From Candidatus Cloacimonadota bacterium (GTDB lineage: Bacteria > Cloacimonadota > Cloacimonadia > Cloacimonadales > Cloacimonadaceae): DNA of 48,178 nt. Location: contig JALOBM010000011.1 of assembly GCA_023228285.1 (NCBI GenBank), forward strand, positions 1 to 48,178, read 5' to 3'. Shown here piece by piece: positions 1 through 48,178 of this stretch (positions are counted from its first letter, which is position 1; each line of letters starts with the position of its first letter). The translations under genes were made by a program, and so were the position numbers. The notes under the pieces are model-generated. The model saw nothing but the letters and a program-made list of their open reading frames with translations. It was not told the origin of the DNA and made no database searches.

Positions 1-2
1 AC

Positions 3-3000
3 GGAACTACCCTATATGCCTCCAACGTGACATCTCCTTATACACTCACCACTCCTTTGGCATATAATACCACGTATTATTGGACGGTGGAAGCTTATAA
101 TGGAGCAGGTACCGGTCCTCAAGCTACTGTGCAAAGCTTCACAACTAGACCAGACCCCACAATCTCAAGCTTCCCATGGACGGTGGATTTCGGTACAGTT
201 ACCGCAGATTGGCCTGTGTTGAACTGGAGCCAGCTCAGTGGATTGTATCCCACTCCCACCGGAACCTCAACACAGTGGAATCAAGGTAATTGGTTAAATG
301 TGAGCACTCCCGCCAACAAAGCTGCCAAGATCAACATCTATGGAAGCTCTCGCAACGGCTGGCTTATCACACCACCGGTAGATATTCCTACTGCTGGTTA
401 CGAGTTGAGCTTTGATTTGGGTCTTACCGACTACGGCAATGGTGACCCCATCGAAGATCCTACTGGTCAACTGGACGACAAATTCATCGTAGCTATGGGT
501 ACAAATCCCAGTATGACCGATGCAGTGATCCTGCGTGAGTGGAATAACGCAGGTAGTGAATTTGTGTACAATCAAATTCCGAACACTGGAACCGAAGTAG
601 TCCTCAACCTTGGTGATGTTCAAGGTGTTCGCTTCTTTGCTTTCTACGGTGAATCCACTGTATCTGGCGGGGACAACGATCTCTTTGTGGACAACGTAAC
701 CGTGCGTGAAATTCCCAGCTCACCGGTGCTTACTGTCAGTCCTCTGAGTATAGATTTTGGCAGACTGGTACAAGGCACAGCGTCTATTCCCGTTGATCTT
801 ACCGTTGCAAACGATGGCACCGGTATCTTGAATGTGAATGCTTCCGAGTTCACAATCTCCGGTCCCAATGCCTCAATGTTCACAATTGATGCTACAAACC
901 TTCCTGCTGCTTTGGCAAACGGAGAGTCTGTGATCATACCGGTTACTGCTACCCTCAGTGTAGAAGGTATCGTATCCGCTACCCTGACTGTGAACAATGT
1001 GCAGACCGGCACCATTGTGGAAGTAGCCTTGAGCGCATATGGAAATCCTGAAGGTCTGGTAACGATCGGCGACGGTGTTGTAAATCAAAACCTGCCCATC
1101 AATGCCTTCTATGGTTACACATATTCTCAGAGCATCTTCATGCAGTCCGAGATCAATATGCCCGGTCAGCGTATCGAGAAGATCTATTATCACTGGAATG
1201 GATATGAAGAAGCCGTATCTTCAAACGACTGGGTGATCTACATGGGTCATACCTCTTCGAGCGAGTTTGCTTCAAGTACAGCTTGGCAGGCTCTTGATGA
1301 TCTCACCCAAGTATATGCTGGCAACGTAGCCCTTCCTGCAGTTGATGGCTGGATCGAGATTATCCTTGATATTCCCTTCACATACAACAACACAGATAAC
1401 TTGGTGATAGCAGTGGACGAAAACACTGCCGGTTACGATGGAAATTCACACTATTTCTACAACACAGCAACCACTGCCAATCGTAGCCTTCGCTATTATA
1501 GCGACAGCGCAAATCCAGATCCTGCTATACCTGTAAGCGGAACCCTGGTATCTGCAATCCCCAATATCATGATTCAATTTGGCGATCTGCCTTCTGATCC
1601 TATCCTGGCAGTAAGCCCCACTACCTGGGACTTTGGCAACCAGATCATAAACACCACCCATAACAAGAGCTTCACTATTACAAATAATGGTGCCGGAACT
1701 CTCAACGTAGGTAGTGTCGTAGTGTCCGGTGCTGCTTACGCATTGGAAGCCCCCTTTACGCCTGTAGCTTTGGGTGCTGCTGAAACCGCAACCTTCACAG
1801 TGGTATACTTGCCTACAGTAGTTGGTGACCACACTGGAAGCGCAGTAGTAACCGCTGGTAACCAAGAGATCACAATCGATCTTACTGGTAGCTGCTACGA
1901 TCCTATCATCTCCACCTTCCCCTGGTTGGAGGATTTTGGCACTTCAGAAGCCGATCCTTTCGTACCAGTTGAATGGAACCAGATGAGCGGTTTGTACCCC
2001 ACTCCTACCGGGACAAATGCTCAGTGGAATCGTGGTGACTGGTTGTACAGCTCTACAGAGAACAACGCTGCCAAGATCAACATCTATGGCACCTCACGTT
2101 ACGGTTGGCTGATTACCCCGCCTGTAAATATTCCCGATGGCAACTATGTCCTCGGCGTAAGCCTGGGTCTTACCGACTGGAACAGTGCTAATCCTTCAGA
2201 ATCTATTGGCGAACAACCCGATGACAGATTCCTGGTGATCATGAGCGACAGTGCAGACATGACTAACCCTGTGATCCTGCGTGAATGGAACAACACCGGT
2301 GCTGCCGATGTCCTTGACGCTATTCCTGCTACCGGCGCTGATTTCGATATTCCGCTTACCGGTATCTCGGGCATCAAGTACTTCGCATTCTACGCGGAAT
2401 CCACCGTATCCAATGGTGATAACGACTTATATCTGGACAATGTGACCGTCTATGAAGGCACTCCCATAGATAACCCGATCTTCGCCATCACACCTACACA
2501 ACATAACTTTGGTGAGTTGAACGTAGGCGAAACAGCCAGCCAGGATTTCACCATTTCGAATGCAGGCGATGGTACTCTTACCATCAATGCCATCAGCATC
2601 AGCGGAAGCAACATGATGAACCTGGACACACTGCCCACTCTGCCCGCAAACATCAGCGGTAATGAGACACTTACTGTTACAGTGAACTATGCTCCCACCG
2701 CAGCAGGTGAACACGCAGCCACTCTGGTTGTCACCGACAACCTTGCCCGTGTAGCCCACAATATCAGCCTCAGCGGTTCTGCAGTTGAACTGCCGAATGA
2801 TCACTATCCGCCCTCAAACCTGAACTTGATAAATGTCGTTGGTATGAACGTGCATTTGGCTTGGGACGCTCCCACTCCTCCTCCTAGTGGAGAATGGATT
2901 ACCTGGTGCGACCCTGAGACCATCGGAAACGCTATTGGAACAAACAGTGCTGCTCAATTCGACGTGGCTCATCGTTATGATGCTACAGATTTGGCAGACC

Positions 3001-5387
3001 TCCATGGCTCTACCCTCACCAACGTCATGTTTGTACCAAACGAAGCAAGCTGCACATATACAATAAAAATATGGACTGGAACTTCAAATACAGCTCCCAC
3101 CACCCTGGTACACTCTCAAGTGGTGTCCAATCCTGTGATTGCAGCATGGAACGACATCGAGCTTACCAATCCCGTTGCCATTCCCGCTACCGGCCAACTC
3201 TGGATCGGTTATGGAGTAGATACCACCACCGGTCATCCTGCCGGTTGTGACGCCGGGCCTGAAGTGGAAGGCAAAGGTAATATGATGAACTTCGGTGGCT
3301 GGACTACTCTGACTCAGATTACTGATCCTGTGCTGCATTACAACTGGTCCATCCAGGGTTACGTAGATTACAACCGCGCTATTGGCAGCATTTCCAAGGG
3401 TATCGTGGAAGCTCCGCTTCCCAGACCCGCCGGCGATCTGCAAGTGACAGGACAAATCAGAACCGTAACCCGTGAACACACAGCTTACAAGCTCTATCGC
3501 GACGGAAACCTTGTTTCCACCATCGCCGATCCTGCTGCTTTGAGCCATGTGGATACAGTTCCCACTTTTGGAACTTATTTCTACACTCTTACAGCGGTTT
3601 ATCCCGGTGGTGAATCCGTACCTTCAAATATGCTTGAAGTAACGATTGAAGAGCTCGAAGGTCCTCAGGATCTGGCTTATACCGTGGATGTAAATGATGT
3701 GACGCTGACCTGGACCAGCCCTGTTCCGCCGGTTACCGGTGACTGGATCTCCTGGAGCAACAATGAAGCTGCTCTGGGTAACATGGTTGGCACAGCCGGT
3801 GCAGCTACTTTCGATGTAGCCCATCGCTTCGATGCTAGTGACCTTACCGACTATGTGGGTGGAACTCTGGTTCAAATGAAATTCGTACCAATGTATGCAG
3901 ACGCTGTGTACACTGCGAAGATCTGGACTGGTGGTTCCACTACAGCTCCCGGAACTTTGGTACACAGCCAGGTAGTTGACGTTACGACTGAGAATTGGAA
4001 CACCGTGATCCTCTCCAACCCTATTACCATTACTGCCGGACAGCAACTCTGGATCGGCTATGGCATCAATACCCAGGGCGGATACCCTGCCGGTTGCGAT
4101 GACGGCCCTGTGGTAGAAGGAAAGGGTAATTTAATGAACTTAGGTGGCTGGACTACTCTGACTCAGATTACTGATCCTGTGCTGCCTTACAACTGGTTGA
4201 TTCAAGGCTTGATAGCTCAAAACCAAAACCTGAAAGCCATTACTATGTCTCCCATCCATGAAGAGCCTCTGCATATGCCTGAGGGCAATCTTGCCGCAAA
4301 ACGTATCGATATGTCCAGAAGCGACACCCGTGCGATTCTGATGGGTTATAAAGTCTATCGCAATGGTGAACAAATCGGAAGTGTGAACGATCCTGAAGTA
4401 ACGACTTATACCGATCTCGATCTGCCTAACGGCGATTATGTGTATGGTGTGAGCGCCGTTTACAACACAGGTGAAACCACTCCTGTTACCATCGATGTAA
4501 ACGTGAATGTGGAACTCGGTGAAGAAGTGTTCATGGAGACCTTTGAAACCTACGATGATTTCGCTACTACCTTCGGTTGGTGGAACACCCTGGACCAAGA
4601 TGCTTCACCTACTTATGGTTTCACAAACATCGATTTCCCGAATAGCGGCAGTGCCATGGCATACATCATCTTCAACCCAAATTCAACCGTACCTCCAATC
4701 GAAGGAATGGATGCCTATGAGGGAGATAAGATGGCTGCCAGCTTCGCTGCTACAACTCCTCCAAATAAAGACTGGTTGATCACAAACCGTATTTCTCTGG
4801 GAACAAACAGTAGCATCAAATTCTACGCCAAGAGCCACACAACTGAATATGGTATGGAACAGTTCAAAGTTGGTGTTTCCACCTTTGCAACCATCATTCC
4901 GCAACTATTCCAGTTCGTGTCTGGCCCAGACCCTGTACAAGTTCCTGGAAACTGGACCGAGTATTATTTTGATCTCTCGGCTTACGACGAACAGAATGTA
5001 TTCATTGGTATCCAATGTGTATCCAATGATGCCTTTATCTTCTTGCTGGATAATGTCGGCGTGTATAGCGACGACGGATCTCCCACAGAAGATGAAATCA
5101 CTCCTGTGGTGAAGACCGAACTGAAGGGCAACTACCCGAACCCCTTCAACCCGGAAACCACCATTCGCTACAGCGTAAGAGAAACCGGTCCTGTAAGCGT
5201 GGAAATCTACAACCTGAAAGGACAATTGGTGAAACGTCTGGTGAACGAAGAAAAAGCCGCTGGTGAACACAGCGTGGTTTGGAAAGGAACCGACAACAAC
5301 AACCGTCCTGTAAGCTCCGGTGTATATTTCTACAGAATGACAGCCGGTAAATACAGCTCATCCAAAAAAATGATCATGATGAAATAA
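3..5387 (+). CDS. Giant multidomain secreted surface protein with C-terminal T9SS-type sorting module (5' end outside window)
   Basis: The frame is open from the first bases of the window and already encodes a fibronectin-III-like strand pattern before the first GTG at 27, so the true start lies upstream. Modules in order, by nucleotide: FN3 (to about 160); choice-of-anchor-J-like beta domain (165-715); Ig-like ASPM/Hydin-type repeat (725-1040); a further beta domain (1045-1570); second Ig-like repeat (1590-1890); second anchor-J-like domain (1900-2460); third Ig-like repeat (2475-2785); two copies of an FN3 plus 'YPAGCD' module (2810-3640, 3655-4500); third anchor-J-like domain (4530-5080). 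The last ~95 residues are a FlgD-Ig/T9SS type A-like sorting domain (GNYPNPFNPETTI..., ...SSGVYFYRM..., ending KKMIMMK). In FCB bacteria this ending marks cargo for export and cell-surface attachment. Role is inferred as adhesion or polymer binding; no catalytic motif was recognised. A terminator follows. Confidence 0.88.
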   Translation, partial: GTTLYASNVTSPYTLTTPLAYNTTYYWTVEAYNGAGTGPQATVQSFTTRPDPTISSFPWTVDFGTVTADWPVLNWSQLSGLYPTPTGTSTQWNQGNWLNVSTPANKAAKINIYGSSRNGWLITPPVDIPTAGYELSFDLGLTDYGNGDPIEDPTGQLDDKFIVAMGTNPSMTDAVILREWNNAGSEFVYNQIPNTGTEVVLNLGDVQGVRFFAFYGESTVSGGDNDLFVDNVTVREIPSSPVLTVSPLSIDFGRLVQGTASIPVDLTVANDGTGILNVNASEFTISGPNASMFTIDATNLPAALANGESVIIPVTATLSVEGIVSATLTVNNVQTGTIVEVALSAYGNPEGLVTIGDGVVNQNLPINAFYGYTYSQSIFMQSEINMPGQRIEKIYYHWNGYEEAVSSNDWVIYMGHTSSSEFASSTAWQALDDLTQVYAGNVALPAVDGWIEIILDIPFTYNNTDNLVIAVDENTAGYDGNSHYFYNTATTANRSLRYYSDSANPDPAIPVSGTLVSAIPNIMIQFGDLPSDPILAVSPTTWDFGNQIINTTHNKSFTITNNGAGTLNVGSVVVSGAAYALEAPFTPVALGAAETATFTVVYLPTVVGDHTGSAVVTAGNQEITIDLTGSCYDPIISTFPWLEDFGTSEADPFVPVEWNQMSGLYPTPTGTNAQWNRGDWLYSSTENNAAKINIYGTSRYGWLITPPVNIPDGNYVLGVSLGLTDWNSANPSESIGEQPDDRFLVIMSDSADMTNPVILREWNNTGAADVLDAIPATGADFDIPLTGISGIKYFAFYAESTVSNGDNDLYLDNVTVYEGTPIDNPIFAITPTQHNFGELNVGETASQDFTISNAGDGTLTINAISISGSNMMNLDTLPTLPANISGNETLTVTVNYAPTAAGEHAATLVVTDNLARVAHNISLSGSAVELPNDHYPPSNLNLINVVGMNVHLAWDAPTPPPSGEWITWCDPETIGNAIGTNSAAQFDVAHRYDATDLADLHGSTLTNVMFVPNEASCTYTIKIWTGTSNTAPTTLVHSQVVSNPVIAAWNDIELTNPVAIPATGQLWIGYGVDTTTGHPAGCDAGPEVEGKGNMMNFGGWTTLTQITDPVLHYNWSIQGYVDYNRAIGSISKGIVEAPLPRPAGDLQVTGQIRTVTREHTAYKLYRDGNLVSTIADPAALSHVDTVPTFGTYFYTLTAVYPGGESVPSNMLEVTIEELEGPQDLAYTVDVNDVTLTWTSPVPPVTGDWISWSNNEAALGNMVGTAGAATFDVAHRFDASDLTDYVGGTLVQMKFVPMYADAVYTAKIWTGGSTTAPGTLVHSQVVDVTTENWNTVILSNPITITAGQQLWIGYGINTQGGYPAGCDDGPVVEGKGNLMNLGGWTTLTQITDPVLPYNWLIQGLIAQNQNLKAITMSPIHEEPLHMPEGNLAAKRIDMSRSDTRAILMGYKVYRNGEQIGSVNDPEVTTYTDLDLPNGDYVYGVSAVYNTGETTPVTIDVNVNVELGEEVFMETFETYDDFATTFGWWNTLDQDASPTYGFTNIDFPNSGSAMAYIIFNPNSTVPPIEGMDAYEGDKMAASFAATTPPNKDWLITNRISLGTNSSIKFYAKSHTTEYGMEQFKVGVSTFATIIPQLFQFVSGPDPVQVPGNWTEYYFDLSAYDEQNVFIGIQCVSNDAFIFLLDNVGVYSDDGSPTEDEITPVVKTELKGNYPNPFNPETTIRYSVRETGPVSVEIYNLKGQLVKRLVNEEKAAGEHSVVWKGTDNNNRPVSSGVYFYRMTAGKYSSSKKMIMMK
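3294..3336 (+). repeat. Intragenic 43-bp direct repeat, copy A
   Basis: These 43 bases are identical to 4143-4185 inside the same gene, and the match continues past a single mismatch for about 11 more bases. They encode the GGWTTLTQITDPVL segment of the YPAGCD module. Identity at third codon positions points to recent duplication or gene conversion. Confidence 0.9.
4143..4185 (+). repeat. Intragenic 43-bp direct repeat, copy B
   Basis: Identical to 3294-3336. It lies at the same place in the second YPAGCD module of the giant protein. Confidence 0.9.
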
Positions 5388-5409
5388 GCTTCGGCTTATC
5401 GTGATATGG

Positions 5410-5437
5410 CAGGCTCCCGTTTTTGGGAGCCTGTTTT
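5410..5437 (+). terminator. Rho-independent terminator of the giant surface-protein gene
   Basis: A 9-bp perfect stem CAGGCTCCC / GGGAGCCTG with a 6-nt loop (GTTTTT) is followed by TTTT. It begins 22 nt after the stop codon. The same GGCTCCC/GGGAGCC stem core is used after the second giant gene at 38.7 kb. Confidence 0.9.
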
Positions 5438-5468
5438 AATATACAGTCACATATCTGGTGTCGTGGCT

Positions 5469-5727
5469 AGCTTGGTGCGCTAATCTCTATTGCTACAGCG
5501 ACCGAAGGGAGCTTTTGATCCCTCCTCTTTCCCTTTGTTTGATACAGTGTTGAAGCTGATATCAAGCCGTTATCATCCTATGTTCACTCGATGATAACCC
5601 GATAATATCAGGTTCAAGTATAGATAAACCAAAGGGGGAATGAAGCTTCTGAATTATCGGCAGAAGTATCTGGCAAATTGGAGTTTGGTAGCCCGGTAGC
5701 TAAACGACCTTCGTGTCTTGACGAGTC
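5469..5727 (+). repeat. Dispersed intergenic palindromic element, copy 1 (long form)
   Basis: This ~260-bp intergenic stretch matches 20517-20776 over almost its whole length with scattered substitutions. Near its middle is an imperfect inverted repeat (left arm 5552-5573, right arm 5594-5615) built from GATATCA..CGTTAT and its complement. The central loop has drifted (TTCACT instead of AGTGATCACT). No ORF is present. Together with a terminator and the mtnA leader it fills the gap between the giant gene and mtnA. Confidence 0.8.
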
Positions 5728-5784
5728 GCAAGTACAAGCATGCATTGGATTGGGGATATGGAAAGTGCCGGATGTAACAATTCA

Positions 5785-5813
5785 TTGACACAATCAGCAC
5801 TACTATTCAGACT
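5785..5813 (+). promoter_or_regulatory. Possible promoter of the mtnA operon
   Basis: A perfect TTGACA -35 box (5785-5790) is followed 17 nt later by CAGACT (5808-5813), a poor match to TATAAT. The position, about 30 nt before the start codon of mtnA, is sensible. The -10 call is weak. Confidence 0.3.
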
Positions 5814-5843
5814 TGTTCTTTTACATTGACTACTGGAGACAAA

Positions 5844-6878
5844 ATGCAAATAAACGGACAAGAATACCGCTCAGTATGGTTCGAGCGAAACCGCCTGAAC
5901 ATTATAGATCAGAACAGGCTGCCATTCAACTTCTGTATTCGTGAATTTGGCACCTATATGGAAGTGGTAACCGCTATCCGGGATATGACGGTGCGCGGAG
6001 CTCCGGCGATCGGTGCTGCCGCTGCATATGGCCTTGCTTTGGCTGCCCTCTCCGCTCCGCAGGAAAAGTTTCGCACCTATCTGAGAAGTGCCCGTAATGA
6101 ATTGCTTTTGGCACGTCCTACGGCAGTGGACCTCTCCATTGGCGTAAATTTCGTATATGAGAGCACTCTAAAGTTTATCCCGGATATAGATCATGCTCGC
6201 AATGTGGCGCTTATGGCAGCCAATGAATATGCCAATCGCAGCGCAGCAGAGTGCCTGGAATTGGGTAATGTAGGTGCGGAATTGATTCAGGACGGTTATC
6301 GCATCCTTACACACTGCAACGCCGGGGCTTTGGCCACTGTGGATTACGGCACGGCGCTATCGGTGATACGTCAGGCTCACAAGCAGGGCAAAAGCATCTT
6401 TGTGTACGTGGATGAGACACGTCCCCGCTTTCAAGGTTCTCGTTTAACGGCGTATGAACTGGAACAGGAAGGCATTCCGCACGCCATTATTGCGGACAGT
6501 GCCAGCGGTTTCTATTTTTGGAAGAATGAAATCGATATCGTAATCACCGGGGCAGACCGCATCTGCTTAAACGGTGATGTGGCAAACAAGATTGGCACAT
6601 ACGAGAAAGCGGTTTTGGCAAAAGCTCACGAAGTCCCCTTTTACATTGCCGCCCCCCTTAGTACTTTCGATTTCGGCTGCCAGAAAGGTGAAGACATTCC
6701 CATCGAGATCAGGGACGAATCTGAAATCAAATGCATAGCTGATGTCTGCACGGCAAATCCCGCTTCTCCAGCGCTAAATCCTGCCTTTGACATCACTCCA
6801 GCTGCCTACATCACCGGCATCATTAGCCCCAAAGGAGTATTTGAACCGGAAACTGCAGCGCAAAAGGTACAATTATGA
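5844..6878 (+). CDS. mtnA: S-methyl-5-thioribose-1-phosphate isomerase
   Basis: Predicted 344-residue cytosolic enzyme converting 5-methylthioribose-1-phosphate to 5-methylthioribulose-1-phosphate in methionine salvage. It belongs to the eIF2B-alpha/beta/delta-like family. Visible family motifs are RGAPAIG near the N-terminus, THCNAGALAT with the expected catalytic Cys at about residue 158, DETRPRFQGSRLTAYEL, and TGADRI with the catalytic Asp at about residue 238. Length is normal. The ATG at 5844 is chosen because GGAG sits 5 nt upstream; an in-frame TTG at 5826 lacks a better site. The stop overlaps the next start (ATGA), so translation is probably coupled to the deaminase-like gene. The two proteins act on related metabolites of methylthioadenosine. 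Ribose-1-phosphate isomerases of the same fold are a less likely alternative. Confidence 0.92.
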   Translation: MQINGQEYRSVWFERNRLNIIDQNRLPFNFCIREFGTYMEVVTAIRDMTVRGAPAIGAAAAYGLALAALSAPQEKFRTYLRSARNELLLARPTAVDLSIGVNFVYESTLKFIPDIDHARNVALMAANEYANRSAAECLELGNVGAELIQDGYRILTHCNAGALATVDYGTALSVIRQAHKQGKSIFVYVDETRPRFQGSRLTAYELEQEGIPHAIIADSASGFYFWKNEIDIVITGADRICLNGDVANKIGTYEKAVLAKAHEVPFYIAAPLSTFDFGCQKGEDIPIEIRDESEIKCIADVCTANPASPALNPAFDITPAAYITGIISPKGVFEPETAAQKVQL

Positions 6879-8194
6879 AAAAACATTATGAACACATTAT
6901 CAAAGGTGGCACGATCCTCTGCATGGATGCCTCATTTCGGGTTTTGGAAGATCACTTTATCTGTATTGATGGTGGAAAGATTGTGGATATCCTGCCCTTG
7001 GAGCTTATCGGGGATTACGAGGCCGATTACCTTCAAAACGGCTTTGATTGTCTGATTATTCCCGCTCTGATAAACGCACACAGCCATCTGCCCATGACCT
7101 ATTTCAGGGGTTTGGCAGATGATATGGCGCTGAATAAATGGCTGGGAGAATACATCTGGCCTTTGGAAGCACGTATGGTGAATGCGGACTTTGTGTACGA
7201 CGCCAGCCTGCACGGTGCGGCAGAGATGTTGAAAAACGGGATTTGTCTTACCAATGACATGTATTTTCACTGTGAAAGGATAGTGCAGGCCTGTTCACGG
7301 GTCGGGATGCGAGTGATCGTTTCCGACGCAATCATCGAACGCGATAGCAACGTTGGTACGGCTTTGTATGAAGCCCGGATGCTGGATATTCAGGACTATT
7401 GCCAGGATTTCCCGTTAGCAGATTGCGCTTTTGCCCCTCACGCCATCTATACCTGCTCCAAAGATTTACTGCAATCTGCTGCAGAATTTGCCCTGAAGCA
7501 CAATTGGCTGCTGCATACTCATCTCAGTGAAACCAGGGGGGAATTGGAAGACTGCCTGAAAACTCATGGCACAAGGCCTCTGGATTATCTGGCGGATCTG
7601 GGTTGGCTGGAAAACAAATGCCTGTTTGCCCACGGTGTGTGGCTAAGCCCTGAAGAATTGAAGCGGCTGGGAAAGAGCAATTCTGCCGTGGCTGTATGTA
7701 CAGACAGCAATTTGAAGCTTGCCAGCGGATTTGCCCCCCTAAAAGCGATGAACGAGCATGGAGTATGCTATGCTCTGGGTAGCGACGGAGTGGCCAGCAA
7801 CAACAATCTTGATCTGCTGGAAGAGCTTTCCACCACTGCCAAGCTGCACAAAACACTGACTGCCGATCCGGAGTTTATGCCAGCACGGGAGGCATTCGCC
7901 CACATCACTATTGAAGCTGCCAAAGCTCTGGGCAAAGAAGACAGTCTGGGCAGTCTGGAGATCGGTAAAGCTGCAGATTTATGCATCATCGATACTCAAA
8001 ATCTGCAAAGCAGCCCGCTCTACAATCCCTATTCCCAATTACTCTATGCCATGGGCTCCCATCAGATGCGGGATGTAATGGTAGACGGCACCTACGTGGT
8101 GAAGAACTACCAATTGGTGAATTTGGATGAAGCAGAATTGGTGCATACCGCAAATGAATACAAGGTGAAGATAATAAAAGAGTTGAATAAATGA
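6875..8194 (+). CDS. mtaD: Amidohydrolase, 5-methylthioadenosine/S-adenosylhomocysteine deaminase type
   Basis: 439-residue metal-dependent amidohydrolase of the TrzN/MtaD/SsnA group. The metal-binding HxH is seen as NAHSHLPMTYFRG (His69, His71). Later motifs are HTHLSETRGE, LFAHGVWL and GSDGVASNNNLDLLEE, all in the expected order, and the C-terminal beta domain carries GKAADLCIID. Enzymes of this group deaminate methylthioadenosine or S-adenosylhomocysteine to the inosine derivatives. Overlap with mtnA supports a role in methylthioadenosine salvage, although related members act on other aminated purines or guanine, so substrate is inference. The start is within the mtnA stop (ATGA) and the stop overlaps smpB in the same way, making a tightly coupled three-gene unit. 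Confidence 0.85.
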   Translation: MKKHYEHIIKGGTILCMDASFRVLEDHFICIDGGKIVDILPLELIGDYEADYLQNGFDCLIIPALINAHSHLPMTYFRGLADDMALNKWLGEYIWPLEARMVNADFVYDASLHGAAEMLKNGICLTNDMYFHCERIVQACSRVGMRVIVSDAIIERDSNVGTALYEARMLDIQDYCQDFPLADCAFAPHAIYTCSKDLLQSAAEFALKHNWLLHTHLSETRGELEDCLKTHGTRPLDYLADLGWLENKCLFAHGVWLSPEELKRLGKSNSAVAVCTDSNLKLASGFAPLKAMNEHGVCYALGSDGVASNNNLDLLEELSTTAKLHKTLTADPEFMPAREAFAHITIEAAKALGKEDSLGSLEIGKAADLCIIDTQNLQSSPLYNPYSQLLYAMGSHQMRDVMVDGTYVVKNYQLVNLDEAELVHTANEYKVKIIKELNK

Positions 8195-8643
8195 GAGCTA
8201 TCCAAAACCGTAAAGCCTTGCACGAATATAGCGTGGTGCAAAGGTTTGAAGCCGGAATCTCACTGAAAGGAACGGAGATAAAGTCCATCCGCGCCGGCAT
8301 GATAAACTTCAAAGACAGCTTTGCCAAGATCAAGGATGGGCAATGCTGGTTGATGAATTTTCACATCTCGCCTTGGGAAAAAGCTGCCTATTTCAATCAT
8401 GAAGCCGAGCGCCCCCGCCGTCTCTTGCTCAACCGCCACGAAATCCGCCGCATCAAAGCCAAAGTAGAGGAGCAAGGTATGACGCTGGTACCTCTGGAGA
8501 TATATATCAATGATAAAGGACTATGTAAGCTCACCATTGCGCTGGCCAAAGGGAAAAAGACCTTCGACAAGCGGGATGCCCTTCAACAGAAAGATATGCA
8601 ACTCGATAAAGAGCGGAGCCTGCGCTCTGAAAGACAGAATTGA
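8191..8643 (+). CDS. smpB: SsrA (tmRNA)-binding protein SmpB
   Basis: 150-residue SmpB, which binds tmRNA and helps rescue ribosomes stalled on broken mRNA. Typical segments are visible: NRKALHEY at the N-terminus, GISLKGTEIKSIRAG, the HISPWEKA loop, RRLLLNRHEI, and the basic C-terminal tail beginning GKKTFDKRD, which in the family threads into the mRNA channel. Length matches the family. The ATG overlaps the deaminase stop by 4 nt. No tmRNA gene was recognised in the window. The link to the methionine-salvage genes appears to be organisational only. Confidence 0.95.
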   Translation: MRAIQNRKALHEYSVVQRFEAGISLKGTEIKSIRAGMINFKDSFAKIKDGQCWLMNFHISPWEKAAYFNHEAERPRRLLLNRHEIRRIKAKVEEQGMTLVPLEIYINDKGLCKLTIALAKGKKTFDKRDALQQKDMQLDKERSLRSERQN

Positions 8644-8696
8644 TGCAGGATTTGCACAAATGACGGGTAGTATGGAAATGATAGCAAATTCTTTGC

Positions 8697-8724
8697 TTGA
8701 CACATCTGTGCAGCATGGAATAAT
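8697..8724 (+). promoter_or_regulatory. Probable sigma-70 promoter for the DUF4139/Hsp20 unit
   Basis: TTGACA (8697-8702), 16-nt spacer, AATAAT (8719-8724; five of six matches to TATAAT). It lies in the 138-nt gap after smpB and about 57 nt before the DUF4139 start. It is one of the best -35/-10 pairs seen in the window. Confidence 0.5.
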
Positions 8725-8781
8725 CTGTTATCATCGTAACATTATACAGGGATTTAAGTAAGCAAATAAAAGGAGCCTCAA

Positions 8782-10122
8782 ATGAATTACCGGCTTATTC
8801 TCAGTATCATCATCATTAGCCTCTGCTCTAGGCCTTTGATTGCAGAAGATTGGATTACCATATACAACGACGACCTTTCTCTGATCCGTTCCCAATTTGA
8901 ATTGGAACTGGAAAAAGGGCTGCAGAAGTACAACTTCGACGACATCACATCCCGCATAATGCCTGCATCCGTGATCGTGAAAAGCGACGGTCTACGCGTG
9001 GCAGAGCAGAACTATGAATACGACTTAGCCGGCAAACATCAGATTATGGCCAAGTATCTGGATCAGGAAGTGCTGGCAGTTACCAAAGATCAATCCAACC
9101 TGCGCGGGATTCTCAAATTCTACGACGGCAGCAGCCTGGGCATTATTGAAGAAGGTTCCGGACGCTTGCTGATAATAGCAGATGGCGAAGTGCAGTGGAT
9201 CCAATTGGCATCCTTGCCCTCAAATTTCTACACTAAGCCCACTCTGGCCTGGAATCTGATCGCTCCCAAAACCGGAAGTTTCCCGGTCATGCTTAGCTAC
9301 CTCAGCGGAGGATTCTCCTGGGATGTAACCTATAATGCTGTGTGGGACGAAGAAAAGCTGCATCTGAACAGCTGGGTAACCATCAACAACCGCTCCGGCA
9401 AAGCATTTGAAGATATAAATCTGAAGCTGATCGCCGGAGATGTGAACCAGGTACAGCAGAAATACAGCAGGGCGCTAAATTATGAGATGATGGAAGATAG
9501 TGCCGCAGGCAGTATGACGGCACCTGCTTTTGAGGAAAAAGCCTTCCACGATTTTCACATGTACACTCTGGATCAAAAAGTATCATTTGCAAACAATCAG
9601 ACCAAGCAATTGGAACTGTACCCCACCCAAAATGTCACCGCTCAATCAGTATATGAATTCAGGACATTCAGTAGCAGTGTGAACAGCATGATCAAATTTG
9701 TAAATACCGAAGATATGGGCTTTGGTAAACCCCTTCCCAAAGGTGTATTCAAGATCTACAAGGAAGACAGCGATGGCAATATGGAGTTCATAGGGGAAGA
9801 CAGTATCAATCACACCGGCCGTAATGAAGAGATCAGCATCAATACTGGCAAAGCCTTTGACCTGGTGGCAAGCTCCTCGGTACGCAATCAGCGCACCATC
9901 TCCCAGAGAGCTTCAGAGCGTGAAATCCATGTAAACCTGAGGAACAACAGCACCGAAAGCAAGAGTATCAATGTGGTCCACCAGCTTTCCGGAAATTCGC
10001 GCATAGTGCAATCTGAACGTCGTTATGCACTGGATGAAGTGAAAAACACAATTACTTTTACCGTGAATATGGAGCCCAATACCGAGTATAACTTCTTCTT
10101 CCGTGAACGGAGTGAATGGTAA
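8782..10122 (+). CDS. DUF4139-family secreted protein
   Basis: 446 residues with a signal peptide (hydrophobic residues ~5-21, cleavage likely after IAEDW-proximal Ala). The mature N-terminus 'WITIYNDDLSLIRSQFELEL...' followed by 'MPASVIVKS' resembles the start of DUF4139 proteins. The C-terminal half is beta-rich, with VTYNAVWDEEKLHLNSWVTI and LKLIAGDVN resembling the conserved core of that family. The product is probably periplasmic or outer-membrane associated; no enzymatic motif was seen and function is unknown. The start has a clear AAAGGAG 8 nt upstream. Hsp20 follows after 32 nt in the same direction. Confidence 0.72.
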   Translation: MNYRLILSIIIISLCSRPLIAEDWITIYNDDLSLIRSQFELELEKGLQKYNFDDITSRIMPASVIVKSDGLRVAEQNYEYDLAGKHQIMAKYLDQEVLAVTKDQSNLRGILKFYDGSSLGIIEEGSGRLLIIADGEVQWIQLASLPSNFYTKPTLAWNLIAPKTGSFPVMLSYLSGGFSWDVTYNAVWDEEKLHLNSWVTINNRSGKAFEDINLKLIAGDVNQVQQKYSRALNYEMMEDSAAGSMTAPAFEEKAFHDFHMYTLDQKVSFANNQTKQLELYPTQNVTAQSVYEFRTFSSSVNSMIKFVNTEDMGFGKPLPKGVFKIYKEDSDGNMEFIGEDSINHTGRNEEISINTGKAFDLVASSSVRNQRTISQRASEREIHVNLRNNSTESKSINVVHQLSGNSRIVQSERRYALDEVKNTITFTVNMEPNTEYNFFFRERSEW

Positions 10123-10154
10123 AGTGATAAGATACATCTGAGGAGGTTTATCAA

Positions 10155-10595
10155 ATGTGCGAGAGGATATTTTCCAATCTTGTGGGCATACACCGGGAAA
10201 TGTTGAAGCTTCTGGGGGAAGTGAATGCCATCAATGGAGACCCCCTGGCCATAGAAGATGCCATCGATGAAGCATGGCATCCCCGCTGTGACGTGTTTCT
10301 TACCGATAGCGAATGGATAGTGGTGGCAGAGCTGGCGGGAGTGGAGAAGGACGAGATTTCCATCTCCCTGAGTCCGGAATACTTACGCATTAGCGGACAG
10401 CGCAGCTTCCCTGCCAAAACATGTCCCGTGAGCTATTTCAATATGGAGATTGAAACTGGGCACTTTGAACGAAAGATATACTTTCCGGATGCGGAGATAG
10501 ACAAAGAAAACCCAAAAGTGAGCTATATTAACGGTATCCTACGCATTGCTTTCAACCTCGCTCCCGTAGTGGAGCGTATCATTCCGATCTTATAG
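10155..10595 (+). CDS. Hsp20/alpha-crystallin small heat-shock protein
   Basis: 146-residue small heat-shock protein, an ATP-independent holdase for unfolding proteins. The alpha-crystallin domain covers about residues 45-140: PRCDVFLTDSEWIVVAELAG, then KDEISISLSPEYLRISGQR, and finally NGILRIAFNLAP, which contains the family's NGxLxI-type motif. A helical N-terminal arm precedes it. AGGAGG lies 8 nt upstream of the ATG. The C-terminus ends VERIIPIL, and the I-x-I-type tail common in the family is present as IIPIL. No CIRCE-like operator was found in front of it, unlike clpB at 30.7 kb. Confidence 0.88.
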   Translation: MCERIFSNLVGIHREMLKLLGEVNAINGDPLAIEDAIDEAWHPRCDVFLTDSEWIVVAELAGVEKDEISISLSPEYLRISGQRSFPAKTCPVSYFNMEIETGHFERKIYFPDAEIDKENPKVSYINGILRIAFNLAPVVERIIPIL

Positions 10596-10607
10596 CGGGC
10601 AGGTCTG

Positions 10608-11165
10608 ATGCTGGAAGCTTTGGGAGCTAAAGTACTATCGGGAATCGTTGCTTTCTCGCTCTTGATGTTCTCGTCGTTTGAAGGGAACGATCCCCGCTTT
10701 GAACCCTTGAAGATTGCAAAAAACGATAGCTATCTCTTCATTAGCAGCAAGCTTGTCTCCGCATTTGACAACGATTTTCCCAGTATCTTCAGTTCTGGAA
10801 CACCCATACCCATACACTTTACGATCAGCATTCGCAAGGGTAGCCGTATCTTGGGGCAGAGCCGCTTCACTCACACGGTTACTTTCGATACCGCAAAAGG
10901 TGTGTACCAATTGGACAAAGGCATGGGCGGTACGGCTTTATTAACTAAATCCATGGAAGAGATCATCCAGGAAGTGTCTCATTTCAGCGTTAGTGTTCCC
11001 TATCGAAAGAATTGGGGGGATGTGAGCATCCGGATAGAAGCAAAATTGCCCAAATTGCGCTTTAACAAAACGGATAAGGATGTGGATCTGATGGTATTGT
11101 GGAAGTATAAAAAGCCAAGCGCAAAAAGCACTGTAAATCTGCACAAAGCGCAACACAGAGGTTAA
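10608..11165 (+). CDS. DUF4390-like exported protein upstream of an NtrY-type kinase
   Basis: 185 residues with an N-terminal hydrophobic segment (~8-22) and a beta-rich remainder (YLFISSKLVSAFDNDF..., GTPIPIHFTISIRKG). The pattern, the size, and the position directly before an NtrY-like kinase resemble DUF4390 genes, which in many bacteria precede such a kinase. Assignment is by context and overall pattern rather than a diagnostic motif. It is probably extracytoplasmic and may influence the sensor, which is inference. The stop is 4 nt before the kinase start, so the genes are likely co-translated. The ribosome binding site is weak. Confidence 0.55.
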   Translation: MLEALGAKVLSGIVAFSLLMFSSFEGNDPRFEPLKIAKNDSYLFISSKLVSAFDNDFPSIFSSGTPIPIHFTISIRKGSRILGQSRFTHTVTFDTAKGVYQLDKGMGGTALLTKSMEEIIQEVSHFSVSVPYRKNWGDVSIRIEAKLPKLRFNKTDKDVDLMVLWKYKKPSAKSTVNLHKAQHRG

Positions 11166-11169
11166 CTAT

Positions 11170-12324
11170 ATGAAGCAACTGGGATTCCGTTCCACTATTA
11201 TAATTCTCTTTCTGAGCGTCTCCATTGGTGGTCTGATGCTGCTGAATGCAGCCTTTCAAGCAAAACAGGAAGAGATTCATCTGGCCATCGAAGGCATGGA
11301 ATTGAGCGAACGGCTGCGCGAGATACGTTTTTACACAAATGAGGACTCACTGAAAGCCGGGGATATCATGCGCGAATACGATGCGTCCAAAGCACTGTTG
11401 AATGTTGCTTTGGGGAATTCCCGGTTGGTTACCTCCGTGGTTCTGCTTTTGGTGATGTTAGCATCCAGCGCCATCTTTATCCTAGCGATCATTTGGCTCA
11501 GTAAACCCTTGCGGGAGCTAAAGATGGCAACCGACCAAATTCGAGAAGGCAATTTCAGCGTGCATCTGCCCGATACCGGTATCCGAGAAATCCGCGAGCT
11601 CAAGAGCAGCTTCAATGTGATGTCCCGCGAGCTTGAAAACATCCAAAACAAGCTCTTGGTAGCAGAAAAAGAGATGATCTGGAAAGACCTCTCTCGCATC
11701 CTTGCCCACGAAATCAAGAATCCGCTCACCCCTATTCAACTGGTGGTTCAACGCCTGGAGGAACGCTTTCAGAGCGATCCTGACAGCGTCAAAGACCTGC
11801 TGCCAGAAACTATTTCCATCATCAGCCAGGAAATCGAGAATCTGCGGCTATTGGCACAGGATTTTAGCAGCTATGCCAAGGCTAGTCAACCCGATCGGGA
11901 ACAGTTCAATCCCGCTCTGGTAATCCGCGAGATCGTGAAATCCTATTGCCAAAACTATTCTATTGAGCTGAATCTAAACGACAATCTGAGTATCACTTTC
12001 GATAAAACTCACTTTTATCAGGTGATTACAAACATCCTGCAAAATGCCATTGATGCCTCAGAGGACGGCAAGCCCATCAGCATCAATCTGCACGGTGAAC
12101 ACTCCTATGTGGTGCTTAGCATCAAAGATGAAGGCAGCGGTATCGATCCCGCCGATCTCTCACGCATATTTGAACCCTATTTCAGCAAAAAGACCAAGGG
12201 CACCGGTCTCGGCCTGGCGCTGGTGAAGAAACTATGCGAAGCAAACAGCGCTATCTTAAGAGTGAAGAGCAAAAAGGGTGAAGGCAGCGAGTTTACCATC
12301 ATCATCGAGGAACACACAGCGTGA
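11170..12324 (+). CDS. NtrY-like membrane sensor histidine kinase
   Basis: 384 residues. Two membrane segments (about 7-27 and 85-110) bracket a short extracytoplasmic loop of ~55 residues. A HAMP domain follows (about 110-165), then HisKA with the phospho-accepting His180 in AHEIKNPLTPIQL, the sequence typical of NtrY-type kinases. The HATPase domain has an N-box (LQNAIDASEDGKPI), a G1 box (IKDEGSGID) and a G2 region (KKTKGTGLGLALVK). All catalytic boxes are intact. The final TGA overlaps the GTG start of the response regulator (GTGA), indicating a coupled two-component pair. The sensory loop is small, so it may sense the membrane or a partner such as the preceding DUF4390-like protein (inference). 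Confidence 0.92.
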   Translation: MKQLGFRSTIIILFLSVSIGGLMLLNAAFQAKQEEIHLAIEGMELSERLREIRFYTNEDSLKAGDIMREYDASKALLNVALGNSRLVTSVVLLLVMLASSAIFILAIIWLSKPLRELKMATDQIREGNFSVHLPDTGIREIRELKSSFNVMSRELENIQNKLLVAEKEMIWKDLSRILAHEIKNPLTPIQLVVQRLEERFQSDPDSVKDLLPETISIISQEIENLRLLAQDFSSYAKASQPDREQFNPALVIREIVKSYCQNYSIELNLNDNLSITFDKTHFYQVITNILQNAIDASEDGKPISINLHGEHSYVVLSIKDEGSGIDPADLSRIFEPYFSKKTKGTGLGLALVKKLCEANSAILRVKSKKGEGSEFTIIIEEHTA

Positions 12325-13673
12325 AAATCCTCATCATCGATGACGAAAAAAACATCCGTCTCAGCCTCACTGGAATCCTGGAGGACGAAGGCTACGACGT
12401 GATCAGCTTCGGCAATATCCGCCAGGGATTGGCGGCCTTCGACGACGAGGATCCCGATGCGGTCTTGCTGGATGTGAAACTACCCGATGGCAACGGCATC
12501 GACGCCCTGGAAAAGATCAAGAGTCTGGCACCGAAGATCCCCGTGATCATGATCTCCGGAAACAGCAATATCAGCGACGCTGTGAAGGCCATCAAGCTGG
12601 GCGCGTTTGACTTCCTGGAAAAACCGCTCTCACTGCCCAAGATCAAGATTACCGTAGCCAAAGCCTTGGATTATTACAAGCTATCCCTGCAAGTTATGCG
12701 GATGCAAGCCGACAGCGAGCGCGGCTGGCGCATGATAGGCCAAAGTCCTGTGATGCAGGAGCTAAACCGCCTCATCAACCGGGTTGCTCCCAGTGCATCC
12801 AAGATCCTGATCCAGGGCGAAAGCGGCACCGGTAAAGAGCTGATTGCCCGCTTGATTCACATGCGTAGCAACCGTGCGGACAAAGCCTTCACAAAGTTCA
12901 ATTGCGCCGCAATCCCGCGGGAACTCATCGAGAGCGAACTCTTCGGCTTTGAAAAAGGCGCTTTCACCGGTGCTGATGCCCGTAAAAAGGGAAAACTGGA
13001 AGAGGCGGATGGTGGCACTCTGTTTCTGGATGAGATTGGTGATATGGAGCTGGCGGCGCAAGCCAAGATCTTGAGGGTGATTCAGGAGGGTGAATTTGAG
13101 CGCGTGGGCAGCAATCTGACCCGGAAAATCGACGTAAGAGTAATCGCCGCAACCAACAAAAATCTATCCGAAATGGTGCAAAACGGCAGCTTTCGGGAAG
13201 ATCTCTTCTATCGCTTAAACGTAGTACCCATCACCAGCCCACCCCTCAGGGAACGAAAGAGCGACATTCCGCTGCTGATAGAACACTTTGCCAAAGATCT
13301 GGCCCTCGAATTGGGCATGAAAGTTAAAAGCTTCAGTGCGGATGCCTTGGCCGAAATGCAGCGATATCACTATCCCGGTAATGTGCGCGAATTGAAGAAC
13401 ATCATGGAACGCATCTACCTGCTCTGCGATATGGATTTCTTGAGTGCCGCAAACCTTGGCGGCATGATCCCGGACAGCAGCCCAAAGACAGAGGGCGACT
13501 CGCTGTTCTGGAGCGAAACTGCATCGTTTCAGGACAAGAAAAAGGAATTCGAGATCCGCTACCTCAGCAAGCAATTGGAGCGCTATAACGGGAATGTATC
13601 GAAGACCGCAGAAGCGCTGGGCTTGCAACAGAGCAATCTATCCCGTAAACTGAGCGAACTGGGTATCCGTTAA
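12321..13673 (+). CDS. NtrC-family sigma-54-dependent response regulator
   Basis: 450-residue enhancer-binding regulator. The receiver domain (1-120) has the acidic pair D7/D8, the phosphorylated Asp51 in LLDVKLPDGNG, and the conserved Lys in FLEKPLS. The AAA+ domain (about 140-370) has Walker A GESGTGKE, the sigma-54 contacting GAFTGA loop (~213), Walker B GGTLFLDEIGD, and an arginine-finger region. A Fis-type helix-turn-helix ends the protein (TAEALGLQQSNLSRKLSELG). It should activate RNA polymerase-sigma-54 at promoters outside this window; I found no convincing -24/-12 promoter here. The GTG start lies inside the kinase stop. Confidence 0.94.
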   Translation: MKILIIDDEKNIRLSLTGILEDEGYDVISFGNIRQGLAAFDDEDPDAVLLDVKLPDGNGIDALEKIKSLAPKIPVIMISGNSNISDAVKAIKLGAFDFLEKPLSLPKIKITVAKALDYYKLSLQVMRMQADSERGWRMIGQSPVMQELNRLINRVAPSASKILIQGESGTGKELIARLIHMRSNRADKAFTKFNCAAIPRELIESELFGFEKGAFTGADARKKGKLEEADGGTLFLDEIGDMELAAQAKILRVIQEGEFERVGSNLTRKIDVRVIAATNKNLSEMVQNGSFREDLFYRLNVVPITSPPLRERKSDIPLLIEHFAKDLALELGMKVKSFSADALAEMQRYHYPGNVRELKNIMERIYLLCDMDFLSAANLGGMIPDSSPKTEGDSLFWSETASFQDKKKEFEIRYLSKQLERYNGNVSKTAEALGLQQSNLSRKLSELGIR

Positions 13674-13761
13674 CAATTCTCTAACCCCCCCCATCAATAT
13701 TCCTGTCCCACACAGAGGTTTTCCGCTCTATATTTACCGATTTCCCCCACTGCATAGAGCT

Positions 13762-13865
13762 GTACCGAAGCAGATATCATCGGGTTATCATCGAGTGATC
13801 ACTGCTTGATAACGGCTTTATATCTGGTTCGGTACTGCCTGGTACAGAGAGGATGAATGGCACTC
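13762..13865 (+). repeat. Dispersed intergenic palindromic element, copy 3 (short form)
   Basis: A 29-nt left arm (13762-13790) and right arm (13807-13835) are imperfect complements with about five or six mismatches. They flank a 16-nt centre containing the perfect palindrome AGTGATCACT (13794-13803). Both arms include GATATC/TATATC and GTTATCA/TGATAAC blocks shared with the other four copies. A tail GAGGATGAATGGCAC (to 13865) is shared with the copy at 30.3 kb. It sits after the response regulator gene. Confidence 0.8.
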
Positions 13866-14222
13866 AGATCATCATTTTTTGAGGATAACCGGGGTCCCCG
13901 CAAAAATTCGAAGCATTTTCGTGGAATGGTTTGAGAAGGGTTTCGGATGTGCTCTGAATGTATGCGGGAAAGCCAACGAAAACAAGCCTTGACAAGGAAT
14001 AGACGATATATGGATGGTTATTTTGTGAAAAAACCCAGAATCTTGCATTGCGAAGTAAAACGACACCGTCAAATAGCGCCCGAATTATGTTCGGTGTGCC
14101 AGCGTGTGTCTAGATGTCGTGCCTTCAGATTCTGGTATAGTAGTCATCAAACCCAATATCTTAGTTTTGTACTGGATATTGTAACAAGATTCCCCGAAAA
14201 ATACACACTGGAGGTGGAGTTC
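13866..14222 (+). other. Leader region before a small unknown gene; possible extended -10 promoter
   Basis: No convincing gene was seen. TGGTATAGT at 14133-14141 matches an extended -10 box, about 80 nt before the next start codon, with no good -35. A TTGACA at 13989-13994 has no partner at normal spacing. The + strand frame is open here (from 13947) and happens to contain several Cys codons, but it lacks a ribosome binding site at its start. Confidence 0.35.
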
Positions 14223-14534
14223 ATGGCAGAGAAACAACAATTTGTGCAGATCGTGGATATGGCGAGCGGCAAGATTGATCGGATCGTGAACCTCAATGAA
14301 ATCGACGCAATGAGCGCAGAAGAGAAGCTAGCGCTCAGCAAAGAGAAAAATCTCTTTATCGTAACTCATCGTTTGCAACCTATTGTGAAGGTTGAGATGA
14401 AGAAATCTATTATCGATAGCCCCATGCAATTTGACTCTGTGACACGCGCGGAGAGTGAAGAGAAAGCTACAGCAGAGCCGAAGATAAAGCCAGAACCGCA
14501 AAACAGCAGTAAGGGCCGCAATAAGAAAGTTTAA
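14223..14534 (+). CDS. Small protein of unknown function
   Basis: 103 residues, not recognised. The first ~65 residues look folded (FVQIVDMASGKIDRIVNLNEIDAM..., ALSKEKNLFIVTHRLQPIVKVEMKK). The remainder is a charged, low-complexity tail rich in Lys, Glu, Pro and Ser. No signal peptide or membrane segment is visible, so it is probably cytoplasmic. The open frame extends further upstream, but the ATG at 14223 is chosen because GGAGG lies 8 nt before it and protein-like composition begins there. It precedes a zinc-ribbon-like small protein and ileS. Confidence 0.65.
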   Translation: MAEKQQFVQIVDMASGKIDRIVNLNEIDAMSAEEKLALSKEKNLFIVTHRLQPIVKVEMKKSIIDSPMQFDSVTRAESEEKATAEPKIKPEPQNSSKGRNKKV

Positions 14535-14601
14535 GCCTTTATCTCTACGCTCACGAAAAAAAGCTTTTACAAATTTGCGCTATCCAAAATAGTGGCACAA
14601 A

Positions 14602-14640
14602 CTGACAGAATTGCCGCAGTTAAGCTGGCCATTGTGTCAG
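14602..14640 (+). promoter_or_regulatory. Imperfect 14-bp inverted repeat upstream of the CxxC protein/ileS unit
   Basis: CTGACAGAATTGCC (14602-14615) and GGCCATTGTGTCAG (14627-14640) are complementary at 12 of 14 positions around an 11-nt loop. No T-tract follows, so it is not a classical terminator. It ends 16 nt before the AAGGAG site of the next gene. It could be an operator or a leader hairpin. No T-box motif was seen, so a T-box riboswitch for ileS is not supported. Confidence 0.45.
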
Positions 14641-14668
14641 TAATGGCATCTCAAAGAAGGAGATATGT

Positions 14669-15031
14669 ATGTTTACATTGGAAGAAAAGCACCTGGATGT
14701 GGCGAAGAAAATAGCCCTGGATCATCGTAAGAAAAAACGCTGTGACGAGTGTTATGATCGCGGATGGATCGGAGTATCTGAGCAAAACCTGCTGATACTT
14801 TGCCATCGCTGCGTGGACATTGATGCCGCTATGGAAGATTGGAAACAGTATGTAAGCGAACACGAAGAATTGAAAGAGCATTTTAGCGAGCTGTTTGAAG
14901 AAAACGCTGAAACCGAAACCGCAGAAGAACATCCCGCACAACAAGCATATGAACACAAAAAAGCCCATCCCGTAGGCAAAACAGCCTATGTGCCGGGTCC
15001 TAAAAGAACAGGAAGAGCAAAGAAAATCTAA
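14669..15031 (+). CDS. Small protein with paired CxxC motifs (zinc-ribbon-like), next to ileS
   Basis: 120 residues, not recognised as a named family. Residues ~27-54 contain CDECYDRGWIG and LCHRCVDI, two CxxC pairs separated by ~20 residues. This spacing suits a single zinc ribbon and resembles small Cys4 proteins or DnaJ-like zinc repeats. The middle is acidic (many Glu), and the C-terminus is basic (KRTGRAKKI), which may bind nucleic acid. The ATG at 14669 is preceded by AAGGAG at 6-nt spacing. ileS starts 3 nt after its stop, so translation of ileS is probably coupled to it. Function unknown. Confidence 0.75.
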   Translation: MFTLEEKHLDVAKKIALDHRKKKRCDECYDRGWIGVSEQNLLILCHRCVDIDAAMEDWKQYVSEHEELKEHFSELFEENAETETAEEHPAQQAYEHKKAHPVGKTAYVPGPKRTGRAKKI

Positions 15032-15034
15032 GCA

Positions 15035-18000
15035 ATGTATAAAAGTATAGACCTCAAAGAAAATCCCCGTGATTTGGAAGCCCGGGTGCGCACCTTTTGG
15101 ACACAGCACAATACCGCGCAAAAAAGCATAGATTGCCGCGAAGGCAATCCCCAGTTCATATTTTATGAAGGCCCACCTACGGCAAATGGCAAACCCGGTA
15201 TCCACCATGTCATGGCACGAACCTTGAAAGACGTGGTCTGCCGCTACAAAACTATGACCGGTTTTCAAGTGAAACGCAAAGCCGGCTGGGATACCCATGG
15301 CTTGCCCGTGGAGATCGAAGTAGAAAAAATGCTGGGTCTGGAAGATAAAAAAGCCATCGAAGCATACGGTTTGGAAGCATTTTGTAAAGAGTGCCGCAAT
15401 TCCGTGTTCGCTTACGAAAAGCTCTGGCGTAAAATGACCGAGCTGATGGCCTATTGGATAGATCTGGATAACCCCTACATCACCCTGGACAACAACTATA
15501 TAGAGTCCGTCTGGTGGATATTGAACAACTTTTTCCAGCGCGATCTGATCTTCAAGGAACACAAGATTGTGCCATATTGCCCTTCCTGCGGTACCCCGCT
15601 TTCTTCTCATGAAGTGGCGCAAGGGTACAAGGATGTGGAAGATCCCTCTGTGTATGTGCGTTTCAAAGCTTTGGACGAAGACAATACATACTACCTGGCC
15701 TGGACCACCACGCCATGGACGCTAATCTCAAATGTGGCTCTGGCAGTGCATCCGGATGAAGATTATGTTTTAGTGACGCATCATCAGCAAAACTTGTATC
15801 TGGCAGAAGCGCGTCTTGGGGTATTGGATGGCGAATATGAGGTCATCAAGCGACTGAAGGGCAAGGATCTGGAACGTCGCCGTTATGAACCGCTCTTCCG
15901 CTTTGTGCCTGTGAATAAGGACGCCTGGTTTATTGGTTGTGCGGATTATGTGACTATGAGTGACGGCACGGGAATAGTGCATACTGCACCGGCTTTTGGT
16001 GCAGACGACTATTCATTGGGGCAAAAATATGACCTGCCATTTGTGAATCCAGTAAATGGCGAAGGTAAGTTTAACGAGCAGGTAAGCCCCTGGGCCGGTG
16101 TTTTTGTGAAGACTGCCGATAAAGACATCATCCGTAGTCTCAAAGAAAGCGGCAGCCTCTATCGCCGTGAACAGATCAAGCACAACTATCCGCATTGCTG
16201 GCGCTGCAACAGTCCACTGATCTATTATGCTCGCGAAAGCTGGTATATACGCACCACGCTCTTTAAAGAACAGCTCTTGGAAGAAAATCGCAAGATAAAG
16301 TGGTATCCGTCCTTTGTGGGAGAAAAAAGATTTGGTGATTGGCTGGAGAACAATGTTGACTGGGCGCTATCCCGGGATCGTTTTTGGGGAACTCCACTGA
16401 ATATCTGGGTCTGTGACGATTGCGGTCACAAAAGCTCCGTAGGCTCCCGCAAGGAACTGTGGGAACGGGGAATAAAAGCCAATGGCGAAGCAGTAAGCGA
16501 AGATATGGAACTGCACCGTCCCTACATCGACGAAGTGCTCTTGACCTGCGATAAATGCAGGGGCAAAATGCACCGTACTCCGGAAGTGATAGATTGCTGG
16601 TTCGACAGCGGCTCCATGCCCTTTGCACAGTGGCACTATCCCTTTGAAAACGCAGATAGATTCGATACTGAGCTCTTCCCCGCCGACTTCATATCCGAAG
16701 GTATAGATCAGACCCGCGGCTGGTTCTATAGCATGCTCACCATTGCTACTCTGCTAAAAGGGAAATCGTCCTTCAAAAGCTGCCTGGTGAACGACCTCAT
16801 TCTGGATAAAAAAGGCCAGAAGATGAGTAAAACCCGCGGCAACAGCGTTGATCCCATCCAATTGATGGATGAACATGGTGCTGATGCCATCCGCTGGTAT
16901 TTGCTGGAAGTAAGCCCGCCCTGGGTTCCCACGCGCTTTGACGTGGATGGAGTCCGGGAGATTCAGAGCAAGTTTGTCGGCACTCTGAAAAACGTCTACT
17001 CATTCTATGCCACTTATGCCAATATCGACGGATTTGACGCCTCAAAGTACCCTTCTGACTGGGTTCGTGAGGCAGAGATAGACCGCTGGATCATATCCCG
17101 TCTGCATTCGCTGATAGCAGATGTGCGGGAATACACTGAAATATATGAATTTACAAAGTCTGTGCGTGCAATACAGGACTTTGTAATAGATGAACTTTCG
17201 AACTGGTATGTACGTAGAAGCAGACGCAGATTCTGGAGCTTCGAGCTGGATCAGGACAAAGTGGAGGCGTATCGTACACTGTATATGGTACTGGCTGAGA
17301 CCGCGAAACTGATCGCACCCTTTGTGCCCTATCTCTCCGAAGAGCTGTTCCAAAGTCTTTGTGCCGGGGATAGCGTGCATCTGGAAGACTATCCCAAAAG
17401 CGATAAACGCTACATCAATAAAGCGCTGGAAAGCGATATGCAGGCAGTAATCGATGTAGTATCCTTGGGCAGAACCGCTCGTGGCGAAGCCAATATCAAG
17501 ATACGTCAGCCTTTGGGTGAGATGTATGTGTCGGCAAAGCTGCGCGCATCTTTAGACAAAATGCTGCCGCTGGTGCAAGAAGAAGTGAATATCCATCACA
17601 TCCGTTATGTGGAAGAAGACAGCGACTTTGTGCAATATGAGTTGAAGCCGCAGTTCAAGGTGATGGGTCCCAAATACGGTAAGCAGATGAAAGCCATTGC
17701 TACTTTTCTGGAGACTGTGGATGCTGGGCCTGCGTTAAGGGCATTTGCCCGGAATCTGCCCTATGAATTTGAGCTGGGGGGCCAGAAGATCAGCCTTTTG
17801 GAGGAAGACCTCCTGGTTCAGATACGTCCTCGGGAAGGATATCAGTTTGCTACCATGAGGGATATCTTTGTGGCTTTGGATACATCTTTGAATGAAGAAT
17901 TGTTGCGGGAAGGGTATGCTCGTGAACTGGTCAATAAGATTCAGTATTCCCGCAAGGATCAAGGCTTTGATATCATGGACCGCATCCAGGTGAAATACTA

Positions 18001-18160
18001 TGCGGATAGCGAAATAGAGGCCGCCATTGCAGAATATAGCGGCTTCATAAAGAGCGAAACCTTGGCAGACGAGATCTTACTGTCTAAAGATAGTGATCTG
18101 CCCTTGATCGATATCAATGGACGGGAGGTCGGACTCTTGGTACTGAAGTCCGGAGCCTGA
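15035..18160 (+). CDS. ileS: Isoleucyl-tRNA synthetase
   Basis: 1041-residue class I synthetase that charges tRNA-Ile. The N-terminal catalytic signature is EGPPTANGKPGIHHV (the HIGH box is GIHH here), followed by KAGWDTHGLPVEIEVEK. The editing (CP1) domain shows WTTTPWTL and the TGIVHTAPAFG.DDY signature. KMSKTRGNSVDP is the KMSKS loop. CxxC pairs (CPSCG, CDDCG, CDKC) suggest zinc sites. Length and the HIGH-box variant fit the longer, eukaryote-like type 2 IleRS group, which in other bacteria is linked to low mupirocin sensitivity (family knowledge, not tested here). The start lacks a strong ribosome binding site, consistent with coupling to the gene 3 nt upstream. Confidence 0.97.
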   Translation: MYKSIDLKENPRDLEARVRTFWTQHNTAQKSIDCREGNPQFIFYEGPPTANGKPGIHHVMARTLKDVVCRYKTMTGFQVKRKAGWDTHGLPVEIEVEKMLGLEDKKAIEAYGLEAFCKECRNSVFAYEKLWRKMTELMAYWIDLDNPYITLDNNYIESVWWILNNFFQRDLIFKEHKIVPYCPSCGTPLSSHEVAQGYKDVEDPSVYVRFKALDEDNTYYLAWTTTPWTLISNVALAVHPDEDYVLVTHHQQNLYLAEARLGVLDGEYEVIKRLKGKDLERRRYEPLFRFVPVNKDAWFIGCADYVTMSDGTGIVHTAPAFGADDYSLGQKYDLPFVNPVNGEGKFNEQVSPWAGVFVKTADKDIIRSLKESGSLYRREQIKHNYPHCWRCNSPLIYYARESWYIRTTLFKEQLLEENRKIKWYPSFVGEKRFGDWLENNVDWALSRDRFWGTPLNIWVCDDCGHKSSVGSRKELWERGIKANGEAVSEDMELHRPYIDEVLLTCDKCRGKMHRTPEVIDCWFDSGSMPFAQWHYPFENADRFDTELFPADFISEGIDQTRGWFYSMLTIATLLKGKSSFKSCLVNDLILDKKGQKMSKTRGNSVDPIQLMDEHGADAIRWYLLEVSPPWVPTRFDVDGVREIQSKFVGTLKNVYSFYATYANIDGFDASKYPSDWVREAEIDRWIISRLHSLIADVREYTEIYEFTKSVRAIQDFVIDELSNWYVRRSRRRFWSFELDQDKVEAYRTLYMVLAETAKLIAPFVPYLSEELFQSLCAGDSVHLEDYPKSDKRYINKALESDMQAVIDVVSLGRTARGEANIKIRQPLGEMYVSAKLRASLDKMLPLVQEEVNIHHIRYVEEDSDFVQYELKPQFKVMGPKYGKQMKAIATFLETVDAGPALRAFARNLPYEFELGGQKISLLEEDLLVQIRPREGYQFATMRDIFVALDTSLNEELLREGYARELVNKIQYSRKDQGFDIMDRIQVKYYADSEIEAAIAEYSGFIKSETLADEILLSKDSDLPLIDINGREVGLLVLKSGA

Positions 18161-18172
18161 CCGGCAGGATAA

Positions 18173-20200
18173 TTGGAGGAAATCATCATACATTACTGTA
18201 TAAACTGTGGTACAAAGATCCCCGAAAAGGCGAAGTTTTGCCCAAACTGCGGTGAGAAGGTAGATCAGTCTGTAGAGCTAGATGCCGTCTCCAGCGTTGA
18301 AGTAAGTAGCGTAGCGCCGGATATCAAGGAAGCCAGGGAGGAAGTGAACACCAATTTCACTCTGCTGGATCCTGGGGATGAATTCCATTCTTACAAGATT
18401 CTGCGCATGATGAACAAGGATTCTGAAGGCATTAAATATATAGCCGAAAAAGACGGTCGTGAATACGTATTGAAGGTTTTCTACAAATCCAGCTTTCATA
18501 ATATGCATACCCTAGTGAACCTGCAAATGCGCCTGTCCCGCCTGAACAATCTGAAAGATACCCGTATTGCCAAAGTGGTGGAAGTAAATCAAAGCCACTC
18601 ACCGGCATATATGGCGGTGGAATATGTGCACGGAGTGTCTTTGGCAGAGCTGCGGAAATATAATCCGGAACGCATCACCGAAAACATGGTGCGAGAACTG
18701 GGCTTGAAGCTGATCCAAATCGGGAAAGCCGTGCGGAATCATGGTCTCACCATATCCAGCCTTACCTTGAATGGAGTAATGGTGAAGGAAGATGGGGAAC
18801 TGATAATCCTCACCAGCGGCATCCATTATGAAGACGTGGACGAAAGGGAAGATGTTTACATAGTGGCAAAGATCATGGCTCAGATTTTGGCTAAAAACCC
18901 GGTAATTCAACGGCTGTATGATGAAGACAGGCTGCGCTCAAACAAGTTTATGCCCATTGTGGGCGTAAGTGTGAACCTGAACAAAGTTCTGTCTGAGGCC
19001 TTGCATCGTAATATTGTTCAACGCTATGGCAGCCTGGAAGAGCTGGAACAGGCAATCGGAAAGTTACCTCCCGTGGAGGGGGCTGAACTGGTTGTACAGC
19101 AGGATACCATGGTTCTGGATACAGGACAGGACTCTACTGCAAGGTCTATGCCGCGTGCCCGTATAGAATATGGATTTTGGGCCTTGGTGATAGTGGTGAT
19201 CATAGCCATTGCCATGCTCTTTACCACCAATATTTACACAGTTCTGTTTGGGGCAAAGGGTGATAAACTGCAATATACCGGATTCAGCTTCGGGAGCGAT
19301 TCTGCCGATGATGACAGCCTGCGTGCCCCAGCGGCAAAGCTTCCGCCGAGGGAAGGACGAAGTCCTGCACAAACCACTTATGGAGAGCTGAAAAGGTTCG
19401 ATGATCAACCCCGAATTGATCCCCGTCGAAGTATTGACACCAGCGTAGAAAGTCCCGCTCCTGCTCCTGTAATCAAGCCCAAACGCCCCGGAGCGAACTT
19501 CGTCTACATAGAGCCCGGAACCTATGGATTTGGCAGATTAAGTGACAATCAGGCCCATAATGTATCGCTATCTGGCTTCTACATCAGCAAGTACGAACTA
19601 ACTCAGGCGGAATGGAACCGCTTGATGAAGCCAGCAAAGGTAAGCGAAGTAGGCAATAAACTGCCGGTGGACAATGTCAGTTGGTTCGATATCGCTATTT
19701 TCTGTAATGGCTTGAGTGAAGAACAAGGACTCACACCAGCTTACAAAATCCGCGGTGTGGGCGCTTCCAGAGTGGTAACCTGCGATTTTGACGCAAACGG
19801 CTACCGTCTGCCTACCGAAGCGGAATGGGAATATGCTGCCAAAGCTGGTAAACTCTTCAATTACAGTGGCTCGGACGATCCTGAGGACGTGGCATGGTAT
19901 AGAGATAACTCCGCCGGAAAGCTGCGTCAACCTGGTCTAAAGGACGCAAATGCCTTTGGCCTCTACGATTGCAGCGGTAATGTATCGGAATGGGTTTGGG
20001 ATTGGTATGATGCAAATTACATCCGCGCATTGCCCACTTTTGTAAATCCGAATGGGCCTGCCACCGGAACTCAGAAGACCATCCGCGGTGGCAACGTGAT
20101 GAACAGCGAAGGTCGCAATCTGAATATCCTCTGGCGTGAAAAAGGAGATCCCAACCGGGGCTATCCCTTCGTGGGCTTCAGGTTGGCGAGAAGCAAGTAG
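18173..20200 (+). CDS. Zinc-ribbon / degenerate protein-kinase-like / TM / SUMF1-fold fusion protein
   Basis: 675 residues by the open frame. A zinc ribbon (CINCG...CPNCG, residues ~9-30) is followed by a kinase-like fold (~70-300). The usual Lys is present (YVLKVF, Lys101), but the glycine loop is poor. The HRD catalytic motif is replaced by HGLT (His190), and a DFG motif is not evident, so it is probably a pseudokinase. One TM helix (~334-354) leads to a Pro-rich linker and a C-terminal SUMF1/FGE-type domain (~442-675) with VSWFDIAIFCNGLS, YRLPTEAEWEYAAK, GNVSEWVWDWY, IRGGN and GFRLAR. The Cys pair used by true formylglycine-generating enzymes after RGG is missing. The likely topology is cytoplasmic pseudokinase and extracytoplasmic SUMF1 domain. 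The start codon is uncertain: TTG at 18173, or a rare ATA at 18188 behind GGAGGA. Confidence 0.85.
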   Translation: MEEIIIHYCINCGTKIPEKAKFCPNCGEKVDQSVELDAVSSVEVSSVAPDIKEAREEVNTNFTLLDPGDEFHSYKILRMMNKDSEGIKYIAEKDGREYVLKVFYKSSFHNMHTLVNLQMRLSRLNNLKDTRIAKVVEVNQSHSPAYMAVEYVHGVSLAELRKYNPERITENMVRELGLKLIQIGKAVRNHGLTISSLTLNGVMVKEDGELIILTSGIHYEDVDEREDVYIVAKIMAQILAKNPVIQRLYDEDRLRSNKFMPIVGVSVNLNKVLSEALHRNIVQRYGSLEELEQAIGKLPPVEGAELVVQQDTMVLDTGQDSTARSMPRARIEYGFWALVIVVIIAIAMLFTTNIYTVLFGAKGDKLQYTGFSFGSDSADDDSLRAPAAKLPPREGRSPAQTTYGELKRFDDQPRIDPRRSIDTSVESPAPAPVIKPKRPGANFVYIEPGTYGFGRLSDNQAHNVSLSGFYISKYELTQAEWNRLMKPAKVSEVGNKLPVDNVSWFDIAIFCNGLSEEQGLTPAYKIRGVGASRVVTCDFDANGYRLPTEAEWEYAAKAGKLFNYSGSDDPEDVAWYRDNSAGKLRQPGLKDANAFGLYDCSGNVSEWVWDWYDANYIRALPTFVNPNGPATGTQKTIRGGNVMNSEGRNLNILWREKGDPNRGYPFVGFRLARSK

Positions 20201-20320
20201 CGCCAGATCGGTTCCGCAGCCGGATCAAGCTCTGTAAACGAGCCGCATGATCGAAGACGCACTATTGTCTGTTCCAAAAGCAATGCTTGTGCGGTGAAGC
20301 GTGACGATCTGAAAAAAGTA

Positions 20321-20349
20321 TTGACAAAAAATTGGGCTTAAAAGAGATT
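20321..20349 (+). promoter_or_regulatory. Possible promoter of tRNA-Asn
   Basis: TTGACA (20321-20326) with GAGATT 17 nt downstream (20344-20349), ending 13 nt before the first tRNA base. The -35 box is perfect and the -10 is weak. Location favours a dedicated tRNA promoter. Confidence 0.4.
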
Positions 20350-20362
20350 GCTCAAACGGTGT

Positions 20363-20437
20363 TCCGGAATAGCTCAGCGGTAGAGCGGGTGGCTGTTAAC
20401 CACTAGGTCGGGGGTTCGAATCCCTCTTCCGGAGCCA
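20363..20437 (+). tRNA. tRNA-Asn (GTT)
   Basis: A complete cloverleaf can be drawn. The acceptor stem is TCCGGAA (20363-20369) with TTCCGGA (20427-20433), then discriminator G and an encoded CCA (20435-20437). The D arm contains AGCTCAGCGGTAGAGC. The anticodon stem GGTGG/CCACT closes the loop CTGTTAA, giving anticodon GTT (Asn). The T arm is GGGGGTTCGAATCCCTC. Its own terminator follows 9 nt later. Confidence 0.97.
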
Positions 20438-20446
20438 GTATAGTTT

Positions 20447-20470
20447 GCCCTCTATTCGGAGGGCGTTTTT
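20447..20470 (+). terminator. Rho-independent terminator of tRNA-Asn
   Basis: Stem GCCCTC / GAGGGC with a 6-nt loop, then G and five T. It starts 9 nt after the tRNA CCA end. Confidence 0.85.
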
Positions 20471-20516
20471 GTGTCTTGATGTTGTATGCTGTTCTACCTA
20501 AACTAGAGTTATGTCG

Positions 20517-20776
20517 AGCTTGGTGTGCTAATCTCCGTATTGCCACAGCGACCGAAGGGAGCTTTTGATCCCTTCTCTTTCCCTTTGTTCGATGCAGTGT
20601 TGAAGCTGATATCAAGCCGTTATGAAGCAGTGATCACTCGATGATAACGGCTTGATATCAGGTTCAAGTATAGATAAACCAAAGGGGGAATGAAGCTTGT
20701 GAATCCTTTGGTAGATTATCTGCCTTTGCGGAGTTTGGGGGCCCAGTAGCAAACGACATTTGTGCCTCAACGAGTC
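20517..20776 (+). repeat. Dispersed intergenic palindromic element, copy 2 (long form, best preserved)
   Basis: This copy matches 5469-5727 over ~260 bp. Its core is a nearly perfect inverted repeat: the 22-nt arms 20602-20623 and 20644-20665 differ at one position. The 20-nt loop contains the palindrome AGTGATCACT (20629-20638). Flanking pieces (CCCTTTG..., ...CAAAGGGGGA) can extend the stem imperfectly. No protein is encoded. It lies between the tRNA-Asn terminator and the end of the - strand phosphorylase gene. Confidence 0.85.
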
Positions 20777-20824
20777 AATAGGTCATGGGATTGATGAGCG
20801 GAGATTCTTTTAGGGAGCTACAAA

Positions 20825-22132
20825 CTATCTCAATATATCCAAGATTAGCTTCTCTTTGTCCTTCTTATCCGGCATCAAGCGATAGGCCTTACGGATCAAT
20901 TCAGCTACTTCCTTGCCCTTAATCTCGTCATTGGAGTGTACCATACCGATCCGGCTGCCGGCTTCCACGTAATCTCCGATTTTGGGTTTCAGCAGGGCTC
21001 CGGCAGCATAATCCAAACTATCCGTAGTCTGCATTCTGCCGGCTTTGATGCGCACCAACGCATAACCGATGGCTCGGGAATCGATCTCATGAACGTATCC
21101 GCTTTCTGTGGCGATGATGGGGATTTCGTATTTGGCCTGGTCAAAGAGGCTGTAATCCTCACACACTCTGGGATCTCCGCCTTGGGCAGTGATGATTTCG
21201 GCGAATTTTGCCAAAGCACTACCGTCTTTCAGCACTTTATTAATCATCGCTTCGGCTTCGGCATGTTCTTGTGCTTTTCCAGCTAATACAAGCATTTCCG
21301 CTACCAATGCGGTAGTGATCTCGTAAGTATCGTTCAGATGGTTACCTTTCAGATATTCTATGGCTTCGATGGTTTCCAGAGCATTGCCCACGGCTTCTCC
21401 CAAAGGGGAATTCATGTTCGAAAACACCACGGATACCTTTTGTCCAAAGCTTTCTCCAGTAGATTTCAAATGCTCTGCAAGTTCACGGGCCCGTTTCAGG
21501 TTTGGCATGAATGCGCCAGAACCGATCTTGAGATCAATCACCAGATACTTTGTACCTTCAGCGATCTTTTTGCTCATGATGCTGGCGGTGATCAGGGCGG
21601 GGCTTTCAACGGTGGCGGTAACGTCCCGCAAGGCATAGATACGCTTGTCTGCCGGAACCATGGCAGCGGACTGTCCCACCAAGGCATAACCGTGTTTCAG
21701 CACCAGTGCTTTGAAGTCTTCCATGCTGTATTCGGTGTTGAATCCCGGAATGGCTTCCAGCTTGTCCAGTGTGCCTCCGGTGTGCCCCAATCCGCGTCCT
21801 GAGATCATGGGTACATACAGCCCCAAAGCTGCAGCGATGGGAGCCAGCATCAGGCTTAGTTTGTCGCCTACTCCGCCGGTAGAATGCTTATCAGCTACGG
21901 GCAGGGCACTATCGAAGTAAATGCGTTTTCCGCTATCGATGTAGCTCTGGGTAAGCGCACTAATCTCCTGGGGCACCGCACCTTGAAAGTAGAAGCACAT
22001 CAGCATGGCAGACATCTGATACTCGGAGATATCGCCCTTTAGATAACTCTGGATGAAGAATTGTATCTCGTCAGTACTCAATATATGTCCGTCGCGCTTT
22101 TTCAGGATCAGTTCTACGGGGTTGAATTGCAT
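20825..22132 (-). CDS. deoA: Pyrimidine-nucleoside (thymidine) phosphorylase
   Basis: 435-residue cytosolic enzyme that phosphorolyses thymidine, uridine or deoxyuridine to base and (deoxy)ribose-1-phosphate for salvage and carbon use. The family signature is clear: DKHSTGGVGDKLSLMLAPI, MISGRGLGHTGGTLDKLEAIPG, the Lys/Arg-rich ALRDVTATVES, SIMSKKIAEG, and a C-terminal PYNP_C domain beginning near TESGYVHEIDSRAIG. Length is standard. An AAGGA site precedes the ATG. It follows the PhnE-like permease gene after a 15-nt gap and is probably co-transcribed with it. Whether it prefers thymidine (DeoA) or is broad (Pdp) cannot be told from sequence alone. Confidence 0.94.
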   Translation of the reverse strand: MQFNPVELILKKRDGHILSTDEIQFFIQSYLKGDISEYQMSAMLMCFYFQGAVPQEISALTQSYIDSGKRIYFDSALPVADKHSTGGVGDKLSLMLAPIAAALGLYVPMISGRGLGHTGGTLDKLEAIPGFNTEYSMEDFKALVLKHGYALVGQSAAMVPADKRIYALRDVTATVESPALITASIMSKKIAEGTKYLVIDLKIGSGAFMPNLKRARELAEHLKSTGESFGQKVSVVFSNMNSPLGEAVGNALETIEAIEYLKGNHLNDTYEITTALVAEMLVLAGKAQEHAEAEAMINKVLKDGSALAKFAEIITAQGGDPRVCEDYSLFDQAKYEIPIIATESGYVHEIDSRAIGYALVRIKAGRMQTTDSLDYAAGALLKPKIGDYVEAGSRIGMVHSNDEIKGKEVAELIRKAYRLMPDKKDKEKLILDILR

Positions 22133-22147
22133 CTTAATTCCTTTTCT

Positions 22148-23116
22148 TTAGTTTGATACCAGTTTCTCGCGTATGTAACCGCTGAATATATCCATCATCC
22201 AGACTACCAGTGCGATTAGCCACATTATCAGACCAACATTACGCCAGGATAGCATCTGCTGTTCCTGATACAAGGCCAGACCGATGCCGCCCCCGCCAAC
22301 AAAGCCCACGATCGTAGCCATGCGGACGTTTATGTCCCACCGGTAGATGGTGAAAGCCAGATACGGCGCCAGGATCTGCGGTGCTACGGCGTAACGCCAA
22401 ATCTGCAGTGTGGATGCACCGGTAGCTTTGATGGCTTCCACGGGACCGGGATCGATGTTTTCGATCTGTTCACTGTAGAGTTTGATCAGAGCGGCGATGG
22501 AGTGGATCCACAGCGCCAGCATACCGGCAAAAGGCCCTATGCCTACCCATACCACAAAGATGATGGCCCACACTATGGCCTCGATGGAACGGAAGATGGT
22601 GGAAACCGTACGAATAAAGATATATACTATCTTGCCGGCAAGACTGCCATACATGAGATTCTTTGCTGCAAAGAAAGAAAGCACAAAGGCAAATGGGATA
22701 GCCAGAATGGTTGCCATCAAAGCCAGGTAGATGGTTTCCACCAAGGCTGCCAGCATCGGCACCAGATTCGCAGTATTGGGTCGAAAGATACCGCTGAGGA
22801 TAGATGCGGTGTTTGCGCCTTTGGTTAAGAAATCCAGGGGACGCACTTCCACTATTACCCAGGCCATCATGATCGAGATGATCACGGAAAAGGCGGCTTC
22901 ATACTTCCAGAAGCTCTTTAGCCTCTGTTTGCCTAATATCTTCTGTGCCAGAGCGGCATTCAGAGAGACCAAAAGTAGAGCCGGCGCTGCGGGAACCAGC
23001 AGAATGAGTCCTATGGGAATGCTTATCTCGCCAAGACGCAGCATCAACCATGCGATACAGGCAATGTTGTACAGCCAAAAGCCGTATTCTATCAGAATAT
23101 ATTTCAGGACTTTCAT
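22148..23116 (-). CDS. phnE: PhnE-like ABC transporter permease (phosphonate/phosphate-type)
   Basis: About 322 residues with six or more hydrophobic helices. The C-terminal half carries the binding-protein-dependent permease (EAA) loop, GPVEAIKATGASTLQIWRYA, followed by PQILAPYLAFTIYRWDINVRMATIVGFVGGGGIG, which is close to PhnE proteins. The N-terminal ~100 residues add extra helices not needed by the domain. The start is placed at 23116 because AAAGGA lies 7 nt upstream; an in-frame ATG at 23143 (nine residues longer) is the alternative. No PhnC ATPase or PhnD binding protein is adjacent, so partners must be elsewhere or shared. Pairing with a nucleoside phosphorylase leaves the substrate uncertain. 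Confidence 0.85.
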   Translation of the reverse strand: MKVLKYILIEYGFWLYNIACIAWLMLRLGEISIPIGLILLVPAAPALLLVSLNAALAQKILGKQRLKSFWKYEAAFSVIISIMMAWVIVEVRPLDFLTKGANTASILSGIFRPNTANLVPMLAALVETIYLALMATILAIPFAFVLSFFAAKNLMYGSLAGKIVYIFIRTVSTIFRSIEAIVWAIIFVVWVGIGPFAGMLALWIHSIAALIKLYSEQIENIDPGPVEAIKATGASTLQIWRYAVAPQILAPYLAFTIYRWDINVRMATIVGFVGGGGIGLALYQEQQMLSWRNVGLIMWLIALVVWMMDIFSGYIREKLVSN

Positions 23117-23159
23117 AATCTTCCTTTTGTTCAGGATATTCATAAATAATATAAAAGAA

Positions 23160-23189
23160 AGTCTATCCGGACGTGGCGCTTTCCGTCAA
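23160..23189 (-). promoter_or_regulatory. Possible promoter of the phnE-deoA unit
   Basis: Read on the - strand: TTGACG (23189-23184), 18-nt spacer, TAGACT (23165-23160; four of six matches to TATAAT). It lies about 45 nt before the favoured phnE start, in the divergent gap with the ferritin-like gene. Confidence 0.35.
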
Positions 23190-23356
23190 GGTTTTTGTTC
23201 TGATACTGCTTTCACTACACACATAGAGTCAGTTTTGAAGGCAGCTGGTGATACATATTGGTGATAATGGGTGGTCAAACGGCACTTTTTGGTTGACAAA
23301 GATTGCTATCTGTTTAAGTAAGGATATTAGTAAAAAAGTACTGTTTGGAGGATAAT

Positions 23357-23845
23357 ATGCCTACATATTCTGTTAATGAAGTCATCGAATTTGCCGTTCA
23401 GATCGAGAAAAACGGCTATGCATTCTACAATGAAGCCAGTAAGCGCAAGGATTTGGAAGCCAAAGCGAGAGAATTTATTGAGAAGCTTCGAGATGAAGAG
23501 TTGAATCACGAAAAGACCTTCCTTGCTTTACGCAGTGATGCGGACATGAAAGATCTGGAACTCACGGCAGATTGGGAATTGATCTCCGAGTATCTGAAAA
23601 CCATAGTAGAAAGCCGCATCTTCAACAGCGAAGATTCCGCCATCAAGAAAGCAACCTCTGCCAAAGATCTTCTGGAAATAGTGAACAACGCCATCTCCTT
23701 CGAGAAAGATACTCTGCTTTATTTCCACGCCATCAACGACGGTTTGTACAACACCAAAGCCAGAAAGATATTGCACAAAATCATCAATGAAGAGGTATCT
23801 CACGTCCTGAGGCTGAACGACTATAAAAAGACTCTCTCAGCATAA
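23357..23845 (+). CDS. Ferritin-like/rubrerythrin-family diiron protein
   Basis: 162 residues forming a predicted four-helix bundle. Two EExxH-type iron ligands are visible, LRDEELNHEK and INEEVSHVLR, with further helix Glu residues in VQIEKNGYAFYNEASKR and AISFEKDTLLYF. This matches the ferritin-like rubrerythrin family, which reduces peroxide or stores iron in anaerobes. No C-terminal rubredoxin domain (CxxC) is present, so electrons would come from a separate partner, or the protein may act otherwise. The ATG at 23357 follows GGAGG by 5 nt; the longer TTG-started frame is less likely. A TTGACA lies at 23293-23298 without a clear -10. Confidence 0.85.
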   Translation: MPTYSVNEVIEFAVQIEKNGYAFYNEASKRKDLEAKAREFIEKLRDEELNHEKTFLALRSDADMKDLELTADWELISEYLKTIVESRIFNSEDSAIKKATSAKDLLEIVNNAISFEKDTLLYFHAINDGLYNTKARKILHKIINEEVSHVLRLNDYKKTLSA

Positions 23846-23865
23846 GGAGTAAGCACACCCGGTAC

Positions 23866-24375
23866 ATGGCAAGACGAAAGAAACACAAGCTGCTGGGGGT
23901 TGTGATTGCAATCCTGGCGCTTGGTATCATACTAACCTACAATCCGGTTTCCTTGCGTGTAATGACGGTGGGAGTGGCTGTGTGGCACAAGATCGATCCA
24001 GCCATATTCTATCGTCTCATCAGCACTGAAAGCAGTTTTCGCAGCTTTGCCATCTCTCCAAAATCTGCCATCGGTCTAGGTCAGATACAAGAGGGCACCG
24101 CAATGTACATCAATTCCGAACACAAACGGGGTATGCTTTTTTTGCCCATATACAACCTGAATCTCTCGGCCCGGTATCTGAACTATCTGAACGGGAAATA
24201 CCGGGGCAACTGGAGCCTGGTACTGGCTGCATACAACTGGGGAGAATCCAATGTTTCGCGCCGTATGAAGGGGATTGAGATCGATCCCAATAGAGATTAT
24301 CGGGACAAGTTCCGGGACATCCCGGAAACATGGAATTACATCGCTAAAATCTTGCCATCCCGAAAAAAGGCTTGA
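23866..24375 (+). CDS. Membrane-anchored lytic transglycosylase (SLT family)
   Basis: 169 residues. A basic start (MARRKKHK) and one hydrophobic segment (~9-24) form a signal anchor. The remainder is a soluble lytic transglycosylase domain: the catalytic Glu lies in LISTESSFRSFAISPKSAIG, followed by LGQI and the substrate-groove motif LAAYNWGESNV. Such enzymes cleave the MurNAc-GlcNAc bond of peptidoglycan, forming 1,6-anhydro products, during wall turnover or assembly of envelope machines. It sits 21 nt after the ferritin-like gene; the ribosome binding site is distant (AAGGAG ~14 nt away), so expression may be low. Confidence 0.9.
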   Translation: MARRKKHKLLGVVIAILALGIILTYNPVSLRVMTVGVAVWHKIDPAIFYRLISTESSFRSFAISPKSAIGLGQIQEGTAMYINSEHKRGMLFLPIYNLNLSARYLNYLNGKYRGNWSLVLAAYNWGESNVSRRMKGIEIDPNRDYRDKFRDIPETWNYIAKILPSRKKA

Positions 24376-24428
24376 CGAATAATGGCTGTTCAAAACAGCA
24401 TATCTTTAGAAATCGATAGGAGCGTAAA

Positions 24429-25082
24429 ATGCTGCGTAACCAACACGGAATCTCGGTATATACCGTCCTTAGCATAATTCTTTTTATCGCTTTGATCTTT
24501 GTCTTGGCGATCCCGAATTTCTACAACTTGGACAAAGAACAAAACGTGGAAGATTGCATCAATAATATGAAAGAAATCTGGGTTGCCACCACGGACTACC
24601 TTAGAGACACCAATGCGGATTTCAGCGGTGATCTCTCGATCTTGCGAACTACCCGCAAAGCTACAGACAACAGTAACTACTATCTGGGCTCTAAATCATA
24701 TTGCCCCGAAACATCCCGGCAAAAAGAAGAGTACGTTGTTTATGGCAAATACGTGGCAGAAACCATCGGCACTGAAATAAAACACAATTATGGTGTCATT
24801 GTCTATTGCCCAAATCTGGCTGAATTTCCCAAGCACTTTATTCCCAAAGTCTTCTATGAAAACATGGAGCCCACTCAACTGCAAAACTACATGATCGACG
24901 ACCTGGATTATATCAACTCCGAAACCGGTTCCAATGGCGTAAAGAAGAAAGAGATGGTGGAAAAGTACATCGAAATCTGGAAGACAGACCCCGATGCCTT
25001 TGCCAAACGCAAAGCCGATATCTCTGCTCTTCGTGCCATTCTTTTCCCCGAAAACTTCGGTTTCACCACTCAGGGAAACTAA
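24429..25082 (+). CDS. Pilin-like single-pass protein of unknown function
   Basis: 217 residues. A short basic start, MLRNQHG, is followed by one hydrophobic helix (ISVYTVLSIILFIALIFVLAIPNF, ~8-32) and then a soluble domain with CINNMKEIW at the start of a second helix. The plan resembles type IV pilins or GspG-type pseudopilins (Gly-cut leader, N-terminal helix, 'C.NN...' region). The usual Glu at position +5 after the Gly is absent. It could be a minor pseudopilin or an unrelated membrane-anchored protein. AGGAG lies 7 nt upstream of the ATG. A small hairpin (GCTGTT-CAA-AACAGC, 24385-24399) precedes it. Confidence 0.6.
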   Translation: MLRNQHGISVYTVLSIILFIALIFVLAIPNFYNLDKEQNVEDCINNMKEIWVATTDYLRDTNADFSGDLSILRTTRKATDNSNYYLGSKSYCPETSRQKEEYVVYGKYVAETIGTEIKHNYGVIVYCPNLAEFPKHFIPKVFYENMEPTQLQNYMIDDLDYINSETGSNGVKKKEMVEKYIEIWKTDPDAFAKRKADISALRAILFPENFGFTTQGN

Positions 25083-25097
25083 GATATACTTACTTTG

Positions 25098-25126
25098 AAG
25101 CGGGCGGAGCAATATGCCCGCTTTAC
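25098..25126 (+). terminator. Probable Rho-independent terminator after the pilin-like gene
   Basis: An 8-bp perfect stem AAGCGGGC / GCCCGCTT with a 10-nt loop, 16 nt after the stop. The following T-run is short (TTTAC), so termination may be partial. Confidence 0.6.
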
Positions 25127-25244
25127 TCTGTGTAGAGCCCCGTTTTTAATAGCTGTCCGGTATCCTTCTTTCAGCGGTGCTACCCGCCTCTGACGGATCC
25201 CTGAAGCAACCCCCTCCTTCAATCTATTACAGCATCGAGGTACA

Positions 25245-26525
25245 ATGCAATATCAAGAATTTTTAGACCACATCTATCAGCGCTATTCTGGAAACGTGAA
25301 GCTGGAGTTGGGCCGTATGGAAGGGCTACTAAAGGACATGGGCGAGCCCCAAAAACAACTGCACGGCTTTCATGTGGCTGGGACAAACGGCAAAGGCAGC
25401 ATCTGTGCCAGCCTGGAAGCTCTTGCTCTGGCTCACGGCCAACGTACCGGCTTGAACACTTCACCACACCTGATCAACTACACAGAGCGCTTCAGGATAG
25501 ATGGGAAAGAATTGGATATCAAGCCCATTCTGGATGCATTTAACCAGTATGAAGAGCTGTTCAACAAATGGGAAGCCTCTTTCTTCGAGATCACCACTGC
25601 CATCGCTTTTGCCCTCTTTGCCAGAGCCAATCTCGATCTATCCATCATCGAAGTAGGTTTGGGAGGCAGGCTGGACGCCACCAATCTCTTTATTCCGGAT
25701 ATTAGTGCCATCAGTACAATCGGGCTGGATCACATCAAGACTCTGGGCAGCAACACCCAGATTATCGCCGCGGAAAAGGCGGGGATCATAAAAAGTGGCG
25801 TACCCCTGGTCTTGGGAGACATTGAAGCTCCGGCAAAGGAAGTGATTCTGGACAGAGCCACTGCCATGGGCGCTCTCACATATCAATTTGGCACAGATTG
25901 GAAGGTGGAGATTGTCTCGGACAACACCGCCGGAATCTGCTTTGAATATGTGTTTGGTAAATACATTTATCGGGGTCTGAAGAGCAACCTCATGGGCGAA
26001 CACCAGGCCGCAAACATCGGCTTGGCGATCACTGCCTTCATCCTGTATTGCGAGAAACACAAGCTGCAGATTTGTGAGCAAAAAATCCGCAATGCTTTAC
26101 TAAAGATCAATTGGGCAGGCCGTATGCAGGTACTTTCCACTCAACCCACCGTGATCGTGGACGGTGCTCATAATGTACATGGAGTCACAGCTTTGATGGC
26201 TACTCTGAATAAAGTGTTTCCAGACAGAAAGCTGCGCTTTGTCATCTCCATACTGGCCGATAAAGACTACAGTGAAATGATCCGCTTATTCTGCTCGCAA
26301 GCCGAACGGCTGTATGTGGCGCAAAACAAATCCGATCGTGCAGCCAGCGCTGAAGCTCAATTGACTCAGATCGCCAAACACCACATCCCCGCTACGGCAT
26401 ATCCCTCAGTAGCGGAAGCGTATAAAGCAGCCATTAGGGATGCCGGTAGAAATGGCGTCGTGGTGGCTGGTGGATCGCTATATACCGTTGGAGAAGTAAT
26501 CTCCGCACACAAGGCTGATGCATAA
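25245..26525 (+). CDS. folC: Bifunctional folylpolyglutamate synthase/dihydrofolate synthase
   Basis: 426-residue Mur-ligase-like enzyme that adds glutamate to dihydropteroate and folates. The ATP-binding loop is GTNGKGSICASLEAL, and later family motifs are TSPHLINYTERFRIDGK, EVGLGGRLDATN, GLDHIKTLG, and WAGRMQVLS followed by VDGAHNVHGV. Length is standard. The start ATG at 25245 is preceded by a GAGGT site. The 3' end overlaps rnhC by 8 nt, implying coupled expression, though the functions are unrelated. Confidence 0.95.
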   Translation: MQYQEFLDHIYQRYSGNVKLELGRMEGLLKDMGEPQKQLHGFHVAGTNGKGSICASLEALALAHGQRTGLNTSPHLINYTERFRIDGKELDIKPILDAFNQYEELFNKWEASFFEITTAIAFALFARANLDLSIIEVGLGGRLDATNLFIPDISAISTIGLDHIKTLGSNTQIIAAEKAGIIKSGVPLVLGDIEAPAKEVILDRATAMGALTYQFGTDWKVEIVSDNTAGICFEYVFGKYIYRGLKSNLMGEHQAANIGLAITAFILYCEKHKLQICEQKIRNALLKINWAGRMQVLSTQPTVIVDGAHNVHGVTALMATLNKVFPDRKLRFVISILADKDYSEMIRLFCSQAERLYVAQNKSDRAASAEAQLTQIAKHHIPATAYPSVAEAYKAAIRDAGRNGVVVAGGSLYTVGEVISAHKADA

Positions 26526-27456
26526 AGAGATCCAGAGTTATCTCTCCCATCTTACACCCATGCTTCTGACGCGCGGGATAGACATCTATCTGCAACAAGA
26601 GATTGCCTGGGGACATCAATTGAAGGTGCGACGCGGCAACGACTGTGCAACGATCAACATCTATTACAGCGAAAAGAAAGGGATCAGCAGAGTATTGAGC
26701 TCAGTCAAAGACAGTAGCCTGAAACAGGAACTTGAGCTGCTGCTATTGGGAGAAAAGGAAGAGAATGCTTTCGCCGGATTTCACAACTGGCATCGCTGGA
26801 TCGGTAGCGATGAATGTGGAAAAGGCGATTATTTCGGCCCCCTGGTGACCTCTGCCTTCTATGTAAGCGCAGAGCAGGTTTCAGCCCTACAAGCCTTGGG
26901 AGTGCAGGATAGTAAACATTTGAACGATCCCCGCATCGTGAAAATAGCTAAAAGCATCTACCTGAATTTCCCCAACCAAGCCGCCTGCATCGTACTTAAA
27001 CCCAGCAAATACAACGAACTGATCGCTGATTTCCGCATGCAGAAGCTGAACCTCAATGACCTCCTGGCATGGTTGCATGAAAGAGTGATCATGGAGCTTT
27101 TTGCTGCTCACGCCGATGCAGAAGGCTCTGTGGTAGATCAGTTTTCCCGAACTCAGAAAGTGAAGAACCGCATAAACAAGAAGCAACCGCAATTGAATGT
27201 GATTGAACGACCATCCGGTGAGCGGGATATTGCAGTAGCTGCAGCTTCGATTTTGGCACGCTATCAGTTTCTGGAAGCCCGGGCAGTATTGGAACGGCGC
27301 TACAAGTTCAGTTTTCCCAAAGGAGCCGGACCTTCAGCAGTCAAGGCCGCACGTGAGTATCTGGTTCAACATCCTTCAGGGAGGTTGGCTGATGTGGCAA
27401 AAGTGCATTTCAAAACCACACAGAGTCTGCTACCTGATATCTTCGATGATATATAA
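26518..27456 (+). CDS. rnhC: Ribonuclease HIII
   Basis: 312-residue type 2 RNase H that cleaves the RNA strand of RNA-DNA hybrids. An N-terminal TBP-like substrate-binding domain (~1-85), typical of HIII rather than HII, precedes the catalytic domain beginning GSDECGKGDYFGPLVTSAF. Asp and Glu of DECGKGD are catalytic, and a further Asp lies in VQDSKHLND. GERDIAVAAASILARYQFLEA is the conserved helix near the end of the active site. Length is normal for HIII. It overlaps folC by 8 nt. HIII is best known from Firmicutes and a few other lineages, so its presence in an FCB-like genome is a mild point of interest. Confidence 0.93.
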   Translation: MHKEIQSYLSHLTPMLLTRGIDIYLQQEIAWGHQLKVRRGNDCATINIYYSEKKGISRVLSSVKDSSLKQELELLLLGEKEENAFAGFHNWHRWIGSDECGKGDYFGPLVTSAFYVSAEQVSALQALGVQDSKHLNDPRIVKIAKSIYLNFPNQAACIVLKPSKYNELIADFRMQKLNLNDLLAWLHERVIMELFAAHADAEGSVVDQFSRTQKVKNRINKKQPQLNVIERPSGERDIAVAAASILARYQFLEARAVLERRYKFSFPKGAGPSAVKAAREYLVQHPSGRLADVAKVHFKTTQSLLPDIFDDI

Positions 27457-27756
27457 TCTCTATAGATGTTCCCGGAAATCTCGCAATCGACACGGGAAGA
27501 ACCTCGAAGGAACTAAAGTATAAATATCTATAAACATAGAAAGGACGGTAAACAACAAAGTTCTTGACAGATTTCATAGTATTCAGAACTTGTAAATAAC
27601 AACGTAGCATAACAATCCACAGCCTCACTGGCGATTCGTTACGGCTTATCTGATTACAAGGCTTTAAAGGTCTTTTATTTTACTCATCTGGGCTTTTGCC
27701 CTATATTTAACTTACTAATTATTAACATGATACATGCCAATCTTGGAGAAATGTAT
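27457..27756 (+). other. 300-nt intergenic region before the HEAT-like gene; no gene seen
   Basis: Low-complexity, AT-rich spacer. It holds a 7-bp stem (AAGTTCT 27558-27564 with AGAACTT 27585-27591) that contains a TTGACA with no partner -10, and a small GGGC-TTTT-GCCC hairpin near 27690. None of these is convincing as a terminator or promoter. The dispersed palindromic element is absent here. Confidence 0.5.
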
Positions 27757-28599
27757 ATGATCAAAGAAGTAGGACGTCTGAATATTGACGACTATAAATT
27801 ACTCGACGCTCAGGTAGAGAAAATCTTCCGCAACATGGACAAAGACAAAGTAGCTCTGGCTATCAAACAAATCACAGATGTGGGAAATACAGCGAACTAC
27901 TTTGTCCGCGAAGAACTCGGTAAACGCCTGGCAGCTTACACTGGAACCGGCAATCTGGATCAGGTTTGCGGCGATCTCTTGGGAGATTATATCTACGGCA
28001 TCAGAGCCACAGGGCTCTTTTATTTCTACTACAGGTATCAGGATGATCCGGTGCGCATCATCACAACCCTTGGTAAAACATACGAATCCGTTCCCTGGGA
28101 AAGCGAAACCATCTGTTTTGAATTGTGGAAGCGCTTCCCCGATGCCATGCGTGAACAAATGCCGCTGTGGGCTGAAAGCGACAACGAAAAGAAGCGCGCC
28201 ATGAGCATGCACGGCATGGAAAACATCGCCGCCCGCAATCCCCAATTTGTACTCACCTTCATCTCTCGCCTCTTGGATGACGAAAGCGAAGAAGTCCAGA
28301 AAAAGATCTCCCACATCCTAACCCAGGTTGGCAGAGTACGCCCCATCCAAACTTACGTAAATGTCCGCCGCTGGCTGCTGGATGCCGACGAAATCCGCTT
28401 CAACACCATCTGGCAAACCTTGAAAAAACTGGCCAATATCTACACGCAAAAGAGCAAGAAAGATCGCGGAAACGATTTTATCAGCATTTCCCAACGCACC
28501 ATTGCCGATTGGAAGAAAGACCCCAATCCCAATGTGCAAAGTATGGGCAATAAACTTGGCTCCGTGATCCACATGCGCAAGAAGGCAAATGCCCGCTAA
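27757..28599 (+). CDS. Alpha-helical repeat (HEAT-like) protein of unknown function
   Basis: 280 residues predicted to be all-helical. Repeats such as MSMHGMENIAARNPQFVLTFISRLLDDESEEVQKKISHILTQVGR have the spacing of HEAT/ARM repeats and resemble DNA alkylation repair (AlkD-like) scaffolds. The Trp-x3-Asp active-site pattern found in the related gene at 29.4 kb is not evident, so it may be a binding scaffold only. There is no signal peptide. Start: ATG at 27757, with GGAG 8 nt upstream; ATGs at 27727 and 27751 are alternatives. It overlaps the methyltransferase gene by 11 nt. Confidence 0.7.
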   Translation: MIKEVGRLNIDDYKLLDAQVEKIFRNMDKDKVALAIKQITDVGNTANYFVREELGKRLAAYTGTGNLDQVCGDLLGDYIYGIRATGLFYFYYRYQDDPVRIITTLGKTYESVPWESETICFELWKRFPDAMREQMPLWAESDNEKKRAMSMHGMENIAARNPQFVLTFISRLLDDESEEVQKKISHILTQVGRVRPIQTYVNVRRWLLDADEIRFNTIWQTLKKLANIYTQKSKKDRGNDFISISQRTIADWKKDPNPNVQSMGNKLGSVIHMRKKANAR

Positions 28600-29326
28600 T
28601 CTATCCCGAATCAGTATCATCCTGGTGGAACCCATCTATGCCGGGAATGTGGGCGCAATCGCCAGGATCATGAACAACTTTTGCTTTACAGACCTGCGCA
28701 TTGTAGGCTCGGTTCCGCAGAAGAATGATTTTTACCTTGCCATGCACTCCGAACACCTCTTGGAAGACGCAAGCATCTTTCCTACTTTGGCAGAAGCCAT
28801 CACGGATCTTGACCGTGTGATAGCCTTCTCCCGCAGATTGGGAAAGACCAAACCTATAGACCTGTCTCCCATGCAGATGGCCGCCTATGTCCACGAACTT
28901 CCGGAGCTCAAGCTCGGGCTTGTCTTCGGCCGCGAAACCTTTGGCCTCACCGATGAAGAAGCCGATCTATGCCCCCTGCGCTGTCACTTCAGCGCAAACA
29001 AAGCCTTTCCTTCCATCAATCTGGCTCAGGCCGTGGCTCTTGCCACCTACGAAATCCAAAGTTTTGAACAGCGCAATCTGGAAGACGGGGGGACAAAGAA
29101 GAACGGAGCTGTAGACGGCGAGGAACTGGGCAAAATATATCGTTATATGAAAGATGTACTTGGTGATATCGGCTATTTCACAAATCACGAAACTACGAAT
29201 TGGGATGCCTTCCTCAAAAAGATGCTGGCGCAACTGAATCCAAACAAAGAAATGGTCTATCGCCTGCGGCAGATGTTCAATCGCATTCATGTTTTGGTTA
29301 CCGGCAAAGGCAAAGGCTATGAATAA
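28589..29326 (+). CDS. trmJ: TrmJ-like SPOUT tRNA/rRNA 2'-O-methyltransferase
   Basis: 245 residues with the knotted SPOUT fold. Three TrmH-family motifs are seen: motif 1 LVEPIYAGNVGAIARIMNNF, motif 2 GLVFGRETFGLTDEEADLC and motif 3 FPSINLAQAVALATYEI. In the TrmJ subfamily these proteins methylate the 2'-OH of tRNA position 32. The C-terminal ~80 residues form an extra helical domain as in TrmJ. The exact substrate (Cm32/Um32 or another RNA) is family inference. It is sandwiched between two helical-repeat proteins, overlapping the first by 11 nt. Confidence 0.85.
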   Translation: MPANLSRISIILVEPIYAGNVGAIARIMNNFCFTDLRIVGSVPQKNDFYLAMHSEHLLEDASIFPTLAEAITDLDRVIAFSRRLGKTKPIDLSPMQMAAYVHELPELKLGLVFGRETFGLTDEEADLCPLRCHFSANKAFPSINLAQAVALATYEIQSFEQRNLEDGGTKKNGAVDGEELGKIYRYMKDVLGDIGYFTNHETTNWDAFLKKMLAQLNPNKEMVYRLRQMFNRIHVLVTGKGKGYE

Positions 29327-29421
29327 CTATCATTACAAAACCGTCAATTGGAATAATCCTTGCTCGTCAAAACACAGGCGAAGACTTGTTCAAGGATATT
29401 CTTTTATCTAAGGAAGCTTCA

Positions 29422-30270
29422 ATGGAAGAGCTAAACGACAGATTCAAAGAGATTTACAAACTGGTGGAGAAATTCTGCTTCGATCGCGAAAACCCCGAGA
29501 AAGCGATCCAAAACATGCGTAATTTTTCTGAAGGATACGATGCCTTTGGGATTGATGATGAAGAGATCAAGATTCTGCGCGACAGGATCTTGGATGAATA
29601 TGACCTCAGCCCCAGGGACTTGGCGGATTTTGGCTTGATCCTCTTGAAAAGCGGTAAATATGAATTCGGTACTCTGGCTATATTCCTGATCAAAAAACAC
29701 CGCCCCCGCCTGGATCCATACATCCGCGAACGTGTCAAGGAATGGCTGGATACGGCAGTGGAAAACTGGGCTCATGCCGACCTTCTGGGCATTAAAATTT
29801 TGCCTGTACTATTTGAACTGGAACTCACAGATCTGCAAAGCTTTAGCTCCTGGAGAGACTCCCCTTCCAAATGGACCCGAAGAGCCGCTATCACATCTCT
29901 CATCTGGCTGCGTAAAGCCTTTCCCGCCGAGGATGTTCTGCGTTTCATCGAACCTGTATTGAATGACAAAGAACACGTGGTGCAGCAAGCCATCTGTTGG
30001 CTGTTGAAAGACCTCTGGAACAAAGCCGGAGAGCCCGTGGAAGAATTTCTGGAAACTCATAAGAACGATATGAACCGCACCACTCTGAAACAAGTAACCG
30101 CCACCATGCCGCTGTCAAAAGCCCGAAAATTCCTTCCCCAAAAAGCTTTTGGTGCCAAAACCCAGAATGGAGAGCGTAATAAAAGATTCCACAAAAACAG
30201 AAACTATTCCCCAAGAAACTCAAATCCCCGTGAAAGAGGCCCAAAACCTATAGAAAACCGGGAAAAATAA
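29422..30270 (+). CDS. AlkD-like DNA alkylation repair family protein
   Basis: 282 residues, helical repeats. ENWAHADLLG gives the Trp-x3-Asp pair seen in AlkD-type DNA glycosylases (W109/D113 in Bacillus AlkD). SKWTRRAAITSLIWLRK corresponds to the WxRR helix and VVQQAICWLLKDLWNK to the later tryptophan helix. The enzymes excise N3- and N7-alkylpurines. The last ~40 residues are a basic, Asn/Arg-rich disordered tail that may bind nucleic acid. The ATG at 29422 has AAGGA 7 nt upstream; the open frame reaches back to 29386. Activity is plausible because the key residues are kept, but a scaffold role with TrmJ cannot be excluded. Confidence 0.8.
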   Translation: MEELNDRFKEIYKLVEKFCFDRENPEKAIQNMRNFSEGYDAFGIDDEEIKILRDRILDEYDLSPRDLADFGLILLKSGKYEFGTLAIFLIKKHRPRLDPYIRERVKEWLDTAVENWAHADLLGIKILPVLFELELTDLQSFSSWRDSPSKWTRRAAITSLIWLRKAFPAEDVLRFIEPVLNDKEHVVQQAICWLLKDLWNKAGEPVEEFLETHKNDMNRTTLKQVTATMPLSKARKFLPQKAFGAKTQNGERNKRFHKNRNYSPRNSNPRERGPKPIENREK

Positions 30271-30327
30271 CAGCGCATATTTACCTTTTTCACCTCCTAC
30301 CAAGAGCGATCCCCTCTGCTTGAAGCT

Positions 30328-30431
30328 GTACCGAAGCAGATATCATCGGGTAATCATCGAGTGAGCACTGCAGGATAACGCCTTTATATCTCCTTTATAC
30401 TCCGTTTATGCTCTGAGGATGAATAGCACGA
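30328..30431 (+). repeat. Dispersed intergenic palindromic element, copy 4 (short form)
   Basis: The left arm 30328-30356 differs from the left arm of the copy at 13762-13790 by a single base. The centre AGTGAGCACT (30360-30369) is a one-base variant of AGTGATCACT, and the right arm (GGATAACGCCTTTATATC...) is degenerate. It shares the tail GAGGATGAATAGCAC. It lies between the AlkD-like gene and clpB. Confidence 0.75.
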
Positions 30432-30440
30432 ATCCTGCAT

Positions 30441-30494
30441 CGTAGCATTCCGATGCTACTGGGATTTTTCGTATCGTAGCATTCCGCTGCTACG
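30441..30494 (+). repeat. Pair of small REP-like hairpins
   Basis: Two copies of GTAGCATTCCG(A/C)TGCTAC, each a 7-bp stem-loop. The first is GTAGCAT-TCCG-ATGCTAC (30442-30459). The second is CGTAGCA-TTCCGC-TGCTACG (30475-30494). They sit 15 nt apart directly after the palindromic element copy and before the clpB operator. A short T-run (ATTTTTC) follows the first, so it could act as a terminator for the upstream gene. Confidence 0.6.
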
Positions 30495-30616
30495 CTTCAT
30501 TTCTGTGCGGCTCCAGCGAATCATATGACCAACTGCAGCAGTTCATGTAGTTGACGTCCGTTCGGAGCTTGACAACTCCATATGCAGCATGGCTTTTCCG
30601 GTATCACTCTGGGTTT

Positions 30617-30643
30617 TTAGCAGTCTAATAAGTCGACTGCTAA
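30617..30643 (+). promoter_or_regulatory. CIRCE-like HrcA operator upstream of clpB
   Basis: TTAGCAGTC, 9-nt spacer, GACTGCTAA: a perfect 9-bp inverted repeat. The CIRCE consensus is TTAGCACTC-N9-GAGTGCTAA, so each arm differs at one position and the two changes are exactly complementary. T/A pairs extend the symmetry to 30614-30646. The spacing and its place just upstream of the -35 box of a heat-shock gene strongly suggest HrcA control. hrcA is not in the window. Confidence 0.8.
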
Positions 30644-30652
30644 AAAAAGTGC

Positions 30653-30680
30653 TTGACACACAGTACGCTCTGCTTATCTT
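30653..30680 (+). promoter_or_regulatory. Probable promoter of clpB
   Basis: TTGACA (30653-30658), 16-nt spacer, TATCTT (30675-30680; four of six matches). It lies directly after the CIRCE-like operator and 25 nt before the clpB start. Confidence 0.55.
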
Positions 30681-30705
30681 GTCTATATCATATGGAGGTA
30701 AGGTT

Positions 30706-33288
30706 ATGAATACGCAACGTTTAACCATAAAGTCACAAGAACTGATCGCCAATGCCCAAACTATGGCCGGCGAATACGGACATCAGGAAATCACAGACCT
30801 GCATTTACTGAAGGCAATGTTTGACCAGGAGGAAGCCCTGATCCATCCCTTGTTGGCCAAACTGGAGATAAAGACCGACGACATCATGGTAGATCTCGAA
30901 AATGCTCTGCGCAAGCTTCCCCGAGTTCAGGGCGCTCAAGTGTATCTGGCTCAAGCCATTTTGGACATTCTGCACGTTGCGGAGAAGGAAGCGGATCGGT
31001 TGGGGGACGACTACATCAGCGGCGAGCATATTCTGTTGGGCATCCTGTCCACAAAGTGTGAATCTGCGCGGATCCTTTCGGCAAAAGGGCTGGATTCGGA
31101 CAGGCTGTTGCAAGCTCTGAAAGAGGTACGGGGCAATCAGCGGGTCACAGATCAGAATCCTGAAGCCAAATATCAGGCTTTGGAAAAGTATGCCCGCAAT
31201 CTGACCCGTCTGGCCCGGATGGAGAAGCTGGATCCGGTTATCGGGCGGGATGAAGAGATTAGGCGCACGATGCAGATACTATCTCGCAGGCGCAAGAACA
31301 ATCCTATCCTGATCGGGGATCCCGGTGTGGGTAAAACTGCAATCGCCGAAGGATTGGCGCGCAGAATAGTAACCCGGGATGTGCCGGAAAACCTTTTGGG
31401 CAAAGATCTTCTAGAGCTTGATATGGCGTCTTTGGTAGCCGGAGCAAAGTTCCGCGGAGAGTTCGAAGAGCGTTTGAAGGCGGTATTGGCGGAGGTGGAA
31501 AAATCCAGCGGGCAGATCATCCTCTTCATCGACGAGATCCACACAGTTGTAGGCGCAGGCTCGGCAGAAGGCAGCGTGGATGCCTCCAATATGCTGAAGC
31601 CGGCTCTGGCGCGCGGGGCACTACATTGCATCGGCGCTACCACGATCGATGAGTATCGCAAGTATATCGAAAAGGACGCTGCTTTGGAACGCAGATTTCA
31701 GCCGATTCTGGTGGAAGAACCCAGCATGGAGGATACCATCTCCATTTTACGCGGAATCAAAGATAAGTATGAAGTTCATCATGGCGTTCAGATTACGGAC
31801 AGTGCGATTGTAGCGGCGGCTACCCTCTCGGATCGCTATATCTCTGATCGCTTTCTGCCGGATAAGGCCATTGATCTGATCGATGAAGCCTGCAGTAGAT
31901 TGCGTTTGGAGATAGATTCCATGCCCTCCGAATTGGATGAGATCGAGCGCAGAATCAGGCAATTGGAGATAGAACGGCTGTCTCTGGGCAAAGAAACGGA
32001 CGCTTCATCCAAGGCCAGGCTCGAAAAGATAAATGAAGAACTGGCTCGACTTTCCGAAGAGCGCAATAGCATGAAACTGCAGTGGGGAAATGAAAAAAAA
32101 CAAATAGAACAGATCAGACAGATCAAAGAAGAGATCGAAAACCTGAGAATGGAAGCGGAAAAGGCAGAACGGGAAGGAAACTACGAAAAAACCGCTGAGA
32201 TCCGTTATGGCAGCCTGAGCGCTAAAGAACATGAATTGAATGCATTGCGTGAAAAGAAGCAAGGCACAGAGATGACACTCCTGAAAGAACAGGTGGACGA
32301 GGAATTGGTGGCAGAAGTAGTATCCAAATGGACAGGCATCCCCGTATCCAAGCTGGCTTCCGGAGAGATGAAGAAACTGCTGTCTCTGGAAGATGTATTG
32401 GCTCAGAGAGTGGTGGGTCAAAAAGAAGGTATCAAAGCCCTGGCAAATGCGATCCGGCGTAGTCGCAGCGGGCTTTCGGATGAGAACAGACCGATAGGCT
32501 CCTTCATCTTTTTGGGGCCTACGGGAGTGGGCAAGACTGAACTGGCCAAGACGCTTGCCAGCTATCTATTTGATACCGAAAAGGCATTGCTGAGGCTGGA
32601 TATGAGCGAGTTTATGGAGCGGCACTCCGTGGCTCGGTTGATCGGTGCGCCTCCCGGATATGTGGGTTACGAAGAGGGAGGATACCTCACCGAGGCGGTG
32701 CGCAGACGCCCATATAGCGTGATTCTCTTTGATGAAATCGAGAAGGCTCATGGCGATGTGTTCAACCTCTTGCTGCAGATATTGGACGATGGCAGATTGA
32801 CCGATGGTAAGGGGCGCACGGTGGATTTTCGCCATAGCGTGATCATCCTTACATCCAATATCGGCAGTCAGGAAATCTACAATCATCAGGGGGATTTGGC
32901 GGAGATCAGGCCGCAGTTGATGAGCATCCTGCGGGACTACTTCCGTCCGGAATTTCTCAACCGCCTGGACGACATCATTGTGTTCCATAGATTGGATAAA
33001 GAGCAGATTCGGAGGATTGTCCGCTTGCAATTGGATATCCTGGCAGACAGATTGGCAAAGCGGGATCTCAGTTTGAAGTTTAGCGAAAAACTGGTGGATC
33101 ATATTGCGGATGTTGGGTTTGATCCACAGTTCGGTGCCAGACCGTTGAAACGAGCCATTCAGAGCGAGTTGGAGGACTTGTTGGCGAAATCTCTTTTGAC
33201 TTCCGACATACCGCCAAATGCTGATATAATGGTGGATTATGATGGCGGTGGAGCAGGGATTGGGATAAAATACGTCCCCAAACAATAA
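30706..33288 (+). CDS. clpB: ClpB protein-disaggregating AAA+ chaperone
   Basis: 860 residues, a normal ClpB length. The N-terminal Clp-N repeat domain (~1-145) is followed by NBD1 with Walker [10 protein letters not shown] and Walker [16 protein letters not shown] coiled-coil M-domain (~400-520: [22 protein letters not shown]..., typical of ClpB rather than ClpA/C) precedes NBD2 with [12 protein letters not shown] and [11 protein letters not shown]. The C-terminal domain shows [16 protein letters not shown]. It works with DnaK to rescue aggregated proteins. The start at 30706 is chosen over the longer open frame from 30589 because GGAGG is 7 nt upstream and the family N-terminus ([12 protein letters not shown]) begins there. 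The CIRCE-like operator predicts heat-shock control. Confidence 0.97.
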
Positions 33289-33551
33289 ATCCTGCTTGAC
33301 AGAATTCTTGAATCAACAATATGTGAATATTGGGGTGAAAATATCCCTTTGAGTTTATAGTGTGGTTAGGTTTTCGGAGCTGTTCTTCCTGAATAGGGAC
33401 GCTGCTCCAGGACTACATATCGAAGGTGCATCTCTGCGGCTATGGAATTTCTATTGCACAGAATGCTTTGTATTGATTACATACTTCTGGAAATCAGGGT
33501 ATAAAACAAATGAATAGCACCAATCTAATAACCTAAGAAAGGAGAAACGCA
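33289..33551 (+). promoter_or_regulatory. Long leader region of the second giant surface-protein gene
   Basis: 263 nt without a gene. Candidate promoter parts are TTGACA at 33296-33301 and TATAAA at 33500-33505. They are too far apart to work together, and neither has a good partner. A weak stem (GGAGC...GCTCC, around 33380-33412) is present. No clear terminator follows clpB. A strong AAAGGAG precedes the next start. Confidence 0.3.
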
Positions 33552-36500
33552 ATGAGACGATTATTGCTTTTCACGCTGCTGTTAATACTTACACTCAGTC
33601 TTAGCAGCACCATCTTTGCCCAAGTAACCGTTACCTTGGGAGAAGGGACGCAAACCAATAGTACAACTGGTTCCCCTGCTCCTTATGGTACATGGTACAG
33701 AAACTACCGGCAACAGTATCTTGTGCTTTCTAACGAGCTCAATGATATTGGTGGCGGACCTGGAAACATCAACTCCGTCGCCTTCAACGTCGCCGCTTTG
33801 AACAACTGCACACCAATGAACAACTTCAGAGTGCGCATCAAAACAACTGAACAGACTACACTATCAAGCAATTTTGAGGCTGGAACCTACACAGAAGTGT
33901 TCCAGGTCGCAGAGTTCATGCCTGTAGTTGGATGGAATACTCATACTTTCAGCACTCCATTCAACTGGGATGGCGCTTCAAATCTGCTCATCGAAGTGGT
34001 TACCGACCTTATAACTGGTAGCTATGCACAGAATGCCTCAGTTTACTACACGGTAACTTCTCACAATAGCTCCCTGCGCTATCAGAGTGACTCTGAATCT
34101 GCTGATCAGTCCACTACCGGTACCACTTTTGCCGGTCGCTCCAATATGCAAATCAATATGGAAGCGTTGGACATCACAGACTTGAACGCAATGGGTATCA
34201 CTGGCCCCACAACTCCAAACGTAAACTCCACCGTGAACTACACTGTTTCGGTGAAGAACTACAGCCTTACCTCACTTTCTAACTACACCGTCAAACTCAT
34301 GCAAGTTGGTGGCGTGGAACTCGGCAGCGTAGCCGGCACCACTATCCAACCCCAAGAAACTCTTACCTTTACCATGCCCTGGACCCCCACCGTTGTCGGT
34401 GAAACTCAGCTTTATGGTAAAGTAGTAATGACAGGGGACGAAAATCCTGCCAACGACGAAACTGACATGCTTAACATAAACGTGATGGAAGCAGGATTGC
34501 TGGTGGTCGAACTTGGAAACGGCACCGGGACCAATACCAATACCGGACCTTCCCCCTACGGCACATACTACAAGAACTTCCGTCAACAGTATCTGTACAC
34601 AGCGGACGAAATTTATGCCGCCGGCGGCGCACCCGGACTCATCAACTCCCTGGCCTTCAATGTGCAATCCCTTGACCAATGCACAGCCATGCCGAACTAC
34701 AGAATACGCCTGAAACACACCGAACAGGCTGCTCTTACCACAGCCTTTGAAGCCGGTGAATATACCCAAGTATGGCAATCTGCAGAATACATGCCAGTTA
34801 ATGGCTGGAACATTCATGTATTCACTACTCCATTCTTCTGGGATGGCGCTTCCAATCTGCTGGTAGACATCGTTACCGATCTCATTCCCGGCGATTATGC
34901 CCGTAACGCGCTGGTTTATCAGACGGCTACACCTTTTGCCAGCTCTCTGCGTTATCAGAGCGATTCTACTTCTGCAGATACAGCGACAACTGGTAGCGTG
35001 TATTCAGACCGCTCCAATGCTCGTTTCTTCATGATTATTGACGATATGGGCAGCCTCAGCGGAACCGTCACCAGCGGTGGCTCACCTCTGGCTGATGTAC
35101 TGCTCGCTGTGGAAGGCACAGTGTTTACAGCTACCTCTGCTGCAGATGGTAGCTACAACCTGCCTTTCGTACCGGTTGGTTCTCAGACAGTTACCGCTTC
35201 CAAGCATGGTTACATCGACGTAAGTCACACTGTAACCATCGTGGAAGATCAAACTAGTACTCAAGACTTCGTATTGAACCTGCTTCCTCAGGTTGCCGTG
35301 AGCGGAAGAATTGTTGGCAGCGACGCCCCCACCGTGGGTATTGCCGAAGCTGCAATCACTCTCAGCGGTTACGAACCTTACACCGCAACCACAGACGCCA
35401 ACGGTATGTTCAACATCCCGAACGTGTTTGCCAACCACACTTACAACTACACTGCCGCAGCTATTGGCTATGCCTCTACAACCGGTACTCTGGAAGTGGG
35501 CAGCACTGCCGTTAACATGGGTGACATCATTGTGAACGAAGTAGCTTATCCTCCACATAGTGTGGTAGCTACCGAATCTGAGGATTATGCCTCTGTAGCT
35601 TTGCAGTGGGAAGCTCCCGTACCCGGTGGCAGCGGTTTCGAAGACAGCTTTGAAGAATATGCAGATTTCTCGATTGAGTTTGGCGAATGGACACTGGTAG
35701 ACGTGGATCAATCCACCACCTACGGATTCAGTGGTATTTCCTTCCCCAACAGCGGAACCGCGATGTCCTTCATAGTATTCAATCCGGCCACCACCACTCC
35801 TCCGCTGGAAGATAATCCTGCCGTAACCGGTGACAAGTATGCTGCATGCTTTGCATCTACCACCCCTCCGAACAACGACTGGATGATCACTCCCCAGGTA
35901 TTGGGCGGTGGAGAAGTAAGATTCTGGGCCAGAACATATATGCCCGACTACGGCTTGGAACGCTTTAATGTTGGTGTATCCACAACCGGAACTGCTCCTG
36001 CAGACTTCACCATCATCAGCGGAACCACCTATGTAGAAGCTCCGATTGTATGGACCGAGTACGTATATGATCTCTCAGCTTATGCCGGACAGCAGATTTA
36101 TGTTGGCTTGCAATGCGTATCCAATGACGCCTTTATCTTCTTCGTAGATGATTTCTACGTAGGAGATATTCAGGTTCGCACTGCTTCCAGCGCTGCAGCT
36201 ATGAATGTTCCAGTTATAGACATGGTAAAAAATGCTGATGCACGTCGCAGCATCGTTACTCCTAATCCCGTGAACATCGTATCACCTCAGCCCAGAAATA
36301 CCGAACGCTCACTGCAGGGTTACAAAGTGTACCGCCTGCTGTCAGCTGATCAAGCTAACGAAGCCAACTGGGATACCCTGACTGAAAGTACTATCACCCC
36401 TACTAGCTATACAGACAACGCATGGGGTCCCCTGCCTTCCGGTGTTTACAAATATGCCGTGAAAGCACTTTATACAAACAACGTGATGTCCCCTGCAGCT

Positions 36501-38699
36501 TTCTCTGCTGACCTTCACAAAGGCATGATGGGCGTACTGAACGGCACCGTTACCGAATTTGGTACTGGTTTTGCCGTTGAAGGCGCAACTGTCACAGCCG
36601 GTGAATACAGCGGAGTCACAGACGCTACAGGTGAATACAGCTTCCAGGTCTATGCTGGTACTTACAATGTGACTGCCTCCAAGACAGGATATCAATCCTT
36701 TACTCAGGATGGTGTAGTCATCACCGGACTGCAAACTACCACAGTGGACTTTGTCCTTACCGAGATCACCCTGCCTCCAGCTGCCGTAGTAGCTGTAGAA
36801 GCTGGCGATAACATAAACCTCACATGGATGGCTCCCGGTACTGCCGGTGGCGAATGGCTCCACTATGACAGCGGTGAAAACAATGACAGCATCGGAACCG
36901 GTGGCTCAACTAACTTCGACGTAGCTGTACGCTTCCCTCCGAGCGCTCTCACTGATTATGCTGGAATGAGCTTGCATGCCCTCAAAGTATGGCCTGCTCA
37001 GCCCGGAACCTTCACCCTCAAGGTATGGACCGGTGGTGATGCTAGCACTCCTGGTACCTTGGTAGTAGAACAGCCCTTCACTCCTGTACTTGATACCTAT
37101 AATACCGTATTGTTGGACAACCCTGTAACCATCAGCGGAACCGAAGAACTGTGGTTTGGCTACAACTGCAACGTATCCAGCGGATATCCTGCCGGTTGCG
37201 ATGCCGGTCCTGCCACCGATGGACTGGGCAACATGATGTATTTCAATAATGTTTGGGGTACTCTTCTGGATATCAATCCCGATTTGAACTACAACTGGAA
37301 CATCCAGGGTTATGTAGGCTACACCGGTCCCGACCGTGGTGGTCTGATGCCCTTGACTACAAAGACAAACTTCGAGCAAGTAAATGAAGAACGCGCACTG
37401 GATGGTTATAAAGTATGGCGTCTGCTGCAAGGTCAGGAATCCAATGAGGCTCAATGGGCTGCCATTTCTAATATCATTACTACAACTGCTTATCAAGACA
37501 CAGACTGGAGTACCCTGCCTGACGGCATGTACAGATGGGCTGTAAAAGCAGTTTACACAGGCGGTGCCCTCTCCGCTACTGCGTTCTCCAACGTCATTGA
37601 AAGACTTACAGAGATCGGAACCATCTCCGGTTTCGTACGTGATCAACAACAGCAACCCATCAGTGGCGCTACTGTCTCTACCGGAAACTACTCTGCCACT
37701 ACAAACGCCCAAGGCGTTTACAGTATGGCCGTTCCTGCCGGAACCCACTCTGTGGTTGCCAGCCATCCGAATTACACTTCTGTAGTTACAAATGGTGTGA
37801 TTGTTGTTACCAACCAGATCACTACTCTGAACTTCATTCTTCCTCCCAGCGAGGTTTTGTTTGAAGATAGCTTCGAAAGCTATGCAGACTTCAGTACCAC
37901 CTTCGCTCCTTGGATATTGAATGACGTTGATGGATACACAACCTATGGTTTCAGTGGTATTTCCTTCCCCAATAGCGGAACCGCGATGTCCTTCATAGTA
38001 TTCAATCCGGCCACCACCACTCCTCCGCTGGAAGATAATCCTGCTCATACCGGAGACAAATATGTAGCCTGCTTTGCATCTACTACCGCTCCAAACAACG
38101 ACTGGATGATCACTCCGGTGCTTCCCGGTGGCGGTGAATTGAAATTCTGGGCAAGGACTTACATGCCCGATTACGGCTTGGAACGCATCAAAGTTGGTGT
38201 GTCCACAACTGGAACAGCTCCTGAAGACTTCACCATCATCAGTGAAGGTACTTACCTGGAAGTTCCGATTGAATGGACTGAATATACCTTTGATCTCGCC
38301 AGCTATTACGGTCAGCAGATCCATATCGCCCTCAACTGCGTATCAAACGACGCCTTCATCCTCTTCGTGGACGATGTAGAATACTCCGGTTCTGGTGATG
38401 CCGATGACGTGGTAGCCGTACATAAAAACGCCCTCAATGGCAACTATCCGAACCCCTTCAACCCCGAGACCACCATCTCCTTCAGCGTGATGAACGACGG
38501 TCCCGTAAACATCGACATCTACAACGTGAAAGGCCAGCTTGTACGCACGCTTGTCAAGGACGTGAAAGCTGCCGGTGACCACACTGTGGTTTGGAAAGGT
38601 ACAGATAACAACGGTCGTGCAGTATCCAGCGGTGTTTACTACTACAAGATGACCACTGGCAAATACAGCTCAACCAAGAAAATGATCCTCATGAAATAA
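33552..38699 (+). CDS. Giant multidomain secreted surface protein with T9SS-type sorting module
   Basis: Complete 1715-residue protein. Signal peptide ~1-23 (MRRLLLFTLLLILTLSLSS...FAQ). Modules: beta domain A1 (~24-215), CARDB-like (~215-315), beta domain A2 (~316-500, a close copy of A1), two carboxypeptidase-regulatory-like domains (~500-665), FN3 with anchor-J-like domain (~690-875), a third regulatory-like domain (~995-1075), one YPAGCD module (~1090-1260), a fourth regulatory-like domain (~1360-1435), and a second anchor-J-like domain (~1436-1605). The last ~90 residues are the FlgD-Ig/T9SS sorting domain (NGNYPNPFNPETTI..., ending KKMILMK), nearly the same as in the first giant protein. 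It is probably exported and attached to the surface for adhesion or polymer capture. AAAGGAG precedes the start; a strong terminator follows the stop. Confidence 0.92.
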   Translation: MRRLLLFTLLLILTLSLSSTIFAQVTVTLGEGTQTNSTTGSPAPYGTWYRNYRQQYLVLSNELNDIGGGPGNINSVAFNVAALNNCTPMNNFRVRIKTTEQTTLSSNFEAGTYTEVFQVAEFMPVVGWNTHTFSTPFNWDGASNLLIEVVTDLITGSYAQNASVYYTVTSHNSSLRYQSDSESADQSTTGTTFAGRSNMQINMEALDITDLNAMGITGPTTPNVNSTVNYTVSVKNYSLTSLSNYTVKLMQVGGVELGSVAGTTIQPQETLTFTMPWTPTVVGETQLYGKVVMTGDENPANDETDMLNINVMEAGLLVVELGNGTGTNTNTGPSPYGTYYKNFRQQYLYTADEIYAAGGAPGLINSLAFNVQSLDQCTAMPNYRIRLKHTEQAALTTAFEAGEYTQVWQSAEYMPVNGWNIHVFTTPFFWDGASNLLVDIVTDLIPGDYARNALVYQTATPFASSLRYQSDSTSADTATTGSVYSDRSNARFFMIIDDMGSLSGTVTSGGSPLADVLLAVEGTVFTATSAADGSYNLPFVPVGSQTVTASKHGYIDVSHTVTIVEDQTSTQDFVLNLLPQVAVSGRIVGSDAPTVGIAEAAITLSGYEPYTATTDANGMFNIPNVFANHTYNYTAAAIGYASTTGTLEVGSTAVNMGDIIVNEVAYPPHSVVATESEDYASVALQWEAPVPGGSGFEDSFEEYADFSIEFGEWTLVDVDQSTTYGFSGISFPNSGTAMSFIVFNPATTTPPLEDNPAVTGDKYAACFASTTPPNNDWMITPQVLGGGEVRFWARTYMPDYGLERFNVGVSTTGTAPADFTIISGTTYVEAPIVWTEYVYDLSAYAGQQIYVGLQCVSNDAFIFFVDDFYVGDIQVRTASSAAAMNVPVIDMVKNADARRSIVTPNPVNIVSPQPRNTERSLQGYKVYRLLSADQANEANWDTLTESTITPTSYTDNAWGPLPSGVYKYAVKALYTNNVMSPAAFSADLHKGMMGVLNGTVTEFGTGFAVEGATVTAGEYSGVTDATGEYSFQVYAGTYNVTASKTGYQSFTQDGVVITGLQTTTVDFVLTEITLPPAAVVAVEAGDNINLTWMAPGTAGGEWLHYDSGENNDSIGTGGSTNFDVAVRFPPSALTDYAGMSLHALKVWPAQPGTFTLKVWTGGDASTPGTLVVEQPFTPVLDTYNTVLLDNPVTISGTEELWFGYNCNVSSGYPAGCDAGPATDGLGNMMYFNNVWGTLLDINPDLNYNWNIQGYVGYTGPDRGGLMPLTTKTNFEQVNEERALDGYKVWRLLQGQESNEAQWAAISNIITTTAYQDTDWSTLPDGMYRWAVKAVYTGGALSATAFSNVIERLTEIGTISGFVRDQQQQPISGATVSTGNYSATTNAQGVYSMAVPAGTHSVVASHPNYTSVVTNGVIVVTNQITTLNFILPPSEVLFEDSFESYADFSTTFAPWILNDVDGYTTYGFSGISFPNSGTAMSFIVFNPATTTPPLEDNPAHTGDKYVACFASTTAPNNDWMITPVLPGGGELKFWARTYMPDYGLERIKVGVSTTGTAPEDFTIISEGTYLEVPIEWTEYTFDLASYYGQQIHIALNCVSNDAFILFVDDVEYSGSGDADDVVAVHKNALNGNYPNPFNPETTISFSVMNDGPVNIDIYNVKGQLVRTLVKDVKAAGDHTVVWKGTDNNGRAVSSGVYYYKMTTGKYSSTKKMILMK
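35727..35821 (+). repeat. Intragenic 95-bp direct repeat, copy A
   Basis: Matches 37950-38044 at 94 of 95 bases (one C/T difference, silent). It encodes the FSGISFPNSGTAMSFIVFNP core of the anchor-J-like domain. Flanking sequence diverges quickly, as expected for gene conversion. Confidence 0.92.
37950..38044 (+). repeat. Intragenic 95-bp direct repeat, copy B
   Basis: Second copy of the tract at 35727-35821, in the C-terminal anchor-J-like domain of the same protein. Confidence 0.92.
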
Positions 38700-38725
38700 G
38701 CGAAAAGCTTATCCATGAATACAAT

Positions 38726-38749
38726 AGGCTCCCTTCGGGGAGCCTTTTT
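38726..38749 (+). terminator. Rho-independent terminator of the second giant gene
   Basis: An 8-bp perfect stem AGGCTCCC / GGGAGCCT with a TTCG tetraloop, then TTTT. It shares the stem core with the terminator of the first giant gene at 5.4 kb. Confidence 0.93.
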
Positions 38750-38827
38750 CGTTCTCATTCATCCGGTACGATAATTCCCAGCAGGATTTCTCTTGACCTA
38801 TCACGGCATTTCGGACTACATGCGCCA

Positions 38828-39655
38828 ATGTTCAATATTTCAGAATGCACTGTTCGTTTGGCCCTGCCGCAGGATAAAACCGGGCTGATTGATATCTCCA
38901 GGCACATCTGGGGAGGAACTGACTATCTGCCGCAGATTGTGGATCGCTGGATAGCCGAACCATGGTTCTATGTGTGTGAATACCGCGGTAAGGTCATCGC
39001 CTGCCTGAAGCTGAGCAAGCTTCCGGATAATGTATTGTGGTTCGAGGGCTTGCGAGTACACAAAGACTTTCAGGGCAAGGGTGTAGCAAAGCTGATGAAC
39101 AGCGAAATGATGCTTTTAGCAAAGCGTCTGAGAGCGCATGATCCCCTGCTCAGGTTCGAATTCTGCACATACTACAAGAATATCGGAAGCATGGCGCTCA
39201 CTTCAAAACTGGGTTCGGTGCAAGTGGAAGCTTTTTACTCCCTGACAAAATGCGGTGTGCATCGAACTGCAAAGCCCGAATTCATCAAGGATATCGATGA
39301 ATCCATCTTTAATTACTATCCAAATTACCTGCCTCTGAATTGGCAGGTTGTACATAGCAAACAAGAGAGCCTGGAGTATATCTCGCAGAATGCGGTGGTG
39401 TTTCAGACTCCTCATTCCCGCTATTTGATGGGAAGAATAGGCGACCCCTGCATCACTTTTCTGCAGCCTCCCACAGAGTATTTGAAAGAGGATCTGCCCT
39501 ATTTCCAGTATTTCTTTGGCGCACGCAAGCACATCAGCGTAATCTTGAACTCAGGTTTTAAAAGCTATCTTCCCTTTATGTACCGCCATAAATTCTTTTT
39601 CTGGGGTGAAACCTCTGAAGAAGCGCTGAATATGCTGGTATTCACCTTGCCATAA
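38828..39655 (+). CDS. GNAT-family N-acetyltransferase with extra C-terminal domain
   Basis: 275 residues. The N-terminal ~150 form a GNAT domain. Beta strands lead to the acetyl-CoA loop in LRVHKDFQGKGVAKLMNSEMM (Q/RxxGxG/A pattern QGKGVA), with FEFCTYYKNIGSMALTSKLGS as the following strand-helix. Such enzymes move acetyl groups to amines; the acceptor cannot be told. The C-terminal ~120 residues are unassigned, with YFQYFFGARKHISVILNSGFK perhaps forming a second GNAT-like half. No good ribosome binding site lies before the ATG at 38828, so expression or the exact start is uncertain. Confidence 0.82.
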   Translation: MFNISECTVRLALPQDKTGLIDISRHIWGGTDYLPQIVDRWIAEPWFYVCEYRGKVIACLKLSKLPDNVLWFEGLRVHKDFQGKGVAKLMNSEMMLLAKRLRAHDPLLRFEFCTYYKNIGSMALTSKLGSVQVEAFYSLTKCGVHRTAKPEFIKDIDESIFNYYPNYLPLNWQVVHSKQESLEYISQNAVVFQTPHSRYLMGRIGDPCITFLQPPTEYLKEDLPYFQYFFGARKHISVILNSGFKSYLPFMYRHKFFFWGETSEEALNMLVFTLP

Positions 39656-39686
39656 CAACTTCTCCCGAAGCCCAATCTCTACGATT

Positions 39687-39785
39687 CAAGCAGTGCCGAA
39701 CGAGATATAAAGGTGAAATAACGCAGTGCCCACCCGATGATAACGGGATGATATCTCCTTTGGCAGACGATGCAGCAAAGGGAGA
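39687..39785 (-). repeat. Dispersed intergenic palindromic element, copy 5 (inverted orientation)
   Basis: Read on the - strand it gives GATATCATCCCGTTATCATC, a centre GGTGGGCACT, then TTTATATCTCGTTCGGCACTG, aligning with the copy at 13.8 kb. It fills most of the gap between the GNAT gene and the DUF6754-like operon, and is the only copy in the opposite orientation. Confidence 0.7.
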
Positions 39786-39983
39786 GACGTGGCCAATATT
39801 GGTAAAGGGGATTTACTGATCTGCAGATCGAGAGACAAATTGACGCAGCGGATATCAGTTTTGAGGAAAACCAAGGTGCGTTATTTGAGCTTTACAAAAA
39901 AGTATTTGACACAATAGGCCATCCATAGCATTTGGACAGGCAGTGAGAAATGTAATTTTAACGTACGAATAGGAGTGAACTGT

Positions 39984-42887
39984 ATGAGGTTAGACAAGCG
40001 TCGCCTTATCCTGATCCTGCTTGTTGCTTTTATCCTCGGACTTACGATGGTAACAGCACAAAAGCAGGATACCAGAGATGAGAACGTAGTTGCAGATTTT
40101 AGCGTGTCGGATGTTCCGGCAGACGACGGTTCGGGACTGATGTTGTCTTGGAAGCCCTTGGATCGCAGCAAGCGAATCATCGAATATCGTGTCTATCGTG
40201 GTATCAAACCCGATCAATTGTTCTATTTAGAAACCATCCAGGTCAATCCCAAAAGCGGCGTTGCTTCAGACGTAATGTATTATTATGACAACTCCGCCAG
40301 TGAGCTTTCCGATGCGAGTTTTCCCGCAAAACTAAAATTGGAAAAGGGGCAACCGTCAAATGGCATATTATATAAGAATCCCCCTCGTGACCTGAAGTTT
40401 ACCGCATCATTGCTGGATCACTTCCAAATGATTTCTCTTTCAAACCGCAATCACTTCTACAAACGTAGTCAAGAAGTGGTGGTGGATCCCGAGGCCGAAG
40501 AGATCAATAGTTATGCCGGTATGAAGGCAAACCAACAGACAGTATTGGGTTTTTTGAAGCCCGGCAGTACATACTATTATACGGTAGTGGCTGTTGATGA
40601 ACGTCAGCGGCTCTTGCCCAATGCTCCGGTGCAATCCGGAAGCCCGATTCCAAACCGTCCGGATCCATCTCCCGCTCTTCACAGTGTGTTACTGCAAGAC
40701 ATCGGCGAGCTGCGCTTTGAATGGGAGTATCCCATCTACAAAAGTTCTTTGGTTCAATACCGCATTTGGCAAATGAATAACATAGTCCCCAAAAGCTGGG
40801 ATGAGATGAGACAAAACATCCTTTCCCTGGAAGGAATGGGACGCCTTGTAGCCCAGGGAGCGGTTGGCGGCGGAGCTTTACCAAACTACACCAAAGTGGA
40901 AGTGGGCGAAGGTATCGCCGGATTCAATGGCTCCACCTTCGTATTGGAACTCATCGATGCATACGGTGCTTCATCGTTCTCCCCGCTATCACAGCCTCGC
41001 CTGTTGAATAGCGATGCCCTTCCTCCCCGCACTGACTTCTGGGTGGAAGATAAACCCAACGATAAGGGCGATCGCCTGTCCGTGGTGTGGGATCATCCCA
41101 TCATCTTTGTTGTGAAGACCACATCTTTGAATAAAGAGAATACTCGCCTGCGCGTGAACTATCAATTGAATAAGACCGAGAATCAGGAAGTAAGCAATAT
41201 ATGGTTCAGCTTCTATGATCCGGAGAATGGCACAGAACTGGCCACCATCAAAGAATTCTATCAGGACGACAGCGTCATCCTGAAGCTGCCGGATGATTAC
41301 GATTTTAAGAAGGGTGTAAAAGCGAAGATCACCATGACCGGCAAGCCTGAAATACCCGAAGATTATGTGATCGAACAAGACTTGGAGTACAATCCCGGAA
41401 TGATGGCCTTACTGCCCGCAAAAGCGCTGTATCGCAATGGTAGAGATGTATCCAATATCTTCAACGTGGTGTATCGCAAATATATGCACTCTCCCGCCTG
41501 GCGCTTGATTATGAAGAATACATCCTATGATAACTCTTTGGATGTAACAGTTCCTTACGGCACAAATGCCCAGAAACTGGTTCAGGGTATCAGCTATGCC
41601 GAAGGTGATTCCATGATTATGCACATTGTGGGGGCAGAGGGTGTGGAGCGCACAGCCCGTAAGCTGATACCCGGAGAGCGCAAAGCGCCGGTAACGATGA
41701 TGTCGCATGTAGTGGATTTCTTGTGGGATGCCAAGAACGAAGTATTGGTGAGCACCAGTCTGTTTGAGGGCAGAGCCCGCGAAATGCACGAGAAGACAAT
41801 AGCGGAAGCTCAAGCCGCCATTGCAGAATTGGAAGCCGCCAAAGAAGGTGCCGATGAAGCTACATTGGCCTCGCTGAATGCTCAGATCGAGCGTCAACAA
41901 GCTATTCTGGACACATATAGCAACAATGAAACAGTGCAGCATGCTCTGAACACCAAAAGCAATGGCTCACGCCTCAAACAAATTCTGAAAGCGTATGACA
42001 ACTTTATGCGCAGCCAGAGTTTCCTGGTGGTGAAAACCGATAGCAAGGGACTGTTTGTGGAGTCTGAACCGTTGGAGAATGGTGTTAATACAGCGTATTT
42101 CATGCCAGTATCAAACTGGTTTGACAACAATAAATGGGTGACACTCTTTACTACCTTGCTCTTTGTGGGGATTGTGGTGGTATTCGTGAACCTTGCCAAG
42201 CGCGGGAAAGACCTCTATATACGTCCGATTGCGGGTTTGCAGGAGATCGACAACGCCATCGGCCGCGCTACCGAGATGGGCCGCCCAATGTTGTATTGCA
42301 TGGGTAATGGCTCCATATCTGATGTGGCGACCATCGCATCCATGGGTATTTTAGGATTGGTGGCACGTCGCGCTGCGGAATATGACACTAAGCTCATAGT
42401 TCCCTGTTACGACTACATCATCATGCCCATCGCTCAGGAAATCGTGCGAGAAGCCCACTATGCCGTGGGTCGTCCGGACACCTATGATCGTAACAATGTA
42501 TTCTACCTTACCAATGTGCAATTTGCTTATGTGGCAGGCGTGAATGGTATCATGATCCGTGAGCGGATGGCAACCAACTTTTTCCTGGGCTACTTTGCTG
42601 CGGAAGCGCTGTTGATGACGGAAACTGGAAATACAGTAGGTGCTGTGCAGATTGCCGGTACGGACGCAGTTACACAGATTCCGTTCTTCATCACGACTTG
42701 CGACTACACTTTGATCGGAGAGGAATTGTATGCCGCGAGTGCCTATTTGAACCGCGAACCGATGCTTTTGGGCACCCTGAAAGCTCAGGACTATTTCAAG
42801 TTCTTTATCTTGTCCATCGTGATCGTTGGAGCTATATTGTCCAGCTTCGGGATCACTGGATTAACCACTTTGCTGCCAGAGAAATAA
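39984..42887 (+). CDS. DUF6754-like membrane protein with large extracytoplasmic FN3-type region (paralogue A)
   Basis: 967 residues. Signal peptide or TM ~6-25, FN3-like beta domains (~35-210 and onward; VADFSVSDVPADDGSGLML...LSWKPLDRSKRIIEYRVYRG), other beta regions, and a predicted coiled coil (~600-650; EAQAAIAELEAAKEGADEA...). TM ~718-738 leads to a conserved domain (~742-935): YIRPIAGLQEIDNAIGRATE, MGRPMLYCMGNG, VGRPDTYDRNN, TETGNTVGAVQIAGTDAVTQ, then IPFFITTCDYTLIGEE. A last TM follows (~939-960). I recognise this as DUF6754-like; function unknown. Basic residues after the TM (NLAKRGKD) place the conserved domain in the cytoplasm. ATG 39984 is chosen because AGGAG lies 8 nt upstream. 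It leads a cluster of membrane genes. Confidence 0.78.
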   Translation: MRLDKRRLILILLVAFILGLTMVTAQKQDTRDENVVADFSVSDVPADDGSGLMLSWKPLDRSKRIIEYRVYRGIKPDQLFYLETIQVNPKSGVASDVMYYYDNSASELSDASFPAKLKLEKGQPSNGILYKNPPRDLKFTASLLDHFQMISLSNRNHFYKRSQEVVVDPEAEEINSYAGMKANQQTVLGFLKPGSTYYYTVVAVDERQRLLPNAPVQSGSPIPNRPDPSPALHSVLLQDIGELRFEWEYPIYKSSLVQYRIWQMNNIVPKSWDEMRQNILSLEGMGRLVAQGAVGGGALPNYTKVEVGEGIAGFNGSTFVLELIDAYGASSFSPLSQPRLLNSDALPPRTDFWVEDKPNDKGDRLSVVWDHPIIFVVKTTSLNKENTRLRVNYQLNKTENQEVSNIWFSFYDPENGTELATIKEFYQDDSVILKLPDDYDFKKGVKAKITMTGKPEIPEDYVIEQDLEYNPGMMALLPAKALYRNGRDVSNIFNVVYRKYMHSPAWRLIMKNTSYDNSLDVTVPYGTNAQKLVQGISYAEGDSMIMHIVGAEGVERTARKLIPGERKAPVTMMSHVVDFLWDAKNEVLVSTSLFEGRAREMHEKTIAEAQAAIAELEAAKEGADEATLASLNAQIERQQAILDTYSNNETVQHALNTKSNGSRLKQILKAYDNFMRSQSFLVVKTDSKGLFVESEPLENGVNTAYFMPVSNWFDNNKWVTLFTTLLFVGIVVVFVNLAKRGKDLYIRPIAGLQEIDNAIGRATEMGRPMLYCMGNGSISDVATIASMGILGLVARRAAEYDTKLIVPCYDYIIMPIAQEIVREAHYAVGRPDTYDRNNVFYLTNVQFAYVAGVNGIMIRERMATNFFLGYFAAEALLMTETGNTVGAVQIAGTDAVTQIPFFITTCDYTLIGEELYAASAYLNREPMLLGTLKAQDYFKFFILSIVIVGAILSSFGITGLTTLLPEK

Positions 42888-42899
42888 ACGAGGTTTTCA

Positions 42900-43529
42900 A
42901 TGAAGAAGACAATACCATTACTAATCGTAATTGTTGGAGGTCTGATCTGGGTGGCTTGGGCCTTTAGCCCCCACTACATCCTTCAAGAAGTGTTTTACAA
43001 TCAGTTCTATCTGCCTTGGGCTTATGCTTCGTCGCCTTTCGCGATGCTTTTGGGTGTGCTGTCTCTCACCATGATGCACTCCAACAAAATCAAGATGAAA
43101 GCGCCGAAATGGCAATATAGCTATTTCTTCTTTGGCAGTTTCATCATCACCTGCCTGGCCGGTTTTATTGGCGGCATCCAAAAAGGCAGTTTGTTTATGT
43201 GGATGTTCGAAAACGTACAGATGCCGATGAGTGCCACAATGTTCTCTCTGTTGGCTTTCTATATGGCATCAGCAGCGTACAAGGCATTCCGTGCCCGTAG
43301 TCCTGAAGCCACGGTACTCTTGGTGGCTGCGATCGTTGTGATGCTGGCTCAGGTTCCGCTGGGAGTACAAATCTCCAAACACCTGCCCACCATCTCACAA
43401 TGGATTTTGGACGTTCCGAACCTCGCTTCCAAGCGTGGTATCATGTTGGGTGTTGGTCTGGGATCCGTGGCCACATCCCTGAAAATTTTATTAGGCATCG
43501 AACGCTCATATCTGGGCGGCGGTGATTGA
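42900..43529 (+). CDS. Polytopic membrane protein of the DUF6754-like cluster
   Basis: 209 residues with about five or six hydrophobic helices (near residues 5-22, 40-60, 76-95, 110-128, 139-157 and 180-196). Several glycine/serine-rich packing positions are present, but no motif of a known transporter was recognised. The N-terminus is MKKTIPLLIVIVGGLIWVAW, either the first helix or a signal. Start ATG at 42900 follows the DUF6754-like stop by 12 nt with CGAGG upstream. The gap to the next gene is 15 nt, so the genes look like one operon. It is probably a structural or channel partner of the flanking membrane proteins, which is inference from position only. Confidence 0.75.
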   Translation: MKKTIPLLIVIVGGLIWVAWAFSPHYILQEVFYNQFYLPWAYASSPFAMLLGVLSLTMMHSNKIKMKAPKWQYSYFFFGSFIITCLAGFIGGIQKGSLFMWMFENVQMPMSATMFSLLAFYMASAAYKAFRARSPEATVLLVAAIVVMLAQVPLGVQISKHLPTISQWILDVPNLASKRGIMLGVGLGSVATSLKILLGIERSYLGGGD

Positions 43530-43544
43530 TCCGGGGAGAGGAAA

Positions 43545-44726
43545 ATGAATATCTTTGAAAGAATGCAAAAGCTTGACCGCCGCTGGATCTACATTGTTGT
43601 AGCTTTGGCAATCATCATTCCCTTGATGATACCTTACGACTCCGACAACGTGACCACTCCTCCTACCGAGAATCTGTATCAGATGATCGATAGCTTTGCC
43701 GGTAGAGAAGACCGCGCTATCCTGATGAGCTTTTATCACGATGCTGCCACTATGCCGGAGCTCTTTCCCATGGAAGTTGCAATCCTGCGTCACTGCTTTG
43801 AACGTAATGTGAAGGTCTTTACACTTACATGGTTCCCTGCCGGCGCGCCGATTATCGACTACGCCATAAACTCCGTGAAAGAGGAGTTTCCCGATATCCA
43901 AAGCGGAGTGGATTACTGTAACTTTGGCTACAAACCTCAAGCCTTCGCAATGGTGCTGGGTATGGGTGACAACATCGCCAATACTATGAATACAGACGCC
44001 GAAGGACGCAAGCTGGAAAACCTGCCCATCATGAAAGGCATCAATAACTACAGCGAGATGAACCTGGCAATCGAATTCTCCGGCTCTTCCGCGGGTGGTA
44101 TGTGGATCACCTACGCGCGGCCGAAATATGGCTTGAATGTGGCTGTAGGCGTTACTGCGGTTATGGCTGCCGATGAGTATCCCTATTTGCAATCCGGACA
44201 GCTTATCGGAATGCTGGCAGGTCTCAAAGGGGCTGCCGAATATGAAAAGCTGGTAGATATCTTTGCCGCCTATCGCGATCCAAAGATTGATTATAGCGTG
44301 AAAATGGACGAAGACGGCAACAAGATACTGCCGGGACGTCCCTTTGGACGCGAGATTCTGGAAGACGACTCCAGCAAGAAACTCTCCCTCATCACTACTC
44401 AGACGAAAGCGGTGTTTACTCCGGAGGAATTTGCTGCGTTCAGCGCAAAGTACCCCGAAAACATGGCTTTGCTGAATAGCATGCGCAAGGTTGAAGAAGG
44501 TAAAATGATCATCGATATCACCGAGATCACTCCGGAAATGCGCACACAAATGGGTGACATCATGTACCGTGAGATCGAGCGCCTTACCCGCAATACCCTG
44601 TACAAATTCAAAGTGGCGCGTATCGGGATGAACGCTCAGAGCGTAGCTCACATCATGATCATCGTCTTCATAGTATTGGGTAATATTGGTTACTTCATCC
44701 AAAAAGCCCGTCAACCGAAGAACTAA
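43545..44726 (+). CDS. Two-TM protein with an alpha/beta domain, DUF6754-like cluster
   Basis: 393 residues. A basic start (MNIFERMQKLDRRW) and TM helix (~15-31) precede a large soluble domain (~35-365), and a C-terminal TM (~370-388) ends with basic QKARQPKN. Positive-inside counting puts the soluble domain outside the cytoplasm. The domain begins AILMSFYHDAATMPELFPME, then VKVFTLTWFPAGAPIIDYAI, and later GLNVAVGVTAVMAADEYPYL and SGQLIGMLAG. These segments line up in order with parts of the DUF6754-like domain of the neighbours, which may mean distant homology. GGGGAGAGG precedes the start. Not a recognised family. Confidence 0.75.
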   Translation: MNIFERMQKLDRRWIYIVVALAIIIPLMIPYDSDNVTTPPTENLYQMIDSFAGREDRAILMSFYHDAATMPELFPMEVAILRHCFERNVKVFTLTWFPAGAPIIDYAINSVKEEFPDIQSGVDYCNFGYKPQAFAMVLGMGDNIANTMNTDAEGRKLENLPIMKGINNYSEMNLAIEFSGSSAGGMWITYARPKYGLNVAVGVTAVMAADEYPYLQSGQLIGMLAGLKGAAEYEKLVDIFAAYRDPKIDYSVKMDEDGNKILPGRPFGREILEDDSSKKLSLITTQTKAVFTPEEFAAFSAKYPENMALLNSMRKVEEGKMIIDITEITPEMRTQMGDIMYREIERLTRNTLYKFKVARIGMNAQSVAHIMIIVFIVLGNIGYFIQKARQPKN

Positions 44727-44738
44727 GAGGAGGAAGAA

Positions 44739-45341
44739 ATGAGTTTCGAATTATTCAGTAATCTGGTGGGAGCTTTTTTCACTCTGTGCATTTTCTCCTT
44801 CCTGTACAAAGACAATCCCTTCTACCAAGCTGCAGAACAGATGCTTGTGGGCATCTCTCTAGGTTATGGCCTGGTATATACCTACAATCGGGTGTTTGTG
44901 CCCTACGTGTGGCAGACTATCGTGATCAAACACCAGTTTGTGCTTATTATCCCTGCCATCATGGGTATCCTGTATCTCTTCCGCTTCTCGCGTAAATTGG
45001 GCTGGCTATCCCGTTACCCAATCGCATTTTCCATGATGGGAGTAGGTATGGGCGTGCCGATGGGTATCCACGCCAGCATTCTGGTTCAGATGCGTCAGGC
45101 CATGGTTCCCATCGAATCCGTAAACCTGTTCCTGATATTCATCGGTACTATCGCAGTGCTTTTGTACTTCTTCTTTTCCAAAGCTCACAGCGGAGCCTAT
45201 GGCAAGTTTGTGAATGTAGGAAAATGGTACATGATGATCGGTTTCGGAGCCTCATTCGGACTAACCGTTATGGCTCGTATATCACTCTTGATCGGGCGTA
45301 TCCAATTCCTGGTCAACGACGTTTTTGGTATCCTCAAGTAA
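44739..45341 (+). CDS. Polytopic membrane protein of the DUF6754-like cluster
   Basis: 200 residues with about five or six hydrophobic helices (near 8-23, 36-52, 66-82, 92-110, 124-142 and 160-180). No transporter signature was recognised. The charged Lys/Arg clusters (FRFSRKLGWLSRYP, FFFSKAHSGAYGK) lie between helices as in ordinary inner-membrane proteins. AAGAGGAGG lies just before the ATG, 12 nt after the upstream stop. Together with the 209-residue protein it gives the cluster two small polytopic subunits, suggesting a multi-subunit membrane complex (inference). Confidence 0.75.
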   Translation: MSFELFSNLVGAFFTLCIFSFLYKDNPFYQAAEQMLVGISLGYGLVYTYNRVFVPYVWQTIVIKHQFVLIIPAIMGILYLFRFSRKLGWLSRYPIAFSMMGVGMGVPMGIHASILVQMRQAMVPIESVNLFLIFIGTIAVLLYFFFSKAHSGAYGKFVNVGKWYMMIGFGASFGLTVMARISLLIGRIQFLVNDVFGILK

Positions 45342-45353
45342 TATTGAAGGCAG

Positions 45354-45389
45354 CCTGGCGCAGTGGTATGCTGCGCCGGGTCTTTCTTT
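45354..45389 (+). terminator. Hairpin with T-rich tail inside the DUF6754-like cluster
   Basis: A 10-bp stem (CCTGGCGCAG with CTGCGCCGGG, one G-T pair) and 7-nt loop is followed by TCTTTCTTT. It lies between the polytopic gene and the second DUF6754-like gene. It could fully or partly separate the last gene from the operon, or act as an attenuator or mRNA 3' stabiliser. Confidence 0.65.
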
Positions 45390-45438
45390 GTGACAGCAAA
45401 CCGGGGAAACCCGAAGATAGAATACCCGTTTTGGGGAT

Positions 45439-48178
45439 ATGATGAAAAAAGCTCTTTATATGACCATCATGGTGTTGCTCCTCTGGGGCGTCACCGTACT
45501 ATTTGCCGCTCCCGCACTTAGCGGAAACATAGCGGAGTTTAGCGTATCGGATCTGCCTGATGACGATGGTAGCGGTATTATCTTGAAGTGGAAGCCTCTT
45601 TCCAAAGAACACAGAGTGATTAAATACAACATCTACCGCGGAGTTAGTCCCGATTCGTTGTTTTTGCTCACCTATCTGGAAGTGGATCCCAAGCTGGGTG
45701 TATTGGCACCCTATTTATACTATTACGATACAGGCGATCAACCATTGGCAGAGTTTGAGACCTCGCCGATGCGCCTCAAGAAAGAAAAGGATCAACCAGA
45801 AGATAGTCCCCTGTACGACAAGTTTCCGCTGATTCCAGAGCTCTTGGCTAAGGTGGTTGATCGTTACAATCTGCTTGCAATCACCAAAGCCTCTCACTTG
45901 CATAAAAGTTCGCGGACTATCCTGAAAGACGATAAAAGCTTTGCCGGCTTGAAAATGACCCAGATGGACGGCATCTATGCCATCCCCAAGGTGGGCGTAA
46001 CCTATTATTATAGCGTTGCGGCAGTGAACGAGCGGGGTATGGTGTATCCCGGAGCGGAAGCATTGTCCATCATTCCGGAAGACAATCCTCCTGATGCCAG
46101 CGCCATCATCCATGCCAGTTATGTGCAGGATGCCGGGAATATGAACTTTGAATGGCTGCCTCCCACAGGATCTGCGGATATCGCCGCCTGGCAGGGATGG
46201 TTGTTCCCGCGGGCTTTGATGCCGGAAGCGAAAGTGCTGCCTCAGGACTGGATGAACAGTGCCTTGCAGGTATTTGATATCCCCAATATGAGTGCCAGCT
46301 CTGTCTATTATCACACTGTTGATTTTGATGCTTCAGGATACGATCCCTCGCAATATGTACCGGTGCTTTCCTACATAGATTATGCCGGGCAGATGGCAGC
46401 AGTGACGGCAAATACCTATCGGCACCTGAACCGGAGTGATCTGGCTGCGCTACCTGCTTTTACAGTGATGGACAAGGCAAACGATAAGGGCGACAACATC
46501 CTGGTGTCTTTCGGAAAACCGCTTGCTTACATTACTTTAGCTGAGTTTACAAACAGAAAACACAACAAGCTGAAGATTAACTACGAGATCTCGGAAAATG
46601 AGAACTTCACCGTTGACAAAGTGAAGTTTAGCTTCAAGACCAAGGATGGCAAGGAAATCGGCACGATCACCGAGAAGTATGTGGATAAGGTGCTGCAATT
46701 TCCCATCCCTCCAGAGTTTAAGAACATAAAGTACATCCATGCTGAGATCGCTGTCCTGCTGCTGAAAGGCTCAGATTGGGAACCGGAAGTGGTAAGCCAG
46801 GAAGTGGTGTACAACGAGTATTTCAAGCGCTTTCAGGCTCAAAGCACCTTCGTGAATGGTGTTGACATCAGCAAGCTCTTCTTTGATGTGCAACAAAGAT
46901 CCATGCTGGACTGGGATTTCAGTAACGGTATCCGTGCAAATGCACTTACCAGAACTTACGATCACATGGTTCCCTTTGAAGATGTAGTGTTCAGTCCCAT
47001 CACTGGTTTTGATTCCACCAGCCGCAGATTTCTCTTTGACGCCCGGTTGTCGATTGCCGTCGATGCGGAAAATGGCTATAACTTTGATGTACCGCTCAGT
47101 CGCGATGCTTTTCTCCAAGAGATGGCAAACCGCGAGAGCAAGATAAAAGAGCTGGAAGTAAAACTGGCCGAAGCAGCTGACGAAGAAATGTCTGCAGAAC
47201 TGGAGTATCTCAAGGGCGAGTATAGCTTCATTACAGAGCATCCCGCCTACATCGAAGCATCCGCTGCCGAGAGCGATAAAGCCTGGCGTAAGATCATGCT
47301 TTCTTGGCGCGACAAAGCGCAACGCTCCCACAAATACCGCCTGATAGCCACCGACACAAAATCCGCGTTCCAAATCTCGGACATCTATCTGGATGAAGCC
47401 GGCAATGAATGGTTCTACCCGGTGTCCCAATGGTTTGACAGCACCAAGACTCTTACTTTGTTCACAACCGTTTTACTCTTGATCCTGGTAGTATATGCCA
47501 TCGTAATTACCAGACGGAAGGAAGTATTTATCCGCCCGATTGCCGGCTTGCAAGAGCTGGACAACGCCATCGGCCGAGCCACGGAGATGGGACGTCCCGT
47601 GATGTTTGTACCCGGATGGGGCACTTTGGGAGATGTGTGTACTATCGCCAGCCTGATGATCCTGGCGCAGGTGGCCAAAAAGACTGCCGAATACGATATC
47701 CGCCTGATCAATCCGCATTGCGACTACATGGTCTTGCCTTTGGCTCAGGAGATCGTCTCCACCTCATACAGCGAGATGGGGCGCCCGGATTCCTTCAACC
47801 AAAACGACATATTCTTTGTAAGCTACGATCAATTCCCCTTCTGTGCCGGTGTGAACGGTATCACAGTGCGTGAAAAGGTAGCAACCATATTCTATATGGG
47901 CTTCTTCAATGCTGAAGCGCTGCTGCTTACTGAAACAGGAAACCAGACAGGTGCCATTCAGATAGCCGCAACTGACGCCGTTACCCAGATTCCCTTCTTC
48001 ATCACCACTTGCGATTACACTCTGATTGGTGAAGAATTCTATGCAGCCAGTGCCTATCTTTCCCGTAACCACGACATGGTGAGCATGTTGAAGGCTCAGG
48101 ACTACTTCAAGCTGTTCATCATCCTGGGTATTATTGTGGGCGCTGTGCTTTCCACTCTCAATATCAGCGGTTTCATAC
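45439..48178 (+). CDS. DUF6754-like membrane protein (paralogue B, 3' end cut by window)
   Basis: About 913 residues are visible and probably only a few are missing, because the sequence stops in the final TM. Layout matches paralogue A: signal peptide (MMKKALYMTIMVLLLWGVTVLFA), FN3-like region starting AEFSVSDLPDDDGSGIIL, a coiled coil (~557-597), TM (~672-690), then FIRPIAGLQELDNAIGRATE, MGRPVMFVPGWG, MGRPDSFNQND, LLTETGNQTGAIQIAATDAV and FFITTCDYTLIGEEFYAASA, and a last TM. The central extracytoplasmic part is more diverged than the C-terminal domain. Two adjacent ATGs (45439, 45442) could start it; GGGG at 45433-45436 suits the second slightly better. A hairpin upstream suggests partly independent expression. 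Confidence 0.82.
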   Translation, partial: MMKKALYMTIMVLLLWGVTVLFAAPALSGNIAEFSVSDLPDDDGSGIILKWKPLSKEHRVIKYNIYRGVSPDSLFLLTYLEVDPKLGVLAPYLYYYDTGDQPLAEFETSPMRLKKEKDQPEDSPLYDKFPLIPELLAKVVDRYNLLAITKASHLHKSSRTILKDDKSFAGLKMTQMDGIYAIPKVGVTYYYSVAAVNERGMVYPGAEALSIIPEDNPPDASAIIHASYVQDAGNMNFEWLPPTGSADIAAWQGWLFPRALMPEAKVLPQDWMNSALQVFDIPNMSASSVYYHTVDFDASGYDPSQYVPVLSYIDYAGQMAAVTANTYRHLNRSDLAALPAFTVMDKANDKGDNILVSFGKPLAYITLAEFTNRKHNKLKINYEISENENFTVDKVKFSFKTKDGKEIGTITEKYVDKVLQFPIPPEFKNIKYIHAEIAVLLLKGSDWEPEVVSQEVVYNEYFKRFQAQSTFVNGVDISKLFFDVQQRSMLDWDFSNGIRANALTRTYDHMVPFEDVVFSPITGFDSTSRRFLFDARLSIAVDAENGYNFDVPLSRDAFLQEMANRESKIKELEVKLAEAADEEMSAELEYLKGEYSFITEHPAYIEASAAESDKAWRKIMLSWRDKAQRSHKYRLIATDTKSAFQISDIYLDEAGNEWFYPVSQWFDSTKTLTLFTTVLLLILVVYAIVITRRKEVFIRPIAGLQELDNAIGRATEMGRPVMFVPGWGTLGDVCTIASLMILAQVAKKTAEYDIRLINPHCDYMVLPLAQEIVSTSYSEMGRPDSFNQNDIFFVSYDQFPFCAGVNGITVREKVATIFYMGFFNAEALLLTETGNQTGAIQIAATDAVTQIPFFITTCDYTLIGEEFYAASAYLSRNHDMVSMLKAQDYFKLFIILGIIVGAVLSTLNISGFI

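What the first reader, a model, noticed from the sequence alone, without database searches (positions are those of the whole stretch)
39984..48178. Candidate undescribed membrane system: two DUF6754-like paralogues around three unknown membrane proteins
The sequence shows five same-direction genes. Four have gaps of 12-15 nt, and the fifth follows a hairpin. Two are paralogues with the same plan (signal, FN3-like ectodomain, coiled coil, TM, conserved domain, TM). Between them lie two ~200-residue polytopic proteins and one protein with a TM at each end. This mix of sensor-like ectodomains, a conserved inner domain and channel-like subunits suggests one multi-subunit envelope complex. No known transport, secretion or respiratory motif was found.
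Basis: partly seen in the sequence, partly recalled or inferred. Interest (0 to 1): 0.75.

Follow-up and report, generated by a model that had tools for sequence, protein, structure and literature searches.

The report
Conserved four-gene bacterial membrane system
Four neighbouring genes for little-known membrane proteins turn out to travel together, in the same order, across many bacterial phyla and together with a putative ATP-using partner, so they very probably form one membrane machine whose job is still unknown.

Summary
In detail: five same-strand genes, gaps 12, 15, 12 and 97 nt, a terminator-like hairpin before the fifth. Only A and E score over a Pfam or NCBIfam cut-off, for DUF6754.

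The single-system idea survives its strongest test. Of 158 A genes in fetched loci, 130 are followed directly by B-C-D on the same strand. Among 71 genomes outside the phylum, C occurs in exactly the 16 that carry DUF6754.

Two points change. The core is ABCD; E is a lineage-specific copy of A. And three genes outside the window go with it: a GlmL/MutL-family protein, its partner F, and a small protein G, found in 14, 15 and 15 of those 16 genomes, in operons such as G-MutL-F-A-B-C-D and A-B-C-D-G-MutL-F.

AlphaFold2 gives the A and C domains the same Rossmann-like order of elements, predicted on opposite membrane faces. Best guess: an ATP-driven inner-membrane machine, substrate unknown. Against it: one lineage's MutL has lost its phosphate motifs, and no interaction was tested.

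The parts
39984..42887 (+). A: signal/TM, large FN3-like ectodomain, TM, DUF6754 domain (predicted cytosolic), TM
   Evidence: sidedness is my reading of charge counts
42111..42869 (+). DUF6754 domain of A; AF2 model of 42024-42884 has mean pLDDT 90.5, Rossmann-like
42900..43529 (+). B: about six TMs, predicted N-in/C-in; no family over cut-off
43545..44726 (+). C: TM, Rossmann-like domain predicted outside, a poorly modelled insert, TM; no family over cut-off; AF2 mean pLDDT 86.5
44739..45341 (+). D: about six TMs, predicted N-out/C-out; N26, E33 and G38 at frequency 1.0 (rounded) in 129 aligned rows
45346..45387 (+). terminator-like hairpin with T-rich end between D and E
45439..48178 (+). 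E: second DUF6754 protein, lineage-specific copy of A (cut by the window end; 919 aa in G001)
47425..48168 (+). DUF6754 domain of E

Best explanation
ABCD is one inner-membrane complex. Shown by comparison: the four genes keep order and strand across many phyla and diverge together; A and C are gained and lost together; a trio (G, a GlmL/MutL-family ASKHA protein, F) goes with them. Inferred: B and D, two roughly six-TM proteins of opposite predicted topology, form the membrane core; A (Rossmann-like domain inside) and C (Rossmann-like domain outside) cap it on either face. MutL, with F as adaptor (fused to it in one form found in Cloacimonadota), docks on the inner face and uses an ATP cycle to drive a conformational change through A-B to C-D, moving or handling a small substrate. 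A's variable ectodomain adds lineage-specific capture or anchoring. The substrate is unknown; gene context in some lineages hints at amino-acid or lipoate metabolism.
For: Order: 130 of 158 A genes followed directly by B, C, D. Among 71 genomes outside the phylum: C in 16 of 16 with DUF6754 and 0 of 55 without; F 15 of 16 (one weak) and 0 of 55; MutL over cut-off 14 of 16 and 2 of 55 (frames of 455 and 503 aa), plus 3 of 55 weak; G 15 of 16 (three weak) and 2 of 55 weak; Fisher p 3e-16, 2e-14, 6e-11, 2e-12, which treat genomes as independent. Distance correlations between subunits 0.74-0.82; in tandem arrays all four subunits choose the same partner cassette in 473 of 874 comparisons, expected fraction 0.099. 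Arrangements G-MutL-F-ABCD, ABCD-G-MutL-F, ABCD-MutL-F and D-MutL. Same element order in the A and C models; weak matches of both to CODH epsilon, transhydrogenase dIII and sirtuins. MutL phosphate motifs (recalled) kept in 10 of 11 aligned.
Against: No interaction was tested. The Chloroflexales MutL has lost the phosphate motifs, so ATP hydrolysis is not universal. G182 has A and C but no F or MutL; G131 has F but no MutL match; G154 lacks G. G002, one contig, has three DUF6754 copies but one MutL and one F. Three A genes stand apart from B-C-D (L102, L139, L179). Profile comparison finds no sequence homology of A with C or B with D. Four Cloacimonadota genomes without a C match include three without DUF6754, of which G050 and G061 still have F and MutL.
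Confidence: 0.5

Rival explanations
1. A transmembrane sensor: A's ectodomain and C's outer domain bind a ligand, and the nucleotide state of MutL (a switch, not a motor) reports it inside.
For: Variable ectodomains on A; phosphate motifs lost in one lineage; DUF4388 in 4 of 137 scanned neighbour proteins, one of them next to D at L115, and a response-regulator-like protein (by eye) after F in G184.
Against: Two six-TM subunits are more than a sensor needs; some A proteins lack any ectodomain; no constant output domain among the recurrent neighbour clusters.
Confidence: 0.2
2. A membrane-bound metabolic enzyme of amino-acid or lipoate metabolism; MutL is its repair chaperone, as I recall being proposed for GlmL-type proteins beside B12-dependent mutases.
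For: MutL belongs to PF13941; gcvP genes in 13 of 121 loci, about half of them closely related Fermentibacteria-type loci, just upstream of the module, and LplA directly after D in 6 loci; A's domain has many nearly invariant polar residues including C226, D227, E233, E234; weak fold matches to NAD(P)-binding domains.
Against: No convincing Pfam enzyme family in A, B, C, D or F; MutL below the NCBIfam GlmL equivalog cut-off, 236 vs 475 bits; no gcvP or LplA among the Cloacimonadota neighbours clustered or scanned; fold matches are weak and non-specific.
Confidence: 0.2
3. Neighbouring genes without joint function, held together by chance or operon inertia.
For: Order alone can persist by inertia within a phylum; three A genes stand apart.
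Against: Same order and same presence or absence in genomes scattered outside the phylum, and tandem arrays whose subunits diverge as units.
Confidence: 0.03

Closest known systems
GlmL/MutL family (PF13941), accessory proteins of glutamate mutase and ornithine degradation (names from NCBIfam)
   Same: The partner covers the whole PF13941 profile, 4.7e-127, with phosphate motifs in 10 of 11 aligned
   Different: About 620 aa against a 450-position profile; below the NCBIfam cut-offs; accompanies membrane genes
Rnf/Nqr redox-driven ion pumps
   Same: Two polytopic subunits of about 200 aa with opposite predicted topology (Rnf/Nqr topology recalled) and a partner with an RnfC_N/NQRA_N-like barrel-sandwich domain
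   Different: No profile similarity of B or D to Rnf-Nqr; no conserved cysteine in B or D (best columns 0.10 and 0.39)
Sirtuin / CODH epsilon / transhydrogenase dIII type Rossmann-like folds
   Different: No Foldseek match at E 0.001 or better; about 10% identity; fold only
ASKHA-driven membrane machines such as PilM-PilN-PilO or GspL (recalled, not tested)
   Same: An ASKHA-fold protein working with an inner-membrane complex
   Different: Different ASKHA subfamily; polytopic partners

Membership tests
DUF6754 (PF20539) | profile score over Pfam's cut-off | tested here: met
   A 388.2 and E 365.8 bits vs 27
GlmL/MutL (PF13941) | profile score over Pfam's cut-off for the partner | tested here: met
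   311-439 bits vs 27 in the 5 MutL proteins scanned
GlmL equivalog (NF040745) | score over the curated cut-off | tested here: not met
   235.6 and 191 vs 475 bits in the 2 MutL proteins scanned
GlmL/MutL | linked to a B12-dependent mutase | not tested
   mutase subunits were not searched for
Rnf/Nqr | B or D related to Rnf-Nqr (PF02508) | tested here: not met
   no hit; hhalign probability 0.6 and 0.3
Rnf/Nqr | RnfC/NqrA-like soluble subunit | tested here: inconclusive
   RnfC_N in 8 of 13 F proteins (best 4.9e-8), NQRA_N in 4 of 13, Biotin_lipoyl in 6 of 13: a barrel-sandwich domain only
ABC or ECF transporter | ABC ATPase as constant partner | tested here: not met
   ABC_tran cluster in 15 of 121 loci only
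Sirtuins | SIR2 sequence profile in A | tested here: not met
   no SIR2 family listed at E up to 1
Known anti-phage defence systems | PADLOC profile hit | tested here: not met
   0 hits for the 5 window proteins at E up to 0.01

The most novel reading that the evidence does not exclude
A new class of ATP-driven inner-membrane machine: two antiparallel half-complexes (A-B and C-D), each a six-TM subunit plus a TM-Rossmann-TM subunit, descended from an ancient inverted duplication, with like-folded domains facing each other across the membrane and a GlmL-type ASKHA ATPase as motor.
Probability: 0.25. Interest if true: 0.88.

Novelty: categorically new. Interest (0 to 1): 0.72.

Why it matters
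DUF6754 is present in 121 of 124 genomes of the window's phylum and in many other phyla, so the system looks like core machinery, mostly of uncultured bacteria, with no assigned function. The paper library held no paper naming DUF6754 or PF20539. If the complex is real it would show what a GlmL-type ATPase does with a membrane complex, and an isolate-named holder, Oscillochloris trichoides DG-6, may make it testable.

Tried and rejected
Sequence homology of A with C and B with D: not found by hhalign, so the duplication idea rests only on matching element order and weak shared fold matches. Rnf/Nqr kinship of B and D: not found. PDB sequence matches for the short A, the short C, F and MutL: none convincing. 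Plasmid carriage of the short A: no match. Foldseek on A-core and C: nothing at E 0.001 or better; VIA matches taken as fold only. Single C relatives gave scattered Pfam hits (for example Radical_SAM in 4 of 86, best 0.022), taken as chance. Literature: 0 papers with DUF6754, 0 with PF20539, GlmL family or MutL family ATPase; GlmL with glutamate mutase gave 1 paper, seen as a listing; searches gave nothing I used (listings only). No paper was opened.

Dropped rows and limits: the 28 of 158 A genes without direct B-C-D are, by my reading cut by a contig or stretch end (one, L083, runs into the start of an extended C), 5 extra A copies after a D, 4 with one interposed ORF or a split gene, 1 with a truncated B, and 3 real exceptions (L102 first A, L139, L179). 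Record titles of metagenome bins can be wrong: L172 (titled Armatimonadetes) looks like Cloacimonadota and L128 (titled Methylomirabilis) like Riflebacteria in gene order or sizes, so I do not count those two phyla. For AF2 I gave 83 of 91 (A) and 85 of 89 (C) non-redundant relatives plus two and one window sequences. The neighbour scan used 137 of 262 non-redundant neighbours.

Full report
What is there. The window holds five same-strand ORFs at the reported coordinates. A and E are DUF6754 proteins; B, C and D score over no Pfam or NCBIfam cut-off. The hairpin between D and E is real as a predicted fold. The window is from Cloacimonadota: the best relative of C, 94% identical, is named Candidatus Cloacimonetes. 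The window's own assembly is not held; G001 shares 98% of its sampled words and completes E. After E in G001 lies a Rex-like gene (CoA_binding plus Put_DNA-bind_N domains); upstream of A a GNAT acetyltransferase.

A second copy gave the first clue. G001 has a third DUF6754 gene on another contig, and it is followed by homologues of B, C and D in the same order.

Distribution. DUF6754 is in 121 of 124 genomes of the phylum, in 16 of the 71 genomes outside it among 195 relatives, and in none of 14 control genomes. A protein search with a divergent copy found Oscillochloris trichoides DG-6 and other Chloroflexales.

Gene order. In 121 loci, 130 of 158 A genes are followed directly by B, C, D on the same strand; the other 28 are listed by kind under Tried and rejected. 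Junctions are tight: median gaps 10 (A-B), -1 (B-C) and 3 nt (C-D). Tandem arrays of two or three ABCD cassettes occur. Across 134 complete cassettes the four distance matrices correlate at 0.74-0.82, and over 20 loci with two or more cassettes all four subunits of a cassette choose the same partner cassette in 473 of 874 comparisons, against an expected fraction of 0.099; the same overall nearest cassette is chosen by A and C in 68 of 134 and by C and D in 56 of 134. Shared ancestry of genomes contributes to the correlations; the tandem test is less exposed to it.

Independent test. A profile of C over the same 195 genomes hits exactly the 16 outside genomes with DUF6754 and none of the other 55.

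Partners outside the window. The commonest neighbour cluster, in 42 of 121 loci, holds a MutL-family protein of about 620 aa (PF13941) and a protein F of about 376 aa. In the Cloacimonadota locus L097 they are one 1057-aa protein, the next gene upstream of A. G001 has both a separate pair and a fused form, away from the window locus. F is in 15 of the 16 outside genomes (G154 weakly) and 0 of 55. MutL over cut-off is in 14 of 16 and in 2 others, whose frames are 455 and 503 aa; 3 more have weak matches. The small protein G is in 15 of 16, three of them weak, plus 2 weak hits elsewhere. In L103 (Eisenbacteria) and L123 the order is gcvT-gcvH-gcvP-gcvP-(2TM protein)-G-MutL-F-A-B-C-D-LplA; in L118 and L142 (Riflebacteria) A-B-C-D-G-MutL-F; in L082 A-B-C-D-MutL-F; in a Chloroflexales genome D is followed at once by MutL. 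Re-use of the same set in different arrangements argues for function rather than inertia.

E. A tree of 53 A cores puts window A and E, with the pair from a genome of the same family, in one starred clade of four; a similar extra A in another family forms its own starred pair outside it. So E is a late copy and such copies may have arisen more than once. In G002, one contig, three DUF6754 genes coexist with a single MutL and a single F.

Mechanism. That ABCD is one complex I put at about 0.9, from the evidence above. That MutL-F powers it is inferred from co-occurrence, operons and intact phosphate motifs in 10 of 11 MutL proteins; the eleventh, from Chloroflexales, has lost them, so the partner may act as a switch or scaffold there. 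What is moved or made is not known. The glycine-cleavage and lipoate-ligase context, and the recalled role of GlmL relatives in amino-acid fermentation, point to amino-acid or lipoate metabolism in some lineages but were not seen among the Cloacimonadota neighbours examined.

Novelty. No known system with these parts was found; the searches cover Pfam, NCBIfam, PADLOC, PDB by sequence and fold, and the paper library. I file it as categorically new, with the function open.

Noticed in passing
L103, L106, L108, L123: The module sits between glycine-cleavage gcvP genes and a lipoate-protein ligase.
   Followed up: partly
L083:9542-10693 and L215:5079-7199: Chloroflexales C carries a long N-terminal tail full of PDWLR repeats; the assembly breaks inside it.
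   Followed up: partly
L215:2212-4422: Chloroflexales MutL has lost the ASKHA phosphate motifs (DCGSTTTKA, DIGGATTD) kept in 10 of 11 aligned.
   Followed up: partly
L134:18831-20606: A B protein with a large repeat domain (FG-GAP-like by eye) inserted in a loop between TMs, in line with that loop being external.
   Followed up: no
L090, L096, L098, L005: An extra A gene after D, apparently arisen separately in two Cloacimonadota families.
   Followed up: partly
L110, L112, L115, L117, L119, L120, L125, L127, L131: ExbB and ExbD genes near the module in Fermentibacteria- and Stahlbacteria-type loci, some with a TonB-dependent receptor.
   Followed up: no
L086-L089, L093, L099, L100: An aconitase swivel-domain gene just before long A genes in Cloacimonadota loci.
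   Followed up: no
33552-38699: 1715-aa secreted repeat protein whose C-terminal end looks like a type IX sorting domain (by eye).
   Followed up: no
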